DNA from: Streptosporangium album | GTDB taxonomy: Bacteria > Actinomycetota > Actinomycetes > Streptosporangiales > Streptosporangiaceae | Direction of reading: 5' to 3' | Assembly: GCF_014203795.1 (NCBI RefSeq) | Contig: NZ_JACHJU010000001.1 | Location: 3,658,001 to 3,722,000 of the forward strand | Length of the DNA: 64,000 nucleotides | Shown: in pieces, positions 1-64,000 of the stretch | How the letters are laid out: every line of letters begins with the position of its first letter | Position numbering within the stretch: the first letter of the stretch is position 1 | Notes under the pieces: generated by a model | Seen by the model: only the letters and a program-made list of their open reading frames with translations | Told to the model about the DNA's origin: nothing | The model's database searches: none | Position numbers and translations under genes: made by a program

Positions 1-540
1 CTCCCAGTGCCCGGGGACTTGGCGGCCGGCGACCTCCTCGGGCCGGTCGTCGATGGACCGCATGCCCACGATCCGGGCACCCGGGGACTTTTTGCGCCCC
101 CGCGGTTTACGCTCAGTGCCGCCTTTGCGTAGTTCGATGCCGCGCGCGGCCAACTCGCCCTTGGGCAAAGCGTAGATCCAGGTATAAATCGCCTCGTGGG
201 AAATCACCTTCCCAGGGTCGGTGTATCCGTGCTCGTGGCGCAAGCGTCCGGCGATCTGGTCGGGCGACCAGCCGATCTTCAGCCCGTCCTCGACCCGGGC
301 GCGAAGCCTGGGGTTATCGTCGAGTTTCCGGCATTTCGGGCGCGACCGCGAGGTGGCCGCGTGCGCGTCGGCCCGATGTGCCCGGTATCCGTCGCGTCCC
401 CCGTGTCGGCTGATCTCTTGAGACACCAACGACGGAGTACGGCCGATGTGCGCCGCTATGTCCGTTTCGGACATCTCCGCCACCAGGCATCGCGAGATCT
501 CCTCGCGATCTTCAAGTGTGAGCGGTCTGCGCGTACCCAT
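1..540 (-). CDS. IS30-family transposase, N-terminal part, cut by window edge
   Basis: Read on the minus strand from ATG at 540, 180 codons stay open to base 1, so the gene continues outside the window. The protein begins MGTRRPLTLEDREEI, has a helix-turn-helix stretch (ETDIAAHIGRTPSLVSQEI, about residues 25-43), then a basic region, and ends at the edge with PGHWE. In IS30 transposases PGHWEGDL marks the start of the DDE catalytic domain, so only the DNA-binding half is visible. The other half, and whether it is intact, cannot be judged. The product would cut and join the ends of its own insertion sequence. The first of many mobile elements in this window. Confidence 0.85.
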   Translation of the reverse strand, partial: MGTRRPLTLEDREEISRCLVAEMSETDIAAHIGRTPSLVSQEISRHGGRDGYRAHRADAHAATSRSRPKCRKLDDNPRLRARVEDGLKIGWSPDQIAGRLRHEHGYTDPGKVISHEAIYTWIYALPKGELAARGIELRKGGTERKPRGRKKSPGARIVGMRSIDDRPEEVAGRQVPGHWE

Positions 541-968
541 CGACCCTCCATGGTCACCGTGTGTCACGAGGGCCGAGCCTGTCACGCTTCAAGATCTACT
601 TCAGGAAGATCAATTCATTCGACCGATTGTGATCAAGGTGTTCGTCGAGATGCTCTCCGAACTTGCTTCCACCGCTTGATACCGCCCTATCCCACCCGTG
701 ATCAGAGGTGCGCACCTCGACCTCTCGTCGTGCTGCAAAAGCTATAAGGATCGCAATAGGCAAAGGTGTCCAGCGTCCATCATCGCGGATCCACACGGCT
801 TTGGGATGGCCGCCAAAGTGCTGTCGAACCCACCGGCACCGGGTCCATAAGTGTTTCTCCTCCGACCCTATTCGGCGCCACCTATCTGGCGAAGACACCC
901 CGCAGGTCGGGGCTCTCCTGGGGTTTTCTCAGGGGTACCCCCGATGCGTGGCCGCCCGGGTGGGCAGG
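541..968. other. Intergenic stretch with no recognisable gene
   Basis: No ORF here has a recognisable product. It should hold the outer end of the IS30 element and the promoter of the lipoprotein gene at 969, but I could not identify the inverted repeat of the element or a convincing -10/-35 pair. Confidence 0.4.
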
Positions 969-1676
969 ATGATCTCCATCGTGAAGACGAAGAGCATGAT
1001 CGCCGCCGGAGCGTTGCTGGCCTCCTGCGTGTTGTTGACCGGATGTGGCCTGCAGGACCTCGGGAAGGCTTCCGAGCGGGACGAAGTCTCCTATGACGTC
1101 GGGGACCAGGTGGCTAAGCTGGACGTTCGGGGCCGGACGGGGAACATCACGGTCGTCGAGAAGGACAGGACCGGGATCCGGGTCGTCGAGACTCTTCACT
1201 GGCGCGGGGACAAGCCGAAGACGGAGCACCGGGTGGAGGGCGACGCGCTGGTCGTGTCCTACCTGTGTGAGTCGGACTGGGGCTCGTGTGGCGTCGACTA
1301 CCAGGTGGAGGTGCCCATGGGGTTGCACGTGAAGGTGGACAACCGGTCGGGCGACGTCACGCTCCGCGCCCTGTCCGGGGTGGTCGAGGCGGCGACCAGC
1401 TCCGGCGCCATCGTCGCCACCGAACTGGGCGGCAAGAAGTTTCTCGGCGAGACGGTGTCGGGTGACATCGAGCTGAAGTACACGGCTGAACCCGACGACG
1501 TCGAGATGGAGACCGGCAGTGGCAACGGCACCGTTTACGTCCCCGACGGGGTCTACGACGTGACCACGGACGCGGTCACGGGCGACGTGGCGGTGAAGGT
1601 CGCCGACAACTCGGCTTCGAAGCATCGGATCTCGATCACTACCGTTACGGGTGACGCGAAGGTCCTGCCCTCCTAG
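969..1676 (+). CDS. Lipoprotein with DUF4097-type beta-strand repeats
   Basis: A 235-residue exported protein. The N-terminus has a lysine-bearing n-region, a hydrophobic core and a lipobox (LLTGC, about residues 24-28), so it should be lipidated on Cys and held on the outer face of the membrane. The rest is repeated short beta strands of the DUF4097 kind (GRTGNITVVE, NRSGDVTLRA, TVSGDIELKY, AVTGDVAVKV), usually a right-handed beta solenoid of unknown function. Start choice is uncertain: ATG 969, GTG 981 and ATG 993 all leave a workable signal peptide. The TAG stop lies in a CTAG that is the insertion site of the next element. Because CTAG is repeated on the far side, the C-terminus is probably native. 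Confidence 0.75.
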   Translation: MISIVKTKSMIAAGALLASCVLLTGCGLQDLGKASERDEVSYDVGDQVAKLDVRGRTGNITVVEKDRTGIRVVETLHWRGDKPKTEHRVEGDALVVSYLCESDWGSCGVDYQVEVPMGLHVKVDNRSGDVTLRALSGVVEAATSSGAIVATELGGKKFLGETVSGDIELKYTAEPDDVEMETGSGNGTVYVPDGVYDVTTDAVTGDVAVKVADNSASKHRISITTVTGDAKVLPS

Positions 1677-3202
1677 TCGGTGGTTTGTTGACATGGGGTC
1701 GATGTCGCGGTAAGCCGGTGGATAGGGGTAGTTGGTGCTGTTCGGGGGTGGTCGTGGTGGTGACCGCGCGGCGTCCGTGTCCACCGGCGCCGGGTCCGTT
1801 GGAGGAGTACGCGGCCCGGTTCGATGATCTGTGGTGCTCGCTCGCGCAGCGCCGGGGGTTTCGCGAATATCTGGCCGGGCTGTTGTTGCCGCGGGACCGG
1901 AACAAGACGCTGACGGCCCTGGCCGGTGCGGAGCCGGTGGTCGGGGCCCAGAATGCGGCGGTGCAGCGGCTGCAGTTCTTCTGAGTCGGAGTCGCCGTGG
2001 GATCACGAGAAAGTCAACGCCCGGCGCCTTGAGCTGCTGCGGGCCGATCCGGTGACCGCGCCGCATGCGGGCGGGGTGCCGGTGGTCGATGACAGGAGGG
2101 GACCGCAAGGACGGCACCGCCACCGCGCACACCGCCCACCAGTATCTGGGCTCGGTCGGGAAGATCGAGAACGGGATCGTGGCAGTGACCACACTCTGGG
2201 CCGACGAGCGGGTCTACCACCCGCTGCACGCGGTGCCCTACACCCCCGCCGCTCGGCTGCCTCGCGGCCGCAGCGATCCGGCATTTCGCACCAAGCCGCA
2301 GCTCGCGGCCGCTCTGGCAGGTCGGGCTCAGGCCGCCGCCGTGCCGTTTCGGGCGCTGGTGGCCGACTGCGCCTACGGCGACAATGCGGCCTTCACCGCT
2401 GAACTGTGGGCCGCTGGATTGGCCGTTCGTGCTCGCGCTCAAGCCGCACCAGGGCTCCTGGGCTCCGGTGGATGAGGCGCACACGCCGATCGACGCCGCC
2501 CGTGAGCTTGCCTGGGGAGGTCCCCAAGCGCCGGGCGCCTGGACCAAGGTCGTGCGGCGGTTTCGCGATGGCCGTAGCACCGTGTGGTGGGCCGCGGACG
2601 CGGTCTTGGGCGGCTACGGCCCGCACCAGGCGGTCCGGCTGATCGTCGCGACCGCCGACCCGGCGACGCTGCCGGCCAAGGCGACCTGGTATCTGGCCAC
2701 CAACCTGCCCCGCCCTGGCAGCGTCCGTGCGGCCTGGAGCCCGCATCCGGCCGCCGGCCTGGCCGAGATCGTGCGCCTCTACGGCCTGCGGACGTGGATC
2801 GAACAGGGCTACAAGCAGGTCAAGGACGAACTCGGGTGGGCCGATTTCCAGGTCCGCTCCGATGCCGCGATCCGCCGCCACTGGGCCCTGGTGGCCTGCG
2901 CGTTCACCTTCTGCCGGCATGCCCGGCCCGCCGATCCGGTCCCGCCACCACACCTCCCGCCCGCCCCGGCCGACACCGACGGCGGAGAGAGGGGGGCCCA
3001 CCGCCACAGTGCCACCCGTGCCACTGTGCTGGCCCCGCGCCGCCCGCCACGTCCGCGGTTGGCTGACCCCCTGCGCACTGCTGCAACGCTGGTGGCGCAA
3101 CTGGTCGAGCAGGCCCCCGCCCGCTGAACTACAGGCCCTGGTCACAGCCGTCACCGCGGGGCGATCCCTCAACCTCTACGCCCCGCCTTAACAAACCACC
3201 GA
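1677..3202 (+). mobile_element. IS701-family insertion sequence A (decayed)
   Basis: Perfect 13-base inverted ends (TCGGTGGTTTGTT at 1677-1689, its complement at 3190-3202) are flanked by CTAG on both sides (1673-1676 and 3203-3206). The IS701 family is known to duplicate a four-base YTAR target, so CTAG fits as target duplication. The right CTAG is shared with the next element. The only gene is a broken transposase. Confidence 0.85.
1748..3191 (+). pseudogene. IS701-family transposase, frameshifted
   Basis: The transposase can be followed only by changing frame several times. The N-terminal part (PLEEYAARFDDLW) stops at a TGA at 1982. It resumes one frame on with ESPWDHEKVNARRLELL, shifts again near 2095 within GTCGATGACAGG (expected VDDTGDRKDGT, the first catalytic Asp region), and again near 2425 (AELWAAG then FVLALKPHQGSW). 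The C-terminal WIEQGYKQVKDELG, with the catalytic Glu region, is present. A last shift near 2930 is needed to reach the usual tail ending LNLYAPP. Three of the changes are +1. Several independent indels mean this copy cannot make transposase, unless the assembly is poor here. Confidence 0.8.
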
Positions 3203-3206
3203 CTAG

Positions 3207-4620
3207 TAGGGCTTGGTTAGGTGGGGACGGGCTGGGCATGTCTGGGTAACGCGCGGCGGCAGGTGGGGCAGATACCGGCCCAGCAGGCCAGAAGCAGCTG
3301 CAACTCGGCGATGACCCGGTAGGTGCTCAAGCCGCAGCCGGCGCTTTTGGGTTGAGCCTTTCAAGGGTGCAGAACGCGTGAGCGACCGAGACCAGGGTGA
3401 CGTGATGATGCCAACCGCTCCACGTGCGACCCTCGAAGTGGTCCAGGCCCAGGCCGGTCTTCAGCTCACGGTAGTCGTGCTCGATGCGCCAGCGGATCTT
3501 CGCCAGACCCACCAGACGCCGCAATGGAACATCGGCCTCCAGCGTGGACAACCAGTACTTGACCGGCTCCGGCTCACCGGGCGGCCATTCGGCCAGCAGC
3601 CAGCACACCGGCAACTCCCCGCCCGCATACGCGCGGCGGATCCGCACGCCCGCCGGCCGTACCCGCAGCGCGGCAAAGCGCGAGCGCAACGGCCCCTTGG
3701 ACCCCATCCGCCACCGCACTGTGTGCAGCGCGCGCCGCCCGCCCTCCAGCACCAACTGCCGGGCGCTGATGCGCCGCTGCCGGTAGCGGGGCACCGGCCG
3801 CCGCCCGGTCCCCGCATACGGCGCGACGCTGCGGCAGGCCTCGGCCTCCAGCAGCGCGGTATCGGAACGCACCCCCACCACGTAGGGAATATCGCGCTCG
3901 GTCAGGCCCAGGCGAAAGGCCCCGTCTTGACCGTAGCCCTCATCGGCGACCACCAACGGCGGATCCAGCCCCCAACTCTCCAGCTCGTCGATCATGTCCA
4001 GAGCCAGCTGCCACTTGGGCACATGACCGACGTCGGCGGGGATTCGGCAGCGCTGCCGGCGTGCCGCCACCGCGGCCGGATCCTCCGTGCGCGGCGAGGC
4101 CGCATCCCACTGCTCGGGCACGAACAACCGCCAGTTCACCGGGCAGGAGGCGGCGTCGGTGACCAGATGCACGCTCGGCGCGACCTGGCAGTTCGCGGTC
4201 TTGCCCAGCGCCCCGCAATACTGCGCGGCCACGCCCGGCGACTCCTGGCCGTCCTTGACAAAGGACACATCATCGACCACCCATGCCACCGGGCCGATCG
4301 CCGCATCCATCCGCCAGGCCAGCTCGGCCAAAACCAGCTGATGCGACCAGGGGGCATCGGTGCAGAACTGCTGCAGCCCTTGGCGATCCACGCCCAGCCG
4401 GGCCGCCATCGGCTCCATCGATTTCCGTGCCCCGTCGGTCAGCAGGCCGCGCACATACCGCTCGCCCCACCGCCGCTGATCAGCACGGGCGAAACCGGAG
4501 AACATCTCAGCGGCAAACGTCTCCAGCCGCGCCCGCACGGCCTCGAGTTCTTGAGGGGTCATCTTCCCTCACCCCCAAACAGGTGACATACCGTCCCCTA
4601 CCCGAGGTAACCAAGCCCTA
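3207..4620 (-). mobile_element. IS701-family insertion sequence B, copy 1 (intact)
   Basis: A 1414-base element with perfect inverted ends (TAGGGCTTGGTTA at 3207-3219, its complement at 4608-4620), flanked by CTAG at 3203-3206 and 4621-4624. It sits directly against element A, sharing one CTAG. A second copy in the opposite orientation lies at 9731-11145. Confidence 0.9.
3327..4562 (-). CDS. IS701-family transposase, intact
   Basis: A 411-residue DDE transposase starting MTPQELEAVRARLE with a GGGAAG-type ribosome site just upstream. Likely catalytic residues: Asp in VVDDVSFVKDG (about residue 97), Asp in LVVADEGYG (about 205) and Glu in WRIEHDYRELKTGLG (about 365). Full length for the family and no internal stop, so this copy could be active and could act in trans on copy 2, which carries a frameshift. 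It moves its own element and, by the context here, prefers CTAG. Confidence 0.9.
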   Translation of the reverse strand: MTPQELEAVRARLETFAAEMFSGFARADQRRWGERYVRGLLTDGARKSMEPMAARLGVDRQGLQQFCTDAPWSHQLVLAELAWRMDAAIGPVAWVVDDVSFVKDGQESPGVAAQYCGALGKTANCQVAPSVHLVTDAASCPVNWRLFVPEQWDAASPRTEDPAAVAARRQRCRIPADVGHVPKWQLALDMIDELESWGLDPPLVVADEGYGQDGAFRLGLTERDIPYVVGVRSDTALLEAEACRSVAPYAGTGRRPVPRYRQRRISARQLVLEGGRRALHTVRWRMGSKGPLRSRFAALRVRPAGVRIRRAYAGGELPVCWLLAEWPPGEPEPVKYWLSTLEADVPLRRLVGLAKIRWRIEHDYRELKTGLGLDHFEGRTWSGWHHHVTLVSVAHAFCTLERLNPKAPAAA

Positions 4621-4980
4621 CTAGCGCAGCCACCGCAGAGCTGCGTCGGCGCAGTCCTCGGGGCTGCTGTTGAAGGCGATGGCTGCGTCGGGCGCGTGCT
4701 GCCGGACCAGGTTGACCACCTTCTCGAAAAATTCGAGCAACGGCTCGTGCTTGCGGATGCCGCCCCCGATCACCACGCAGACGTAGTCTTTGCGGGTCAG
4801 CGCCTCCACGATCGCTCCTTCCGGGTTCTCGTCGAGTGCCACCAGGCACCAGTCGGCCTCGATACCATGATCGTCGAAACGGGCCTGACCGCGTGCTATC
4901 GCCGCCTGGACCGGCTCCGGGTCCCAGCTCTGGATCTTGGCGGGATCGAGACCGACCACCAGTACTCGTGCCACTGTCAC
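4621..4980 (-). CDS. Small conserved protein of unknown function
   Basis: A 119-residue protein starting with GTG at 4980 after a strong GGAGGA ribosome site. It opens VTVARVLVVGLDPAKI, has an IEADWCLVALDE segment, then YVCVVIGGGIRK and a C-terminal half ending RWLR. The alternating hydrophobic strands and glycine-rich turn suggest a small Rossmann-like alpha/beta fold. Its TAG stop is the complement of the CTA in CTAG 4621-4624, the right-hand target copy of the double IS insertion. Before the insertion this gene and the lipoprotein gene at 969 would have met tail to tail with fully overlapping stop codons. Confidence 0.7.
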   Translation of the reverse strand: MTVARVLVVGLDPAKIQSWDPEPVQAAIARGQARFDDHGIEADWCLVALDENPEGAIVEALTRKDYVCVVIGGGIRKHEPLLEFFEKVVNLVRQHAPDAAIAFNSSPEDCADAALRWLR

Positions 4981-5683
4981 GCGTCCTCCTTCTCGCAGAA
5001 CGTTTCCACGCCAGCGCGATGGTTGAAGGTGGTGCCTTGGTCCATCGACATTGTCGATCTCCTCCAGAGGGCGCCACGTTATCCCGATCTTGCCACGCGC
5101 GCTTCTCGACGTGCTCTCGTCAGAGTGACAGGACGTTGCGCTAACCGAGGCCGAGGACTGGGCCAGCGCGACCGAGGACAGCCACGGACAGGACCTTCCC
5201 GCGAACCAAATGCGAGGACACCCAGTTGGCCACGACGGCCAACCGTCGACCTCGACGTCTCCAGGTCCCCGTGAGCCGCTGACTAACAGGAGAAGTCGAA
5301 ATGACACCCCGAGCGCCCAGCCAGTCAAAGTGCAGATAAGTGTGAAAAGCGGAAGAGAGTTCAGCCCGAGGCGTGACACACTGGGGTGTTTCGGTCGTGG
5401 ACCGCCGACGCCGGTCGGATGTGCTCTTGAGATGCCTCCGGCGGGGGCGCTCCAGCTCCAGGATGATCGCCCGCACATTGCCGAAGACCGTAGGGGGCTG
5501 AGGTAGAGGCTGATCATCCCGTCGCCATCGACCCGGGACAAGCCGAGCAGACCAGGGCCAGGGCACGGGCTGATCGTCGTGCAATTGGCGTGCAATCAGA
5601 CAGGGTGACGAGGGGTCAACCACGGTCGCTCCTGACCGGACCCACGCCCAGGTCAGCGCCCCTAACGGCCGTGATCCATGCGA
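4981..5683. other. 700 bases without a supported gene
   Basis: Long open frames here are GC-driven. One minus-strand frame beginning MERVTGIEPALS (from 5728) is a translation of tRNA sequence and not a gene. The right end runs into the tRNA-derived repeat at 5684, so part of this stretch is probably chromosomal sequence, or older integration debris, outside the integrative element. Confidence 0.4.
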
Positions 5684-5727
5684 TTCCCAAGCTGACAGCG
5701 CGGGTTCGATTCCCGTCACCCGCTCCA
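5684..5727 (+). repeat. att repeat 1: 3' half of tRNA-Gly(CCC)
   Basis: These 44 bases are identical to the 3' half of the tRNA-Gly gene at 27178-27251, from the anticodon loop (TTCCCAA) through the T-arm to the encoded CCA. The 5' half of a tRNA is missing, so it is not functional. It lies beside the integrase gene, as expected for one end of an element integrated at the 3' end of a tRNA gene. The integrase-proximal end (attL). Confidence 0.85.
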
Positions 5728-5800
5728 AGTAAGAAAAGCCAGGTCAGGGATTGTTTCCCGACATGGCTTCCGTTCTCTCCGGGGCTCATTTCGATCTTCC

Positions 5801-5818
5801 GTGCCCGTTACGTGCCCG
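5801..5818 (+). repeat. Possible integrase arm-type site near att repeat 1
   Basis: GTGCCCGTTACGTGCCCG contains GTGCCCG twice. The same sequence with one change (A to G) occurs at 19286-19303. Both lie about 75-105 bases inside the two att repeats, where arm-type integrase sites would sit. This copy overlaps the integrase stop codon, so the alternative is that the distant copy is a leftover of another integrase gene. Confidence 0.4.
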
Positions 5819-6998
5819 ATCCCTCTTGATCTTCGTTCTTCCGTAGTGCCTCCTCGGCGAGCCTGCCCATGCTGTCGGCGATCATCTTGTCTCGCTCGTT
5901 CTCGGTGTGCAGATAGATCAGCGCCGCCCGCGTGGTCGAGTGCCCCATCCGGTTCATCAGCTCCCGGAGCGTCGCGCCCGACCGGGAGGCGAACTTGTTG
6001 CCCGTGTGGCGGAGATCGTGGAAGTGGACGCCCGAGATCTTCGCGTCCCTGAGCGCCTTGGCCCAGATGCGGGTGAAGGCGGGCCGCCGCAGCATGGCCC
6101 CCTTCGCGCCCAGGAAGACATACGCCTCTTCGTGATCATCGGTGTACCTGTCCAGGTGCACACGGAGCTCGGAGATCACCATTTCGGGCAGGGCCACGGT
6201 GCGCCTGCCCGCCGCGGACTTGGGTGGGCCGACGGTCACCGATCCGTCCTTGAGCTCGGTGGTGGAGGCCACGACCTTGACCGTCCGGGCGTCCAGGTCG
6301 AGGTTCTTGCGCTGGAGTGCCGCCAGCTCGCCCCACCGCAGACTGCCGAACGTCGCCAGGAGCACCAGCGCCCGAAACCGTGGTTCGATCGCGCCGGCCA
6401 GGATGAAGAGCTGTTCCATGGTCAGCGTCGGCCGCTCGGGGGAGTCCTCCTTGCCGCCGCTCTTGATCTGGCACGGGTTGGATTTGATCATCTTGTCCTC
6501 CACCGCCGTGTTCATGACCGCTTTGAGCAGCCGGTATGCCTTGGCGACGGTGACCGGCCCGACTTCTCCGTCCAGGAGCGTCTTGCGCCACTTGCGCACG
6601 TGAGCCGCCTTGATCTCGCTCACGGCCAGGTTGCCGAAAGTCGGGACCAGGTGCAGGCGGAACAGGCCCTCGTAGAGCTGGACCGTCTTGGGCCGCAGGC
6701 CGGGGCGCTCGTCCACCCAGTCGGAGCCGTACTCCTTGAAGGACACCTTGCCGAGGTCCGGATTGCTCCAGTCCTCCGCGAGGATCTCGGCCTCCTTCTT
6801 GGTCAGCCAGACCTCTGCGTCGCGCTTGGTCGCGAAGGTCTCCGGGGCCGCCCGATCGATGTCATCCGGTCCCCTGTAGCGAGCCTGCCACCGGCCCGAC
6901 GGGAGTTGCCGAACGCGCCCGAAGCGCCTCTTGACCGTCTTCCTTGCACCCGACCGCCGGGGCTCTTCCTCGGGGGTGGAAACAGCGGTCTTGGCCAT
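5808..6998 (-). CDS. int: Tyrosine-recombinase integrase
   Basis: A 396-residue site-specific recombinase (ATG 6998; a GTG one codon earlier is possible). The N-terminal half has the SAM-like core-binding domain (YGSDWVDERPGL onward). The catalytic half carries the expected residues: Arg in LRWGELAALQ, His-x-x-Arg in HDLRHTGNKFA, the second His in MGHSTTRAALIY and the Tyr in the same segment (IYLHT). Family knowledge says it inserts the element at the tRNA 3' end and, with the excisionase, removes it. Its start overlaps the stop of the excisionase gene (TGATG), so the two are translationally coupled. The gene ends about 80 bases from att repeat 1. Confidence 0.92.
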   Translation of the reverse strand: MAKTAVSTPEEEPRRSGARKTVKRRFGRVRQLPSGRWQARYRGPDDIDRAAPETFATKRDAEVWLTKKEAEILAEDWSNPDLGKVSFKEYGSDWVDERPGLRPKTVQLYEGLFRLHLVPTFGNLAVSEIKAAHVRKWRKTLLDGEVGPVTVAKAYRLLKAVMNTAVEDKMIKSNPCQIKSGGKEDSPERPTLTMEQLFILAGAIEPRFRALVLLATFGSLRWGELAALQRKNLDLDARTVKVVASTTELKDGSVTVGPPKSAAGRRTVALPEMVISELRVHLDRYTDDHEEAYVFLGAKGAMLRRPAFTRIWAKALRDAKISGVHFHDLRHTGNKFASRSGATLRELMNRMGHSTTRAALIYLHTENERDKMIADSMGRLAEEALRKNEDQEGSGT

Positions 6999-7252
6999 CA
7001 CGCGGCCCTCCTGCGTCGTGTGGTGGTGATCGGTTCGACAAGCCCCGCCGCGATGAACGCCTCAAGTGCCGCTTCGGGGATGCGGACGTTGCGTCCGACG
7101 TGGATGAAGGTGATCCGGCGTTCCTCGATCAGGCGGCGAGGGAAGCGGACCGAGGTGTTCAGCCGTTCGGCGGCCTCTTCGACGGTGAGCAACCGGCCCT
7201 GCGCCAGTTCGGGAAGGAGCGAGACGGGCTCTTCATTGATCTTCCTGGTCAT
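6998..7252 (-). CDS. xis: Excisionase-like helix-turn-helix protein
   Basis: An 84-residue DNA-binding protein of the excisionase/MerR-like HTH_17 class: LLTVEEAAERLNTSVRFPRR is the first helix-turn-helix part, followed by HVGRNVRIPEAALEAFI, the usual wing. Such proteins bend DNA at the attachment site and direct the integrase toward excision. Its start overlaps the rep stop (ATGA) and its stop overlaps the int start, giving a rep-xis-int operon as in pSAM2-type elements. Confidence 0.85.
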   Translation of the reverse strand: MTRKINEEPVSLLPELAQGRLLTVEEAAERLNTSVRFPRRLIEERRITFIHVGRNVRIPEAALEAFIAAGLVEPITTTRRRRAA

Positions 7253-8490
7253 GCGGCCACCCCCGGCGGTGAAGTTGCCGAAAGATCTTCGATGGGTCGT
7301 CCGTCCGCTCTGGCTTGGAGTTCGAGGAGGCGTTTCCGGGTGCGGTGCCGGTTGGCGACGCCCCGGAGGAGGCGCTTGGCCAGCGGAGTGCGGGTCGGGT
7401 CCTTGGTGGAGACCGGTCGCCACACGTAGCGGTGCGGGTCGGTGGCCGTCTCGTCGGGCAGGCCGAGCGCATCCAGCACCCAGGCCCGGCGGTCCTGCCT
7501 GTGTTCGCGGAGGGTCTTGTTCGACCACTTGCGCGAGACCAGGACCCGACGACCGGCGTAGCCGAGGTGTTCGGGCTTGTGCGCCTTGCTGCGGCACCGG
7601 CCCGGCACCATGCCCGCCTTGGCGCCCTTAGGCTGCACGCCGTAGCGCAGCCAGTTCGCACACGTCGGCGAGCACGGTTCGTAGCGCAGTGCCTCGACCA
7701 TCCGGGCAGCGTGATCACGCCGTGCGTGGTAGCCGATGTCGTCGGGGTCGAGGGTGTCGCCCAGGCTCTTGGTGAGGTACTTGGTCAGGTAGCCGATGCG
7801 TTTGTGGGCGTCCGGCGACCCGGCGACGATGCCCTGAACATCGACCTGATCACCGAAGCGGACCACATGCAACGGTTCCGCCGCCTCGTCCCGGTCCAGC
7901 TCGTCGAGCGCCTCATCCCAGGTGGGCAGCAGCTCCCCCGTGACCGGGTCGAGGTAGTCGCCGCTCTGCCCGTCCGGGTACGGCTCAGCGCGCTCATCCC
8001 GCGCGGTCCACACCGGCAGGTGGTCACCGTCGAAGCGGACCTCATCCACCGACGGCCACCACACCTGGTGGTAGGTCGCGGCGGCAATCTGCTTGATCTC
8101 CGCACGGGGCAGCGTCCCGCGGATGGCCATGTGCAGGTGGGGGCGAGCCGTTTTTGTGGTTCGACGGTCGCGAAGTACTGCACGTCGTAGCCGGCCACCC
8201 GGCGGAGGTTCTGCACGAACCGGTCGACCAGCTTGGAGAAGTGCAGCGCGTCCCGAGCCGCCCGCGCGTAGTCGTACGTGGCCGGGTCGACCGGCACGCC
8301 ATGGCCGGATCGGATCTTGCCGTAGGAGGGCAGGGTGAGGGTGACGAACAGCGACGGACGGTAGACCCTGCCATCGGAGGCGACGAAGGTCCGGCCGAGG
8401 GTGGTGTCCTGCTTGGCCCGCTTGGGCAGGTCCGGGGCATCCTGGCGTCGCTTGGTCGAGCGCGAGCGCTTGGGAGCCGTCCGGCCGCCT
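7249..8490 (-). pseudogene. pSAM2-type replication initiator (RepSA), frameshifted and 5'-truncated
   Basis: The upstream part (FVTLTLPSYGKI, then YFATVEPQKRLAP) and downstream part (MAIRGTLPRAEIKQ through ASPDAHKRIGYLTKYLTKSL-like sequence) lie in different frames. They join at a run of five G at 8139-8143 where six are needed to give HLHMA, the metal-binding HUH motif of rolling-circle initiators. The first 50 or so codons are missing because IS630 is inserted at 8490. In AICEs this protein starts rolling-circle replication of the excised circle. With the start lost, this copy is dead whether or not the homopolymer shift is a sequencing error. Confidence 0.8.
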
Positions 8491-8491
8491 A

Positions 8492-9727
8492 GTGCTGGGT
8501 TCCTCAAAGGGTGTTGAGCTGAGCGGTGGCCAGCCATCCTGATCAGGGGCATCGTGGATGACAGGGAGGTGGTGTCATCATGCCGAAACTGCTGCACGCT
8601 CGAGCGCCGCGAGACGGCGAGGAGGAACGCCAGATCCGTAAACTCGCCGGTGCCCGGCACGCCCCGGCCGACTGGATCCAGCGCGCCCAGATCGTCGTGT
8701 TGAGCTGGGAGGAGATGCGCGGCCCGGCCATCGCCGCGATGCTGGGCTGTCATCCGGAGACCGTGCGCCGCCGGTTGCGCCGCTTCAACGCCGAAGGCAT
8801 CGACGGGCTTGGTGACCGGCCCGGGCCCGGTCGCAGACCGCGGATCACCCAAGCCGAACGATCGCGGCTCATCGCGCTGGTCAAGACGATACCGCCCGGG
8901 CGGCTGCGCTGGGAGCCCTGGGGTGAGCTGGAGGCCGACGACGAGGATGGGCCGGCGGTGTGGACCCTGGATGCCCTCACCGCCGCCGCCCGTGAGCAGG
9001 GCATCGACATTCACCGTTCCCAGGTGCGCCGGATCCTTCTGAAAGAGGGGGTGAGATGGCGCCGCACCCGGTCCTGGACCACCAGCAAGGACCCGGACTT
9101 CGCCGCAAAAGAACGCAGGTCGTCGGCCTGTACACCGACCCGCCGGACGGCGCGGTCGTCGTCTGCGCCGACGAGCTGGGGCCGGTGACCCCGCGTACCT
9201 TCGGCCCCGCGCCCGCCTGGTCCGCCGACGGCCACCGGATCAAAGCGCCGCTGGAATACTTCCGCGGCCCCGACAAGACCTGGGTGTACGGTGCGCTGCG
9301 CGTCGCCGACGGCGCCGCGGTCACCATGACCGCCGCCTCCCGCAACAGCGACTGCTACCAGCGGTTCCTGCAACGGGTCGAGGACGCCAACCCCGGCCAC
9401 GGTGACATCTGGGTGATCGCCGACAACCTGTCCGGTCACAACAGCCTCGCCACCCGCACATGGCCGGCCGACCATCCCCGCATCCAGCACGCGTTCATCC
9501 CGGTCGGCGCCTGCTGGCTCAATCTGCAGGAGGCGTGGTGGCGGATCTTCCGCCACCATGCCCTGGCCGGAGTGTCCTTCGCTGATAGCAAGGACATCGA
9601 CCACGCCACCCGCATCGCCACCGCCCAGCTCAACCAGCGGGCCAAACCCTGGGTCTGGGGACGGCCACCACCGGCCCCCAGACACCTACGCCGCCAGTTC
9701 GTCTACAGCCTTTGAGGAACGGAGCAC
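8492..9727 (+). mobile_element. IS630-family insertion sequence
   Basis: Inverted ends GTGCTGGGTTCCTCAAAGG (8492) and, on the other strand, GTGCTCCGTTCCTCAAAGG match at 17 of 19 bases. A TA flanks each side (8490-8491, 9728-9729), the IS630-family target duplication. Both TAs lie inside a CTAG. It interrupts the rep gene, and its right CTAG is also the left flank of IS701 B copy 2. Confidence 0.88.
8580..9715 (+). CDS. IS630-family transposase, two frames, possible -1 frameshift
   Basis: The first frame (8580-9188) gives the DNA-binding half: a helix-turn-helix (GPAIAAMLGCHPETVRRRLR) and a second HTH_29-type region to DPDFAAK. The rest, with the DDE core, continues in the -1 frame to 9715: ADELGPV (Asp), VIADNLSGHNS (Asp) and NLQEAWWRIFR (Glu). 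The frames meet at GCAAAAG, about 9110-9116, an A4G stretch where a ribosome could slip back one base and join AAK to RTQVVGLYTD. IS630 elements are known to use -1 frameshifting, so this may be regulated expression rather than damage. The fused product would be about 378 residues, normal for the family. Confidence 0.8.
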
Positions 9728-9730
9728 TAG

Positions 9731-11145
9731 TAGGGCTTGGTTACCTCGGGTAGGGGACGGTATGTCACCTGTTTGGGGGTGAGGGAAGATGACCCCTCAA
9801 GAACTCGAGGCCGTGCGGGCGCGGCTGGAGACGTTTGCCGCTGAGATGTTCTCCGGTTTCGCCCGTGCTGATCAGCGGCGGTGGGGCGAGCGGTATGTGC
9901 GCGGCCTGCTGACCGACGGGGCACGGAAATCGATGGAGCCGATGGCGGCCCGGCTGGGCGTGGATCGCCAAGGGCTGCAGCAGTTCTGCACCGATGCCCC
10001 CTGGGCGCATCAGCTGGTTTTGGCCGAGCTGGCCTGGCGGATGGATGCGGCGATCAACCCGGTGGCATGGGTGGTCGATGATGTGTCCTTTGTCAAGGAC
10101 GGCCAGGAGTCGCCGGGGGTGGCCGCGCAGTATTGCGGGGCGCTGGGCAAGACCGCGAACTGCCAGGTCGCGCCGAGCGTGCATCTGGTCACCGACGCCG
10201 CCTCCTGCCCGGTGAACTGGCGGTTGTTCGTGCCCGAGCAGTGGGATGCGGCCTCGCCGCGCACGGAGGATCCGGCCGCGGTGGCGGCACGCCGGCAGCG
10301 CTGCCGGATCCCCGCCGACGTCGGTCATGTGCCCAAGTGGCAGCTGGCTCTGGACATGATCGACGAACTGGAGAGTTGGGGGCTGGATCCGCCGTTGGTG
10401 GTCGCCGATGAGGGCTACGGTCAAGACGGGGCCTTTCGCCTGGGCCTGACCGAGCGCGATATTCCCCTACGTGGTGGGGGTGCGTTCCGATACCGCGCTG
10501 CTGGAGGCCGAGGCCTGCCGCAGCGTCGCGCCGTATGCGGGGACCGGGCGGCGGCCGGTGCCCCGCTACCGGCAGCGGCGCATCAGCGCCCGGCAGTTGG
10601 TGCTGGAGGGCGGGCGGCGCGCGCTGCACACAGTGCGGTGGCGGACCGGGTCCAAGGGGCCGTTGCGCTCGCGCTTTGCCGCGCTGCGGGTACGGCCGGC
10701 GGGGGTGCGGATCCGCCGCGCGTATGCGGGCGGGGAACTGCCGGTGTGCTGGCTGCTGGCCGAATGGCCGCCAGGCGAGCCGGAGCCGACCAAATACTGG
10801 CTGTCCACCCTGCCCGGCGACATTCCGCTGCGGCGTCTGGTGGGTCTGGCGAAGATCCGCTGGCGCATCGAGCACGACTACCGTGAGCTGAAGACCGGCC
10901 TGGGCCTGGACCACTTCGAGGGTCGCACGTGGAGCGGTTGGCATCATCACGTCACCCTGGTCTCGGTCGCTCACGCGTTCTGCACCCTTGAAAGGCTCAA
11001 CCCAAAAGCGCCGGCTGCGGCTTGAGCACCTACCGGGTCATCGCCGAGTTGCAGCTGCTTCTGGCCTGCTGGGCCGGTATCTGCCCCACCTGCCGCCGCG
11101 CGTTACCCAGACATGCCCAGCCCGTCCCCACCTAACCAAGCCCTA
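9731..11145 (+). mobile_element. IS701-family insertion sequence B, copy 2
   Basis: A 1415-base near-identical copy of 3207-4620 in the opposite orientation, with the same inverted ends, flanked by CTAG at 9727-9730 and 11146-11149. One base longer than copy 1 because of an extra C near 10466. Confidence 0.9.
9789..11025 (+). pseudogene. IS701-family transposase, single-base frameshift
   Basis: Nearly identical to the intact transposase at 3327-4562 up to LTERDIP, where copy 2 reads ATTCCCCTACG and copy 1 reads ATTCCCTACG. The extra C throws the reading frame. The correct continuation (VVGVRSDTALLEAEACRS) is found in the next frame to 11025 and ends ...NPKAPAAA like copy 1. Both halves of the DDE site are encoded but not in one chain. 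This copy could still be moved in trans by the intact enzyme. Confidence 0.85.
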
Positions 11146-11149
11146 CTAG

Positions 11150-12151
11150 ACGATTGAGTCCAAGGGATCGCCTGCGAAAATAGGGCGAGGGCGTTCAAGA
11201 TCCGTTTGTGACGACAGAACTGAACACCCTCGCAACCGCACTCTATGTCAAGATCGACGACGCGGTGAAGGCATCGCCGGACCTGCTGCCATGGCGGCCG
11301 AAAACGGGGATCGCACCCGCCCTCAGCGACGCCGAACTCGTGACACTGGCGGTGATGTCGGCTCTGCTGGGCTTCACCTCCGAGCGGCGCTGGGTGCGCT
11401 ATGCCCACACCGAACTGAGGGACATGTTTCCTTACCTGCCCGGGCAGTCCGGGTACGGAAAGCGGCTACGCAAAGCGTCCGGCCTGGTCCTGCACATGAT
11501 CAGGATGCTGGCCGCCGACACCTCGCTGTGGAGCGACGACGTGTGGCTGGTCGACTCCACGCCGGTGGAGTGCGGCCGATCCCGGGAGACGGCCAAGCGC
11601 AGCGATCTGGCCGGGTGGGCGCAGTACGGCTACTGCGCGTCCCACTCGCGGTACTTCTGGGGATTGCGGCTGCACCTGTTGTGCACCCTGGGCGGGCTGC
11701 CGATGGCGTTCGCGCTCACCGGCGCCAAGGCCGACGAGCGCGAGACCCTGCTCGGGATGCTGGATTCGGCACCCGAGATGGTGGCCGCCCGTCCCGGTCA
11801 GACGATCATCGCGGACAAGAACTACTACGGCCGCGCCTTCGAGCAGGCCCTCACCGAGCGTGACCTGAGGCTGCTGCGCCCAGCCCGCAAGGGTGAGCCC
11901 GAGCGGGCCGGAGCACGCTTGTTCAAGCCGTTGCGGCAGACCATCGAGTCGATCAACCAGACCTTCAAGGGCCAGCTCGACCTGGAACGACACGGTGCCC
12001 GTACTCCTGCTGGCGTCATCATCCGCGTACTGACACGGATCCTGGCACTGACCGCCGCAATCTGGCACAACGACAAGACTGGACAACCGATCAAGCGATC
12101 CCTGATCGCCTACGACCACTAACTGTGACCGAAGCCCTTGGACTCAATCAT
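11150..12151 (+). mobile_element. IS982-family insertion sequence, copy 1 of a tandem pair
   Basis: A 1002-base unit with inverted ends (ACGATTGAGTCCAAGGG at left; complement of ATGATTGAGTCCAAGGG at right), flanked by CTAG at 11146-11149 and 12152-12155. The next unit repeats it head to tail with a 1006-base period. Confidence 0.88.
11208..12122 (+). CDS. IS982-family transposase, copy 1
   Basis: A 304-residue DDE transposase starting with GTG (VTTELNTLATALYVKIDD, typical of IS982). The catalytic region contains VWLVDSTPVECGRS (first Asp), IIADKNYYGR (second Asp) and a Glu in the C-terminal IESINQTFKGQLDLE region. Full length and uninterrupted, so probably functional. No strong ribosome site is visible before the GTG. 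Confidence 0.88.
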   Translation: MTTELNTLATALYVKIDDAVKASPDLLPWRPKTGIAPALSDAELVTLAVMSALLGFTSERRWVRYAHTELRDMFPYLPGQSGYGKRLRKASGLVLHMIRMLAADTSLWSDDVWLVDSTPVECGRSRETAKRSDLAGWAQYGYCASHSRYFWGLRLHLLCTLGGLPMAFALTGAKADERETLLGMLDSAPEMVAARPGQTIIADKNYYGRAFEQALTERDLRLLRPARKGEPERAGARLFKPLRQTIESINQTFKGQLDLERHGARTPAGVIIRVLTRILALTAAIWHNDKTGQPIKRSLIAYDH

Positions 12152-12155
12152 CTAG

Positions 12156-13157
12156 ACGATTGAGTCCAAGGGATCGCCTGCGAAAATAGGGCGAGGGCGT
12201 TCAAGATCCGTTTGTGACGACAGAACTGAACACCCTCGCAACCGCACTCTATGTCAAGATCGACGACGCGGTGAAGGCATCGCCGGACCTGCTGCCATGG
12301 CGGCCGAAAACGGGGATCGCACCCGCCCTCAGCGACGCCGAACTCGTGACACTGGCGGTGATGTCGGCTCTGCTGGGCTTCACCTCCGAGCGGCGCTGGG
12401 TGCGCTATGCCCACACCGAACTGAGGGACATGTTTCCTTACCTGCCCGGGCAGTCCGGGTACGGAAAGCGGCTACGCAAAGCGTCCGGCCTGGTCCTGCA
12501 CATGATCAGGATGCTGGCCGCCGACACCTCGCTGTGGAGCGACGACGTGTGGCTGGTCGACTCCACGCCGGTGGAGTGCGGCCGATCCCGGGAGACGGCC
12601 AAGCGCAGCGATCTGGCCGGGTGGGCGCAGTACGGCTACTGCGCGTCCCACTCGCGGTACTTCTGGGGATTGCGGCTGCACCTGTTGTGCACCCTGGGCG
12701 GGCTGCCGATGGCGTTCGCGCTCACCGGCGCCAAGGCCGACGAGCGCGAGACCCTGCTCGGGATGCTGGATTCGGCACCCGAGATGGTGGCCGCCCGTCC
12801 CGGTCAGACGATCATCGCGGACAAGAACTACTACGGCCGCGCCTTCGAGCAGGCCCTCACCGAGCGTGACCTGAGGCTGCTGCGCCCAGCCCGCAAGGGT
12901 GAGCCCGAGCGGGCCGGAGCACGCTTGTTCAAGCCGTTGCGGCAGACCATCGAGTCGATCAACCAGACCTTCAAGGGCCAGCTCGACCTGGAACGACACG
13001 GTGCCCGTACTCCTGCTGGCGTCATCATCCGCGTACTGACACGGATCCTGGCACTGACCGCCGCAATCTGGCACAACGACAAGACTGGACAACCGATCAA
13101 GCGATCCCTGATCGCCTACGACCACTAACTGTGACCGAAGCCCTTGGACTCAATCAT
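12156..13157 (+). mobile_element. IS982-family insertion sequence, copy 2 of a tandem pair
   Basis: A head-to-tail repeat of 11150-12151, apparently identical, sharing CTAG 12152-12155 with it and ending at CTAG 13158-13161. Confidence 0.88.
12214..13128 (+). CDS. IS982-family transposase, copy 2
   Basis: Encodes the same 304-residue protein as the gene at 11208-12122, with the same GTG start and DDE motifs. Complete identity implies very recent duplication, or an assembly artefact of a repeat. Two complete adjacent copies sharing one CTAG form a tandem dimer whose inner ends are adjacent. Confidence 0.85.
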   Translation: MTTELNTLATALYVKIDDAVKASPDLLPWRPKTGIAPALSDAELVTLAVMSALLGFTSERRWVRYAHTELRDMFPYLPGQSGYGKRLRKASGLVLHMIRMLAADTSLWSDDVWLVDSTPVECGRSRETAKRSDLAGWAQYGYCASHSRYFWGLRLHLLCTLGGLPMAFALTGAKADERETLLGMLDSAPEMVAARPGQTIIADKNYYGRAFEQALTERDLRLLRPARKGEPERAGARLFKPLRQTIESINQTFKGQLDLERHGARTPAGVIIRVLTRILALTAAIWHNDKTGQPIKRSLIAYDH

Positions 13158-13158
13158 C

Positions 13159-13370
13159 TAGTGCTCCGTTCCTCAAAGGCTGTAGACGAACTGGCGGCGT
13201 AGGTGTCTGGGGGCCGGTGGTGGCCGTCCCCAGACCCAGGGTTTGGCCCGCTGGTTGAGCTGGGCGGTGGCGATGCGGGTGGCGTGGTCGATGTCCTTGC
13301 TATCAGCGAAGGACACTCCGGCCAGGGCATGGTGGCGGAAGATCCGCCACCACGCCTCCTGCAGATTGAG
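13159..13370 (-). mobile_element. IS630 end fragment, inverted
   Basis: This is the reverse complement of the last 210 bases of the IS630 element (about 9519-9729), including its right inverted end and the transposase C-terminus. It breaks off inside NLQEAWW codons at 13370. With the complete IS630 at 8492-9727 it forms a tail-to-tail pair whose shared CTAG was later filled by IS701 B2 and the IS982 dimer. Confidence 0.8.
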
Positions 13371-13469
13371 ATCGTTCCAACTTGAAGTTGCTGGTCAGGG
13401 GCCTGGTGTGATCCGTTGAGGGCATGCTCTGGCTGGTGGTGGGTACTGATCATGGTGGGTGATCATCGG

Positions 13470-14249
13470 TCAGCGGGTGTGTTCGGTGATGGCCAGGACC
13501 ATCAGCGCGCGGAGCAGCTTGGTGACGTGGATGGCGTCCAGGCGGAGCTTGGTGAGGATGCGCCAGGCCTTCAACGTGGCGAAGCCGTGCTCGACGGGGG
13601 CGCGTTCGGCGCTGATGAGCCGGTTGACCTGCTTTTGCGCGGGGGTGAGGGGCCTGCCGCGGGTGGCTTTGCGGCCGGTGATGATGACCGGATTGTCGTC
13701 ATCGTCGTCCAGGCCGACGAAGCCGAGGTCGGCGATAGCGCCCAGCCCGGCCTCGCGCAGGCGGGCGGTGAGGCGGTTGTGCCGGGCGGTGGTGATCTCC
13801 GATGCGCGACCAGGCCGGACGGCGGAGACCCACAGCAGGTTGCCGCGGGTGTCGGTGAGCGCCACCACGAGCAGCCCGTGGGCCTTGTGCTTGCCCGAGT
13901 AGTTCCTGCGGTTGTCGGCTCCGGTGCGGCGGCGGGTGCGGATCAGGGTGCCATCCAGCAGGACGACCTCACCACCGGCTTTGGCGATCTTCTTCAGGGC
14001 GCGGTCCAGGCGGGGTGCGCGGGCGGCGAGCAGTTCGACGGTCTCCAGCATCCAGCGTCGCACGGTGGAGGCCGAGACGTTGTTGGCGCCGGCCATGTCG
14101 GCCAGGCGCTGGTCATGGCGTAAGACGGCCAGCACGATGGTGGCGATCTTCCCGGCGGGCAGTTTCCGCCAGCGCGAGCCGATGGTCTTGAGATGAGCGC
14201 GCAGCAGGTCGGCCAGGAAGGTGAGGGTTTGGGTGGACAGCGGCAGCAT
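13470..14249 (-). CDS. IS5-superfamily (DDE_Tnp_4-like) transposase
   Basis: A transposase of about 259 residues taken from ATG 14249 (MLPLSTQTLTFLADLL). The order is an N-terminal helix-turn-helix (ADMAGANNVSASTVRRWM), VLLDGTLIRTRRR with the first Asp, KHKAHGLLVVAL, IADLGFVGLDDDDDN with the second Asp, and a Glu in ISAERAPVEHGFATLKAW. The start is unsure because no clear ribosome site precedes it, and an in-frame extension upstream is low complexity (many Thr). The element's ends could not be defined. Its left flank abuts the IS630 fragment at about 13371. Confidence 0.75.
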   Translation of the reverse strand: MLPLSTQTLTFLADLLRAHLKTIGSRWRKLPAGKIATIVLAVLRHDQRLADMAGANNVSASTVRRWMLETVELLAARAPRLDRALKKIAKAGGEVVLLDGTLIRTRRRTGADNRRNYSGKHKAHGLLVVALTDTRGNLLWVSAVRPGRASEITTARHNRLTARLREAGLGAIADLGFVGLDDDDDNPVIITGRKATRGRPLTPAQKQVNRLISAERAPVEHGFATLKAWRILTKLRLDAIHVTKLLRALMVLAITEHTR

Positions 14250-14437
14250 GCAGGAGTAGACAGGCGAGGGCGTGTCTTCGGCGGACGTCGAAGCCTTCGA
14301 CGTTGTCGATGTCGTGGTTTTGGTTGTGGTCACACGCCGCCAGGCCCCCGCCGGGGACACGCTCGGGATGTTTCACCCGGGCAGGGCCTGGCCAGGGGCT
14401 GCGGGAAGCGGCAGTGGGCGCAGTGGGCTGCCCGAGG

Positions 14438-14986
14438 TCAGGGGGCGAACGCGCCGCTGGGGGTCTTGCGCAGCCAGCCCCGCTCGGCCAGCCGGTTCAG
14501 CTTGGCCCGCACGCCTTCGACCTGCCCCGATTCGGTGGAAAGGCTGAGCTGGGCGCAGATCGCCTTGCAGATGAGGGGGCCGTCGGCGGCGCGTACCGCG
14601 GCCAGTAGCGCCTGGTAGTCGGCGGGCAGCTCATCAGTGCCGGCAGCGTGGTGACGGTGCGGGATCAGCAAACCGCCGGGCACGGGCACGGACGCGGGTA
14701 CGGGTACGGGTATGGGGCGCAGCTCTATCCCCTGGGAGGCCTGCTCTGCTGCCTGGGCTGGGGTGAGCATCACCTGGTAGAACGGCGTCGGCTCACCGCC
14801 GGGCTCGCCGGGTGCGTTGAGCTGCTCGGCGGGATCGTCGGCGAGGAGTTCCTTGACCACCTGCTCGGCCACACGCAGCCGGTCCATCTCGTCTTCGGTC
14901 TCGGCCAGTTGCTCGCGCAACCGATCGGCGTGCGTGCCCAGCGCGACCAGGCGCATGGTGATGCGCTCCAGCAGCGGTGACGACAT
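14438..14986 (-). CDS. Hypothetical protein: coiled coil plus C-terminal winged-helix-like segment
   Basis: A 182-residue protein from ATG 14986 with GGGGGAAG upstream. The N-terminal 50 residues form a heptad-rich, highly charged coiled coil (LREQLAETEDEMDRLRVAEQ). The middle is Pro/Val-rich (PIPVPVPASVPVPGG). The C-terminus (VEGVRAKLNRLAERGWLRKT) resembles a DNA-binding recognition helix and wing. Similar small proteins occur next to insertion sequences in actinomycetes, so it may be an IS passenger or regulator, but the function is unknown. Confidence 0.6.
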   Translation of the reverse strand: MSSPLLERITMRLVALGTHADRLREQLAETEDEMDRLRVAEQVVKELLADDPAEQLNAPGEPGGEPTPFYQVMLTPAQAAEQASQGIELRPIPVPVPASVPVPGGLLIPHRHHAAGTDELPADYQALLAAVRAADGPLICKAICAQLSLSTESGQVEGVRAKLNRLAERGWLRKTPSGAFAP

Positions 14987-15246
14987 GGCTTCCCCCGGCC
15001 GACAAGACAACGATTACCTGGCGAGATCACCAGGACACGGACGATAACGACCCCAGGCCGGGCAGCGCAGACGAAAGCCGGAAGATCCACATTTGCCCCC
15101 GGCGGACGATCGAGACCCATGATCCCAGCCGTCTACCAGGAGAGAGCACACTCAACACCGCCAGGCCACCCCCTCCGACCTGCGAGGACAGGATGGAACT
15201 AGCTCACTGGGGGCCGTTCTCGCGCGCGCCCGCCACTCGGGCCGCG

Positions 15247-15573
15247 TCAGCAGCGCTCCTCAAAAAGCAGCAGCCTTCCACTGCCTGGCCGCGACCACTC
15301 CGTCATCTCGATATCCAGGTCCGGATCCGTCTCCGCATCCATGTAGCGAGCCCACACCTGCTCCCGCTCCGCCGGTGATTCTGCCCAAAGGACTGTTCCT
15401 CTGGGCGCTCCCCAGAGTCCAACACGTGTCGCACTGTCGGCGAAAAGCTCTGACGCACGTTGGGTGCTGATGCCGTACGTATTTCCCCGAACTCGTGTCC
15501 ATTGCTCACCCATGTCGTCCCACAACTGATTGTTGCTCCGGTAGTTGCGGTAACCACGGGTTTGCTTCGCCAC
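15247..15573 (-). CDS. Hypothetical protein, 108 residues
   Basis: Starts with GTG at 15573. A TAAGCT sequence lies six bases before it, which could be a -10 box of a leaderless mRNA. The product is rich in Trp and Arg (QLWDDMGEQWTRVRGN) with no signal peptide or membrane segment and no family I recognise. It lies inside the integrative element remnant and may be a cargo gene. Confidence 0.5.
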   Translation of the reverse strand: MAKQTRGYRNYRSNNQLWDDMGEQWTRVRGNTYGISTQRASELFADSATRVGLWGAPRGTVLWAESPAEREQVWARYMDAETDPDLDIEMTEWSRPGSGRLLLFEERC

Positions 15574-15638
15574 ATCACGAGCTTACTTTTACGATCCTCC
15601 GCCTCCGGCGGGAGCACTCAGACTCCGGGGTAATCACC

Positions 15639-16079
15639 TCATGACGTCTCTTTCGGCTCAAACACCCGGTTCTCCATCCACTGCCACCCGCACCAGTGGG
15701 ACACGGCCTTCCAGGTCTCGGTAGCCGTCACCGCATGGGCTATCCAACCCCGCAACTCTGGCAGGACGGCCTTGCGTAGCGCCTCCCGGATCTCAGCACG
15801 ATCCGCGGACCGAACAGGGTGAACCGACAGCGCGATCCCGTAGACATCCGGATGGATACCGCCCGCACGACCAGGACGCCACCTGACCGTCAGGACCCAG
15901 TCCTGCGGCGTCTCACCCAAGAACTCCAACTCCTGAACGTGCGGGAAGTCCTCCCCGAGCACCTCACCCAGATCCGACCGGGTCAACGGCCAAGACGTCC
16001 CCCGGGCCAACCTGCGATCACGAGCAGACACATCCACCCCATACGACTCGCCCTCGCTCGATCTGGCGAGCATAACCAC
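15639..16079 (-). CDS. Hypothetical protein, about 146 residues
   Basis: From GTG 16079 or ATG 16073. No signal peptide or membrane segment. It has a WVLTVRWRPGRAGG stretch and a Trp-rich C-terminus (VSHWCGWQWMENRVF). Same strand as the 108-residue gene downstream and about 65 bases from it, so possibly co-transcribed. No family recognised. Probably cargo of the integrative element. Confidence 0.5.
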   Translation of the reverse strand: MVMLARSSEGESYGVDVSARDRRLARGTSWPLTRSDLGEVLGEDFPHVQELEFLGETPQDWVLTVRWRPGRAGGIHPDVYGIALSVHPVRSADRAEIREALRKAVLPELRGWIAHAVTATETWKAVSHWCGWQWMENRVFEPKETS

Positions 16080-16349
16080 CAGTCTCCGGCGGGGGCATTT
16101 CGGCTCCGGGTTGCACCCTTACGATCGCCTCATCGTGGCTGAAGTCCGCTCTGGCTAGGGGCGATCGACGAGTCAGGGTTCGTTCCTCACCCTGACTCAC
16201 TGAGTATCGGGGTTGGCCACAGTCGTAGATCAGAGCGCTTCCAGATCAAAACTTTGAAGCGCCAGACGTTCGGCCGCACCAACTTCGATCTTCTACGAAT
16301 CCGCGTCTGCGTTACTGTTGATCCTCGTTGTAATGAGGAGGAGGACGGA

Positions 16350-16634
16350 TTGTCACAGCCCGAGCCCCAGATGCCGGCAGAGGAAACCGCTCCGATACCG
16401 CCTCGGCGAAGGGTAGCCCGCCCCAAGCTGGTTGCCACGGTCGCGGCCGTACTCGTCGCGGTGGCGGCAGGCTCGGCCTATGTCGTCACCTCACAGCCCG
16501 CTCAAATCGCCGCCAGCACCCCCGCCGCGGGCACCCCTGCCCTCAAGGTCGATGGGGTTGAAGTACATTACCTGCCTGATGGCCTCAGCCAGCCGGAAGC
16601 CGTGCCCGCAACGGCCGCTGTGACGAGCCCCGCA
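16350..16634 (+). pseudogene. Membrane-anchored protein, C-terminus removed by IS3
   Basis: Starts with TTG at 16350 behind GAGGAGGA. After a proline-rich cytoplasmic stretch and RRRVARPK comes one transmembrane helix (LVATVAAVLVAVAAGSAYVV), then an Ala/Pro-rich exported part. The reading frame runs into the IS3 left end at 16635 and stops shortly after, so what remains is an anchor and stub. The original product cannot be identified. Confidence 0.55.
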
Positions 16635-16664
16635 TTTTCCGGACACCGGAGTAAATGAATCATA

Positions 16665-17576
16665 TCACGCCGCCGTGCTATTCGTCAGCCATTCATCGAG
16701 CACTTCGACGGGAGGTCTGTATCCCAACGCGGAGTGCAGCCTCCTGGAGTTGTAGAAGCCCTCGATGTACCGAATGACGGCACGACGCGCTTCCGCGCGG
16801 GTGGCGAACGACCGATGGTGCACCAGCTCGGTCTTCAGCTTTCCAAAGAACGATTCAGCCATCGCGTTGTCGAAACATATCCCGGTTCTCCCCACCGACC
16901 TCCGAATCCCGCGCCTTTCGAGTACCTGCCCGAACTCAGCCGAGGTGTACTGGCTTCCCCTATCAGAATGGAATATCGCATCCACCGGAAGAGGAATGCG
17001 CTGCGCGGCCATCTCGATCGCCGCGCACACCAAACTCGCCGGATAGCGCATATCGATCGACCACCCGATAACCGACTTGGAGAAACAATCGACGACCGTG
17101 GCCAAGAACAGCGGCCCCTCGCCGGTGTCGATCTGTGTGATGTCGCCGACCATCTTGGCGCCGGGCGCCGACGCGGTGAAGTCCCGCCCGACCAGGTCAG
17201 CGATCGGATCGGCCTGCGCGTCGGCCACGGTGAGCCCACGACGCCGCTTGACCTGCACCGGAACCAGCCCCATCTGCCGCATGAGCCGGCGCACCAGCTC
17301 GTCGTCGACCACCTGGCCCGAGCGCAGCAGCTCAGCGTGCACCCGCCGGTAGCCGTAGGTACGGCCCGATTCGTCGAAGATTTCCTGAATTCTTTCCGCG
17401 AGCTCGCGTCGGCGTTGTTCGGTGACCGACGGCGGGCGATCCTTCCATTCGTAGTATCCCGAGGTCGACACATGGAGAAGACGGCACATCATGGCCACGG
17501 GAAAGTCGGCCTCCTCCGCACGGACGAGCGTGTACCGCTCGCTTACCGCTGCTCTTTCGCGAAGAAGGCGGCACAT
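16665..17576 (-). CDS. IS3 OrfB (transposase catalytic part)
   Basis: A 303-residue frame with the retroviral-integrase-type DDE core: DITQIDTGEGPLFLATVVD (Asp), IFHSDRGSQYTS (Asp) and DNAMAESFFGKLKTEL (Glu, DDE with the usual 35-residue gap). The N-terminus includes the HTH_21 segment YGYRRVHAELL. Family knowledge says it is made as an OrfAB fusion by -1 frameshifting. The A7 run on the minus strand (17576-17582) in the overlap is the likely slip site. Intact. Confidence 0.9.
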   Translation of the reverse strand: MCRLLRERAAVSERYTLVRAEEADFPVAMMCRLLHVSTSGYYEWKDRPPSVTEQRRRELAERIQEIFDESGRTYGYRRVHAELLRSGQVVDDELVRRLMRQMGLVPVQVKRRRGLTVADAQADPIADLVGRDFTASAPGAKMVGDITQIDTGEGPLFLATVVDCFSKSVIGWSIDMRYPASLVCAAIEMAAQRIPLPVDAIFHSDRGSQYTSAEFGQVLERRGIRRSVGRTGICFDNAMAESFFGKLKTELVHHRSFATRAEARRAVIRYIEGFYNSRRLHSALGYRPPVEVLDEWLTNSTAA

Positions 17577-17830
17577 TTTTTTAGGAAGGCGTTCTCTTGT
17601 TCGAGCTCGGCGATCCGACGTTCCATCTCACGGACCCGCGCTCGCTCCGCGGCATCCCGCGCCTGCTCGGTGTTCCCCGACCGGCGACGCTTTTCCTTGC
17701 TCACCCAGTTCCGTACGGTCTCCCGTGAAACCCCGAAATCCTTCGCGGCCTGCCCGATCGTCACCTGATCGTCCAAGACAGCTTTGACGACTTCGTCCTT
17801 AAACTCCTGGGCGTAGTTCTTTCCTGCCAC
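17543..17830 (-). CDS. IS3 OrfA (helix-turn-helix and leucine zipper)
   Basis: A 95-residue protein starting MAGKNYAQEFKDEVV. Helix-turn-helix: TIGQAAKDFGVSRETVRNWV. Leucine-zipper-like segment: RIAELEQENAFLKK. It ends just after the A7 slippery run shared with OrfB. OrfA alone usually binds the IS ends and restrains transposition. Confidence 0.9.
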   Translation of the reverse strand: MAGKNYAQEFKDEVVKAVLDDQVTIGQAAKDFGVSRETVRNWVSKEKRRRSGNTEQARDAAERARVREMERRIAELEQENAFLKKCAAFFAKEQR

Positions 17831-17900
17831 GTACCCGTTCCTTCCAGATCAGTCAGCACCCTACTGGGCACCGTGTCCGGAAGACTGGGGGCTCCTCACT

Positions 17901-18902
17901 GAGACGTTGTCAGCAACGGTCGATGACCGTGTGTAGCCGATCACGGCGGGCGTGGGAGTGATCAAGTAGAGAAAAGCGTGAAGCCCCTGGTAGGGGTGGG
18001 TCTTGTCGAAGGATCCACCGCACCGCACACAAGGGCTTCACGTGACCTCCAGTATCACCTACACAGCCGAGTTGGACATGCCGCGCGAGGTTGTGCTGTT
18101 TCTGGCCGGGCTGTTGCGCGCCGAGCGGGTACGGCGCCGCACCCGCGCGGGCACTCGGGCGCTGGGCGAGTTCAAGCAGGCCGTTCTGATCATCCGCTGG
18201 CTGGTGGACGGCGCTCGGATCGCCCGGCCGGCCGCCGATAACGCCATCTCGCACGCGACCTGTGATCGGTACGTCGAAGAAGGGGTCACCGTATTGAAGG
18301 CCCAGGCGCCGACGCTACAGGAGGCGCTCACGGCGGCGAAGGCCGCCGGCTACACCCGCCTGCATCTGGATGGCACGCTGATCGAAACCGACCGCTGCCG
18401 CGCCCTGGGCCCGAACGGCGCCGACCTGTGGTGGAGTGGAAAACACAAGCAGCACGGCGGCAACATTCAGGTCCTGTCCAGCCCCGGCGGCGACCCGCTG
18501 TGGACTTCTGAGGTACGGCCCGGTCGTGAACACGATCTCACCTGTGCCCGCCTGCACGGCCTCCTCGACCCGCTGGCCAAGGCCGCCGAGGACGGGCTGA
18601 TCACGTTGGCCGACCTCGGCTACGTCGATGCGGGTATGGGGTTTCGCCTGCCGTACAAGAGGTCTCGGGGTGGCACACTCACCGACGATCAGATCCAGTA
18701 CAACAAGGTCCACGGTGCGCTCCGAGCCCTCGCCGAACGAGCGAACGCCCAGCTCAAGATGCGGTTCAAGGCACTGCGGAACGTCAGCAAGTGCCCTTGG
18801 AAGATCGGCGGTATCGTCGCCGCGGCGCTCGTCCTCTTCCACCGGGAGCAAGCTCACAAGCAGCTGTCACCCAGCGTGAACGCCGGTTGCTGACAATGAC
18901 TC
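17901..18902 (+). mobile_element. IS5-superfamily insertion sequence with 3-base target repeat
   Basis: A 1002-base element. Left end GAGACGTTGTCAGCAAC (17901), right end on the other strand GAGTCATTGTCAGCAAC: 15 of 17 match. ACT flanks both sides (17898-17900, 18903-18905) and fits a 3-base target duplication. Confidence 0.8.
18042..18893 (+). CDS. IS5-superfamily (DDE_Tnp_4/HARBI1-like) transposase
   Basis: About 283 residues from GTG 18042 (VTSSITYTAELDM). Catalytic core: RLHLDGTLIETDR with the first Asp, KHKQHGGNIQVL, ITLADLGYVDAG with the second Asp, and a Glu in ALAERANAQLKMRFK. Intact, so this element could be active. The same overall design as the transposase at 13470-14249, but clearly diverged from it. 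Confidence 0.85.
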   Translation: MTSSITYTAELDMPREVVLFLAGLLRAERVRRRTRAGTRALGEFKQAVLIIRWLVDGARIARPAADNAISHATCDRYVEEGVTVLKAQAPTLQEALTAAKAAGYTRLHLDGTLIETDRCRALGPNGADLWWSGKHKQHGGNIQVLSSPGGDPLWTSEVRPGREHDLTCARLHGLLDPLAKAAEDGLITLADLGYVDAGMGFRLPYKRSRGGTLTDDQIQYNKVHGALRALAERANAQLKMRFKALRNVSKCPWKIGGIVAAALVLFHREQAHKQLSPSVNAGC

Positions 18903-18950
18903 ACTGACCTGAGCGGAACGGCGCTTCGCTGGCGAGGCGACGGTGGTCGA

Positions 18951-19199
18951 ATGGTGCAGGTGTCCGTCTACCGCCCACAGCACAAGATGAGCGATGCTCT
19001 GGACATCCTTGCCCTGAATGTCATGCGGCATCCCGTCGAGCCCAAGAAGGCCACCGATCCAGTGGTCTCCGGGGATCGCACAGACATGATGTGGGTGGCG
19101 GATCACGGATTGGTGCTCAGGGTCACCACGTCCGAGTCGGCGAAGGACGCGCTCGACGCGGTCGTCCGGGGGCTTCACGTTTCACAGGCCCCTGCCTAG
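18951..19199 (+). CDS. Possible small hypothetical protein
   Basis: An 82-residue open frame from ATG 18951 with no clear ribosome site. The sequence is not strongly biased and contains RTDMMWVADHGLVLRV, but no family is recognised. It lies just inside att repeat 2 and could be an element gene or a fragment whose 5' part was lost to the IS5 insertion upstream. Confidence 0.3.
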   Translation: MVQVSVYRPQHKMSDALDILALNVMRHPVEPKKATDPVVSGDRTDMMWVADHGLVLRVTTSESAKDALDAVVRGLHVSQAPA

Positions 19200-19285
19200 A
19201 GCGTAGGCGCGTTGGTCCATGTGCGACTGATCAGAGCGGCCATGCCCGGAACTGCTGATGCAGTTCGGGTAGGCGTACTGGCGTC

Positions 19286-19303
19286 GTGCCCGTTGCGTGC
19301 CCG
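19286..19303 (+). repeat. Possible integrase arm-type site near att repeat 2
   Basis: GTGCCCGTTGCGTGCCCG, one base different from 5801-5818. It lies 102 bases inside att repeat 2, mirroring the position of its partner inside att repeat 1. ACTCACGGGGA at 19325-19335 recurs at 20285-20295, left of att repeat 3. Confidence 0.4.
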
Positions 19304-19405
19304 TCAGGAAGGCGATCAAGGGGGACTCACGGGGAATGACGGGTATTCGAAGCGCTCCCCCGCAGGTCAGCGTTCCCCCAGCTCAACACCCAGCCTCGCC
19401 AGAGA

Positions 19406-19450
19406 CTTCCCAAGCTGACAGCGCGGGTTCGATTCCCGTCACCCGCTCCA
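19406..19450 (+). repeat. att repeat 2: 3' half of tRNA-Gly(CCC)
   Basis: 45 bases identical to the 3' half of the tRNA-Gly gene at 27178-27251 and in the same orientation as att repeat 1. Identity to the tRNA locus does not stop at CCA but runs on into the PIN toxin gene (see the 201-base inverted repeat). Probably the right end of the integrative element and at the same time the left end of the toxin-antitoxin cassette. Confidence 0.8.
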
Positions 19451-19606
19451 CGATTTCTCAGACAAGCACATCTGGCAACAGTCTGAACGCCGACACATGC
19501 CGAGGCCGGATCAGCGTGAAGTCACGGCGGTCGATCGTGGCAATCTGCGTGACGCCTAGACGCTCCGCGATGGCAACCACGGACACATCAGCCGGGTCGA
19601 GACGAG
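19406..19606 (+). repeat. Arm of a 201-base perfect inverted repeat (partner 27022-27222)
   Basis: This segment, covering att repeat 2 and the 3' part of the PIN gene, is the exact reverse complement of 27022-27222 by direct comparison. The arms bound 7.4 kb of insertion sequences and the toxin-antitoxin module, which could invert by homologous recombination. Confidence 0.85.
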
Positions 19607-19883
19607 CGTCCTTGTAAAGCCGGACGAGTTCAGCCATGCGCCGTACATCGGCAGCAAGCAGATCGACCAACTCGAACTCTTCGGTCACGAGATCAAGAAA
19701 CTGTGCATGTACGGCAGGCCCCATGTGCCTGTTGATCGTCCAACCAGCTTCAATCAAGACCGTCGAGGGCAGGAGGAGTGGTCCCTCCAGCTCCTCCAGG
19801 AGCCGCACACATGAGGCATGGTGCTTGTCATCTCGATCGACGACAGCTATCAGGGGGCCGGTGTCCAGGAGCGTGGCGGTCAT
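19458..19883 (-). CDS. PIN-domain toxin (VapC-like ribonuclease)
   Basis: A 141-residue PIN protein with the expected acidic residues: Asp in ATLLDTGPLIAVVD (N-terminus), Glu in VLIEAGWTINR, Asp in LYKDARLDPADVSVVA, and the final Asp in ATIDRRDFTLI. Family knowledge says VapC toxins are Mg-dependent RNases, many of which cut tRNA or rRNA. Its ATG overlaps the stop of the upstream small gene (ATGA), the normal antitoxin-toxin arrangement. The C-terminal 50 codons are duplicated in inverted orientation at 27022-27170. The gene ends eight bases from att repeat 2. Confidence 0.85.
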   Translation of the reverse strand: MTATLLDTGPLIAVVDRDDKHHASCVRLLEELEGPLLLPSTVLIEAGWTINRHMGPAVHAQFLDLVTEEFELVDLLAADVRRMAELVRLYKDARLDPADVSVVAIAERLGVTQIATIDRRDFTLIRPRHVSAFRLLPDVLV

Positions 19884-20125
19884 ACTGACCGATTGAACCG
19901 CTCCGCCAGCAGATCTTCGACCCGTTCCGACAGATCGCCTTCGCCGGATGCGCCAATTCCAGCGATCGACAGACGACGACGTCGAACCGGCTCAGACAGT
20001 TCTTCGTCCGCCGTCTCAGCCAGTTCTGGATCTGTCTTCACCAAGCGCAGGAGACGACGCGCCTGGTCCGGCGAAAGCCGGTCCACCAGGTGATGAAGCT
20101 CCTCATGCGCATGTCCGGCGCTCAT
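19880..20125 (-). CDS. Antitoxin partner of the PIN toxin
   Basis: An 81-residue acidic/basic protein from ATG 20125 (MSAGHAHEELHHLVDRLS); an ATG 18 bases earlier is possible. DRLSPDQARRLLRLV is an amphipathic helix common in small antitoxins. The C-terminus is the variable tail that would wrap the toxin. It overlaps the toxin start by four bases. The family cannot be assigned with certainty (no clear AbrB, RHH or Phd signature). Confidence 0.7.
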   Translation of the reverse strand: MSAGHAHEELHHLVDRLSPDQARRLLRLVKTDPELAETADEELSEPVRRRRLSIAGIGASGEGDLSERVEDLLAERFNRSV

Positions 20126-20366
20126 GACCACGAGTCTACGCAAGCGGTTCCGCTTGCGACAGCGACACCGCTACACCCAACGGCCTGGTACGGGCCGACC
20201 CGCTGTCCTCCGAATCGCCAGGAGATCTCTCGACGTCGAGACTTCGCGCCAGATGCGTGCTAGAACAGGCGGGGAACCACGGTCACTCACGGGGACTCAC
20301 GGTCAACCGACCCGCCTTGGCCTGCACCCCCGTTTTCCCAGCTCAGAGCACCAAGTCAGTAGATGA

Positions 20367-20410
20367 TTCCCAAGCTGATAGCGCGGGTTCGATTCCCGTC
20401 ACCCGCTCCA
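20367..20410 (+). repeat. att repeat 3: 3' half of tRNA-Gly(CCC), one mismatch
   Basis: The same 44 bases as att repeats 1 and 2 except T for C in the anticodon stem (GCTGATAG). Same orientation as repeats 1 and 2. Together with repeat 2 it brackets the PIN toxin-antitoxin pair in a 1 kb cassette. Confidence 0.8.
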
Positions 20411-20527
20411 TGCTTCAAGACCCACAGGAAGAGACTCGCCACTCGGGCCTTGATCTTTTCTGAGCCTGCTCTCGCTCGCGCGTCAGATCAGTTGATCTTG
20501 GCCCCAGCGAAGGGCGGATCATCGCAC

Positions 20528-20875
20528 TCACGACTGACCTGAAGCCCAGCTCAACCAGTTCCGAAGGGTTGAGCTCGTGGCTTTGAGCACGGCGGAGTCG
20601 TGCGGTGGCGCAGGCCAGATCTGCAGGAGATAGTGATCGACCGCTACGTCCGAGGTGTCCGCCTCGTACGCCTCATCCATCCCTCGTCCGTGGTATCTCA
20701 GGCGGTACGTTCCGGGACCGGCAGGCAGCGGCGGGAGATGATAGGTCGCCTCATCTCCCCACTCCACCAGCGAGAACCGGCCGGTCAAGGACTCAAAACT
20801 GATCTCCGCCACATCCTCGTAACCCTCAAGATCTGCTATTGGATCACGGTCCGCAACGGCCACCGTGAAGTCCAC
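20528..20875 (-). CDS. Conserved hypothetical protein, probably 5'-truncated
   Basis: 115 residues are visible from ATG 20875, with the segment LPPLPAGPGTYRLRYHGRGM followed by DHYLLQIWPAPP, a pattern I associate with a common actinomycete family of unknown function, usually longer at the N-terminus. The ISAs1-type remnant begins about 75 bases upstream, so the natural start may have been cut off. No ribosome site is visible at the ATG used. Confidence 0.5.
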   Translation of the reverse strand: MDFTVAVADRDPIADLEGYEDVAEISFESLTGRFSLVEWGDEATYHLPPLPAGPGTYRLRYHGRGMDEAYEADTSDVAVDHYLLQIWPAPPHDSAVLKATSSTLRNWLSWASGQS

Positions 20876-21025
20876 GACACCCGTATGGAGACCAGGGCCC
20901 CGGCGTTCCCGGGTTCTGATGCGGTATGGCGACGTTGAGCGTTTGGCCAGGTGGAAGACGAAAGAGCGCGACTTCTGCTGATCTTTCAGGTCTCAAATCC
21001 GAAGATCACCGCAGGAGTCGCGCTC

Positions 21026-22165
21026 GTGTCCCCATCTTCCCTGACCAGCTCTCCTCCCGCCGCTACTCTTGACCAGCTCACCGACCTGGCATTGTGGGAA
21101 TCCGAACTGACGGCTGATCCGGTCGTGGTGGAATCAGCGTTGATGCGCCGGTTGGCGGCCGTACCTGAGCGGCGCTCAGCCTGCGGGCTGCGGCATCCGC
21201 TGGTGGTCATCTTGACGTTGACGGCGTGCGCAACGCTCGTGGTCGGCGGCGACAGCGTCGCGGCGATCCGGCAGTGGGCCGCCAGGACCTCGCAAGCAGT
21301 GCTGGAGCGGCTGGGCGCCTACCACGATCCGTTCACCGGCCTGTTCATCGTGCCCAGCGAGCGGACCTTCCGTCGGGTCCTCGCCGACCTGGACGCCGAC
21401 GCGCTGGACACGGCGATCAGCGGTTATGTGGCCGAGGTGGTCCGTCAAGTGGCGCCGGTGCCGCCGATTCCCGACACCCCGGGCCGGTCGAGCGCGAGCA
21501 GCGGCGCGCAGCCCAGCGACAGGACACCCATCCCGCCCCGGCCGGGCTACTGCCCGGCGCCGCCCTCGATGGCAAGGCCTGTCGCGGCGCCCGGACCGAG
21601 CAGGGCGGGCGGGTCTTCCTGATCGGGGCGATCAGCCACGAGCACGGCGTAATCCTGGGCCAATGCCAGGTCGCCGACAAACGTGGGGAGGGACCCGCCG
21701 CCCGTGCCCTGCTGGCCCGGCTGGACGCGGCCGGGATGGTGCTGACCCTGGACGCGCTGCACACCACCAAGGCCACCGCCCGCCTGATCACCCAGCATCT
21801 GGACGCCCACTACATCCTCATTTTGAAGGGCAATCAGCCGCTGGCCCGCGCCGCCGCCCAAGCCCTGTTGACCGGCCCGGACACCGACTGGACCGCGACC
21901 ACCGCCACTGACGACGACCATGGGCACAACCGCACCGAACGCCGTACCATCCGCACCGCCGAAGCAGACGACGCCCTGTTCCCCGGTGCCCGCCAAGCCT
22001 TCCGGCTCCGCCAAGCCTTCCGGCTCCGCCGCGACGTCGGCGACCTGGACGGCGTCTGGACCAGCAAGGAGATCGTGTACGGCATCACCGGCATGCCCAC
22101 CACGCTGGCCGGGCCCGCCCAGCTCAACCATTACGAACGCGCGCACTGGGGAGTGGAGATATGTC
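21026..22165 (+). pseudogene. ISAs1-family transposase, frameshifted and 3'-truncated
   Basis: From GTG 21026 (CAGGAG upstream) the frame gives the N-terminal domain (RRLAAVPERRSACGLRHPL, LPSERTFRRVLADLD-like) and ends after PPIPDTPG. The DDE part (ALDGKACRGAR, then MVLTLDALHTTKATARLI and ILKGNQPL) continues in another frame. The C-terminus breaks off at HYERAHWGVE, where ISAs1 proteins normally continue to the catalytic Glu region, because the recombinase element begins there. An 18-base unit is duplicated at 21991-22026. Not functional. Confidence 0.8.
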
Positions 22166-22178
22166 AAGCAGTCTGCGC

Positions 22179-24205
22179 CTACGGAAGGTGGAACTTCGGG
22201 TTGTCGGCGAATCGTGGGTGGACGCGGGTGGTCCGGCCGCAGGCTCGGTCGAACCGGTCACGTAGTTGTGCGAGGGTGGCGGGGTCGGCGTGGACGATCC
22301 AGCGGTGGGGCGGCCGGGTCTCCTGACGGCCGGTGATGTGGCCGAGGGTGATCCAACGGCGCAGCGTGCTGTGGGCCATGCTCAGCTCGGCGGCCAGGTC
22401 GGGCAACCACCATTCATACTCGCGCGGGGCGTCGTCGGGGTGGACGGGCCGGGGCTCGCGGCGGTAGGCGATCGGGTGGCCGCTGCGCCGGAGAATCTCC
22501 ATCACAGTGATGTGGCCAATCCGGCCGTGATCCTTGGCCGGGTGAAACCCCTCGGCGTTGAGCGTTTCGGCGATGGTGGCGGGGTGCAGGCCGCAATCGG
22601 CCAGTTCACGGACACGAGCGGCGAGTTGAGGGTAGTAGCTCAGATCGTCGAACCGGCGGATCGGGCGACGGATAACGGCCTGGGTGGTGCGCCCACCGGC
22701 CCAGGTGAGGGTGACATCGACCAGTTCGCTGCGGCCGCGCACCTCGACGGTGACCTCCTCGACGACCGCGCGAATGATCTCCTTGCGGTCGGCGTCGGTG
22801 GTCGTCGCAGCTCGCCACAGCGCCGGCAGATCGGCGGCCAGAGCGGTGATGGTGGCCTGTTCGGCCGGGGTGAGAACGGCCGGAGTGCTCTGGGCGAACC
22901 GGTGGTAGTCCTCGCTCAGTTGCTGCCGGGCCGCCAGCGCCTGCTCCCACTCCTTCTCCAGCTGGCGCACTACCAGGCGTTTTTCGGGTTCGGCCAGGCG
23001 GTAGCAGCGCCGAGCGCGCTGCACGTTGATCTCGGCGCGTTCCAGGCGTTGACGCCAGATCCGCTCCAGCGCGGCCCGGTTGGCGACGATCTGCTCGGCG
23101 GCCCGCAACGAGACCTGGAGGGCGGCCGGGGCCAGCGCGGCCAGGACCTCACCGGCGACGAAGTCGTCCAGGCATCTGCCGCGCAGATGCTGGCACAGCG
23201 GGCCGCCCCACTCGGCTCGCGCGCCGGCGCAGTCGTAGTTCGCCCGCGGCGTCGAGCCGCCGCCGACGCGGTTGACGTGGTAGGCCACCGTCATCCGCCG
23301 CCGGCACCGGCCACAGCGCACCAGCCCGGCCAACAGAGCAGGACCCTCACGGGCTGGGCCTGGAGCCGCGGGCTGAGGCCGGTTGGCCGCCAGCCGTTCC
23401 AGATTACGGTGGTAGTGCTCGACGCTGATGTAGGCCGGCAGCGCTCCTTCGATCATCGCCAGCCACTGATCCGGCTTTTGGACGGTCCGGCCGCTCTTGG
23501 GCCGGCCGGGGACCTGCCGGAAAGAGTCGACCCGGCGGCGGCCGTAGACGTAGATTCCAGCGTAGATCGGGCTGTTGAGCAGGCAGGTCAGCGTGGCGCG
23601 GGCCGGACGACGCCAGACGACCTCGCCCTTGTCCAGCCCTGAGCGTGCCCGCATGCCGATCTCGATGCCGTGCTCGACGAGGTAGCGGGTCACGCCTTGA
23701 ATCGTGCCGATCCGGTCGAACATAGCGAAGATCAACCGTACGACGGCCTGCACCTGCTCGTCGGGGTCCAAGACCACCTCACCAGACGGGCGGCGCCAAT
23801 ACCCCAGCGGCAGCGCGATGGCCAACTCCCCACGGCGGGCCTTGTTGACCCGCCCGGCCTGCATCCGCTGTTTGATCAGGTGAAGTTCAGCCTCCGACAT
23901 CGTCCCTTTCAGCCCCAGCAGCAGCCGATCGTTGTAGTCCGCCGGGTCGTACACCCCGTCGGTATCGGCCAGCAACGCACCCGACAACGCGCACAATTCC
24001 AGCAGCTGATACCAGTCTCTCCCTGATCGCGCCAGGCGCGACATATCGATGCCCAGCACCAGCCCGACATGGCCCAAGCTAATCTCGGCTACCAGCTGCT
24101 GAAACCCCACACGATCCACCGCGCTTGTCCCGGACTTGCCCAGATCGTCGTCGATCACCATCACCCGGCAGGCCGCCCACCCGAGTGCGACCGCCCGATC
24201 TACCA
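22179..24205 (-). pseudogene. Large serine recombinase lacking its catalytic N-terminus
   Basis: About 675 residues remain. The resolvase fold is recognisable from LVDRAVALGW through VVDRVGFQQLV-like and GIDMSRLARSGRDWYQLLE, followed by the recombinase domain (GYWRRPSGEVVLDPDE), a zinc ribbon (LVRCGRCRRRMTVAYH ... YDCAGARAEWGGPLCQ), a coiled coil and a C-terminal MerR-like helix-turn-helix (LSMAHSTLRRWITLGHITGR). The segment with the nucleophilic Ser (normally YVRVS near residue 10) is gone because ISAzo13 starts at 24206. Enzymes with this architecture move elements or phages. It seems to have landed in the ISAs1 element to its left. Confidence 0.8.
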
Positions 24206-25970
24206 GGGGGCTTGTTCGTGAATAACTGTCAGAGTTGATCTGCGGGACCGGGTCGACGGTGAGACGCTGGAGCATGACCGCCTCTTCGAAGGAAGATGTA
24301 CCCGCAGCCGAGCTGCGGGCCAAGTTCGAGCAGATCCTGCCGCACCTTGACGAGCGGTGCCGTCGCCTCTACCTGGCCAGCGAGGCCGCCGTGCTCGGCC
24401 ATGGCGGGATTGCCCTGGTGGCCGCAGCCTCCGGCATCAGTACCGCCACCATCGCGCGTGGCATCATCGAGCTGGAGACGCACCCCGCGCCGACCCGCCG
24501 CATCCGGGCCTCGGGCGCCGGGCGCAAACCGCTGACAGTCACCGACCCCGGCCTGCTACCGGCCCTTGAGTCACTGATCGAGCCGCACACTCGCGGCGAC
24601 CCCGTCTCCCCACTGCGCTGGACCACGCTGTCGCTGCGCAGCCTGGCCCATGCCCTTTCCGCGCAGAAGCATCCGATCGGTGCCACAACCGTCGGCCACC
24701 TGCTGCACGGCCTGGGCTACAGCCTGCAGGGCACGGCCAAGACCACCGAAGGCACCCGGCATCCGGATCGCGACGCCCAGTTTGCCCATCTCAACGCCAC
24801 CGCCGCCGCCTTCCTCGACGACGACCAGCCGGTGATCAGCATCGACACCAAAGCCAAAGAGTGGCTCGGCAACCGCGACCGGCCTGGACGTACCTGGCAA
24901 CCGGGAAAGAACCCGATCAAGGTGGACAGCCACACCCTCGTCACCAGCGACCAGCCAGTGGCCATCCCCTACGGAATCTACGACCTCGCCACCAACAGCG
25001 GCTGGGTCAACGTCGGAACCGATCACGACACCGCCGAGTTCGCGGTGGAGTCCGTCCGCCGCTGGTGGCGACGCCGCGGTTGTCTCGACCACCCGCACGC
25101 CACCCGGCTGTTGATCACCGCGGACGCCGGTGGCTCCAACAACCCCCGCTACTGGACATGGAAGAAGCAACTACACGACTTCGCCCGCGAGAGCGGCCTT
25201 GAGATCACGGTCTGCCACTTTCCTCCCGGCACTTCGAAGTGGAACAAGATCGAGCACCGGATGTTCTGCCACATCACCGCCAACTGGCGTGGCCGCCCGC
25301 TGACCAGCTACCAGGTCGTCATCGAGACGATCGCCGCGACGACAACAGAGGCCGGACTGAGAGTCAGCGCCGAACTGGACACCGGCAACTACCCACTGGG
25401 CACCGCCGTCACGCCCGCCGAGTTCCATGCCCTGCCGATCACACCCGATGCATTCCACGGCGACTGGAACTACACCCTGGCCCCCACCCCTCCCAGACTT
25501 TCCGAAGAAGCCGAGACCAACCAACCGATCGATCCGGACGTGACCTGGATGCTCACCGATCCGGCCCTGACCGGCATGCCGCGCTCGGACTTCGCCCGCC
25601 TGGTGCAGATCTCGGAGCCCTACTGGGACGCGCTGGCAGAGGCGGCCTTTCAACGCCGTTTCCACCGCCCGCGCCGCTACCTCCATCCGCAGACCAGCAG
25701 CCTAGATCACTTCCACCGGCTCCTGACCGCTTTACTCCGTCGCCGCAAGGCCGCGACCAGCACCCTCCTAGCCCGCCTGCTGGGCGTCACCCGCACCAAC
25801 CTGTCCAACCAGTTCCAAGATGGCCACCGGATCCTCGACCTGCACAAAATCTCCGTCACGCCGATCCCCGGATCGCCCGCACGTACGCTCGAGCAACTGC
25901 AAGATCGTATTACGTCCGCCGATGACTGCCCCGCAGATCAACTCTGACAGTTATTCACGAACAAGCCCCC
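24206..25970 (+). mobile_element. ISAzo13-family insertion sequence
   Basis: A 1765-base element with perfect 40-base inverted ends (24206-24245 and 25931-25970; outer bases GGGGGCTTGTTCGTGAATAA). The flanks do not belong together: left is a serine recombinase gene, right an IS701 gene missing its 5' part. A simple insertion therefore cannot explain this junction. Confidence 0.9.
24274..25947 (+). CDS. ISAzo13-family transposase
   Basis: A 557-residue protein from ATG 24274. N-terminal helix-turn-helix (VAAASGISTATIARGIIELE). DDE core: PVISIDTKAKEWLGN (Asp), LLITADAGGSNNPR (Asp) and SKWNKIEHRMF (Glu), the usual ISAzo13 signature. Intact and full length. The last codons lie within the right inverted end. 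Likely active. Confidence 0.9.
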   Translation: MTASSKEDVPAAELRAKFEQILPHLDERCRRLYLASEAAVLGHGGIALVAAASGISTATIARGIIELETHPAPTRRIRASGAGRKPLTVTDPGLLPALESLIEPHTRGDPVSPLRWTTLSLRSLAHALSAQKHPIGATTVGHLLHGLGYSLQGTAKTTEGTRHPDRDAQFAHLNATAAAFLDDDQPVISIDTKAKEWLGNRDRPGRTWQPGKNPIKVDSHTLVTSDQPVAIPYGIYDLATNSGWVNVGTDHDTAEFAVESVRRWWRRRGCLDHPHATRLLITADAGGSNNPRYWTWKKQLHDFARESGLEITVCHFPPGTSKWNKIEHRMFCHITANWRGRPLTSYQVVIETIAATTTEAGLRVSAELDTGNYPLGTAVTPAEFHALPITPDAFHGDWNYTLAPTPPRLSEEAETNQPIDPDVTWMLTDPALTGMPRSDFARLVQISEPYWDALAEAAFQRRFHRPRRYLHPQTSSLDHFHRLLTALLRRRKAATSTLLARLLGVTRTNLSNQFQDGHRILDLHKISVTPIPGSPARTLEQLQDRITSADDCPADQL

Positions 25971-27019
25971 GGCCAGATCGAGAACTGCCAGGTGATGCCG
26001 ATGCTCACCTACGCCTCCTCAGCCGGACACGCCTTCGTCAACCGGCGGCTGTACCTTCCCCGAAGCTGGGCCGGTGACGGTGCCCGGCGTGCGGTGGCAG
26101 GCGTCCCCGAGCAGGTCGTCTTCGCCACCAAACCGCAGCAGGTGATCGACATGCTCACCGAGGAGATGGCCGCCGGCACCCCGTTCCGCTACTTCGCCGC
26201 CGACTCCGGTTACGGCCGCGACCCGGGCTTGCGCGCGTTCTGCCATACCCGGCAGATCGCCTACGTGATGGCCGTTCCCGTCGACCTGCCCGTCCTGAAG
26301 CTGCGAGGCGGCACCGAACCGGTCGGTCATGTACTGGACCGGCTCCTGGCCCAGGCGAACCCGGGCCGGTGGGAGCGCCGCTCGTGCGGCAACGGCACCA
26401 AGGGGGTGCGCGCCTACGACTGGACGGCCGTGTCCGCGACGTTGGCCGAGCAGCGGCCCGCTGACGGCCACGCCCACACGATCGTGATCCGTCGCAGCAT
26501 CAGCGACCCGGCCGAGGTCGAGTTCTTCCTGGCCCATGCCCCCACCGGCACCCCCGTCACCGAACTCATCGGCGTCGCCGGAGCGCGGTGGAAGATCGAA
26601 GAGAACAACGAGACCGGCAAGGACTTGCTCGGTCTGACCCAGTATCAGGTCCGTAAATGGGATGGCTGGCACCGGCACGTCAGCACCGTCATGCTCGCCT
26701 TGGCCTTCCTCGCCGTCAGCCATGCCCACCTCGATGACCACCGGTCCTGCCCCGAGCAGGCGTTCCCTGTCATCGGCGCCGGGTCTGAGCAGGGAAAAGG
26801 CCATCGTCTCCGGGAGCGTCCGAGCTGATGCCGATCCGGCTGATCCGGCCCTCTGTCGCCGAGATCCGCCGCGTCCTGGCCCGGATCCTCATCCCCGCAG
26901 CCAATGCCATCGGCCATGTCCTGGCCTGGTCTTTCTTCCGGCAGGCCCATCAGACCCGTGCCCTGGTCAACCACTACCGCCGACGAGGAGATCCACTCCC
27001 TCAAAATCTACGGATGTAG
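25971..27019 (+). pseudogene. IS701-family transposase remnant
   Basis: The frame starts inside the gene directly after the ISAzo13 right end (QIENCQVMPMLTYASSAGHA) and contains RYFAADSGYGRDP (second Asp) and RWKIEENNETGKDLLGL (Glu). The first Asp and N-terminus are missing. Near 26826 a stop interrupts, and the normal C-terminal tail (RLIRPSVAEIRRVLARIL ... HQTRALVNHYRRRG) continues in the next frame to 27019. Truncated and frameshifted, so dead. It differs from IS701 elements A and B. Confidence 0.8.
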
Positions 27020-27021
27020 TA

Positions 27022-27170
27022 CTCGTCTCGACCCGGCTGATGTGTCCGTGGTTGCCATCGCGGAGCGTCTAGGCGTCACGCAGATTGCCACGATCGACCG
27101 CCGTGACTTCACGCTGATCCGGCCTCGGCATGTGTCGGCGTTCAGACTGTTGCCAGATGTGCTTGTCTGA
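27022..27170 (+). pseudogene. C-terminal fragment of the PIN toxin gene
   Basis: Identical to the last 49 codons of the toxin gene at 19458-19883 (RLDPADVSVVAIAERLG to LLPDVLV and stop) but on the opposite strand. Its 5' part is replaced by the end of the IS701 remnant at 27021. It is joined at its 3' side to the real tRNA-Gly gene exactly as the full toxin gene is joined to att repeat 2. Confidence 0.85.
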
Positions 27171-27222
27171 GAAATCGTGGAGCGGGTGACGGGAATCGAA
27201 CCCGCGCTGTCAGCTTGGGAAG
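27022..27222 (-). repeat. Arm of a 201-base perfect inverted repeat (partner 19406-19606)
   Basis: Exact reverse complement of 19406-19606, spanning the PIN fragment and the 3' half of the tRNA-Gly gene. The lack of any mismatch points to a recent duplication. Confidence 0.85.
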
Positions 27223-27251
27223 CTGATGTTCTGCCATTGAACTACACCCGC
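27178..27251 (-). tRNA. tRNA-Gly(CCC)
   Basis: Minus-strand cloverleaf: acceptor GCGGGTG pairs with CACCCGC, D-arm GTTCAATGGCAGAAC, anticodon stem TCAGC/GCTGA with loop TTCCCAA (anticodon CCC, reads GGG), T-arm GCGGGTTCGATTCCCGT, discriminator T and encoded CCA (27178-27180). This is the intact gene whose 3' half is repeated at 5684, 19406 and 20367. It is the likely attB target of the integrative element. Confidence 0.93.
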
Positions 27252-27345
27252 AGCGGTCTGCCGCGCCCACTACTGTAGCGGAACTTCGGGCAACTCTCGC
27301 AGTCCGCCGGCAGGGTTTCTTGGTCTGCCCGGGACGCGGCGTTGG

Positions 27346-27351
27346 TAGGTT
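27346..27351 (+). promoter_or_regulatory. -10 box of a leaderless dcd transcript
   Basis: TAGGTT is followed by exactly seven bases and the GTG start of dcd, so transcription should begin at or next to the start codon. No ribosome site is present. Confidence 0.55.
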
Positions 27352-27358
27352 GCCTCAC

Positions 27359-27934
27359 GTGCTGCTTTCCGATCGTGACATCGCCGCCGAGATCGAGTCC
27401 GGCAGGGTCAAGCTTGACCCTTTCCAGCCGGAGATGATCCAGCCGTCCAGTGTCGACGTGCGTCTGGACCGTTACTTCAGGGTCTTCGAGAACCACCGGT
27501 ATCCGCACATCGACCCGGCGGTCGAGCAGCCCGACCTCACGCGGATGGTCGAGCCCGATGGAGACGAGCCGTTCATCCTGCATCCCGGTGAGTTCGTGCT
27601 GGCCAGCACCTACGAGGTCATCAGCCTTCCGGACGACATCGCCTCGCGGCTGGAGGGGAAGAGCTCGCTGGGGAGGCTCGGCCTGCTCACCCACTCCACC
27701 GCGGGTTTCATCGACCCCGGCTTCAACGGGCACGTGACCCTTGAGCTCTCCAACGTCGCGACGCTGCCCATCAAGCTCTGGCCTGGGATGAAGATCGGCC
27801 AGTTGTGCATGTTCCGGCTCAGTTCGCCCGCCGAACACCCCTACGGCTCGCAGAAGTACGGCTCGCGGTACCAGGGGCAGCGGGGGCCGACGCCGAGCCG
27901 TTCCTATCTGAACTTCCACCGGACCCGCGTCTGA
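27359..27934 (+). CDS. dcd: dCTP deaminase, probably bifunctional with dUTPase activity
   Basis: A 191-residue enzyme from GTG 27359 ([12 protein letters not shown]). It carries the signature [10 protein letters not shown], the active-site block [20 protein letters not shown] and [11 protein letters not shown] near the end. Length and sequence follow the mycobacterial enzyme, which both deaminates dCTP and cleaves the product to dUMP and pyrophosphate, supplying dUMP for thymidylate synthesis and keeping uracil out of DNA. The start is chosen because of the -10 box seven bases upstream and agreement with the family N-terminus. First clearly chromosomal gene beyond the tRNA. Confidence 0.93.
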
Positions 27935-28324
27935 GAGGTGCGGAGGCGGACGATCACGACGGCGGCTCATGGGACTGCCGTGACCGAAATCACTGCGCCT
28001 GCGGCGTTCCCGGGCCGCATGAGGTTCCCGGCGCTCCGGAGCCCCGCGAAACCGGCCGTGACGGGGCGGCGGTGCAGAGGATGGCAGGCCGGTCATCCCT
28101 CCGGGGAAGAACCACGTCTATGCTCAGTTTCCGCATAACATGGCCCAAAACCAGCAAAACGGTCATCGGAAAGATGCCGCCAACGCTGCCTCAAGCCGGG
28201 TGTCGCCAGGTATACGTCGGGTAGCGACAGCTGGAAGAGTAGGCGTCTAGCGGGCGAAGTTCGTATTTCCGCTGGTAACCCGTACCCTTCTCTGCGGACT
28301 ATCCCCGCACATCTGGAGAACGAC
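27935..28324. other. 390-base intergenic region before the phosphate operon
   Basis: No convincing gene. It must hold the promoter of the DUF47-phosphate transporter operon. I looked for PhoP-type direct repeats and saw none that I would defend. Confidence 0.4.
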
Positions 28325-28942
28325 GTGCGCCTGCGTCTCACGCCTAGTGAGGACAGCTACTACGACTTGTTCGCCGACTCGGCGAACAACCTCGTCACAG
28401 CGTCCCGTCTGTTGGTAGAGATCATCAGCGACGGATCGGACAGGGAAGCCCTGGCCGAGAAGATGCGCGCCTGCGAGCACGCCGGTGACGAACGCACCCA
28501 TGCGATCATGAACCGGCTGAACGAAAGCTTCATCACCCCTTTCGACCGGGAGGACATCTACCGCCTCGCGTCGAACCTCGACGACGTGATGGACTACATG
28601 GAGGCCGCTGCCGACCTCATCGTCCTGTACCAGATCGACCACCTCCCCAAGGAGGTCGTCCGTCAGGTCGAGGTCCTGGAGCGCGCCGCCGAACTGACCG
28701 CCGAGGCCATGCCCCGGCTGCGCTCGATGAGAAACCTGAACGAGTACTGGATCGAGATCAACCGGCTGGAGAACCAGGCTGACCAGGTTTACCGGCGCCT
28801 TCTCGCCAAGCTCTTCGGCGGGGAGTACGACGCGTTGACCGTCCTCAAGATGAAGGAGGTCATCGATCAGCTTGAGATGGCCGCCGACGCCTTCGAGCAC
28901 GTGGCCAACACGATCGAGTCGATCGCGGTCAAGGAAAGCTGA
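28325..28942 (+). CDS. DUF47 (PhoU-like) partner of the phosphate transporter
   Basis: A 205-residue all-helical protein from GTG 28325, with GGAGAA upstream. DUF47 members resemble PhoU and are encoded directly before PiT transporters, whose activity or assembly they are thought to regulate. Metal-site-like acidic helices are visible (ACEHAGDERTHAIMNRL; MKEVIDQLEMAADAFEHVAN). Its TGA is immediately followed by the GTG of the transporter gene, so the two are one operon. Confidence 0.9.
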   Translation: MRLRLTPSEDSYYDLFADSANNLVTASRLLVEIISDGSDREALAEKMRACEHAGDERTHAIMNRLNESFITPFDREDIYRLASNLDDVMDYMEAAADLIVLYQIDHLPKEVVRQVEVLERAAELTAEAMPRLRSMRNLNEYWIEINRLENQADQVYRRLLAKLFGGEYDALTVLKMKEVIDQLEMAADAFEHVANTIESIAVKES

Positions 28943-29947
28943 GTGGACCTCACGCTCGCACTCGTCATCGGCGTGGTGGTCGTGGCGTTGGCGTTCGACT
29001 ACACCAACGGCTTCCACGACGCAGCCAACGCGATCGCCACCTCGGTCTCGACGCGTGCGCTGACGCCGAGGGCCGCCTTGTTCATGGCCGCGGCGATGAA
29101 CTTCCTGGGTGCCCATCTGGGCACTCAGGTGGCGGCGACCGTCGGTAAGGGCATCATCGACGCCCCACAGGGCAGCCACGGTCTGGTGATCGTGGGGGCC
29201 GCCCTGGTCGGCGCGATCACCTGGAACCTCATCACCTGGTACTTCGGCCTGCCGTCCTCCAGCAGCCACGCCCTGATCGGTGGTCTGGTCGGCTCGGCGC
29301 TCGCCTCGTCCAGCAACGTCCACTGGGACGGGGTGGTGGACAAGGTCGTCATTCCGATGATCCTCTCCCCGGTGCTCGGCTTCCTCCTGGCCGCGATCAT
29401 CATGATCGCCATCCTGTGGGGCTTCCGTCACTCCCAGCCGGCGAAGACCAATCGGGGCTTCCGCCACGCGCAGACCATCTCGGCCGCTGCCATGGCTCTC
29501 GGCCACGGCCTGCAGGACGCGCAGAAGACCATGGGTGTGATCTTCCTGGCACTCGTGGTCGGGGGATACCAGAACGACGGCGACCCGATCCCCCAGTGGG
29601 TCATCCTGTCCGCCGCGACGGCCATCTCCCTGGGCACCTACGCGGGTGGCTGGCGGATCATGCGGACGCTCGGCCGCCGGATCATCGCGCTCACCCCTCC
29701 GCAGGGATTCGCAGCCGAGGCGGCCGCCGCCACCGTCCTCTACACCGCCGCCATCGGTTTCGGCGCACCCATCTCCACGACGCACACGATCACCAGTGCG
29801 ATCATGGGCGTGGGGGCGACCAAACGGCTGTCCGCGGTGCGCTGGGGCGTCGCGGGCAACATCGTGACCGGCTGGATTCTGACGATCCCGGCCGCCGCGC
29901 TGGTCGCCGCGCTGACCTACTACGCGCTCCACTGGATGGTCGAGTAG
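28943..29947 (+). CDS. pit: Low-affinity inorganic phosphate transporter (PiT family)
   Basis: A 334-residue membrane protein with about ten helices. It has both inverted PiT signature repeats: FDYTNGFHDAANAIATSVST at the N-terminus and GFGAPISTTHTITSAIMGVG near the C-terminus. Family members move metal-phosphate complexes with protons across the cytoplasmic membrane. GTG start directly adjacent to the DUF47 stop codon. A perfect hairpin follows. Confidence 0.93.
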   Translation: MDLTLALVIGVVVVALAFDYTNGFHDAANAIATSVSTRALTPRAALFMAAAMNFLGAHLGTQVAATVGKGIIDAPQGSHGLVIVGAALVGAITWNLITWYFGLPSSSSHALIGGLVGSALASSSNVHWDGVVDKVVIPMILSPVLGFLLAAIIMIAILWGFRHSQPAKTNRGFRHAQTISAAAMALGHGLQDAQKTMGVIFLALVVGGYQNDGDPIPQWVILSAATAISLGTYAGGWRIMRTLGRRIIALTPPQGFAAEAAAATVLYTAAIGFGAPISTTHTITSAIMGVGATKRLSAVRWGVAGNIVTGWILTIPAAALVAALTYYALHWMVE

Positions 29948-29958
29948 CCATCATCACC

Positions 29959-29990
29959 GAACGCCGGCCGGGGGTTCCCGGCCGGCGTTC
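29959..29990. terminator. Bidirectional hairpin terminator between pit and mshD
   Basis: A perfect 14-base-pair stem (29959-29972 with 29977-29990) and GGTT loop, without a T run, between convergent genes. It can serve both strands. Confidence 0.75.
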
Positions 29991-30038
29991 TCCCGTTCCG
30001 GCGCACGACCGCTCCGCCGTAGGGGGTCGCCTCCGGTG

Positions 30039-31043
30039 TTATCTCCGGTACATGACGTCGACGTCCCACCGGGTGAAACCCAGCTTCTCGTAGAGATGGA
30101 TCGCCGCGGGGTTGCTCTCGTCCACGTACAGCATGACCTGGGCCAGGCCCCGTGACCTGAGATGGGACAGGCCCGCCAGGGTCAGCGATCTGCCCAGCCC
30201 GCCACCCTGCTCGGCGGGATCCACGCCGACCACGTAGACCTCGCCGATCGGCTCGTGCCCATGGCCGCCGTCGCCGTGCACCTTGGTCCAGTGGAAGCCG
30301 ACCAGCCGCCCGCCGCCCGCCGTGCCGTCCCCATCCGCCGTGCCGCCGCCCGCCGTGCCGTCACCGCCGCTCTCCGCCTCCGTGTCGCCGCCGCCGTCTC
30401 CGCTCCCGCCCGGCCGCTCCGCCAGGAAGAAACCCGCCGGGTCGAACCACGGCTCCTGCTCGCGTCGTTTCAGGTCGTCCAGCGTCCACGCGCCCTGCTC
30501 GGGGTGGTGGGCGAAGGCCTTGGCGTTGAGCGCCACCCAGGCCTCCTCGTCGGAGGACCCGGGCACGAAGGCGCGCAGCCGTACGCCCTCGGGCAGTTCG
30601 AAGGCGGGGATCGCCGCGAACAGCGAGCGGCGCATCTGCCAGAGTGACCTGATCTTGGTGAACCCCGTCGACAAGGCGAGGGCCTCGGCTCCCGGGTGCC
30701 CGCCGTGCGCCCACAGGCGCAGCCGCCCCCCTGTCTGCTCCAGTACGGCCTGCAGCAGGTGCCGTCCGTGGCCCTGCCCGCGGAACGCGGGGTGGACCAC
30801 CAACTCCCCGCTGGGTCCTTCGACCGGATCGGTCGGATCCACGTGGGCGTAGCCGGCCAGGTCGTCTCCGACGTACAGGAGCACGGCTCCCGCCCGGTCG
30901 TCGCCGCCGTAGCGCAGGTGCAGCATCACGTGTTCGTTGAGCGGCCTGACGCCGTCGGCCTCCGTGGCGGCCTCGACCACCGCGAGAACGGCGGCCACCT
31001 CCCGCTCGTCCAGTCGTCCTCGGTGTTCCACGTGCGCGTTCAT
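30039..31043 (-). CDS. mshD: Mycothiol synthase
   Basis: A 334-residue protein with two GNAT acetyltransferase domains. The N-terminal one has VHPAFRGQGHGRHLLQAV and the C-terminal one VGVDPAEQGGGLGRSLTLAG, both acetyl-CoA-binding loops. It transfers acetyl to Cys-GlcN-Ins, the last step of mycothiol synthesis, the actinobacterial counterpart of glutathione. A Gly/Asp/Thr-rich low-complexity stretch of about 40 residues sits between the domains (nucleotides about 30290-30410) and makes the protein slightly long. Start: ATG 31043, seven bases after a TAGAGT -10 box. Confidence 0.93.
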   Translation of the reverse strand: MNAHVEHRGRLDEREVAAVLAVVEAATEADGVRPLNEHVMLHLRYGGDDRAGAVLLYVGDDLAGYAHVDPTDPVEGPSGELVVHPAFRGQGHGRHLLQAVLEQTGGRLRLWAHGGHPGAEALALSTGFTKIRSLWQMRRSLFAAIPAFELPEGVRLRAFVPGSSDEEAWVALNAKAFAHHPEQGAWTLDDLKRREQEPWFDPAGFFLAERPGGSGDGGGDTEAESGGDGTAGGGTADGDGTAGGGRLVGFHWTKVHGDGGHGHEPIGEVYVVGVDPAEQGGGLGRSLTLAGLSHLRSRGLAQVMLYVDESNPAAIHLYEKLGFTRWDVDVMYRR

Positions 31044-31050
31044 GTTCTGG

Positions 31051-31056
31051 ACTCTA
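31051..31056 (-). promoter_or_regulatory. -10 box of leaderless mshD transcript
   Basis: On the minus strand TAGAGT is followed by seven bases and the mshD ATG. Confidence 0.55.
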
Positions 31057-31162
31057 GGCGGACCCGGACGTCACCGGATCGTCGGGTGCTGGCAAAAAGC
31101 GCCATCTTCTCGTCAGGTGAATCGTTACCTCTCGGACATTCCCTGCATAGATTGTCGCCCTA

Positions 31163-32992
31163 ATGTCGTGTTCCATGATGTCTCGTTCCCTCCAGAGGCT
31201 GGTCCTTGCCGGTGCCCTCGCCGGCGTCGGTCTCGCGCTCGCGACGGTCCCGGCCGAGGCCGGCGGCAAGCCCGCCGAACCTGTCGCCAAGACCGTTCCG
31301 GTCCGTCTTCTCTCCCTGAACGACTTCCACGGCAACCTGGAGCCGCCGACCGGCTCGTCCGGCCGCATGGTCGACGAGAACGGTGCCACGGTGGACGCCG
31401 GTGGAGCCGCCTACATCGCCACGCACCTCAAGCAGCTCTCCGACAAGAACACGCTCAAGGTCGCCCAGGGCGACCTGATCGGCGCCAGCCCCCTGCTCTC
31501 CGCGGCCTACCACGACGAGCCGTCCGTCGAGTTCCTCGGCAAGATCGGCATCACCGCCTCCGCCGTGGGCAACCATGAGTTCGACGAGGGCTACTCCGAG
31601 CTCAGGCGCATCATGCACGGCGGCTGCCACCCGGTGGACGGCTGCTCGCCCGCAGGTGAGTGGAAGGGCGCGGACTACAGCTACCTCGGCGCCAACGTGA
31701 TCTTCAAGCGGCCGGGCGCGGCCTCCGCGCAGGCGGAGAAGGAGACGCTCGCCGCGCTCGGCGGCCAGAACACGGCCGCGTTGCGCGGCCTGCTGAAGAA
31801 CTATGGCATCCCCGCGCTGCCCCCGGTCGCCATCCGCTGGATGAACGGCGTGCCGATCGGCTTCATCGGCCTGGTCACCCAGACCACCCCCAACATCGTC
31901 ACCGCCGAGGGCATCAAGGACCTGGAGTTCATCGACGAGGTCAAGGCCGCCAACGTCGCCTCCAAGCTGCTCAAGCTGGTCGGTGTCAAGGCCCAGGTCG
32001 TGCTGGTGCACGAGGGCGACCAGGTCACCGCGGGCCAGTCGCCCGACGCCTGCGCCACCCAGCCGGGCGCGGGCAACCGGATCGCCACCCAGGTGGACGC
32101 CGAGATCGACATGATCCTCAGCGGCCACTCCCACCAGGCCTACCTGTGCAAGGTGTCCGACCCCAAGGGCGGCACGCGCCTGTACAGCCAGGGCGGCTCG
32201 TTCGGCCGGGTGATCACCAAGGTCGACTTCCAGGTGGACGTCAGGACCCGCGACGTCGTGCGCTCCTCGGTCGTGGCCGACAACCAGATCGTGACCCGGA
32301 CGGTCACCCCCGACAAGGAGATCTCGGACTTCGTCGTGGAGCGGCAGAAGGATGTCGCTTCGGTGGCCGACAAGCCGATCGGCAGGATCACCGCCGAGAT
32401 CACCAACGCCGCGTCCGCCTCCGGTGAGTCCCCTCTGGGCAACCTCATCGCCGACGGCCAGCTCGCCGCCACCAGGACCGGCGGAAACGCCCAGGTCGCC
32501 CTGATGAACCCGGGCGGCGTGCGCGCCCCCCTCACCTACCCGGGTTCGCCCGCCAAGGAGGGCGACGGCGTGGTGACCTACGGCGAGGCCTTCACGGTGC
32601 AGCCGTTCAACAACCTCGTGCAGGTCGTCACGCTCACCGGCGCGCAGCTCAAGACCGTTCTGGAGCAGCAGTTCACCGGCGGGCCCAACAACCAGGCCTT
32701 CACCAAGATCCTCCAGCCGTCGTCGAACCTGACCTACACCTACAGCACAGGTGCGGCGTGGGGTTCGAAGGTCTCCAACCTGAAGATCGACGGTGCCGAC
32801 GTCACGGACACCCAGACCATCCGGGTCGCCGCCAACAACTTCCTCGTCGGCGGCGGTGACGCCTTCCTGGGGTTCAAGGACGGCACGGACCTGTGGAGCG
32901 GCCCGCTCGACATCGACGCCTTCGCCGCCTACTTCGCCGCGAACCCGTCGATCACGCCCCCGGCCCCCACCCACATCACCGTCACCCCGTAG
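31163..32992 (+). CDS. Secreted 5'-nucleotidase / metallophosphatase
   Basis: A 609-residue exported enzyme. Signal peptide to about residue 33 (LVLAGALAGVGLALATVPAEA). The metallophosphatase domain shows LLSLNDFHGNLEP, VAQGDLIGASPLLS, AVGNHEFDEG, VLVHEGDQ and ILSGHSHQAY, i.e. all the metal-ligand blocks. The C-terminal 5'-nucleotidase domain has GNLIADGQLAA, MNPGGVRAPLTY and TVQPFNNLVQV. Such proteins remove phosphate from extracellular nucleotides or UDP-sugars, which fits scavenging beside the phosphate transporter. TAGATT nine bases before ATG 31163 suggests a nearly leaderless mRNA; ATGs at 31175/31178 are alternatives. Confidence 0.9.
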   Translation: MSCSMMSRSLQRLVLAGALAGVGLALATVPAEAGGKPAEPVAKTVPVRLLSLNDFHGNLEPPTGSSGRMVDENGATVDAGGAAYIATHLKQLSDKNTLKVAQGDLIGASPLLSAAYHDEPSVEFLGKIGITASAVGNHEFDEGYSELRRIMHGGCHPVDGCSPAGEWKGADYSYLGANVIFKRPGAASAQAEKETLAALGGQNTAALRGLLKNYGIPALPPVAIRWMNGVPIGFIGLVTQTTPNIVTAEGIKDLEFIDEVKAANVASKLLKLVGVKAQVVLVHEGDQVTAGQSPDACATQPGAGNRIATQVDAEIDMILSGHSHQAYLCKVSDPKGGTRLYSQGGSFGRVITKVDFQVDVRTRDVVRSSVVADNQIVTRTVTPDKEISDFVVERQKDVASVADKPIGRITAEITNAASASGESPLGNLIADGQLAATRTGGNAQVALMNPGGVRAPLTYPGSPAKEGDGVVTYGEAFTVQPFNNLVQVVTLTGAQLKTVLEQQFTGGPNNQAFTKILQPSSNLTYTYSTGAAWGSKVSNLKIDGADVTDTQTIRVAANNFLVGGGDAFLGFKDGTDLWSGPLDIDAFAAYFAANPSITPPAPTHITVTP

Positions 32993-33012
32993 CCCCACCT
33001 CTCTGGGGCCAC

Positions 33013-33050
33013 GGGAAAGGCCCACCGGACTCGTCCGGTGGGCCTTTCCC
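33013..33050. terminator. Hairpin terminator after the 5'-nucleotidase gene
   Basis: A 17-base-pair perfect stem (33013-33029 with 33034-33050), loop CTCG, between convergent genes. Confidence 0.78.
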
Positions 33051-33096
33051 ACGCGCTGGTACGGCCGGCACCGGGACGGCCCGTGAACGGGTGCGG

Positions 33097-33810
33097 TCAG
33101 CGGCGGGCGGGCTCGCGCTCCTCGGCGGCCTCGTTGCCGCGCTCGGGGACGAACCGGTAGCCGACGTTGCGCACGGTGCCGATCAGCGATTCGTACTCGG
33201 CGCCGAGCTTGGCGCGCAGCCGCCGGACGTGGACGTCCACGGTCCGGGTGCCGCCGAAGTAGTCGTAGCCCCAGACCTCTTGCAGGAGCTGGGCGCGGGT
33301 GAAGACCCGGCCGGGATGCTGCGCCAGGTACTTCAGGAGCTCGAACTCCTTGAAGGTCAGGTCCAGCGCGCGGCCGCGCAGCCGGGCGGTGTAGGTGGCC
33401 TCGTCGATCGACAGGTCGCCGCTGCGGATCTCGTCCGGGACCTCCTCGGTGGCCGACAGGTTCAGCCGGCCCACGGCCAGCCTGAGCCGCGCCTCGACCT
33501 CGGCGGGACCGGAGCTGTCGAGGATCACGTCGTCGGCGCCCCACTCGGCGGTCATCGCCGCCAGGCCGCCCTCGGTGACGATCACGAAGAGGGGACAGGA
33601 GACGCCCGTGGTCCGCAGCAGCCTGCACAGGCTCTTGGCGTGGACGAGTTCGCGGCGCGCGTCCACCAGGATGGCGTCGGCCGGTGGGGTGTCGATCAGC
33701 GCGGACGCCTCAGCGGGGGCGACCCGGACCGAGTGCAGCAGCAGCCCCAACGCCGGGAGCACCTCGGTTGAGGGCTCAAGGGCGTTGGTGAGCAGCAGGA
33801 GATTGCTCAC
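33097..33810 (-). CDS. glnR: GlnR, OmpR-type global nitrogen regulator
   Basis: A 237-residue response-regulator-like protein from GTG 33810 ([20 protein letters not shown]) with GGAAGGAG upstream. The receiver domain is of the GlnR type: it keeps [15 protein letters not shown] but lacks the full phosphorylation pocket typical of two-component regulators. The C-terminal OmpR winged helix ([35 protein letters not shown]) is nearly identical to known GlnR. In Streptomyces and mycobacteria it switches on glnA, amtB and nitrate/nitrite genes under nitrogen limitation. Its place beside mshD matches the Mycobacterium order. Confidence 0.93.
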
Positions 33811-34015
33811 TATGCTCCTTCCCGCGTCATGCCGGCGATAGCCGTACAAACACGTAAGGACCCGGGGGCTACGTCGCCCAGGTCCCGTAGTAGGTGAGGA
33901 TAGCCCACAAGGCTGAAGCGTCCACTGAGCGTCCATCTGGTGAACACCGGTTTTCCCTGTGAATTCATAGTAATGGTGCGGTAACCGTAAGTGTGTTGGA
34001 GGGGTAGGTCCACGG

Positions 34016-34267
34016 ATGGCAAGGGGCATGGTTCGCTACTGGGCGGCCGCGAAAGACGCGGCGGGCGTCTCCGAAGAGCCGTTCGAGGCGGTGACGCTGG
34101 CCGAGTTGATGACGAAAATCACAGCGGGCCGAGACGAACTGGCCCGCGTCGTCCGGCGGTCATCCTTCCTGGTGAACGGGGATCCGGTGGGCAGGCGGGC
34201 GCACGACACCGTCACTCTGGCCGACGGGGCGACGGTCGAGGTGCTTCCTCCCTTCGCGGGAGGCTGA
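34016..34267 (+). CDS. MoaD/ThiS-family sulfur-carrier protein
   Basis: An 83-residue beta-grasp protein with C-terminal Gly-Gly ([10 protein letters not shown]), the residue pair that is adenylated and thiocarboxylated. ATG 34016 has GGAGG nine to thirteen bases upstream; ATG 34028 ([13 protein letters not shown]) fits the family N-terminus equally well. It probably carries sulfur for molybdopterin or another cofactor. No activating enzyme gene lies next to it, though a sulfurtransferase operon is 3 kb away. Divergent from glnR. Confidence 0.8.
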
Positions 34268-34421
34268 TCATCGCGGTGGCCGGAGTCGGCGAAGGGCGCG
34301 ACGGCCGAGGACCGGTCCCCGAGTGGACGATCTTTGGTGCCGCGTTTTGGAAAAAATTACCGGGGAATGTGCTGCGAGGGCAGGCTGGCCCACCCACTCC
34401 AGAGAATGAACGGGGGGCCGG

Positions 34422-35102
34422 ATGCGCAAACTGGCCGCTTTTCTGATTCTGCTGCTCGTTCTTCTCGCGATCCTGGACAGGGTCGCGGTCGCCGGGGTGC
34501 AGCGGGAGATCGCGACACGGGTGACCGCCCGGTACGATCTCGCGAACCCGCCCGAGGTGACCATCGACGGCATCCCGTTCCTGACCCAGGCGGTCGCCGG
34601 GCGGTACGACGAGGTCAAGGTCGCCGCCGGCGCCATGAGCATCGCCGGGCTCCGGTTGTCCAGCGTGGACTTCGTCCTCTACGGCGTCACCGCACCGCTG
34701 AACGACCTGGTGCTCCACGCCGAGCGGGTGGAGGTACGCGCCGAGCGGGTGGCGGGTACCGTGGTGGTGCCGGTGGAGACGCTGAACCAGAAGGCCCCGG
34801 AAGGGATCAAGGCCAAGGTCGACGGCGACGGCTTCAACGTCAGCGGAGAGATCACCGTGCTCGGCCGGAAGGTGCCGGTGAAGGCCAAGATGAAGATCGA
34901 TCTGGTCAAGGACGGGGTGCGGTTCGTCCCCGAGCAGGTCACCTTGGCGGGCGGCGTCACGGTGCCCCGGCCGGAGCGGTTCCTCTCCTACCAGATTCCG
35001 ATCAAGAATCTGCCGTTCAACCTCAAGGTGACCGATGTGAAGACCGTCCCGGGCGGGCTCCAGGTCTCCGGCGAGGCGTCCAACGTGCCCCTCCAAGGCT
35101 GA
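34422..35102 (+). CDS. DUF2993 exported lipid-binding-like protein
   Basis: A 226-residue protein with one N-terminal hydrophobic helix (LAAFLILLLVLLAIL), followed by the DUF2993 domain (VTIDGIPFLTQAVAGRYDEV near its start, FNVSGEITVLGRK near its end). DUF2993 includes LmeA, a mycobacterial periplasmic protein that binds phospholipid and supports lipomannan elongation, so a tubular lipid-binding fold on the outer side of the membrane is likely. Ribosome site GGGGGGCC before ATG 34422. Confidence 0.75.
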   Translation: MRKLAAFLILLLVLLAILDRVAVAGVQREIATRVTARYDLANPPEVTIDGIPFLTQAVAGRYDEVKVAAGAMSIAGLRLSSVDFVLYGVTAPLNDLVLHAERVEVRAERVAGTVVVPVETLNQKAPEGIKAKVDGDGFNVSGEITVLGRKVPVKAKMKIDLVKDGVRFVPEQVTLAGGVTVPRPERFLSYQIPIKNLPFNLKVTDVKTVPGGLQVSGEASNVPLQG

Positions 35103-35211
35103 CGGCAGCCCACATGGCCGGACCCGCTCTGGACCCGCTTCCACGCCCGGACCCGCTTCCATGTCCGAGCGGATCCCGTGATCGGGCCGCTCCCGTCGCA
35201 GGGCCGATCCC

Positions 35212-35763
35212 GTGACTGAACCGATCCGCCCCGCCGTACGTCATGGGGAGGTGAGTCAAGCCGGAACCGCCGACGAGCAGCTTGTCAGAGCGCTCTTCGA
35301 CGAACACGGCGGGCCACTCTACGGCTACGTTCTGCGGCTGACGGGCGACTCGGGGAGAGCGGAGGACATCGTGCAGGAGACGCTGCTGCGGGCCTGGCGC
35401 CATCCTGACGCTCTCAGCGGGCGCCCCATCCGGGCATGGCTGTTCAGGGTGGCCCGCAACCTCGTCGTCGACCAGCACCGGGCACGCAAGGCGCGCCCCC
35501 CGGAGACGGGCGCGGAGGCGCTCGCCGTGCTGCCCGCCGATGACGAGCTCGAACGGGCCGTGGACTCCTGGGCGATCGCCGAGGCGCTGGCCACGCTGCG
35601 GCCCGAGCACCGCGAGGTGCTCGCCGAGGTCTACTACCAGGGGAAGTCGGTCAAGGAGGCATCCGAGGCGCTCGGCATCCCGGCGGGAACAGTGAAGTCG
35701 CGCACGTATTACGCGCTCCGGGCGCTCAAACTGGCGCTGGAGGAGCGGGGGCTCGCGCCATGA
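35212..35763 (+). CDS. ECF-type RNA polymerase sigma factor
   Basis: A 183-residue sigma-70-family factor. Region 2: LVRALFDEHGGPLYGYVLRL and GRAEDIVQETLLRAWRHPD. Region 4: LRPEHREVLAEVYYQGKSVK then ALGIPAGTVKSRTYYALRAL. GTG 35212 is used; GTG 35251 (VSQAGTADEQLV) with GGGGAGG close by is an alternative. The stop overlaps the ATG of the zinc-finger anti-sigma gene (ATGA), so the pair is co-translated and the anti-sigma factor should hold this sigma at the membrane until a surface signal arrives. Confidence 0.9.
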   Translation: MTEPIRPAVRHGEVSQAGTADEQLVRALFDEHGGPLYGYVLRLTGDSGRAEDIVQETLLRAWRHPDALSGRPIRAWLFRVARNLVVDQHRARKARPPETGAEALAVLPADDELERAVDSWAIAEALATLRPEHREVLAEVYYQGKSVKEASEALGIPAGTVKSRTYYALRALKLALEERGLAP

Positions 35764-36557
35764 TGATGACGACATGTGATGAAGTACGGATATCGCTGGG
35801 GGCGTACGTGCTCGGGGCCCTGGAGCCCGAGGAGTGCGTGCTCGTCGAGGCGCATCTCGCCGAGTGCGCCGGCTGCCAGGCGGAGTTCGACGAGCTGACC
35901 GGAGTGGCCGCGTTCCTCGGACGGGTGTCCGAGGCGGACGTGGCGCAGGTGGCCAGCCCGCCCCAGGCGGTGCTGGACCGGCTGCTCAGCGCCAAGGTCA
36001 AGCGGCGCCGGATGACGCGGGCGCTGCTCTCGCTGGCCGCGTCCGTCCTCCTGGTCGGGCTCGGCGGCACGTGGTGGGTCACCCAGTCCGCCCCGCCCGC
36101 GCGGGACGCCGCGGTGTCCGCGCCCCGGTCGGCCGCCACCGGGAGTGACGAGCCACTTCTGACGAAGGAGAGGGCCGCCCCCACACCGGCTCCCAGGTCT
36201 TCCCGTTCGCCGGCGCAGGACGCCAACCCGCAGCTCATGCTGGAGCAGGGCGACGGCGAGCGGACGGTCCAGGGCGGCAACGACGGGGTCCACGCCACGG
36301 TGACCGTGGCGCCGGGCGCGGAGGCGACCAAGATCAAGGTCATGCTCTCCGGGGTCGCCCAGGGCACCCGCTGCCGGCTGGACGTGGTCGCGGTCGGCGG
36401 GGGCCGGGAGACGGCCGGGAACTGGATCGTGGACAGGGCCGCCTACGTCAGCTCGGGCGCCTTCGCGGGCACCACCACGATCCCTCCGGCGAGCATCTCC
36501 AGGTTCGAGATCGTCACCTCCGGAGGCCGGCTGCTGGTCAGCGTCCGCTTCCCCTGA
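35760..36557 (+). CDS. Membrane-anchored zinc-finger anti-sigma factor
   Basis: A 265-residue protein. The N-terminal zf-HC2 motif is CDEVRISLGAYVLG ... HLAECAGC, giving His-x3-Cys-x2-Cys. One transmembrane helix follows (ALLSLAASVLLVGLGGTWWV, about residues 85-105), then a Ser/Pro/Ala-rich linker and an exported beta-rich domain (GTRCRLDVVAVGGGRETAGN). Typical of ECF anti-sigma factors that bind sigma through the zinc finger inside and sense outside. Translationally coupled to the sigma gene. Confidence 0.88.
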   Translation: MMMTTCDEVRISLGAYVLGALEPEECVLVEAHLAECAGCQAEFDELTGVAAFLGRVSEADVAQVASPPQAVLDRLLSAKVKRRRMTRALLSLAASVLLVGLGGTWWVTQSAPPARDAAVSAPRSAATGSDEPLLTKERAAPTPAPRSSRSPAQDANPQLMLEQGDGERTVQGGNDGVHATVTVAPGAEATKIKVMLSGVAQGTRCRLDVVAVGGGRETAGNWIVDRAAYVSSGAFAGTTTIPPASISRFEIVTSGGRLLVSVRFP

Positions 36558-36602
36558 GCGGGGACCGCTCGGAGGAGGCTCCCGCTTTGAGCGGTGACCC
36601 GC
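36558..36602. terminator. Hairpin after the anti-sigma gene
   Basis: GCGGGGACCGCTC (36558-36570) can pair with GAGCGGTGACCCGC (36589-36602) with a small bulge. Confidence 0.5.
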
Positions 36603-36627
36603 CGGGAGAGAGCCCTCTTCCCGCAGG

Positions 36628-37095
36628 ATGGGGGTTCCCGGGGGAATGGCGTGGTGTGACCGGGTGTTGTCGTGCTCTGTGACCGGATTGGCAGTGGTGC
36701 TCGTCACGCTCGGCGTGGCCACGCTGGTGGGTGTGGTGATGCGCCGGCGCAGCGGCGTGCCGCGTGAGGTTGGGGGAGACGTGGAGCGGCTGACATCCGG
36801 TGACCTGGAGGCCGAGCTGGGACGGCGGGCCACGCTCGTCCAGTTCTCCAGCGCCTTCTGCCAGCCGTGCCGGGCGACCCGCCGGGTCCTCGCCGAGGTG
36901 ACGGAGATGGTGCCGGGGGTGGCACACGTGGAGATCGACGCGGAGTCCCGCCTCGATCTGGTCCGCTCGCTGAACATCCTGCGCACCCCGACCGTGCTGA
37001 TCCTCGACGCGTCGGGGCAGGTGGTGAAACGCGCCTCCGGCCAGCCGCGGAAGGCCGACGTGATCGGGGCCCTGGGCCTCGCGGTCGGCGAGTGA
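36628..37095 (+). CDS. Membrane-anchored thioredoxin-like protein (ThiX-like)
   Basis: A protein of up to 155 residues. An N-terminal hydrophobic helix (LAVVLVTLGVATLVGVVM) anchors a thioredoxin fold with redox motif CQPC in QFSSAFCQPCRATRRVLAEV and the cis-Pro segment LRTPTVLILD. In Mycobacterium tuberculosis a thioredoxin-like gene (thiX, Rv0816c) also stands beside cysA2-sseC, so this is probably the same gene in the same neighbourhood. The start is uncertain (ATG 36628, ATG 36646 or GTG further on). Transcribed toward the Cys leader and sulfurtransferase operon. Confidence 0.8.
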   Translation: MGVPGGMAWCDRVLSCSVTGLAVVLVTLGVATLVGVVMRRRSGVPREVGGDVERLTSGDLEAELGRRATLVQFSSAFCQPCRATRRVLAEVTEMVPGVAHVEIDAESRLDLVRSLNILRTPTVLILDASGQVVKRASGQPRKADVIGALGLAVGE

Positions 37096-37149
37096 GCCGC
37101 GAACCCTATCGCCCGTAAAACAACCTTGTCTCAGGAACTGGACGAGGAT

Positions 37150-37179
37150 GTGACAGATCCCGGAACGTCGGGGTAATGT
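37150..37179 (+). promoter_or_regulatory. Promoter of the cysteine-leader / sulfurtransferase operon
   Basis: GTGACA (37150-37155), 18 bases, TAATGT (37174-37179), then seven bases to the ATG of the leader ORF. Transcription should start at or next to that ATG, so the leader would be translated without a ribosome site. Confidence 0.6.
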
Positions 37180-37186
37180 CATCGAC

Positions 37187-37270
37187 ATGATGCCTACGAC
37201 AGAGCTGCTGACGAAGCGGCGCGCGGTGGATTTCTGCCGTGTGACCACCGCGCTCTGTCGCGTTTCCTAA
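37187..37270 (+). CDS. Cysteine-containing leader peptide (putative attenuator)
   Basis: A 27-residue ORF (MMPTTELLTKRRAVDFCRV then TTALCRVS, stop TAA 37268-37270). It fits the actinobacterial leader-peptide pattern Arg/Lys-rich, VD-x-CRV-x2-AxCR, found ahead of sulfur genes. Its two Cys codons sit in the last third. In mycobacteria, leaderless Cys-coding small ORFs upstream of cysA2-type operons act as cysteine-responsive attenuators: ribosomes stall at Cys codons when charged Cys-tRNA is scarce and this lets transcription continue. The same role is inferred here. A short hairpin (37284-37299) lies downstream, about 35 bases before the next gene. Confidence 0.75.
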   Translation: MMPTTELLTKRRAVDFCRVTTALCRVS

Positions 37271-37283
37271 AGGGCGATCTCAA

Positions 37284-37299
37284 GCGGCCTCTGAGCCGC
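37284..37299 (+). promoter_or_regulatory. Small hairpin downstream of the Cys leader
   Basis: GCGGC (37284-37288) pairs with GCCGC (37295-37299), loop CTCTGA. Too weak alone as a terminator. It could be part of an attenuation structure, or control could be Rho-dependent. Confidence 0.35.
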
Positions 37300-37330
37300 A
37301 CCGATCTGCACGACCCTTCAGGAGCATCGA

Positions 37331-37732
37331 GTGATGCAGGCTGATCCCAGGGCTCTCCGCTTCGCGGCAACGGTGACGACCATCGTCCTCGCGCTCGTCC
37401 TGGTCACAGGGAGCGCGTGGCTGCTGGCCGCGCAGGCGGCGGTGTTCGCACTGAGCGTCTTCGGCGCCTCGCCGTACGGGATGATTTTCAAAGGGATAGT
37501 GAAGAGCCCTCCCAAGGAGTTGGAGGACGCCGCCCCGCCGCGCTTCGCGCAGGGGGTCGGCCTCGCCTTCGCCCTGGTGGGCTTGGTCGGGTACGTCACG
37601 CAGATCACGCCGCTGGCCCTCGGCGCCACCGCCGCGGCTCTCTTCGCCGCCTTCCTCAACGCAGCTTTCGGCTTCTGTCTGGGCTGCGAGATGTTCCTTG
37701 TCATTCGCCGTTTACTGCCCGCCGCAAGATAA
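37331..37732 (+). CDS. DUF4395 membrane protein
   Basis: A 133-residue protein with about four hydrophobic helices (VTTIVLALVLVTGSAWLLAA; GLAFALVGLVGYV; LNAAFGFCLGCEMFLVIRRL). The C-terminal CLGCEM pair of cysteines is characteristic of DUF4395. These genes accompany sulfurtransferases and thioredoxin-like genes, suggesting a membrane partner in sulfur transfer or thiosulfate handling, but the function is not proven. GTG 37331 or the next ATG, after CAGGAG. Confidence 0.85.
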   Translation: MMQADPRALRFAATVTTIVLALVLVTGSAWLLAAQAAVFALSVFGASPYGMIFKGIVKSPPKELEDAAPPRFAQGVGLAFALVGLVGYVTQITPLALGATAAALFAAFLNAAFGFCLGCEMFLVIRRLLPAAR

Positions 37733-37746
37733 TCCCGGAGGATTCC

Positions 37747-38586
37747 ATGAGCCGCTCCGCCGTCCTGGTGGACGCTGACTGGGTCGAGGCCAACCTCGAC
37801 ACCGATGGCATCGTCCTCGTCGAAGTCGACGAAGACGCCAGTGCCTTTGACAAGGGCCACATCCGTGGCGCCGTGAAGGTCGACTGGAGGCAGGACCTCC
37901 AGGACCCGGTCCGCCGTGACTTCGTGGACCGTGAGGGCTTCCAGGCGCTGCTCTCCTCCCGGGGCATCGCCAACGACGACACCGTGATCCTCTACGGCGG
38001 CAACAACAACTGGTTCGCCGCCTACGCCTACTGGTACTTCAAGCTCTACGGCCACGAGAACGTCAAGCTGCTCGACGGTGGCCGCAAGAAGTGGGAGCTC
38101 GACTCCCGCGAGCTGGTCAGGGACGTCCCCAACCGTCCCACCACCGCCTACCAGGCCAAGGACCAGGACCTGTCCATCCGCGCCTTCCGTGACGACATCG
38201 TCGCCGCGATCGGCAAGCTCAACCTGGTCGACGTGCGCTCGCCCGACGAGTTCACCGGCAAGCTGCTCGCTCCCGCGCACCTCCCGCAGGAGGCGGCGCA
38301 GCGCGGCGGTCACGTGCCGACCGCCCGCAACATCCCGTGGTCCAAGGCTGCCAACGACGACGGCACCTTCAAATCCGACGAGGACCTGAAGTCCCTCTAC
38401 GAGGGCGAGGGTGTCGACTTCGGCAAGGACACCATCGCCTACTGCCGAATCGGTGAGCGCTCGGCCCACTCCTGGTTCGTGCTGCACGAGCTTCTGGGCC
38501 AGGCCAGCGTCAAGAACTACGACGGTTCATGGACAGAGTACGGCTCGCTCGTGGGCGTGCCGATCGAACTGGGAGAGGCCCGATAA
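37747..38586 (+). CDS. cysA2: Thiosulfate sulfurtransferase (rhodanese, CysA2/SseA type)
   Basis: A 279-residue two-domain rhodanese from ATG 37747 (CCGGAGGA upstream). The N-terminal domain is the inactive scaffold (VLVEVDEDASAFDKGHIRGA). The C-terminal domain has the active loop YCRIGERSAHSWFVL with the catalytic Cys. It moves sulfane sulfur from thiosulfate to thiol acceptors or cyanide. Second gene of the operon behind the Cys leader. Its stop overlaps the next start (TAATG). Confidence 0.93.
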   Translation: MSRSAVLVDADWVEANLDTDGIVLVEVDEDASAFDKGHIRGAVKVDWRQDLQDPVRRDFVDREGFQALLSSRGIANDDTVILYGGNNNWFAAYAYWYFKLYGHENVKLLDGGRKKWELDSRELVRDVPNRPTTAYQAKDQDLSIRAFRDDIVAAIGKLNLVDVRSPDEFTGKLLAPAHLPQEAAQRGGHVPTARNIPWSKAANDDGTFKSDEDLKSLYEGEGVDFGKDTIAYCRIGERSAHSWFVLHELLGQASVKNYDGSWTEYGSLVGVPIELGEAR

Positions 38587-38882
38587 TGACCGACGGTTGC
38601 GCAGCTCCGGAACAGACGATCGCCCTCCCGGCCGGGGTCGACCTTTCGACCCAGGCCGTCATCCAGGGAGTGGTGTCCGGCGCGGGTACGGCATACGCCC
38701 GCCTGCTGGACCACTCCGGCGAGTTCACCGGCGAGGTCGTGGTGTCCGACGAGGGCATCTTCCGCTTCTTCGCCGCCCCCGGTGACTGGACCGTCCGCAT
38801 CATCGCGGGCGGCGGCGTCACCAAGGACATCAAGGCCCAGGCCCGCCTGGGTGAGGTCACCCAGCTCGCCGTGGCTGTCTGA
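38586..38882 (+). CDS. sseC: DUF1416 protein (SseC-like)
   Basis: A 98-residue protein from ATG 38586, overlapping the sulfurtransferase stop by one base. Beta-sandwich-like sequence (VIQGVVSGAGTAYARLLDHS; GDWTVRIIAGGGVTKDI). DUF1416 members, including mycobacterial SseC, always sit with CysA2-type sulfurtransferases. The role is inferred to be an accessory in sulfur transfer. A hairpin terminator follows, so the operon is leader-DUF4395-cysA2-sseC. Confidence 0.9.
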   Translation: MTDGCAAPEQTIALPAGVDLSTQAVIQGVVSGAGTAYARLLDHSGEFTGEVVVSDEGIFRFFAAPGDWTVRIIAGGGVTKDIKAQARLGEVTQLAVAV

Positions 38883-38898
38883 TCCGAAAGTAACGGCC

Positions 38899-38934
38899 GA
38901 GGGCCGGCATCCCGTTTCGCGGGTGCCGGCCCTC
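38899..38934. terminator. Hairpin terminator after the sulfurtransferase operon
   Basis: GAGGGCCGGCA(T)CCCG (38899-38914) pairs with 38919-38934, one bulged T, loop TTTC. It lies between convergent genes. Confidence 0.75.
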
Positions 38935-38953
38935 AGTCGTCTCCGAGAGGTTC

Positions 38954-39958
38954 CTACGGGACCCGGCTCTCGACGCGGCGGAGCGCGTCGGCGTAGCCGG
39001 GGTCGGCGGACATGGCCGCCGCCAGCCGGAGGTGCGGCAATGCCTCGGCGTGACGGTTGGCCCGCTCCAGGGTCCTGCCGAGCAGGAACCTGACGTAGTG
39101 GTCGCCGGGCGCCCGGTCGAGCAGTGACTCCAGGGTCTCCCGCGCCCGGCCGAGCTGGGCCGAGCCGAAGTAGGCGCGGGCGGCCAGCAGCCGGACGGCG
39201 GGGTCGTCGCCGTGGTCGGCCAGCAGCGGCTCCAGCGTCCGCAGCGCGCCGAGGGGGTCCCGGACGTCCAGCAGAGACTCGGCCTGACGCAGCAGTCTGA
39301 CCTCGTCGGGGAGCTCGCGCTCGGGCGCGGCCTGCCGCAGGAGGTCCGCCAGGACCTCCGGCGACTGCGCGCCCGCGACCGCCGTGCCGCCTGCGACATA
39401 GGTCGGCGAGGTGGCCACGCCGATGGCCTTGCCGCGCAGGAGCTGGGAACGGACCTCGCCCACTCCCTCCCCGGCGTCGAGCGCCTCGGCCATGCCGTCC
39501 AGCCCCGCCTCGGCGGCGAGCGCCACCAGGGTGGCCCGGTCGCCGATGTCGGAGGCCTCGACGAAGTGGGCGCGCAGGATCCGCTCCACGACGGCGTCCT
39601 GCAGGGCAGAACCGCCCCGCTGGTGGGCGAGGGCGATCACCCGATGGGCGTCGAACGTGTTGGGACGCCAGACGGCGCCCCAGGGCGGGCCGAGTCCCTC
39701 CTCGGCCGCGATGGCGGAGACGCGGACCCGGTTCTCCGCCGGGGTCAGGTCGGGGTGGCAGGCCTGCAGGGCTCCGTCGGCGATCGGGCCGCGCAGCGCC
39801 TCGTACAGCGGCTCGGCCGGGGCCGGAGCCATCGGGTCGATCTGGAAGGGGCGCCAGACGATCTCCACGTCCTCGCCGAACCCGGCCTTCTCCAGGCGTC
39901 GCTTGCCGATGTAGGCCCAGGCGCAGACCATGTCGGCCCAGACTTCGATGCGCTTCAT
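38954..39958 (-). CDS. DsbA/FrnE-family thioredoxin-fold protein fused to TPR repeats
   Basis: A 334-residue protein from ATG 39958. The first 210 residues are a FrnE-type DsbA fold: MKRIEVWADMVCAWAYIGKR at the N-terminus, VWRPFQIDP, the helical insert, and a cis-Pro segment GVATSPTYVAGG. FrnE proteins normally have CPWC here. This one reads CAWA, so the second cysteine is lost and normal disulfide exchange is not possible. The last 110 residues are TPR-like helices (LRTLEPLLADHGDDPAVRLL; HYVRFLLGRTLERANRHAEA). Divergent from the TetR gene 60 bases away and probably controlled by it. Confidence 0.85.
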   Translation of the reverse strand: MKRIEVWADMVCAWAYIGKRRLEKAGFGEDVEIVWRPFQIDPMAPAPAEPLYEALRGPIADGALQACHPDLTPAENRVRVSAIAAEEGLGPPWGAVWRPNTFDAHRVIALAHQRGGSALQDAVVERILRAHFVEASDIGDRATLVALAAEAGLDGMAEALDAGEGVGEVRSQLLRGKAIGVATSPTYVAGGTAVAGAQSPEVLADLLRQAAPERELPDEVRLLRQAESLLDVRDPLGALRTLEPLLADHGDDPAVRLLAARAYFGSAQLGRARETLESLLDRAPGDHYVRFLLGRTLERANRHAEALPHLRLAAAMSADPGYADALRRVESRVP

Positions 39959-39970
39959 GACCGATGCAAC

Positions 39971-40003
39971 AAACGACACCTGTCGTTTATTCGACGGATG
40001 TCG
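39971..40003. promoter_or_regulatory. Two palindromic operators between the DsbA-TPR and tetR genes
   Basis: AAACGACA-CC-TGTCGTTT (39971-39988) is a perfect 8+8 palindrome and CGAC-GGAT-GTCG (39992-40003) repeats the core CGAC/GTCG. Both lie between divergent starts and just upstream of the tetR -10 box, where a TetR dimer would block both promoters. Confidence 0.65.
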
Positions 40004-40005
40004 CT

Positions 40006-40011
40006 TAATCT
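40006..40011 (+). promoter_or_regulatory. -10 box of leaderless tetR transcript
   Basis: TAATCT followed by seven bases and ATG 40019. It lies directly beside the second palindrome. Confidence 0.5.
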
Positions 40012-40018
40012 TGGCCGT

Positions 40019-40570
40019 ATGACCGAAGACGATCCGCGAGTACGCCGGACCCGCACCCGGCTGCGCACCGCCGTCCTGGAGCTCGCCGCCGAGCGCGACC
40101 CCGATTCGATCACGGTCGCCGAGATCGCCCAGCGGGCCGAGGTCAACCGGGCCACGGTCTACGTCCACTACCGCGACCGCGACGACCTGGTGCTGGACGC
40201 GATGGAGGCCGCCATCGGCGAGCTGGCCGCCGAGGCCGCCCGCTGCCCCTACCGGGAGGCCGGTCCGGTCCCGGCGTCGCTGGTCGCCCTGTTCGAGCAC
40301 GTCGGCGCACGGGCTCCGCTGTACCGGCGGATGCTCGGGCCGTACGGCAGCGCCCGCTTCTGCGCCCGCCTGCGCGAGGCGCTGGTCGCGGAGCTACGCG
40401 GCCCGTTCGCGGCGGGCTCCCGGCCCCCGGGCCACGACGGCGTGCCGCCGGAGGTCCACGCCCACTACCTGGCGGGTGCGCTCGTCGGGGTGGTCACCTG
40501 CTGGCTGGAGGAGCACCCGCCCCGCCCGGCCGGGGAGATCGCGGCGTTCACCTGGAGCCTGATCCGCTGA
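40019..40570 (+). CDS. TetR-family transcriptional regulator
   Basis: A 183-residue protein from ATG 40019. The N-terminal DNA-binding domain is clear: RLRTAVLELAAERDPDSITV, then EIAQRAEVNRATVYVHYRDR, the TetR helix-turn-helix. The C-terminal ligand domain is of the TetR_C_33-like kind (LVALFEHVGARAPLYRRML). It presumably represses itself and the divergent DsbA-TPR gene through the palindromes between them. The ligand is unknown. Confidence 0.9.
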   Translation: MTEDDPRVRRTRTRLRTAVLELAAERDPDSITVAEIAQRAEVNRATVYVHYRDRDDLVLDAMEAAIGELAAEAARCPYREAGPVPASLVALFEHVGARAPLYRRMLGPYGSARFCARLREALVAELRGPFAAGSRPPGHDGVPPEVHAHYLAGALVGVVTCWLEEHPPRPAGEIAAFTWSLIR

Positions 40571-40590
40571 GCCCGGCCGTGGTGTTCCGC

Positions 40591-40619
40591 TGTGACCGGT
40601 GGTGGTCGATCGCTACGAT
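40591..40619 (+). promoter_or_regulatory. Promoter of the 40.6 kb membrane-protein gene
   Basis: TGTGAC (40591-40596), 17 bases, TACGAT (40614-40619), seven bases, GTG 40627. Leaderless arrangement. Confidence 0.5.
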
Positions 40620-40626
40620 TCATCGA

Positions 40627-41934
40627 GTGTCCGGAACGTCTGTTATGCCGCCGCCCCCGTCCTTGCCGCCCGCCGCCGGCCGGACGCCGGCCACGCCCAC
40701 CGCGTACGCGCTGCCGCTGCACGCGCTCAGGATCTTCGGCGCCTGCGCGATCTCGCTGGTGCTCTGGTTCTCCGCGGGCCGGGCGATCCGCGCCGCGCTG
40801 ATGTGGGCGGGCGCCGAGGTCTCTCACGGTGACTACCGCCAGGTGCGGCTGGTCGTCACCATGCTGATCTTCACGTTGATCGTGCTGAACGAGCTCGTGG
40901 TCATGGTCGGCATGCTGCACTCCGTACGCGGTGCGCTCCGGGAGATCCAGGCGCGGCGGGCCGGAGAGGAGGCGGACGAGGGCCTGTTCGGCGCCCTCAA
41001 CCGCGCCACCCTGATCTTCGCCGCGATCTACATGGCCTGGAGCTTCCACGTGGAGGACGCCAGGGAGTTCACCGCGCTCGACCGCACGCACCATGCCGGC
41101 GAGGACATCTTCTCCAAGGCGTTCGCCGGTGAGGAGACCACGACCGGCACCGGCCTCGTCGGACTCGACGTCCGGCTCTCGATCGCCATCGCGGTCGTGG
41201 CCTACCTTCTCAAGGTGCTGTTCGGCTGGTGGCACGCGAACGGCAAGGTGAAGGGGAGCGGCATGGCGACCACCTTCTTCGAGTTGGCCTTCGCCTTCTA
41301 CGGCCTCAACGCGATGGGCACTCTCGTCTCCGCGAGATCGGACTGGCTGTCCAGCCGGACGGCCCTGGCCATGGCCGGCGACTGGATCCAGCAGGCCGAG
41401 GACGGCATCCCCGGGTGGAAGGCGTTCTGGACGGCGGTCGGGGAGGTATGGCCCTATGTCGTCTCCGCGCTGATCGAGCCCCTGACCTGGCTGACGGTCG
41501 CCGCGCTGGTTTACGGTGCCTTCGCCGAGGACACCCGGGCGGTCGTGCGCGGCACCCGGTTGGACGCCGTGGCCGACCGGATGGAGCAGACCCACTCGCT
41601 CACCCGTTCCACCATGACCCGGGCCACGACCGGGTTCCAGGAGCGCTGGGTTCCGCCCGCCAACGCGTTCCGGCTGGCCGTCCGCGGCGGCGCCGCGCTG
41701 TTCGGCATGTTCTGCCTCTGCTACGTGCTCGTGCAGGTGGGCGCCGACTATGCCAGCCAGGGCGTCAAGATGCTGATCGGCAACGAGGAGCCCTACATCT
41801 GGGTGGCCCTCGGCGCGCCGGCCGGGGTCGTCAGGGACCTCCTGGTGAAGACGTTGACGGTCTGTCTCCTGGCGGCGACGTTCGACATCGCGGCCACCCG
41901 GAGCCGCGAGGCCGGAGAGGTGCTCAGCGCCTGA
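40627..41934 (+). CDS. Polytopic membrane protein of unknown function
   Basis: A 435-residue protein from GTG 40627, chosen from the -10 box seven bases upstream. A Pro-rich N-terminus (VMPPPPSLPPAAGRTPATPT) precedes about seven or eight membrane helices (LRIFGACAISLVLWFSAG; VVTMLIFTLIVLNELVVMVG; IAIAVVAYLLKVLFGWW; LFGMFCLCYVLVQVGADYAS). A soluble loop with EDAREFTALDRTHHAGEDIF lies mid-protein. No transporter family recognised. Its end overlaps the convergent gene by 11 bases. Near neighbours are three anchored proteins and an ATPase pair, so it may belong to that assembly. Confidence 0.7.
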   Translation: MSGTSVMPPPPSLPPAAGRTPATPTAYALPLHALRIFGACAISLVLWFSAGRAIRAALMWAGAEVSHGDYRQVRLVVTMLIFTLIVLNELVVMVGMLHSVRGALREIQARRAGEEADEGLFGALNRATLIFAAIYMAWSFHVEDAREFTALDRTHHAGEDIFSKAFAGEETTTGTGLVGLDVRLSIAIAVVAYLLKVLFGWWHANGKVKGSGMATTFFELAFAFYGLNAMGTLVSARSDWLSSRTALAMAGDWIQQAEDGIPGWKAFWTAVGEVWPYVVSALIEPLTWLTVAALVYGAFAEDTRAVVRGTRLDAVADRMEQTHSLTRSTMTRATTGFQERWVPPANAFRLAVRGGAALFGMFCLCYVLVQVGADYASQGVKMLIGNEEPYIWVALGAPAGVVRDLLVKTLTVCLLAATFDIAATRSREAGEVLSA

Positions 41935-42994
41935 AGCACAGCACGTTGTCGCTCAGCTCCTTCTCCTTCGCGGCACGTTTGAACATGTCCTCCACAGACT
42001 CGTTCTCGATCATCCGCGCAGGACTGGGGCGCACGCAGACCTCCAGCCGGGCAGCGAGCGCCCGGGGCACCAGGCTGATCACGTTGTAGTGGTAGGGCGT
42101 GTTGATCTGGTGATCCTTCGCCTCCGCGGGCAGGTCGTTGTCGAGGCTCTCCGCCTTCCACGATTGGCCGCCGGAGTCCTTGACCTCGAACTCGGGATCG
42201 TTTCTCCGGATCACCCCTTCGGGGTCGAGGGAGATCCGAGTGGCCCTGATTCTCAGCCACTGCTGGTCCGCCGCCGGCGGGCGGCTGCCGGGCATGCCGT
42301 CGACCTGCTCCACGTCGATCTTCCAGGACACGTGCCGGAAAGGCACGGTCTCGCCCACCGCGTGGGAATGGATCTGATCGGGCGGCCGCGCGCCACGATA
42401 GGTGGTGTAGCCGTCCCAGGTGGGGACGGCGATGGCGGCCGCCAGCGCCAGCACGGCCGCGGCGGCCCGCAGGGCCGTACGGCCTCGCGGGGCCGGCCCG
42501 GCCGCAGTGGGCGGAGGCCGCTCCTGCGGTGCCGCGGGGCCGGCCGCCGCGGCGGGCGCGGCGAACATGGCGCGGGGGAGCGAGGGCGCCTGGACAGCCG
42601 GGAACGGCTGGGTCGAGACCTCGGGCTGCTCGTGCGCGGGTCCCGACGGCGGCCACACCTGCTGGTCGGAGAAGGTGCGCGGGGCACCGGACAGCCAGGG
42701 AGCGCCGGTCGGGGCCGGAGCCGCCCTGCGGCCGGGGCGGCGCAGCGGGGGCGGCGCGGACGCGGGTTCAGGCCCCGGCTGTCCGGCGGGAGGCGCCGGG
42801 TGCGTCTGAGGGGGTGCGGGCGGGGGTGCCGGGTGCGTCTGAGGGGGTGCGGGCGGAGGGGGCCACGCCTCACCGGAGGCGGGCCACGTGGCTCCCTGGT
42901 ACGGGGGCTCGGAGGCTGCCGGTGGCTGGTTCTCCTGCGGGGTGAACCAGCTGCGGCCGGCACCCTCGTCCTCGGGATGCTGGGTGCCCGTCAC
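41924..42994 (-). CDS. Proline-rich single-pass membrane protein with extracytoplasmic domain
   Basis: A 356-residue protein from GTG 42994. Residues 1-160 are disordered and rich in Pro/Ala/Gln (repeats of PPPAPPQTHPAP). One transmembrane helix (AAAAVLALAAAIAVPTW) is followed by an exported domain of about 140 residues (HVSWKIDVEQVDGM, WLRIRATRISLDPEGVIRR, CVRPSPARMIENESVEDMF). Its start overlaps the stop of the upstream gene (GTGA). Last of three coupled genes, each a membrane anchor plus an outside beta-rich domain. Function unknown. Confidence 0.7.
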   Translation of the reverse strand: MTGTQHPEDEGAGRSWFTPQENQPPAASEPPYQGATWPASGEAWPPPPAPPQTHPAPPPAPPQTHPAPPAGQPGPEPASAPPPLRRPGRRAAPAPTGAPWLSGAPRTFSDQQVWPPSGPAHEQPEVSTQPFPAVQAPSLPRAMFAAPAAAAGPAAPQERPPPTAAGPAPRGRTALRAAAAVLALAAAIAVPTWDGYTTYRGARPPDQIHSHAVGETVPFRHVSWKIDVEQVDGMPGSRPPAADQQWLRIRATRISLDPEGVIRRNDPEFEVKDSGGQSWKAESLDNDLPAEAKDHQINTPYHYNVISLVPRALAARLEVCVRPSPARMIENESVEDMFKRAAKEKELSDNVLCFRR

Positions 42995-43650
42995 TTCTTC
43001 TTCTCCAGCGTGTAGACGTCCTTCGCCTCGGACACCAGGCGTGCCGCGGTGCTCTCGTCCAGTCCCAGGTCGATCTCCACCTCCGGAGCGGAGGGTTCGA
43101 TGAGGATTCCGCGCTCGGGGTGGACCACGATGCGGGCTCCGGCCAGCTCCGCGACCGGCAGTTCGAAGACGGCGACCCCCGAGACCCACCAGGCGGGCTG
43201 GACGAAGAACTGGGTGATGGTCAGAGTCTCGTCGACTTTGTCGGTGGCGACGTAGCGGCGCCCGTCCTCCGTGAGCAGCTCGGGTGCGGCGAGGCGCTGC
43301 GGTTCCCAGGTGGCCTGCGCGGCCAGATCGACGACAAGGAAGATCCCTGACGTCGTGGCCCTCTTCGGCCCCTCCCCCGCGAGGCCCGGAGTCTCGACCG
43401 CCCTGGCGGCGTGCACCGCCTTCGCCTGTACGGAGATCCGCGAGGCGGCCACCTGCTCCCCGAGATCGCCGGTCCAGGTGAGCGGGCCGTTGCGATCGTC
43501 ACGCGTGTAGGCGAAGGTCTGCGCGCCCACCGCCGCGGCGGCGAGCGCGACCCCGGCGAGCAGGCCGCCCAGCCTGCGCCACCTGCCCGGCGGCGAGGAG
43601 GCGCGGCGGTCGCCGGACGTCTGCGTCCGCTCCGGGGTGGAGATCCCCAT
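42991..43650 (-). CDS. Membrane-anchored protein of unknown function (middle of three)
   Basis: A 219-residue protein from ATG 43650, which overlaps the upstream stop (TGATG). The N-terminal basic, Pro/Ser-rich tail and helix LGGLLAGVALAAAAVGAQTF anchor an exported domain (SGIFLVVDLAAQATWEPQRL; ITQFFVQPAWWVSGVAVFEL). It resembles the DUF4352-like immunoglobulin folds found in secreted actinomycete proteins, but no firm assignment is possible. Translationally coupled to both neighbours. Confidence 0.65.
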   Translation of the reverse strand: MGISTPERTQTSGDRRASSPPGRWRRLGGLLAGVALAAAAVGAQTFAYTRDDRNGPLTWTGDLGEQVAASRISVQAKAVHAARAVETPGLAGEGPKRATTSGIFLVVDLAAQATWEPQRLAAPELLTEDGRRYVATDKVDETLTITQFFVQPAWWVSGVAVFELPVAELAGARIVVHPERGILIEPSAPEVEIDLGLDESTAARLVSEAKDVYTLEKKK

Positions 43651-44291
43651 CAGCCGGTTCCCTTCTGCCTGACCGGAAGGGTGACCTGGGCGGCGACCGC
43701 GGGTGGTCCGTCGTCGTCCTTTTGGACGGGGAGCCAGCCGAGATCCTGGGTGAAGCCTTTGTTGTACTCGAACGTGCCGACGTCGAGTTTCACCTGCCGC
43801 GGAGGGCGCTGCCGCTCGGGCAGCTCGTATCTGACCACGACGGTGGAGGTGATCCCCGGGTGCAGCTGGGTGCTCGGGACGCCCTGGTCGACGATGGAGG
43901 CGGTGGGGCCGTACGGGGTTTTTATCTCCGGCGTCAACTTGAGCAGGCCGGCGCCGAAGAGGCGCCCGCGGTTCTTCTGGTCCCAGGGAGATCCCACGCC
44001 GGTGGTCTCGTCCCCCTTGTTCACGACCTTCAGCACGACCTCAAGGAAGCGCTTGCTCGGACCGCCGAACGAGCCGGGCTCGGCGGTCGTGCGGGACTCC
44101 ACGAACGTGGTCATGAACTCGCCCTGGTCCAGGCTCGCCCCCGGGCCGAGCTGTTTGGGCGGTTCCTCGGGGGCCTTCCCGAAGCCGCCGAGGGCCGCGA
44201 CGACTCCCAGGCCGGTGGCTGCGAAGAGGGCGGCGATCGGCACTGCGACCGGGCGCCGGGGCCGGGTTTCGCCACCGGGGGGAGACGTCAT
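43650..44291 (-). CDS. Membrane-anchored protein of unknown function (first of three)
   Basis: A 213-residue protein from ATG 44291, preceded on its strand by TACCAT eight bases upstream (leaderless-like). The N-terminal helix VAVPIAALFAATGLGVVAAL is followed by an exported beta-rich domain (KRFLEVVLKVVNKGDETTGV; GITSTVVVRYELPERQRPP). The phrase FLEVVLKVVNKGD is typical of DUF4352-like domains. Head of a three-gene coupled operon divergent from the ATPase partner gene. Confidence 0.65.
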   Translation of the reverse strand: MTSPPGGETRPRRPVAVPIAALFAATGLGVVAALGGFGKAPEEPPKQLGPGASLDQGEFMTTFVESRTTAEPGSFGGPSKRFLEVVLKVVNKGDETTGVGSPWDQKNRGRLFGAGLLKLTPEIKTPYGPTASIVDQGVPSTQLHPGITSTVVVRYELPERQRPPRQVKLDVGTFEYNKGFTQDLGWLPVQKDDDGPPAVAAQVTLPVRQKGTG

Positions 44292-44456
44292 GACAAAGGA
44301 TGGTAATAGCTAGCCTCCACACCATCCGACTCATTCATCCCATAAGTGGCGTTGAACCTGTGGAAAATACAGCAGATTGGCGGGAACGCTGCCCGAATAG
44401 GAGGTCTAACTCTTACGCTGTCACGGAGGCGGCGAGAGCCCAATGGCGGAGGTTCC

Positions 44457-46400
44457 GTGGCGGACGTGCATCCCGAGCATGCGCAGCTCCAGGCGGACCG
44501 GATCTACCTGGGCTGGCAGTATGCCCTGCGGCAACCTGATCCGGGTCCGGCCCCCCGACGGCCCTCCCCCGTCGAGGAGACCACCGAGCAGGTCGACCCC
44601 GAGTGGGTGCGCAGGGAACGGCTCAACGAGGCCATGCTGAACCGCCCGGTGAAGATCTTCAGGGTGTTCATGACCGGGCTCGTCGTGCTGATCCTCCTCC
44701 TCGGTCTCACCGAGATGCTGAGCTGGTCGTTCGCCGCCCTGGGGCTGGCCGCCACCGGAGGGGTGGCCGGCTACTGCACCTACGCGATCTACCAGGGCAA
44801 CCGGGCGGTCCGTCACCGGATCCGGGAGCGCCAGGCGGTCGGCGACCGGCAGCGGCGGGAGCGCGACAGGGACCTCTTCCTGGCCCAGGAGGAGCACGCC
44901 GTCCGCTACCGGGAGTGGGCCGAGAAGAAGGAGCTCTACGACCGCCAGCTCACCTGGTACGCGGTCACCGTGCCGGACGAGCTCGACCGGATCGACGTCG
45001 CCGGGGGCACGCTGCCGGGCTGGTCGGCGCTGATCACCCTGCTCGGCGCGACCCGCCTCTACAGCGGAGGCCACCTGACCGTGCTCGACCTGTCCGAGGG
45101 GGCGATCGCCAAGGACCTGATCGAGCTGGCGCGTAGAGGCGGCGACGAGCCACTGGTCTGGGTGCTGCCGGTGGACCTCCCCAAACTCGACCTGGGCGCC
45201 ACACTGCCCCCCGAGGCCTTCGCCGACGTGCTCGCCCACGTGGTGAGCGTCAGCGAGGAGCACCGCACCACCAGGGACCTGTCGTTCGACAACGCGATCC
45301 TGGAACGTGTCCTGGAAGTCCTCGGCGAGAACGCCACGATCAACCAGGTCACCGCGGCCCTGCGAGCACTGGCCCAGGTCGGCGACCCGCGCGACGACCT
45401 CAGGTTCGGCCTGCTCAGCGCGGCCCAGCTGGAACGGATCGGCACGCTGTTCGGCCGGGGTGTCAGCGACCGGGTGGTGATCGAGCGCGCCTGGGCACTG
45501 GAGTCGCAACTGCGCAAGCTGGAGACCCTCGGCTCGGAGGCCGTACGGCTGCCGCCCGCGCGCCTGCGGGTCGTGTCCATGGACCGCCAAGCCGGCGTGT
45601 TCGGCAACCGGGTCCTCGGCACCTACGTGACCACCGCGCTCACCCACATCCTGCGTCAGTCACCCGCGTCCGAGCGGCCCTGGTATCACACGATCATCGT
45701 CGCGGGCGCGGACAAGCTCCGCGGAGACGTGCTCGACCGGCTGATGGACGCCTGCGAGACGTCCCGGACGGGGCTGGTGCTCACCTACCGGTCGCTCACC
45801 CCCACCGTGCGGGAGCGGCTCGGCCGGGGGCACGCGGCGGTGACGTTCATGCGGCTGGGCAACGCCGAGGACGCCCGGATCGCCAGCGAGCACGTCGGCA
45901 CCGAGCACCGTCTGGAGCTCGCCCAGCTCACCGAGACGATCAGCGCGGCCGGGGCGGGGCTGGACGGCGGCTACGTCTCCACCGTCGGCCAGGCCGAGGA
46001 GGACGGGGACGGGCGGGATGTGAGCCGCCCGGACCTCAGAGAGGACATCACCTCCTCCACCGAGTGGGGCCGTCGCGCGACCAAGGCGATGGGGGAGACC
46101 GAACGGGTGCTCCACCGGTCCCGGGAGTTCCTCGTCGAGCCCCACCAGCTCCAGCAGCTCCCCACCACCTCGGTGATCGTCACCGATGCCACCGCCCAGG
46201 GCCGCCGGGTCCGCCTCGCCGACGCCAACCCGGCGATACTGACCTTCCCGAAGACCACGCTGGGGGAGTTCGACGAGATCAAGGAGACCGCTCTGGAGTG
46301 TGCCGAGGAGGAGGAGCCCCGTGCGCCCGGCATCTTCGAGGACGCGCCGCCGAACCTCGGCCCGCCGCCACCCCGACTGGACTGGCGCAGACGCCAATGA
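44457..46400 (+). CDS. Membrane protein with coiled coil and degenerate ATPase-like domain, partner of the HerA-like ATPase
   Basis: A 647-residue protein from GTG 44457 (GGAGG five bases upstream). Two membrane helices at about residues 64-110 (FMTGLVVLILLLGLTEML; AALGLAATGGVAGYCTYAIY), then a charged coiled coil (RERQAVGDRQRRERDRDLFL), then a large soluble domain. The C-terminal part (HTIIVAGADKLRGDVLDRLM, SRTGLVLTYRSLTPTVRERL) resembles the Walker-B-to-arginine-finger region of FtsK/HerA ATPases, but no Walker A is present, so it is probably inactive. It directly precedes the active ATPase gene (120-base gap). Probably its membrane anchor or regulator. Confidence 0.65.
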   Translation: MADVHPEHAQLQADRIYLGWQYALRQPDPGPAPRRPSPVEETTEQVDPEWVRRERLNEAMLNRPVKIFRVFMTGLVVLILLLGLTEMLSWSFAALGLAATGGVAGYCTYAIYQGNRAVRHRIRERQAVGDRQRRERDRDLFLAQEEHAVRYREWAEKKELYDRQLTWYAVTVPDELDRIDVAGGTLPGWSALITLLGATRLYSGGHLTVLDLSEGAIAKDLIELARRGGDEPLVWVLPVDLPKLDLGATLPPEAFADVLAHVVSVSEEHRTTRDLSFDNAILERVLEVLGENATINQVTAALRALAQVGDPRDDLRFGLLSAAQLERIGTLFGRGVSDRVVIERAWALESQLRKLETLGSEAVRLPPARLRVVSMDRQAGVFGNRVLGTYVTTALTHILRQSPASERPWYHTIIVAGADKLRGDVLDRLMDACETSRTGLVLTYRSLTPTVRERLGRGHAAVTFMRLGNAEDARIASEHVGTEHRLELAQLTETISAAGAGLDGGYVSTVGQAEEDGDGRDVSRPDLREDITSSTEWGRRATKAMGETERVLHRSREFLVEPHQLQQLPTTSVIVTDATAQGRRVRLADANPAILTFPKTTLGEFDEIKETALECAEEEEPRAPGIFEDAPPNLGPPPPRLDWRRRQ

Positions 46401-46521
46401 AACGTCCGTTTGTGGCAATGGCCTGGTCAATGCGGATGTGCGTCCCCCTCGGAAGGTTCGATCTTGGTTGCTGGGGTGACCCGTCTCCGGGCCCCCGCCG
46501 GCCTGTACGGCGGAGCGATCC

Positions 46522-49500
46522 GTGAAGCGTCAACCCCCCGGCCTCGGGCCGGGACCCCTGGGTGGAGACCAAATGCAGCCAAGCGTGTCCCGTCCTCCGG
46601 CCCCCCTGACCGGCCCCTGGTACCGGATCCAGGCGATCACCGCGCCCTCGCGCAGTTCCTCGGCGGAGTGGGACTTCGTCACCGTCCTGCCGGCCGTGCT
46701 CTCCGCGGCCCAGCGCAACCGGCCCTTCGTCACCGGCTGGCTCTCCCGGGGCTCGGGCGCCCCGCTGGAGCTCATCACCAACGCCGGGCCGCTGACCCCG
46801 CCCCGCCCGCCCCGCCGGGCCGCCGCCGAGAGCGGAACGGTCCCCGCCGGTCCCGAGCCGCTCCTGTTCCCCGGCGGCGCCCGGGGCGTCCGGATCGGCG
46901 ACGAATGGCTCCGTGACCTGTCCGACCTGGCCTGGACGACCTGCCCGGGGCGGCAGGCCCCGCCGCTCGGAGGCCGCCGCGAACCGGACGCCGACGAGGT
47001 CAAGCGGCCCACGCTCTTCGAGTCCACCCTGGTCACGCTCATGTCCCGGCCGTTCGCCTGGCTGGTCGTCGCCGAGCAGACCGACCTGCTGGACGCCGAG
47101 GTGGCGCACCTGCGGACCCAGCTCAACGTGCTGAGGCAGTACGGCGACGCCTCCGAACGCTCCCGCTACGACGCCGAGCGGGCCGAACGGCGCATGCAGG
47201 AGCTGGACGCCTTCCGCGAGGCCGGGCTCTGGAGCGTGCGGGTGCTGGCCGGCGCCGCCGGTCCGGAGGAGCTACGCCAGATCGCCCCCGTGCTGGTCGG
47301 CTCGGCCGAGATGAGCCACCACCCCTACCGCCTGCGCAGCGCGCTGTCCGGCCCGGTGTACGGCTTCGCCGACGCGCTCTCGGTGACCCTGCAGGATCCC
47401 TCCGACGGCGCCGCCGCCCCGTTCGCGGCCACCGCCGGGGCGCTCGCCGCGCTCGCCGGGCTGCCCCGCCGTGAGGTGCCGGGGGTCCGGGTGCTGGACG
47501 CCGGCTTCTTCGACGTGACCAGCGAGGCCGACGTCCCTCCCGGAGCCCTGACCGTCGACCTCGGGTCGATCCTGGACGGGCAGGACAGGGCGGTCGGTTC
47601 CTTCAAAGTCCCCCTCGCCACCCTGAACCGGCACGCCTTCGTCACCGGCGCCACCGGCTCGGGCAAGTCCCAGACCGTCAGGCACCTGCTGGAGCAGCTC
47701 ACCGGCGCGGGCATCCCCTGGCTGGCCATCGAGCCGGCCAAGTCCGAGTACGCCGCGATGGGCGGCCGGATCGAGCACCTCGCCCCGGTGACCGTGATCA
47801 ACCCGTCGGCCCCGGACAGCGTGCCGTTCAGCGTCAACCCGCTCGCTCCGGAGCCCGGCTACCCGGTCCAGGCCCACATCGACATGGTGCGGGCGCTGTT
47901 CATGGCGGCCTTCGACGCCGAGGAACCGTTCCCGCAGATCATGTCGCTGGCCCTGCAGCGGGTCTACGAGGCCAACGGCTGGGACGTGGTCACCGGCTGG
48001 GCCGCCCCCGGTGCCGCCGTGCGGCCCGCCGTACCGACCCTTGAGCAGCTGCAGCGGCACGCGATGGACGTGATCAAGGAGATCGGCTACGGCAGGGAGG
48101 TCCAGGCCGACGTCGAGGGCTTCATCTCGCTGCGGTTGCGTTCGCTGCGGGTCGGCTCGGCGGGCCGGTTCTTCGAAGGGGGTCACCCCGCCGACATCGG
48201 CGACCTGCTCCAGCGCAACGTGGTGTTCGCGATCGAGGACGTGGCCAACGACGAGGACAAGGCGTTCCTGATGGGCACGCTGATCATCCGGATCGTGGAG
48301 CACCTGCGGATGCGGGCAAGAAAGGAACGGAGCAGCGGGCTCCGGCATGTCATCGTGATCGAGGAGGCGCACCGGCTGCTCCGCGACCGCGGCGCCGGGC
48401 GGGCCAGCACGCACGCGGTGGAGCTCCTCGCGGGCATGCTCGCGGAGATCCGCGCGTACGGCGAGGGCATCGTGGTGGCAGAGCAGATCCCCACCAAACT
48501 GGTCTCCGACGTCGTGAAGAACACCGCGCTGAAGGTCGTGCACCGGCTCCCCGCCGAGGACGACCGGCAGCTCGTCGGCGCCGCGATGAATCTGAGCGAG
48601 GAGCAGTCCCGGCAGGTCGTCTCGTTGCAGCCGGGCGCCGCCGCGGTCTTCGCCGACGGGATGGACCGGCCGCTCCGGGTCCAGGTGCCGCTGGGAGAGG
48701 ACCGCGAGCATCTGATCCTCGGCCACACGCCACCGATCTGCGGCCGCCGTTCCGCGGCGTGCGGTCAGGAGTGCAGGACCGGCCGGGCGTGCACGCTCGT
48801 CGAGCTCCGCGAGGCCGACCTCCTCGCCGACGCGCCCGAATGGGCCTGGCTGCGCATCTGGACCGACACCCTGGTGCTGGCGTTCTGCACCAACCGGCCC
48901 GTCCCCGGTGCCCCCCGGGTGCTGACCGACCTGTGGGCCGAGCTTCCGCTGCGGCGGCGCGAATGCCTGCTGGCCACGACGGTGGAACGCGGTGTGGGCC
49001 GCCGGGCATGGTCGCTGCGGACCGTCAGCGATCCGGCGAAGCTGACCGAGCAGGTCGCCGGGACCGCGTCCCGGCTGCTGGGACCCGACCGGGAGGTCGC
49101 CGACCGGCCCGGTCCCGCCTGGGTCATCCCGCAGATCCGCTGGCTGCACGAGGTGGACAGGCTGTTCCCCCACGGTCAGCCCGCGCCCAACCCGCGCGGT
49201 CCCGCCCCGGTCATGGACTACACGCTGTTCGACCGCCCGTCCGGCACCACCGAGCTGCTCGGGCATCGCGCCAAGGCGCTGCGCCACCACCCGCTCTCCA
49301 TGGAGGTGGACCGCAACCGGGCGCTGGCCTGGCGGGTGATCCTCGGCGACGACGAGCACGAGGGCGTGGAACAGGACATCCTCACGGTGACGATCGGCGT
49401 CGACCCGGCCGAGCGGCTCCGGCACGTGGCCCAGATGATGGGGGCGGGCTGGATGGAGAGCGTGCTGTCCTGGCCGCACCGGTTCGTGCGGCCGTTCGAG

Positions 49501-49542
49501 GCCACCTCGCCGGAGCCCGCAGAGCTCGTCTTCAGCGAGTAG
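46522..49542 (+). CDS. HerA/DUF87-like ATPase, 1006 residues
   Basis: A large soluble ATPase. Walker A GATGSGKSQTVRHLLEQL (about residues 377-394), LAIEPAKSEYAAM, Walker B HVIVIEEAHRLLRDRGA, and VVAEQIPTKLVSDVVKNTAL are those of HerA-FtsK proteins that pump DNA or polypeptide through a hexameric ring. The N-terminal 370 residues are specific to this group. After the ATPase core comes a four-cysteine cluster (CGRRSAACGQECRTGRAC), possibly zinc or iron-sulfur. Start is GTG 46522 (CGGAGC upstream) or ATG 46573. Paired with the membrane partner just upstream. Substrate unknown. Confidence 0.8.
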   Translation: MKRQPPGLGPGPLGGDQMQPSVSRPPAPLTGPWYRIQAITAPSRSSSAEWDFVTVLPAVLSAAQRNRPFVTGWLSRGSGAPLELITNAGPLTPPRPPRRAAAESGTVPAGPEPLLFPGGARGVRIGDEWLRDLSDLAWTTCPGRQAPPLGGRREPDADEVKRPTLFESTLVTLMSRPFAWLVVAEQTDLLDAEVAHLRTQLNVLRQYGDASERSRYDAERAERRMQELDAFREAGLWSVRVLAGAAGPEELRQIAPVLVGSAEMSHHPYRLRSALSGPVYGFADALSVTLQDPSDGAAAPFAATAGALAALAGLPRREVPGVRVLDAGFFDVTSEADVPPGALTVDLGSILDGQDRAVGSFKVPLATLNRHAFVTGATGSGKSQTVRHLLEQLTGAGIPWLAIEPAKSEYAAMGGRIEHLAPVTVINPSAPDSVPFSVNPLAPEPGYPVQAHIDMVRALFMAAFDAEEPFPQIMSLALQRVYEANGWDVVTGWAAPGAAVRPAVPTLEQLQRHAMDVIKEIGYGREVQADVEGFISLRLRSLRVGSAGRFFEGGHPADIGDLLQRNVVFAIEDVANDEDKAFLMGTLIIRIVEHLRMRARKERSSGLRHVIVIEEAHRLLRDRGAGRASTHAVELLAGMLAEIRAYGEGIVVAEQIPTKLVSDVVKNTALKVVHRLPAEDDRQLVGAAMNLSEEQSRQVVSLQPGAAAVFADGMDRPLRVQVPLGEDREHLILGHTPPICGRRSAACGQECRTGRACTLVELREADLLADAPEWAWLRIWTDTLVLAFCTNRPVPGAPRVLTDLWAELPLRRRECLLATTVERGVGRRAWSLRTVSDPAKLTEQVAGTASRLLGPDREVADRPGPAWVIPQIRWLHEVDRLFPHGQPAPNPRGPAPVMDYTLFDRPSGTTELLGHRAKALRHHPLSMEVDRNRALAWRVILGDDEHEGVEQDILTVTIGVDPAERLRHVAQMMGAGWMESVLSWPHRFVRPFEATSPEPAELVFSE

Positions 49543-49560
49543 CCCGGCCATCACCGTGGC

Positions 49561-49601
49561 GGTGCGTCACCGGTGCGTCTCCGCCGCACCGGTGACGCAC
49601 C
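49561..49601. terminator. Strong hairpin terminator after the ATPase gene
   Basis: A 17-base-pair perfect stem (49561-49577 with 49585-49601), seven-base loop. Confidence 0.78.
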
Positions 49602-49646
49602 GCGCCCTTGGGCCGTCGACAGACGGGGACAGGACCCGGCGACGGC

Positions 49647-49652
49647 TAGGAT
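49647..49652 (+). promoter_or_regulatory. -10 box upstream of the murT-gatD operon
   Basis: TAGGAT followed by seven bases and ATG 49660 of a small ORF that runs into murT. Confidence 0.5.
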
Positions 49653-49659
49653 CTGCGGC

Positions 49660-49758
49660 ATGAACGATTCGGCGAACCAGGCCCGGCTGCGGCTCGGCGG
49701 ACCAGGCTCGGCCGCTGATCCGTCCTGTGACAGGTCGCCAGGCGAGGAGACGGCATGA
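49660..49758 (+). CDS. Leaderless 32-codon upstream ORF overlapping murT
   Basis: ATG 49660 lies seven bases after TAGGAT. The ORF encodes MNDSANQARLRLGGPGSA and a further 14 residues, and its TGA overlaps the murT ATG (ATGA). Ribosomes finishing it could restart on murT, so it may couple murT translation to a leaderless transcript. murT also has its own GAGGAG site. The peptide is not recognised and may have no function of its own. Confidence 0.4.
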   Translation: MNDSANQARLRLGGPGSAADPSCDRSPGEETA

Positions 49759-51044
49759 CTCAGCTTCCGCTGCGGGCGCAGCTCGCGAGCGCTCTCGGCC
49801 GTACGGCCGCGACCCTTTCCAGGGCGACCGGTCGCGGTGACGGATCGGTGATCGGCGGCCGGATCGGCCTGGCGCTGGAGCCCGACCTGCTGCGCAAGCT
49901 CGCGCAGGACCGCAAGCTGGCGCTGGTGAGCGCGACCAACGGCAAGACCACCACGACCCGGCTGATCACCTCCGCACTGCAGGAACTCGGCGACGTCGCC
50001 ACCAACGCCTTCGGCGCCAACATGCCCGCCGGGCACGTCTCGGCGCTGTCGACGGCCAAGCACGCCCCGTACGGCGTGCTGGAGGTCGACGAGAAATACC
50101 TGCCCGAGGTGATCAACACCACCGGTGCCGGCGTGATCGTCCTGATGAACCTCAGCCGTGACCAGATGGACCGGGCGGGGGAGATCTGGCTGCTGGCCCA
50201 GAAGTGGCGCCGGGCGCTCGCGGGGAAGAACACCCACGTGATCGCCAATGCCGACGACCCGCTGGTGGCCTGGGGTGCGTCCACGGCCACCAGGGTCACC
50301 TGGGTCTCGGCGGGGCAGCCGTGGAAAGAGGACTCCTGGTGCTGCCCCGAGTGCGGCGGCCCGCTGGACCGCAAGGGCATGGACTACACCCCGCCCGGCG
50401 GTCACGTCTCGGGCATGGTCCCCCCTCGCACGGCCGACAACGACTGGGCCTGCCGCGAGTGCGCCTTCCGGCGTCCACAGCCGTCCTGGGCCCTCGACGA
50501 CGACGCGGCGATCGACCCGCGCGGGCAGCGCTGGGTGCTGGACATCCAGCTCCCCGGCCGGGCCAACCGGGCCAACGCCGTGATGGCACTGGCCACCGCG
50601 GAGACGTTCGGCCTGCCGGTCCAGCGGGCACTGCCCCGGCTGCGTGAGGTCAGATCCGTCGCCGGCCGCTACACCACGGTGGAGCGCGACGGGCGGCAGG
50701 CCCGGCTGTTGCTCGCCAAGAACCCGGCGGGCTGGCTGGAGGCGTTCGACGTGCTCGACCGCTCGCTCCCGGTGATCCTGTCGGTGAACGCCCAGGGGCC
50801 CGACGGCCGCGACACCTCCTGGCTCTGGGACGTCGACTACCGCGTCCTGCGCGGCAGGCCGGTCTACGTGGCCGGGGAGCGGCGGCTCGACCTCGCGCTC
50901 CGGCTCGACGTGGCGGGGGTGCCGTTCCAGCTTGCGGACTCCTTCGGACAGGCGCTCGCCGCCCAACCACCCGGCAAGGTCGACGTGATCGCCAACTACA
51001 CCGCCTTCCAGCAGATCCGATCGGAGTTCGGTCGTGCAGTCTGA
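49755..51044 (+). CDS. murT: MurT, lipid II isoglutaminyl synthase ligase subunit
   Basis: A 429-residue Mur-ligase-fold protein from ATG 49755 (GAGGAG upstream). ATP loop LVSATNGKTTTTRLI near residue 60, then LEVDEKYLPEVINTTGAG and VLMNLSRDQMDR. A Cys4 zinc ribbon is inserted in the middle (CCPECGGPLDRKG ... WACRECAFRRP), as in other MurT. The C-terminal DUF1727 domain carries SWLWDVDYRVLRG. With GatD it amidates the alpha-carboxyl of D-Glu in lipid II, using glutamine nitrogen and ATP, on the inner membrane face. Overlaps gatD by 11 bases. Confidence 0.93.
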   Translation: MTQLPLRAQLASALGRTAATLSRATGRGDGSVIGGRIGLALEPDLLRKLAQDRKLALVSATNGKTTTTRLITSALQELGDVATNAFGANMPAGHVSALSTAKHAPYGVLEVDEKYLPEVINTTGAGVIVLMNLSRDQMDRAGEIWLLAQKWRRALAGKNTHVIANADDPLVAWGASTATRVTWVSAGQPWKEDSWCCPECGGPLDRKGMDYTPPGGHVSGMVPPRTADNDWACRECAFRRPQPSWALDDDAAIDPRGQRWVLDIQLPGRANRANAVMALATAETFGLPVQRALPRLREVRSVAGRYTTVERDGRQARLLLAKNPAGWLEAFDVLDRSLPVILSVNAQGPDGRDTSWLWDVDYRVLRGRPVYVAGERRLDLALRLDVAGVPFQLADSFGQALAAQPPGKVDVIANYTAFQQIRSEFGRAV

Positions 51045-51750
51045 CAGCGCCCTGCGACTCGTCTGGATCTATCCGGACCTGTTGAGCACCTACGGGGACC
51101 AGGGCAACGTCCTGGTCCTGGAACAGCGCGCCCAGCGCCGTGGCATCCCAGTACAGACCGTCCATGTGCGTTCGGCCGATCCGGTGCCGGAGGGCGGTGA
51201 CATCTACCTGATCGGCGGCGGTGAGGACCGGCCGCAGATCCTGGCGGCCGAGCGGCTGCGCCGCGACGGCGGCCTGCACCGGGCCATCGCGCGTGGCGCC
51301 TCCCTGCTGGCCGTCTGCGCGGGCTACCAGATCATGGGAACCACGTTCGGCGGGGAGGAGGGGCAGCCGGTCGACGGCATCGGCCTGATCGACATCTCCA
51401 GCGGCCGGGGCGCGGGCCGCGCGGTCGGCGAGCTGGCCGGTGAGGCCGATCCGGCGCTCGGCATCCCGACGCTGACCGGCTTCGAGAACCACATGGGCGT
51501 CACCCGGCTGGGCCCCGGCGTCCGGCCGCTGGCCCGTACGGCGGTCGGAACCGGCAACGGCGACGGCACCGAGGGCTGCTACGTCGGCAAGATCGTCGGT
51601 ACCTACCTGCACGGTCCCGCGCTCGCCCGCAACCCCGGACTCGCCGACCTCCTGCTGACCTGGGCGGTCGGCGCCCAGCTCCCGCCGATCGACGACTCCT
51701 GGTTCGAACGGCTCCGCCGGGAGCGGCTGGCCGCGGTGCTGCCCGGCTGA
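51034..51750 (+). CDS. gatD: GatD, glutamine amidotransferase subunit for lipid II amidation
   Basis: A 238-residue class I glutaminase-like protein from GTG 51034. It has LVWIYPDLLSTYGDQGNVLV, IYLIGGGEDRPQ, the nucleophile Cys in SLLAVCAGYQIMGTTFG, GFENHMGVT, and the catalytic His in KIVGTYLHGPALARN. It supplies ammonia from glutamine to MurT. The 11-base overlap with murT fits a one-to-one complex. Confidence 0.93.
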   Translation: MQSDSALRLVWIYPDLLSTYGDQGNVLVLEQRAQRRGIPVQTVHVRSADPVPEGGDIYLIGGGEDRPQILAAERLRRDGGLHRAIARGASLLAVCAGYQIMGTTFGGEEGQPVDGIGLIDISSGRGAGRAVGELAGEADPALGIPTLTGFENHMGVTRLGPGVRPLARTAVGTGNGDGTEGCYVGKIVGTYLHGPALARNPGLADLLLTWAVGAQLPPIDDSWFERLRRERLAAVLPG

Positions 51751-51883
51751 GGGCAGGACGTCCCCGCCGAGGGCGGGGAGCATCGCACGCCGACGGTCAG
51801 GGCCCGCACTCCCAGGTGGAGGGTGTCCCCGACCGGCGGCGGACGGCTGTCCGGCTCCGGTGGCGGAGAGCATCCGCGCAGAC

Positions 51884-51923
51884 GGACACCCCGCGCGGAC
51901 AGGTGCCCCCGCGCGGGGTGTCC
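51884..51923. terminator. Hairpin terminator between gatD and the DsrE gene
   Basis: A 15-base-pair perfect stem (51884-51898 with 51909-51923), ten-base loop, between convergent genes. Confidence 0.75.
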
Positions 51924-51930
51924 GGCCCCG

Positions 51931-52293
51931 TCAGTAGACGAGCGCCTGGACCCCTTCGCCGAGGACCTCCTCGACGAAGGTGGGGGCGCCCGCGATGCGC
52001 ACTCCCTCGATCATGTCGTCCACCGTGATGCCGCGCCGGGCCGCGCACTGCGTGCACAGCGTCACCCGGCCCGCGGCCAGCACGGCCTCAAGCAGGTCGC
52101 CGAGTTGGGCGGCATACGGCAGTGTGAACTCCTTCGCCCGGCCGGGCAGGGCGAACCACGCTGACTCGCCGGTCAGCCAGAGAGAGACGGGAACCCCGCT
52201 CGCCAACGCCGACGCGGCCACCGTGAACGCCTGGTTGCAGCGCTCGGGTGCGTCCTCGCCGGCGGTCACCTTGATCACCAGTGATCGTGCCAT
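51931..52293 (-). CDS. DsrE/DsrF-like protein
   Basis: A 120-residue alpha/beta protein (MARSLVIKVTAGEDAPERCN; FTVAASALASGVPVSLWLTG; VTLCTQCAARRGITVDDMIE). DsrE-family proteins carry sulfur on a Cys or act as small partners of membrane proteins; the CTQC pair here could bind sulfur or metal. The substrate is unknown. It lies beside nitrobindin and the nickel regulator region, as in Streptomyces. Confidence 0.8.
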   Translation of the reverse strand: MARSLVIKVTAGEDAPERCNQAFTVAASALASGVPVSLWLTGESAWFALPGRAKEFTLPYAAQLGDLLEAVLAAGRVTLCTQCAARRGITVDDMIEGVRIAGAPTFVEEVLGEGVQALVY

Positions 52294-52347
52294 GCCTGAA
52301 GCCTATGCGGGTCCGTACCACCGGCGCGAGCCGTACCGGGGCGGCTT

Positions 52348-52353
52348 TAGGCT
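52348..52353 (+). promoter_or_regulatory. -10 box of leaderless nitrobindin transcript
   Basis: TAGGCT followed by seven bases and ATG 52361. No ribosome site. Confidence 0.55.
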
Positions 52354-52360
52354 CGGATCT

Positions 52361-52870
52361 ATGGACGTTCCCGAGCTGCACCCCGACCTTGAGCCGATCG
52401 CCTTCCTCGTGGGCCGGTGGGAAGGCGCCGGAGTGGGTGGTTACCCGACGATCGAAAGCTTCAACTTCGGTCAGGAGATCATCTTCGGCCACAACGGCAA
52501 GCCCTTCCTGACCTACACCAGCCGCACCTGGCTGCTCGACGAGACGGGCGGCAAGGTCCGCCCGCTGTCCACCGAGACCGGGTTCTGGCGCCAGCTGCCC
52601 GACCGCCAGCTTGAGGTGTGCCTGTCGCATCCGACCGGGATCGTGGAGATCTACGTCGGCGAGGTGGTCTTCAACAAGATCGAACTCCACACCGACGTGG
52701 TCGCCCGGACCGCCACCGCCAAGGAGTACACCGGCGGCCACCGCCTCTACGGTCTGGTCAACGGCAATCTGATGTGGGCCTATGACATGGCGGCCATGGG
52801 ACAGCCGCTCCAGTCGCACATCTCCGCCGAGCTCAAGCGGGTGGGCGACTTCGTGCCGGGAGTGGACTAA
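52361..52870 (+). CDS. Nitrobindin-type heme protein (FABP-like, DUF1794)
   Basis: A 169-residue beta-barrel protein. The signature GxWxGxG motif is present in FLVGRWEGAGVGGYP, followed by FNFGQEIIFGHNGKPFL and, near the end, MGQPLQSHISAELKRV with the His expected to bind heme iron. Bacterial nitrobindins hold ferric heme in a shallow site and turn peroxynitrite into nitrate or bind NO. Start from the -10 box seven bases upstream. In Streptomyces a nitrobindin gene also adjoins nur; here 2.7 kb of accessory DNA separates them. Confidence 0.88.
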   Translation: MDVPELHPDLEPIAFLVGRWEGAGVGGYPTIESFNFGQEIIFGHNGKPFLTYTSRTWLLDETGGKVRPLSTETGFWRQLPDRQLEVCLSHPTGIVEIYVGEVVFNKIELHTDVVARTATAKEYTGGHRLYGLVNGNLMWAYDMAAMGQPLQSHISAELKRVGDFVPGVD

Positions 52871-53087
52871 CTATCATTTGGTGGTTAATCACCTTTTGCG
52901 CCCAATGTGGTTGATGCCATCATTGGACACTTTATCTGCGTCTATCTGTCTAGCAGTTCCGTGCCGCTGAGATCCGTACGTATTTCATGTGACGAACATG
53001 ACGGTGCCGATCAGTGAGGTCGGAAGGAATGGCGCATCATCGGCAATGAGCCTGAACTGAGCAATACTAAAATAAAAGGACAAAATT

Positions 53088-53342
53088 ATGATAAACGCCG
53101 GTCGTCCTCGCGTCGTGCCGCGAAATATCGTCCGCTCCTGGCTGACAGGAGCTCTCACCACCATGGTCGCGATGGGGACCGTACTCGCGACACCACATGC
53201 CGCGAGCTCGGCGACACCGGTATCGCTCGGTACGGCCGGGCTCCGGCGGATCTCGGGGATCGTCAGCACGACGAGGTGGTCATCGAATCTCCGCGCACCT
53301 CCGGCGAGGACGACAAGGATCGCTAGGCGACTGAGTGGGTGA
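53088..53342 (+). pseudogene. Truncated secreted DUF3494-like protein
   Basis: An 84-residue frame from ATG 53088 with a good AAGGA site in unusually A-rich DNA. A signal peptide (WLTGALTTMVAMGTVLATPHAASSA) is followed by TPVSLGTAG, the exact way DUF3494 ice-binding domains begin (normally continuing SFAVLAGS). Then the sequence becomes unrelated and Arg-rich and stops after running into the end of the opposite-strand DUF3494 gene. Most likely a degraded second copy. A genuine short secreted peptide cannot be excluded. Confidence 0.5.
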
Positions 53343-54615
53343 TGATGCCGGTGTAGGTTCCGGCGACGACACCGGCGGGCAAGGTCACGGTGATCGTCGG
53401 GTTCCAGGTGGCGGAGTTGCTGCCCGTGCCGTCGGAGGCGGAGAAGGCGGTGCGCGCGGAGCCGAGGTCGTCAGGGGTGCCGGGGGTGAACGTCGCGTCG
53501 CCGGTCGTGGTGGTGGCCGAGCCGGGCGAGTAGGTGATGTATTCCTTCGGGATGGTCTCGGGTGGGGTGGCGTCACCGGTGGTGAAGTCCGTCGAGCCGA
53601 CGGTCGCGGTCCAGGCGGCGGCCGGGGCGCCACGGGTGTCGGTCACGGTGACGTCACCGAGGTGAGCTGACACGGTGGCGGTCGCCGCAGATCCCAGGTT
53701 CGCGGGTGCGGGCATGGTGATGGAGAGGGCGCCGCCGGGTCTGGCGTGGAGTTTGGGGCTGGGTCTGACGCCGGTGTCCGCGGTGTGGGCGCCGTCGCCG
53801 GCCGTGGTGAGATCCTTCACCCGCGCGCCGGCGGTCACGGTGACATCGCCGAGGTGGGCCGACGCGGTGGTGGTGCCGGGCGTCGCGGATCCCAGATCTG
53901 CGGTCGCGGGCGCGCTGACGGAGAGGGTGCCGGCGGGTCTGGTGATGGTGTCGGTGTCGAGGGTGACGGCGCCGTTGCGGGCCAGGACACGGCCGTCCAC
54001 ACTCACGCCGGTGGTCACGGTGATCGAGGTCAGCGCGAGGACGTTCCCGGCGAGACTGGAACCGGTCCCCAGCGTGGCCGAGCTGCCGACCTGCCAGAAG
54101 ACATTGCGCGCCTGGGCCCCACCGGTAAGGGCCACCGTACTGGCAGACGCGGTGATCAGGGTGGAAGCGGTCTGGAAGACGAAGAGCGCGTTTGGGTCTC
54201 CCTGCCCGTCGAGCGTCAGATTCCCGGTGATGCCGAAGGTGCCCGAGGCGGAGGTGTAGACGCCCGGTGTCACGGTGGTCCCACCAAGCTCCGTCGCCAC
54301 GGTGGCGGCAGGAGTCCGGGAAGCGGCGTCGTCGTAGGCGGCGGTCAGATCGCTCTGGGCCTGCGCGGCGGTGGCATCGGCCGCGTGGACGGCACCGTTC
54401 ACCGTACCGGGCGGAAAACCGGTCACCGCCGTGCCCGGGCTCAGCCCGAGATCCCCGGTGACGACGGAAAGGCCGGTGTTGGTGACGGTACTCCCGGCCA
54501 GAACCGCGAAGCTCGCAGCTGCACCGAGCGGCACCGGCAATTGCAGGGTGCTCGCACTGGACTGTGTGGCGATGACCACGGCCATGGCCGGGACGAGCGT
54601 GAGACCCACCGCCAT
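53323..54615 (-). CDS. Secreted DUF3494 ice-binding-like protein with C-terminal repeat domains
   Basis: About 430 residues. DUF3494 domain at residues 30-230: LGAAASFAVLAGSTVTNTG, VVTGDLGLSPGTAVTGF, VFWQVGSSATLGTGSSLAG, VDGRVLARNGAVTLDTDTI. Family members bind ice or act as surface adhesins. Two related Ala/Thr-rich beta modules follow (SAHLGDVTVTAGAR, SAHLGDVTVTDTRG), then a WxL-like end (WNPTITVTLPAGVVAGTYTG). The visible ATG (MAVGLTLVPAM) falls inside the signal peptide. In the next frame a basic N-terminus (MKALLSRRSPRRKQARPGSP) would complete it if one base were added near 54620, so a frameshift or sequencing error is likely there. Confidence 0.75.
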   Translation of the reverse strand: MAVGLTLVPAMAVVIATQSSASTLQLPVPLGAAASFAVLAGSTVTNTGLSVVTGDLGLSPGTAVTGFPPGTVNGAVHAADATAAQAQSDLTAAYDDAASRTPAATVATELGGTTVTPGVYTSASGTFGITGNLTLDGQGDPNALFVFQTASTLITASASTVALTGGAQARNVFWQVGSSATLGTGSSLAGNVLALTSITVTTGVSVDGRVLARNGAVTLDTDTITRPAGTLSVSAPATADLGSATPGTTTASAHLGDVTVTAGARVKDLTTAGDGAHTADTGVRPSPKLHARPGGALSITMPAPANLGSAATATVSAHLGDVTVTDTRGAPAAAWTATVGSTDFTTGDATPPETIPKEYITYSPGSATTTTGDATFTPGTPDDLGSARTAFSASDGTGSNSATWNPTITVTLPAGVVAGTYTGIITHSVA

Positions 54616-55656
54616 CCGGGAGAACCCGGGCGAGCCTGCTTGCGGCGGGGCGACCTCCTACTGAGAAGCGCCTTCATCCCCGGTGTTGGCGCCCCGTCCT
54701 GTCTCGAAACCCCAGCACGCCGCAGCACAGCCGACACAGAATGCCTCATGAGTCCCTCACCAATAGACAGAGTTGAGGCAGGAGGGAGGCCTCGACGACC
54801 GCAGGACCTGATGGCGGCCCACGGACAGACAGTGATCTTTTTTGTAGCACTCGATCGGAACGATACGGCGGGGACATGCCGCTTTGATGACAGATCGTTT
54901 GAGCATGGTTGGCTGGGGTGAACAGCGCCGTTGGTCCGGTGGATCCGGCTGGAGTGAACGGAGTCGACGGCGCCGCTGGTCCGGCAGGTCCCATAGGGGC
55001 GACCGGTGCCACTGGCCTGGCAGGACCGGCGTCCCCTCACGCCTGGCGCGGGGTCGTCCCCCTTCTGGCACGGGGTGCACGCCGTCGACCTGCCTGGCCT
55101 GGGCAATTCCGGGCGTCATCCTCCGGCGCGCCATCACATTCAAGCGACCGATCCGTCCGCGATGAGCGGGGAATGGCCCGGAAAAGGGAAGAACCCCGGG
55201 CCTGCTCCTCCTGCCGTGCAGGAGGGCCAGATGGACCAAAGGCGAGATGACCCGCCCTCTGGCAGCCCGGGGTTCCGGTGATTGTATGGATTCGCCGAAC
55301 GTCGCCAGACGTCCGGACAGAGTCCGGAGTCGCGGCGTCCTAGCGGACAGCCACCTCGCTAGCCCAATTATGATCAACCATTATTCGGACCACCTCCTTT
55401 CGGCGTGCCTGTACGTTACGAAATTCCCGGCGGCCGGAGCAAATGAATATTCGCGCCGTGGTCCCCGCCCTCGCCTGACCTCTCTGAACGGTGCCGGAAG
55501 GCGTGCCGGCGCGGCAGGCGCATCCTGTTCCTCTGCACGGCCCCCACATCCGATCCGGAGGAGGCGGCCAGGCCCCGGCGCGCGCGTCATCATCTGCCGG
55601 GTGGACGGTGCGCGCGTGTGAGCCCCGTCATCCCGGGATGCTCCTAGACTCTGGAC
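54616..55656. other. Accessory intergenic region with a collagen-like fragment
   Basis: A kilobase with no intact gene. 54951-55031 reads as nine Gly-X-Y triplets (GVN, GVD, GAA, GPA, GPI, GAT, GAT, GLA, GPA) in a frame open from about 54909 but with no signal peptide or plausible start, so it looks like the stump of a bacterial collagen-like gene. The rest shows short AT-rich patches (55370-55460) and nothing I can name. Confidence 0.45.
55645..55650 (+). promoter_or_regulatory. -10 box of leaderless nur transcript
   Basis: TAGACT followed by six bases and ATG 55657. No ribosome site. Confidence 0.5.
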
Positions 55657-56070
55657 ATGACCGAGACGTCGTGGCATGAGCAACTGCGGGCGCGTGGTTA
55701 CCGGGTCACCCCGCAACGCCAGCTGGTGCTTGAGGCGATCAAGGCCGCGGAGCATGCCACTCCCGAGGAGATCTGCGCCCGGGTGCAGGAGACCGCCCGC
55801 GGGGTGAACATCTCGACCGTCTACCGGACCCTCGAACTCCTCGAGGAGCTCGGCATGGTCACCCACACCCATCTCGGGCACGGTGCCCCCACCTACCACC
55901 TGGCGGCCGACTCCGATCACGTGCATCTGGTCTGCCACCAGTGCGGGGAGATCAACGAGGTCCGTCCGGAGGTGGTGAGCGATTTCGCGGCCAAGCTCGA
56001 CCAGGAGCTCGGGTTCGCCGTCGACGTGCACCATCTGACGGTCTTCGGCCGTTGCCGTAAGTGCCGCTGA
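55657..56070 (+). CDS. nur: Nur, nickel-responsive Fur-family repressor
   Basis: A 137-residue Fur protein whose sequence follows Streptomyces Nur closely (RGYRVTPQRQLVLEAIKAAE; ISTVYRTLELLEELGMVTHT). Winged helix at residues 1-80, dimer domain after. His70, His72 and His126 of the Nur metal site are conserved in place, as are His33, His88 and His90 of the second nickel site, while His86 is Ser. Structural CxxC pairs (93/96, 133/136) should hold zinc. In Streptomyces, Nur represses nickel uptake and the Fe superoxide dismutase when nickel is plentiful. Neighbouring ygfZ and nitrobindin also match that region. Confidence 0.85.
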   Translation: MTETSWHEQLRARGYRVTPQRQLVLEAIKAAEHATPEEICARVQETARGVNISTVYRTLELLEELGMVTHTHLGHGAPTYHLAADSDHVHLVCHQCGEINEVRPEVVSDFAAKLDQELGFAVDVHHLTVFGRCRKCR

Positions 56071-56077
56071 GGCCTCG

Positions 56078-56083
56078 TAGGCT
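56078..56083 (+). promoter_or_regulatory. -10 box of leaderless ygfZ transcript
   Basis: TAGGCT eight bases after the nur stop codon (TGA 56068-56070), followed by seven bases and ATG 56091. ygfZ can therefore have its own transcript although it closely follows nur. Confidence 0.5.
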
Positions 56084-56090
56084 GGGGTCC

Positions 56091-57077
56091 ATGCGAAGCC
56101 CTCTGCTGGACACTCCCGGCGCGGTCGCGGCCGAGACCCCTGACACCGGCGTCGCCGGGCACTACGGTGACCCGTTCGCCGAGCAGCGTGCGTTCCTCGC
56201 CGGTGAGGCGATGGTCGACCGGAGCAACCGCGAGGTCGTCCGGGTCTCCGGGCCCGACCGGCTGAGCTGGCTCAACAGCCTGAGCTCGCAGAAGCTCGAC
56301 GACCTGAAACCGGGGCAGGTCACCCAGACGCTGTTCCTGGACGCCCAGGGCAGGGTCGAGCACCACCTCACGCTCGTCGACGACGGTGAGGCCGTCTGGG
56401 CGCACGTGGAACCGGGCACGTCGGCCGAGCTCATCGCGTTCCTGGACAAGATGCGGTTCATGCTCCGGGTCGAGGTCGCCGACGTGACGGCCGATTACGC
56501 GGTGGTCTCCGTGGCCGGCGCCGCGCGGCTCACCCCACCCCCGGGAGCGATCCTCGTCGGGGACGACGTGCTGCTCCCGCGCGACCTGCTGGCCGATCGG
56601 CTCGGCGGTCTGAAGCTCGCCGGGCTCTGGGCCTACGAGGCGCTGCGGATCGAGGGGCACCGCCCCCGGCTGGGCTTCGAGACCGACCACAAGACGATCC
56701 CGCACGAGGTGGGCTGGATCGGTCCGGCCCTCCATCTGAGCAAGGGCTGCTACAAGGGCCAGGAGACCGTGGCGCGGGTGCACAACCTCGGCCACCCCCC
56801 GCGGCGCCTGGTCTTCCTGCACCTGGACGGCAGCGTCGACACCCTGCCCAAGCACGGTGCCCCCGTGGTCTGCGACGGTGTGGAGGTCGGCTCCGTCGGC
56901 AGCTCCGCCCGGCACCACGAGCTAGGTCCGGTCGCCCTGGCCGTGGTCAAACGGACCGTGCCGGTGGACGCCACGCTCCAGGCCGGGGAGGTGGCGGCGA
57001 CCCAGGAGGTCATCGTGCCGCCGGATGCCGGGCGCAACGTCTCCATCGACCCGGCCCTGCGCCGCCGCATCCGCTGA
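56091..57077 (+). CDS. ygfZ: YgfZ/GcvT-like folate-binding iron-sulfur protein
   Basis: A 328-residue protein of the GcvT fold. The YgfZ signature KGCYKGQETVARVHNLG holds the conserved Cys. The N-terminal half has VVRVSGPDRLSWLNSLSSQK. YgfZ proteins use folate and help make or repair certain Fe-S clusters, for example in MiaB-type enzymes. Start from the -10 box and agreement with the family N-terminus. Closed by a strong hairpin. Confidence 0.9.
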   Translation: MRSPLLDTPGAVAAETPDTGVAGHYGDPFAEQRAFLAGEAMVDRSNREVVRVSGPDRLSWLNSLSSQKLDDLKPGQVTQTLFLDAQGRVEHHLTLVDDGEAVWAHVEPGTSAELIAFLDKMRFMLRVEVADVTADYAVVSVAGAARLTPPPGAILVGDDVLLPRDLLADRLGGLKLAGLWAYEALRIEGHRPRLGFETDHKTIPHEVGWIGPALHLSKGCYKGQETVARVHNLGHPPRRLVFLHLDGSVDTLPKHGAPVVCDGVEVGSVGSSARHHELGPVALAVVKRTVPVDATLQAGEVAATQEVIVPPDAGRNVSIDPALRRRIR

Positions 57078-57084
57078 GATCACG

Positions 57085-57129
57085 CCGCCCGCGCCTCCCC
57101 ACCGGATGACGGGTGGGAGGCGCGGGCGG
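57085..57129. terminator. Hairpin terminator after ygfZ
   Basis: A 15-base-pair perfect stem (57085-57099 with 57115-57129). Confidence 0.75.
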
Positions 57130-57623
57130 GATCCGCGGCCGCCACACCGGCATGTCGGCCGATCTGTCCTCCTGGTGCCGCTCGGCCTCATCGACCTCAT
57201 GGGGGTACGGCAACAACATGTACTCCGGCATCACACCTCCTCGCTCGCGTTCTCCGCGGTATGCGGTCGTCACCGGTACGACGCAGCACGGCACGGGATT
57301 TGGACAACTCCAGCGTGAAGTCGGTCACCTGACGTATGCAGCAGGCTCTCGGGATGCACGCCGTGGGTCATCCCGGCGAACGGCGGGTGGCGGGTGGCGG
57401 AGGGAGAGCGGCGGCCCCAGCGGCCGAGGTGCACGTCGCCCTGAGTCTCACGTACGTCTGGAGGCCCACCGGGCATTCGACGTGGAGCCCACGAGCTTCG
57501 CCGAGTTCGCCCGCCGCAACGCCAAGGCGTTCCTCGGCCAGGGCCTGTCCCCTGACTCATGAGGGCCGGCCAAGGATGGCGATGAGCAGGATCTGAGAGC
57601 GGTTGATGAGGGCCGGAGCCGTC
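57130..57623. other. Intergenic region, possible gene remnant
   Basis: No intact gene. The plus-strand frame ending at 57562 (VEPTSFAEFARRNAKAFLG then stop) looks like the C-terminal tail of an NmrA-type NAD(P)-binding protein, preceded only by Arg-rich junk, so it may be a gene stump. Weak evidence. Confidence 0.3.
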
Positions 57624-58049
57624 TCAGATATCCAGGACCAACGTGATCGGGCCGTCGTTGGTCAGTCCGACCTTCATGTCGGCGCCGAACACCCCGGTCT
57701 CCACACGTGCTCCCAGCGCGCGTAGCTCGGTGCACACGGCCTCCACCAGCGGTTCGGCGACCGGCCCGGGCGCCGCCGCCTGCCAGGTGGGGCGGCGGCC
57801 CTTGCGCGCGTCGCCGTACAGGGTGAACTGGCTGACCACGAGCAGGGGCGCGCCGATGTCCGAGCAGGACTTCTCGCCGGACAGGATCCGCAGGCCCCAG
57901 AGCTTGGCGGCGAGCCTGGCCGCCTCCGCCGGGGTGTCGGTGTGGGTCACCCCGACCAGCACCAGAAGTCCGGGCTCGTCGATCGCCCCGACCGTCGCAC
58001 CGTCCACCGTCACCGAAGCGGAACTCACCCGCTGAACAACCGCACGCAT
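57624..58049 (-). CDS. dtd: D-aminoacyl-tRNA deacylase
   Basis: A 141-residue enzyme from ATG 58049 ([17 protein letters not shown]). It has both catalytic/cross-subunit motifs: [18 protein letters not shown] and the C-terminal [11 protein letters not shown] (normally NxGPVT). It hydrolyses D-amino acids from mischarged tRNA and also Gly-tRNA(Ala), protecting translation. Divergent from the asparaginase gene. Confidence 0.93.
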
Positions 58050-58107
58050 GCCCCCCATCATCCCGTGATCCCCGGCCTCCCTAGAATCCTGACGAAAGGA
58101 GACAAAG

Positions 58108-59082
58108 GTGTCTGCTGAGTCATTGGTTGTTGAGGTCGTCCGTTCGGGGTTCGTGGAATCCACCCATCGGGCACGGATGCTGGCCGTCGGTGCCGACGGT
58201 TCCCCGGTGCGCGTGCATGGGGCGGTGGACGCCCTGGTCTCTCCCCGTTCGTCGATGAAACCGCTGCAGGCGCTCGGCATGGTGCGCTCCGGGCTCGCCC
58301 TGGAAGGGGAACTGCTCGCACTGTCGTGTGCCAGTCACGCGGGGGAGACGTTCCACGTCGAGGGGGCGCGGAGGATCCTTTCCGGCGCGGGGCTGGACGA
58401 GGGCGTCCTACGCTGTCCCGAGGATCTGCCCGAGCACGTCGCCTCCCGTGACGAGGTGCTGCGCTCGGGCGGTGGACGGGCCAGGATCTACATGAACTGC
58501 TCGGGGAAGCATTCGGCGATGCTCGCCACCTGCGCGACCAACGACTGGCCGCTGGAGACCTACCTCGACCCGGCGCACCCGCTGCAGAGGGCCATCCGCC
58601 ACACGGTCGAGGAACTGACCGGCGAGCGCGTCGCCGCCACGGGGGTGGACGGCTGCGGGGCCCCGCTGTTCTTCGTGTCGATGGTGGGCGTCACCCGGGC
58701 GTTCCGTTCTCTCGTCCTGGCCGAGCCCGGCACCCCCGAGCGCCGCATCGCCGACGCCTTCCGCGCCCACCCCGAGTGGACGTCCGGCACGACCCGCCCC
58801 GAGGCCCGGTTGATGCGCGCGGTCCCCGGCCTGATGGTCAAGGCGGGTGCCGAGGCGTTCGACGCCTTCGCCTTCGCCGACGGCCGCGCCGGCACCGTCA
58901 AGATCGAGGACGGTGGCCAGCGGGCCCGGGTCCCGGTCACCGTCGCGGCCCTGCGCGCCCTCGGTCTGGAGGCCGCGGGGTCCGCGGGGCTCGCGGAGCT
59001 CGACGAACTGGCGACCGGTGTGCTGCTCGGCGGCGGCCGTCCGGTCGGCGAGGTCCGCCTGCGCCGGGGCGAGAGCGACTGA
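58108..59082 (+). CDS. Thermolabile-type L-asparaginase (asparaginase II family)
   Basis: A 324-residue protein from GTG 58108 with AAGGAG nine bases upstream. It matches the rhizobial/thermolabile asparaginase family ([85 protein letters not shown]). The SCASH and NCSGKH blocks hold the active-site residues. It hydrolyses asparagine to aspartate and ammonia in the cytoplasm. No signal peptide. Confidence 0.9.
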
Positions 59083-59100
59083 GGCGGGAGGGGGCCCGGC

Positions 59101-59130
59101 GGCCCGCTCCGCGGTGGCGGGGAGCGGGCC
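59101..59130. terminator. Hairpin after the asparaginase gene
   Basis: GGCCCGCTCC (59101-59110) pairs with GGAGCGGGCC (59121-59130), ten-base loop. Confidence 0.65.
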
Positions 59131-59149
59131 GGAGGGTCCGAGCCAGGAC

Positions 59150-59199
59150 GGCTTCCGCTGGATAATCCGGCACGGACCGGCGGGCGCGCCAGCGGGCAA
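59150..59199 (+). promoter_or_regulatory. Operator copy upstream of the MFS gene, fused to a marR end fragment
   Basis: 59150-59175 repeats, in inverted orientation and with one mismatch, the marR upstream sequence at 61900-61925 (core TTCCGCTGGATAATCC). It is followed at once by 59177-59199, the exact inverted copy of 61393-61415 from the 3' end of marR. A further GGATTATC lies at 59214-59221. The MarR regulator probably binds here. Confidence 0.55.
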
Positions 59200-59278
59200 A
59201 CTGGGCCCGCAAAGGATTATCTACTAAAAAACTATCTGCTACGGTTTCTCCTGTTGTCCCTCGACAGGAGTCGCCCGT

Positions 59279-60559
59279 ATGTCCTCCACCTCCGCCCCCC
59301 GGTCCCGCCGGCTCGCGCTCACCGTGCTCTGCGCCGGAATGCTGATGATCATTCTGGACGGCGGCATCGTCACCGTGGCGCTGCCGGCCATCCAGCAGGA
59401 CCTGCGCTTCTCCTCCTCCAGCCTGACCTGGACCGTCAACGCCTACATGATCGCCTTCGGCGGCCTGCTGCTCCTGGCCGGGCGGCTCGGCGACCTGCTC
59501 GGCCGCAGGCGCATGTTCGTCACGGGCCTTGCCGTCTTCACCGTCGCCTCGATCGGCCAGGTCCTCGGCGGCGTGCTCACCGATGCGCTCAGCTGGCACT
59601 GGGTGTTCCTCATCAACCTGCCGATCGGCGTGGCCGCCGTACTGCTGGCCGTACTCGTCCTGGAGAACGACCGCGGGATCGGGCTCGGCAAGGGAGCCGA
59701 CGCCCTCGGTGCCCTCCTGGTCACCGGCGGCGTGATGCTCGGCGTCTACGCCATCGTCCAGACCGAGCAGTACGGCTGGACGTCGGGACGCACCCTCGGT
59801 TTCGCCGCCCTCGCCCTCGCGCTGATCGCCGGGTTCGCCGCCCGCCAGGCCACCGCGGCACGCCCGCTGCTGCCGCTGCGCGTGTTCCGCTCCCGCAACG
59901 TCTGGGGAGCCAACCTGATCCAGATGCTGATGCTGGCCGCCATGTTCAGCTTCCAGATCCTCATCGCCCTCTACATGCAGAACGTGCTCGGCTACGGGGC
60001 GTCCGCGACCGGCCTGGCGATGCTCCCGGCCGCCCTTGCCATCGGCGTGCTCTCGCTCGGCTTCTCGGCGCGCCTGGTCACCCGCTTCGGCGAGCGGACG
60101 ATCCTGCTGGCCGGCTTGGTGCTGCTGCTGGCGGGACGCCTGCTGCTCGTCCGCGTGCCGGTGGACGGCGCGTACGCCGTGGACCTGCTGCCGGCGATGC
60201 TGCTGGCCGGCGGGTTCGGCCTGGCGATGCCCGCGCTCACCGCGCTGGGCATGTCGGGCACCCGGCCCGGGGACGCCGGGGTCGCATCCGGCCTGTTCAA
60301 CACCACCCAGCAGATCGGCGCGGCCCTCGGCGTGGCGGCCCTGTCCACCCTGGCCGCCTCCCGGACGGAGCACCTGGCAGCCGGGGGACAGCACGCGGCA
60401 TCCGCACTGACCGGCGGTTTCCAGCTGGCGTTCGGCATCGGCGCCGGGCTCTTGACCGCCGCGATCGTCCTCACTGTGCTGGTGCTCAGAAAGCCCGCGA
60501 CCGGAGGCGAGAGCGCGGAGACGACGGCACCGGCCGCCGAGGCGGCCGTGGTCGCCTGA
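59279..60559 (+). CDS. MFS efflux pump (DHA2/EmrB type) with an internal deletion
   Basis: A 426-residue drug:H+ antiporter-like protein from ATG 59279 (AGGAG upstream). Motif A appears as LAGRLGDLLGRRRMFVTGLA, and the half-way DHA2 segments (WHWVFLINLPIGVAAVL; GASATGLAMLPAALAIGVLS) are present. Between FTVAS and IGQVLGG (nucleotides about 59550) roughly 70 residues usual for the family are missing, i.e. helices 3 to 5 including the proton-antiport motif C region. The frame is kept, but a 14-helix pump could not fold normally, so the protein may be inactive. Confidence 0.8.
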   Translation: MSSTSAPRSRRLALTVLCAGMLMIILDGGIVTVALPAIQQDLRFSSSSLTWTVNAYMIAFGGLLLLAGRLGDLLGRRRMFVTGLAVFTVASIGQVLGGVLTDALSWHWVFLINLPIGVAAVLLAVLVLENDRGIGLGKGADALGALLVTGGVMLGVYAIVQTEQYGWTSGRTLGFAALALALIAGFAARQATAARPLLPLRVFRSRNVWGANLIQMLMLAAMFSFQILIALYMQNVLGYGASATGLAMLPAALAIGVLSLGFSARLVTRFGERTILLAGLVLLLAGRLLLVRVPVDGAYAVDLLPAMLLAGGFGLAMPALTALGMSGTRPGDAGVASGLFNTTQQIGAALGVAALSTLAASRTEHLAAGGQHAASALTGGFQLAFGIGAGLLTAAIVLTVLVLRKPATGGESAETTAPAAEAAVVA

Positions 60560-60570
60560 GCCTCCCCGAG

Positions 60571-60619
60571 ACCAGAGACCAGAGACCAGAGACCAGAGAC
60601 CAGAGACCAGAGACCAGAG
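60571..60619 (+). repeat. Seven tandem copies of a 7-base repeat (ACCAGAG)
   Basis: 49 bases of perfect heptamer repeats between the MFS stop (60559) and the ATG (60634) of the next gene. Unit number changes would alter reading frame and spacing, a typical slipped-strand mutation substrate. Confidence 0.9.
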
Positions 60620-60633
60620 AAAGGTTGATCCCC

Positions 60634-61122
60634 ATGACCGCGACCACCGAGACGGAACCGGGATCCGGGCCTGCCCCCCGCGCCCTCACCGAGACCGAAC
60701 TCTCCGATCTGCTGAGCGGTCAGCGGTTCGGCGCGCTGGCGAGCGTCAGGCGCAGCGGTCACCCGCACCTGTCCACCGTGCTCTACGGCTGGGACCCCGG
60801 AGAGCGGGTCATCCGGATCTCCACCACGGCCGACCGGCTCAAGGCGCGCCAGTTCCGGCGCGATCCGCACGCCGCCCTGCACGTGCAGGGTCCGGACGTG
60901 TGGTCGTTCGCCGTCGCCGAGGGCGAGGCGGAGCTGTCGGAGGTGACGACCGTGCCGGGCGACGCGGCCGGACGGGAACTGCTGGCCCTGACCCCGGGGT
61001 TCGACGACCCGGCGGATGAGGCGGCCTTCCTCCGGCAGATGGTGGAAGACCGGCGGATCGTGATCCGCATCCGGGTGACCAGACTGTACGGAACGGCCCT
61101 GGACATCCCGTCCGCCGGGTGA
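60634..61122 (+). CDS. PPOX-class (pyridoxamine oxidase-like, probably F420- or FMN-binding) protein
   Basis: A 162-residue split-barrel flavoprotein from ATG 60634. Typical blocks: LLSGQRFGALASVRRSGHPH, VLYGWDPGERVIRISTTADR and RDPHAALHVQGPDVWSFAVA, where the Lys/Arg and Thr residues bind the cofactor phosphate. In actinomycetes many such proteins use F420 instead of FMN. Downstream of the efflux gene and probably in its operon, so it may act on the same toxic compound. Confidence 0.85.
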   Translation: MTATTETEPGSGPAPRALTETELSDLLSGQRFGALASVRRSGHPHLSTVLYGWDPGERVIRISTTADRLKARQFRRDPHAALHVQGPDVWSFAVAEGEAELSEVTTVPGDAAGRELLALTPGFDDPADEAAFLRQMVEDRRIVIRIRVTRLYGTALDIPSAG

Positions 61123-61158
61123 CCCTGCCTCCTGATCTCCGCCGTCGTCCGCGGTGGC

Positions 61159-61365
61159 GTGCTGAAGGCCGGCGCGGATGTGAGAAGGCTCAGGGTCCAG
61201 GCGGTCGTCCTCGTGATGATCGGTCTGTTCTGGACGATCACCGCGGCTCTGACCTGGGTGATCAAAGACATCTCCTTCGCCTGGCTGCTGACCCCGGTGG
61301 TCGGGACCGCGGCCGCCAGGACCACGCGGCGGGTCCTTCCCGCGGCCCAGGACCTCGCCGCCTGA
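61159..61365 (+). CDS. Small two-helix membrane protein
   Basis: A 68-residue frame from GTG 61159. Two hydrophobic segments (VQAVVLVMIGLFWTITAAL; FAWLLTPVVGTAAA) are framed by basic ends. No family recognised. It starts 36 bases after the PPOX gene and ends 22 bases before the convergent marR stop. Moderate support only. Confidence 0.45.
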   Translation: MLKAGADVRRLRVQAVVLVMIGLFWTITAALTWVIKDISFAWLLTPVVGTAAARTTRRVLPAAQDLAA

Positions 61366-61387
61366 ACGGACCCGGGGAACCGCCTAC

Positions 61388-61876
61388 CTAACTTGCCCGC
61401 TGGCGCGCCCGCCGGACCGGCTGCGGGTTCTCGGCCGGAGTGGCCAGATGCCCGGTGACCAGTCGGTTCATCGCACGGAGGAGGATCTCGCGCTCGTCCT
61501 CGGGGAGCGCCGACAGCGCCTCCCGGTGCACGCGGTCCACGATCTTCTGGCTCTGCTCGGCCATCCGGGCGCCGTCCTCGGTGACCGCGATGATCCGGGC
61601 CCGCCGGTCCGTGCCGGAGGGGCGGCGCTGGGCGAGGCCGGCCTTCTCCAGGGCGTCGACCGTCACCACCATCGTGGTCTTGTCCATGTCGCCGATCTCG
61701 GCGAGCTGGATCTGGGTGCGCTCCTCCTGCATGGCGTGGACCAGCACGCAGTGCATGCGCGCCGTGAGCCCGATCTCGGCGAGCGCCGCCGACATCCTGG
61801 TCCTCAGGACGTGGCCGGTGTGGTCCAGCAGGAACGACAGGTCCGGCTCGGTGCGCGAGGGTGCCATGGCGGTCAT
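61388..61876 (-). CDS. MarR-family transcriptional regulator
   Basis: A 162-residue winged-helix regulator from ATG 61876. Dimer helix LSFLLDHTGHVLRTRMSAAL, recognition part AEIGDMDKTTMVVTVDALEK, wing GLAQRRPSGTDRRARIIAVT. MarR proteins usually repress neighbouring efflux genes until a toxic ligand binds. The MFS/PPOX module converges on it and has the same operator-like sequence upstream as marR itself, which supports control of both. Confidence 0.9.
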   Translation of the reverse strand: MTAMAPSRTEPDLSFLLDHTGHVLRTRMSAALAEIGLTARMHCVLVHAMQEERTQIQLAEIGDMDKTTMVVTVDALEKAGLAQRRPSGTDRRARIIAVTEDGARMAEQSQKIVDRVHREALSALPEDEREILLRAMNRLVTGHLATPAENPQPVRRARQRAS

Positions 61877-61899
61877 ACCGGCCAGGATAGCAATTCGAT

Positions 61900-61925
61900 C
61901 CGTGACGGATTATCCAGCGGAAGCC
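61900..61925 (-). promoter_or_regulatory. Probable MarR operator upstream of marR
   Basis: Contains GGATTATCC (61907-61915). The 26-base stretch recurs inverted, with one mismatch, at 59150-59175 before the MFS gene. Confidence 0.55.
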
Positions 61926-62069
61926 GGATGCGGGCACTACCGCCGACGACCGAACGGTCGGACAGGGCCGGTAAGCACATGATCATGATGTTGACCTGCG
62001 GGGGAATGGGCGGGTTGAGGATTTTGTGAAAGATTTCACAAAATAGCCGTTCGTTGAGGAGGCTGCCAG

Positions 62070-62843
62070 ATGAAGGCGTCCGACGAGTTTCAGGCTCCAG
62101 GTCTCGATCTCTTCTCGTTTCCACCGCTCTGGCCGGGCGCACCGTACTGGCTGACCAAACCGACCCTGATGGCCGTGGTCGGGGCCGTCCTGATCTGCGT
62201 TCTGATGTGGGCCGCGTTCGCCAAGCCCAAGCTGGTGCCGCGCGGCCTGCAGAACATCGCGGAACTGGGCTACGTGTTCATCCGCGAGCACGCGGCCAGG
62301 CCTTTCCTCGGCAAGGATGCCGACAGCTGGATGGGCCTGTTGCTCAGCATCTTCTTCCTGACCTGGATCTGGAACCTGATGGGCGTGCTCCCGTTCGTCC
62401 AGCTCCCTGTCTCCTCCTTCCTGGCCTTCCCCGCGGTAATCGCCTTCTCGGTCTATGTCATCAAGATCTATGTAGGTGTCCGCGAGCAGGGAGCAAGGGA
62501 CTACGTCGGCAACCTCATCCCTCGCGGCCTGCCCAAGGTCGCCTATGTCCTGCTGGTCCCGCTGGAACTGCTGCAGAACTTCGTGACCTCGCTGTTCACC
62601 CACATGCTCCGGCTGGCCGCCAACATGTTCGCGGGGCACCTGATCCTGGCGTTCTTCAGCGCGGTGGGTTTCTGGTTCCTGTTCGAGCGGCCCACCCTGC
62701 TGGGCGTTCCGGTGGGGGTGCTCGGCGTGGTCATGGCGATCGTGATGACGGGGTTCGAGATGTTCATTCAGTTTCTGCAGGCATACCTCTTCGTGCTGCT
62801 CACCGCCATGTTCATCGGCGCATCGCTCAACCCGAAGCACTGA
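62070..62843 (+). CDS. atpB: Orphan ATP synthase F0 subunit a
   Basis: A 257-residue membrane protein from ATG 62070 with a strong GAGGAGG site. About six helices, with the essential Arg in MLRLAANMFAGHLILAFFSA and the C-terminal FIQFLQAYLFVLLTAMFIGA, the residues that line the proton path against the c-ring. No atpE, atpF or other atp gene follows. A terminator and an unrelated gene do. A complete atp operon elsewhere would make this a second, stand-alone a-subunit. Confidence 0.88.
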   Translation: MKASDEFQAPGLDLFSFPPLWPGAPYWLTKPTLMAVVGAVLICVLMWAAFAKPKLVPRGLQNIAELGYVFIREHAARPFLGKDADSWMGLLLSIFFLTWIWNLMGVLPFVQLPVSSFLAFPAVIAFSVYVIKIYVGVREQGARDYVGNLIPRGLPKVAYVLLVPLELLQNFVTSLFTHMLRLAANMFAGHLILAFFSAVGFWFLFERPTLLGVPVGVLGVVMAIVMTGFEMFIQFLQAYLFVLLTAMFIGASLNPKH

Positions 62844-62919
62844 GAGGGCGCACCCTGACCGCACCGCGCCCAGGCCGTCGGCGTTCCGCTCGGTCTCCTG
62901 TCGGAGGCCGTTTCCCGCA

Positions 62920-62952
62920 GGGAGGGCGCCGGGGCTTTCCGGGCGCCCTCCC
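62920..62952. terminator. Hairpin terminator between the atpB-like and DUF2207 genes
   Basis: GGGAGGGCGCC (62920-62930) pairs with GGCGCCCTCCC (62942-62952), between convergent genes. Confidence 0.7.
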
Positions 62953-62969
62953 GGCACTCTTCGAGAGCT

Positions 62970-64000
62970 TCAGAGGGAGCGGAACTGGCGGGTGGAGGAG
63001 ATCGCGCCCGAGGTCGTCATGGTGAAGGTCCGCATCGAGTCGGCGAACTTGGACAGGTCCCATTCGGCCGGGCCGTGGTACCAGTACAGGTTGTCGGCCT
63101 GCTGGCCGTTGCCGTTGACCGAGGAGACCACACGCGCCCAGCGCTCGACGTTGTCGAAGATCACGGCATAGGGCAGGTAGCGGGAGAACAGCTCCACCCG
63201 CTGGGCCGGGGGGATGTTCCCGCCGACGTCGCCGGAGGCCAGATACTCCCGGAACCCGAGGGTGTGGGCGAGCGCTCCCGCGCCCTTGGAGGTCTTGGCG
63301 GGCATGTACTGGCCGCCGACGGCCATGGCGGCGCCCGCGATGATCAGGGCCAGGCCGAGCAGGCCGTACGTGGTGAACCAGGCCAGTGCGACGGTGGCGA
63401 GGACTCCGGCCACGGTGAGCACCACGCCGATGGTCGTCCAGCGGGTGCGCACGGTGTCGGGGCGGCGGGCGAACCAGCCCTGGGTGACCACGTCGCGGTA
63501 GAGCGCGTCGCGGACCTTGCCGAGGTTGGTCGCGAACGAGCCCTGGAGGTGGGAGAGCAGGACCGCGTCTCGACCGTCGAAGATGGCGTCGTAGAGGGCG
63601 CGCTCATACGACAACAGCGAGCTGGTCGGGGCACTGGGCAGCCGGACCAGAGTCCAGTCAGGCGAGTCGTAGGCCTGCCGGGGCTGCTCGTCGATCCGGA
63701 TGTAGCCCCGGACGGCCAGGTCCACGATCGTGGCGGTCACGTCGATCACATCGGCCTGCTCGTCCATGAGCGTGCCGATCTGACCGGGGCGCACACCGTC
63801 CGGCGGGGCGAAGTGGCCGTTCTCGACCGCGCTGAGCGAGCCGGACTCGTGGCCGACCACGCGGGCGTCGCGGCCTCGCGTCCAGTAGACCAGGCCGAGG
63901 CCGCCGAGCATCAGGACCAGCAGACCCGCCAGCGCCCCGCCGGTGACGGCGTTCAGAGTGAAGGCGTTGGACAGCTCGAAGCGGCGCTCCAGGATCGGGC
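62970..64000 (-). CDS. DUF2207-type membrane protein, 5' end outside the window
   Basis: The frame is open from the stop at 62970 to the window edge, giving 342 residues of the C-terminal part. A membrane helix near the edge (AVTGGALAGLLVLMLGGLGL) is followed by a soluble DUF2207 region (DGVRPGQIGTLMDEQADVID, VDLAVRGYIRIDEQ), two more helices (TTIGVVLTVAGVLATVALAW; GLLGLALIIAGAAMAVGGQY) and a tail (QRVELFSRYLPYAVIFDNVE, SRYLPYAVIF being a family hallmark). Function unknown. The N-terminal signal peptide and exported domain expected of the family lie beyond base 64000. Confidence 0.85.
   Translation of the reverse strand, partial: PILERRFELSNAFTLNAVTGGALAGLLVLMLGGLGLVYWTRGRDARVVGHESGSLSAVENGHFAPPDGVRPGQIGTLMDEQADVIDVTATIVDLAVRGYIRIDEQPRQAYDSPDWTLVRLPSAPTSSLLSYERALYDAIFDGRDAVLLSHLQGSFATNLGKVRDALYRDVVTQGWFARRPDTVRTRWTTIGVVLTVAGVLATVALAWFTTYGLLGLALIIAGAAMAVGGQYMPAKTSKGAGALAHTLGFREYLASGDVGGNIPPAQRVELFSRYLPYAVIFDNVERWARVVSSVNGNGQQADNLYWYHGPAEWDLSKFADSMRTFTMTTSGAISSTRQFRSL

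Follow-up and report, generated by a model that had tools for sequence, protein, structure and literature searches.

What is the role of a short open reading frame carrying two cysteine codons that sits immediately in front of a sulfurtransferase operon in Streptosporangium album? The operon lies within a window of 64,000 nt (the whole stretch of DNA that was analysed) of the 9.02 Mb genome. It encodes a DUF4395 membrane protein, a rhodanese-domain sulfurtransferase, which is SseA/CysA2-like, and a DUF1416 protein, with the stop of the rhodanese gene overlapping the start of the DUF1416 gene (Table 1). The nearest DUF4395 proteins among named matches come from Streptosporangium, Planobispora and Planomonospora, at 83-88% identity. 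A preliminary description of the locus had placed a -35/-10 pair next to a 27-codon ORF with two Cys codons instead of a poly-Cys tract, followed by 60 bases and a DUF4395-rhodanese-DUF1416 operon, with no strong intrinsic terminator in sight. All of these elements were recovered: the ORF at 37187-37270, both promoter boxes with a 7-nt spacing to the ATG, the three Pfam domains, and a spacer of 60 nt between the leader stop and the GTG of DUF4395, while no intrinsic-terminator-like site (hairpin and U-run) was found in 36800-38500. Searching 36000-39500 against Rfam for a known riboswitch or T-box gave no match up to an E value of 1. A thioredoxin-like gene (36628-37095) ends 91 nt upstream of the leader, and thioredoxin-like ORFs of a similar kind lie upstream of DUF4395 in several other genomes.

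Table 1. Features of the leader and operon in the S. album window
Feature	Position	Strand	Remarks
-35-like hexamer GTGACA	37150..37155	+	18 nt upstream of -10 box; sequence
-10 box TAATGT	37174..37179	+	7 nt upstream of leader ATG
Leader ORF, 27 codons, MMPTTELLTKRRAVDFCRVTTALCRVS then stop	37187..37270	+	Putatively leaderless; ORF list
Leader hairpin, 5' arm CGACAGAGC	37197..37205	+	Fold
First Cys codon TGC	37235..37237	+	Optional in family; column 5
Leader hairpin, 3' arm GCTCTGTCG	37252..37260	+	Contains second Cys codon; fold
Second Cys codon TGT	37256..37258	+	Proposed sensing codon; column 12
Anti-SD TTTCCTAAAGGG	37263..37274	+	Last Ser codon, stop and next bases; fold, permutations
DUF4395 SD and flank CCCTTCAGGAG	37314..37324	+	Anti-SD partner, one A-C mismatch; sequence, fold
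DUF4395 membrane protein gene	37331..37732	+	Pfam PF14340, E 2.5e-40; GTG start
Rhodanese-domain sulfurtransferase gene	37747..38586	+	Pfam PF00581
DUF1416 gene	38586..38882	+	Pfam PF07210, E 1.3e-33

Judging from the spacing of the -10 box, transcription probably starts at the ATG of the ORF, which would make the leader leaderless. A TANNNT motif occurs 5-9 nt upstream of the in-frame start in 141/153 orthologous leaders, at exactly 7 nt in 108 of these, compared with 3/160 for out-of-frame starts (both alternative frames). The sequence gtgaca is seen at the same place in the relatives compared. A generic sigma-70 scan of 36800-38500 found no promoter. A second ATG, at 37190, follows the first. 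The hexamer GACAGA is common to the -35 region (37152-37157) and the 5' hairpin arm (37198-37203), which may be chance.

The leader peptide, ending in ...CRVTTALCRVS, passes the NCBIfam model NF042934 (cis_reg_atten, putative leader peptide) with 30.8 bits for a cut-off of 27, and scores 29.5 bits in the genome search. With NF042933 (leader_Ms5788A, Cys-rich) it reaches 40.5 bits (E 1.6e-10), below the 45-bit cut-off: it is a near relative of NF042933 that is not filed as a member. It has the place expected of NF042933, upstream of a cysA2-type operon (DUF4395, rhodanese, DUF1416), and lacks the run of consecutive Cys codons of mycobacterial poly-Cys leaders, six codons separating its two Cys. 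The operon is matched to the mycobacterial one on the basis of mycobacteria-like (f4) leaders upstream of DUF4395 and of the available part of PMC4633059. NF042934 has five matches in the S. album genome, of which four, including a degenerate one, exceed the cut-off and the last scores 23.3 bits. With a threshold of E 5e-4, 45/59 class genomes have matches, as many as 10 in a single genome, compared with 0/14 control genomes; at E 10 control genomes also match, none above the cut-off.

We then considered orthologous operons across the class, where DUF4395 is present in 170/246 genomes. The 190 upstream regions comprise 110 from DUF4395 genomes of the class set (110 of the 170 were sampled, and later 14 more of family f25) and 80 from species-named genomes. 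A leader was recognised, at a score of 25 or more, in 165/190 regions, and this score was reached by 2/704 shuffled or reverse-complement controls. Among the 165, G025 looks spurious and G020 is without the second Cys. The 25 regions scoring below 25 were left out of the leader counts: nine are Streptomyces-like (f18), seven belong to Streptomyces, Actinacidiphila or Streptantibioticus, two to f4, and seven are others; in one region counted as a miss (L164) a leader-like ORF is visible that the length rule missed. The counts cover related rows and are not independent events; some organisms occur twice (e.g., G233 and L185), the row totals (145, 146, 153, 157, 147 and 136) differ because duplicates and unclear SDs or starts were filtered differently, and labels such as Streptomyces-like or mycobacteria-like denote an inferred family or genus. 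Together, the profiles, the 165/190 operons and the -10 spacing lend good support to the proposal of the preliminary description that this putatively leaderless Cys leader is orthologous to those of mycobacterial cysA2.

The leader's Cys codons are not equivalent, a point absent from that description. The first is present in 112/146 distinct leaders (TGC 109, TGT 3), and the second position is Cys in 144/146 (TGT 143, TGC 1). Among 88 family members upstream of mixed genes, column 12 reads TGT in 85 and TGC, TGA and CGT in one each; these are 83 listed NF042934 matches, a set that omits below-cut-off matches and most of those already in the DUF4395 set, and five own-genome matches. The DUF4395 type accounts for at least 11 of the 88. 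As a background, Cys codons number TGC 161 and TGT 8 in the DUF4395 genes of 80 loci (8/169, 5%), TGC 82 and TGT 5 in the next ORFs of these loci (5/87), and TGC 50 and TGT 11 in 26 ORFs of the window (11/61, 18%). Column 12 is TGT wherever it is Cys in the 24 genome families tallied, except in f25 (TGT 1, TGC 2). The TGC exceptions are found in G103 and G193 (leaders L104 and L105), whose regions of 40 kb each have 46% and 44% GC and UGU:UGC counts of 47:48 and 66:62. Of 14 further f25 regions, eight have recognised leaders, all with TGT, and six are without a leader. Rarity alone is thus a poor fit for UGU, which is about as frequent as UGC in G103 and G193 and is kept by their f25 relatives. 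In the five f4 leaders the Cys runs are rich in TGT, which also occupies column 12. Three tRNA-Cys genes with anticodon GCA were found in S. album by a search pattern that itself fixes GCA and covers no other Cys anticodon.

Paralogous leaders of the S. album genome lie upstream of genes for a nitrite/sulfite reductase-domain protein (L004), a KorA-like pyruvate:ferredoxin-oxidoreductase-domain (2-oxoacid:ferredoxin oxidoreductase) protein (L005) and an SDF-family symporter (L006), and all three carry TGT at the second Cys position. In L002, on the minus strand of the same genome, CGT (Arg) replaces the second Cys codon and there is no clear gene downstream; this leader-like ORF is perhaps a decayed copy. 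L267 has TGA at the aligned second Cys position, and its ORF ends exactly at the place of UGU. The Streptomyces-like G057 has five leader matches in ~21 kb (G057:C1:1354546-1375350) and is without a recognised leader upstream of DUF4395, despite ten matches in the genome.

What lies downstream of UGU is fitted to the first gene of the operon. Of all 14-nt leader windows, the one whose centre lies 12 nt past the first base of UGU pairs most strongly with its own SD, at -10.80 kcal/mol versus -9.34 (sd 0.18) on permutation, a fit reached by 0/2000 permutations (n=147), while windows not overlapping it give -4.9 to -7.5. With 27 lineage representatives the values are -9.73 versus -8.39 (P=0.001; 25 windows scanned), and the duplex is weak in several of these (f24 -5.7, f41 -5.4, f32 -4.1, f5 -6.6, f25 -2.9 and mycobacteria-like f4 -7.2 kcal/mol). 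The distance from UGU to the end of the stop is 15 nt in 111/157 leaders. In three Acrocarpospora leaders (L135, L139, L142) the reading frame closes sooner, at a TAG, and GCCTGA remains at UGU+9 to +14, which suggests that the distance from UGU to the anti-SD is kept, and not that from UGU to the stop. A second, weaker preference for the own SD is seen 9-18 nt before UGU (P 0.003-0.009; four windows, 27 representatives). Leaders upstream of other genes keep UGU and have a weak anti-SD near the stop (-8.0 vs -6.8 permuted) in a set of 54 leaders that includes some misclassified DUF4395 ones. With only this weak signal, an anti-SD at the stop common to the whole NF042934 family was rejected, and the whole family may therefore not work by SD masking.

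We modelled ribosome positions by masking the footprint codon by codon and calculating SD exposure from folding at 136 loci. Mean exposure was 0.189 for the free leader, 0.192 with the ribosome at the first Cys and 0.294 with UGU in the A site; the values for S. album were 0.026, 0.026 and 0.371, so that in silico the S. album SD is paired with a free leader and becomes accessible with a ribosome stalled at UGU. Placing the ribosome at UGU raised exposure by more than 0.05 at 65/136 loci and lowered it by as much at 18, with smaller changes at 53. Depending on the assumed footprint edge, the codon of highest exposure shifts between columns 11 and 13 (28 loci). This difference between the two Cys positions would account for a first Cys that is optional and a second that is not. 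Replacing UGU by UGC shifts modelled SD exposure by -0.017 (sd 0.056), at an average loss of 1.03 kcal/mol in folding energy (28 loci).

The leader is therefore likely to be a cysteine-responsive translational attenuator that acts by SD masking. When cysteine is ample, ribosomes would read the leader through its stop and then leave; in the vacated leader the last codons and the stop, as anti-SD, would occupy the DUF4395 SD by base pairing, so that it stays off. When Cys-tRNA is short, a ribosome would wait with the second Cys codon, UGU, in its A site, its leading edge would cover the anti-SD 9-14 nt downstream, and the freed SD would allow the operon to be translated. Several observations weigh against this reading: modelled exposure falls or hardly changes at many loci, the anti-SD duplex is weak in several representatives, 25 regions have no recognised leader, and the S. 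album fold itself is not unusually stable (z -1.29; spacer and start, z 0.36). The computations show the conserved leader and -10 spacing, the near-invariant UGU, the match of the anti-SD to its own SD and the modelled exposure at UGU; actual stalling, the response to cysteine and decoding as the reason for UGU are what we infer here.

Could UGU be kept only because the 5' hairpin arm offers a Thr codon, ACN, as its pairing partner? In the S. album fold, codons 4-7 and the codons around UGU form the two sides of a hairpin. Of 145 leaders, 106 have the codon motif setting this register, and in these 82.5% of the 7 pairs are standard versus 31-54% when shifted. Two-sided changes (G-C, C-G and U-G exchanges) occur beside the UGU codon in these leaders, and it is the flanking pairs that carry the evidence for the hairpin, because the two central pairs follow from the conserved Thr (ACN) and Cys (TGT). 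The unpaired probability of the wobble base averages 0.29 (28 loci), also in line with pairing. UGU pairing is 17.0 upstream versus 14.8 in the control and shows no enrichment downstream (12.7 vs 12.9). The five f4 leaders sampled are without the 5'-arm register. UGU is found in 36/37 Cys-bearing leaders lacking the register, on which ground the 5'-arm hairpin alone was rejected as its source, and it makes up 85/86 of the Cys in members upstream of mixed genes; together with the small effect of the UGC swap on modelled exposure, this renders a pure pairing role improbable. By the same token, since the swap leaves exposure in place and UGU is kept without the register, the SD-masking model does not explain the choice of UGU over UGC. 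What remains for UGU would be decoding, by a G-U wobble that slows when Cys-tRNA is scarce, or else an arrest peptide; that it is kept for a decoding reason is our favoured guess.

An arrest peptide is a possibility that we entertain tentatively: the conserved [KR]RRAVDxxR.....C motif would itself pause the ribosome at UGU, where one weakly supplied codon would be enough, and SD masking would follow, which makes this account compatible with the mechanism proposed above. At conserved non-Cys positions of the leader peptides the codon varies but the amino acid does not (R 145/146, with six codons; D 145/146; R 143/146). TKRRV[IL]D persists in eight leaders whose regions have 38-48% GC, the motif is partly common to leaders upstream of unrelated genes, and 32/153 DUF4395 leaders and 37/87 family members have just one Cys throughout. 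Some of this conservation, though, may be at the RNA level, in the hairpin arms. The preliminary description had instead suggested control by Rho or by translation coupling. In Rho attenuation, transcription would end on the untranslated C-rich spacer unless a stalled ribosome shields the RNA, an idea put forward for mycobacterial cys leaders in 2005 (PMC1262725). The absence of an intrinsic terminator and the C-rich spacer agree with this part of the suggestion (42% C vs 27% G at 136 loci, as raw composition), but Rho does not predict the fit of the anti-SD to its own SD; this fit and the modelled exposure at UGU make SD masking likelier than Rho or coupling, and we regard Rho attenuation as unlikely. 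A chance ORF, or a functional small protein without a cis role, is very improbable: conserved amino acids could serve a trans-acting peptide, but the fixed place upstream of the operon, the -10 spacing and a leader end that fits the SD speak against this reading.

How does SD masking in S. album compare with known systems? In ermC-type translational attenuators, a ribosome stalled on the leader ORF frees a masked SD; the S. album signal would be amino acid shortage and not an antibiotic, and its anti-SD is the leader's own end. On the M. smegmatis Cys leader, a stalled ribosome reportedly blocks SD masking, as Canestrari and co-workers are said to have found in 2020. The mycobacterial Ms5788A leader, a poly-Cys sORF before cysA2 (NF042933), shares with S. 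album the operon type, a promoter-adjacent start, the motif TKRRAVDLCRV and Cys codons near the end. Unlike the two separate Cys codons of S. album, mycobacteria have a run of five or six, and the f4 leaders lack the 5'-arm hairpin register that S. album has. The poly-Cys leaders of mycobacteria-like genomes, with this shared motif, appear to be a derived form. NF042934, whose cut-off the leader passes, is a protein-level model, and such a profile can capture neither the UGU constraint nor the anti-SD.

Earlier literature bears on the same type of element. Cys leaders without terminators were predicted in 2005 in mycobacteria, P. acnes and B. longum (PMC1262725), and ribosome profiling supports the mycobacterial Cys leader (PMC4633059), according to the available parts of both papers. 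For M. smegmatis, papers citing Canestrari 2020 (PMC9094748, PMC13236596 and PMC9031893) describe leaderless Cys ORFs that attenuate in a Cys-dependent manner, and a paper citing that work names the mechanism translation attenuation. The LEU element before leuA in Actinobacteria, in which pairing is predicted between leader codons and the first gene's SD, differs in having a Leu codon run and a pseudoknot, the S. album anti-SD following the sensing codon (PMC1262725, available part). Before cysS in Rhodobacterales, uORFC-8-2 is likewise a Cys-codon leader, with tandem Cys codons, mostly UGC, and an intrinsic terminator, whereas the Cys codons of S. album are separate and no intrinsic terminator follows (PMC8632094, available part). 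Among the Cys-leader matches listed, a scope outside which subscription papers mostly fall, we found no description of a UGU codon constraint; the available parts of PMC8632094, PMC13236596, PMC5972666, PMC1262725, PMC4633059, PMC9094748 and PMC9031893 contain none, and Canestrari 2020 may hold part of it.

The kind of element is already known, and it is the codon-level rule that is surprising. New are the near-invariant UGU, the fit of the anti-SD to its own SD, and a modelled SD exposure that rises with the ribosome at UGU but hardly changes with it at the first Cys. As a rule, amino-acid attenuators are taken to require several regulatory codons, while the comparative data point here to one codon, locked to one synonym, at a distance to the anti-SD that is mostly kept. 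We tentatively propose a wider reading, for which we hold limited confidence: a class-wide actinobacterial one-codon cysteine sensor, in which the conserved nascent peptide (RRAVDxxR-x5-C or RxHVDLxR-x5-C) would prime the ribosome and one UGU, decoded by tRNA-Cys(GCA) via a G34-U wobble, would set the threshold, the mycobacterial poly-Cys leaders arising later. If this is true, the synonymous codon itself would be tuned, beyond the amino acid. The choice between two codons of the same tRNA offers a clean test case for how codon choice sets the sensitivity of a ribosome sensor. An origin is thereby suggested for the mycobacterial poly-Cys switches, and the up to ten leaders per genome in Streptomyces-like organisms hint at a wider cysteine regulon.
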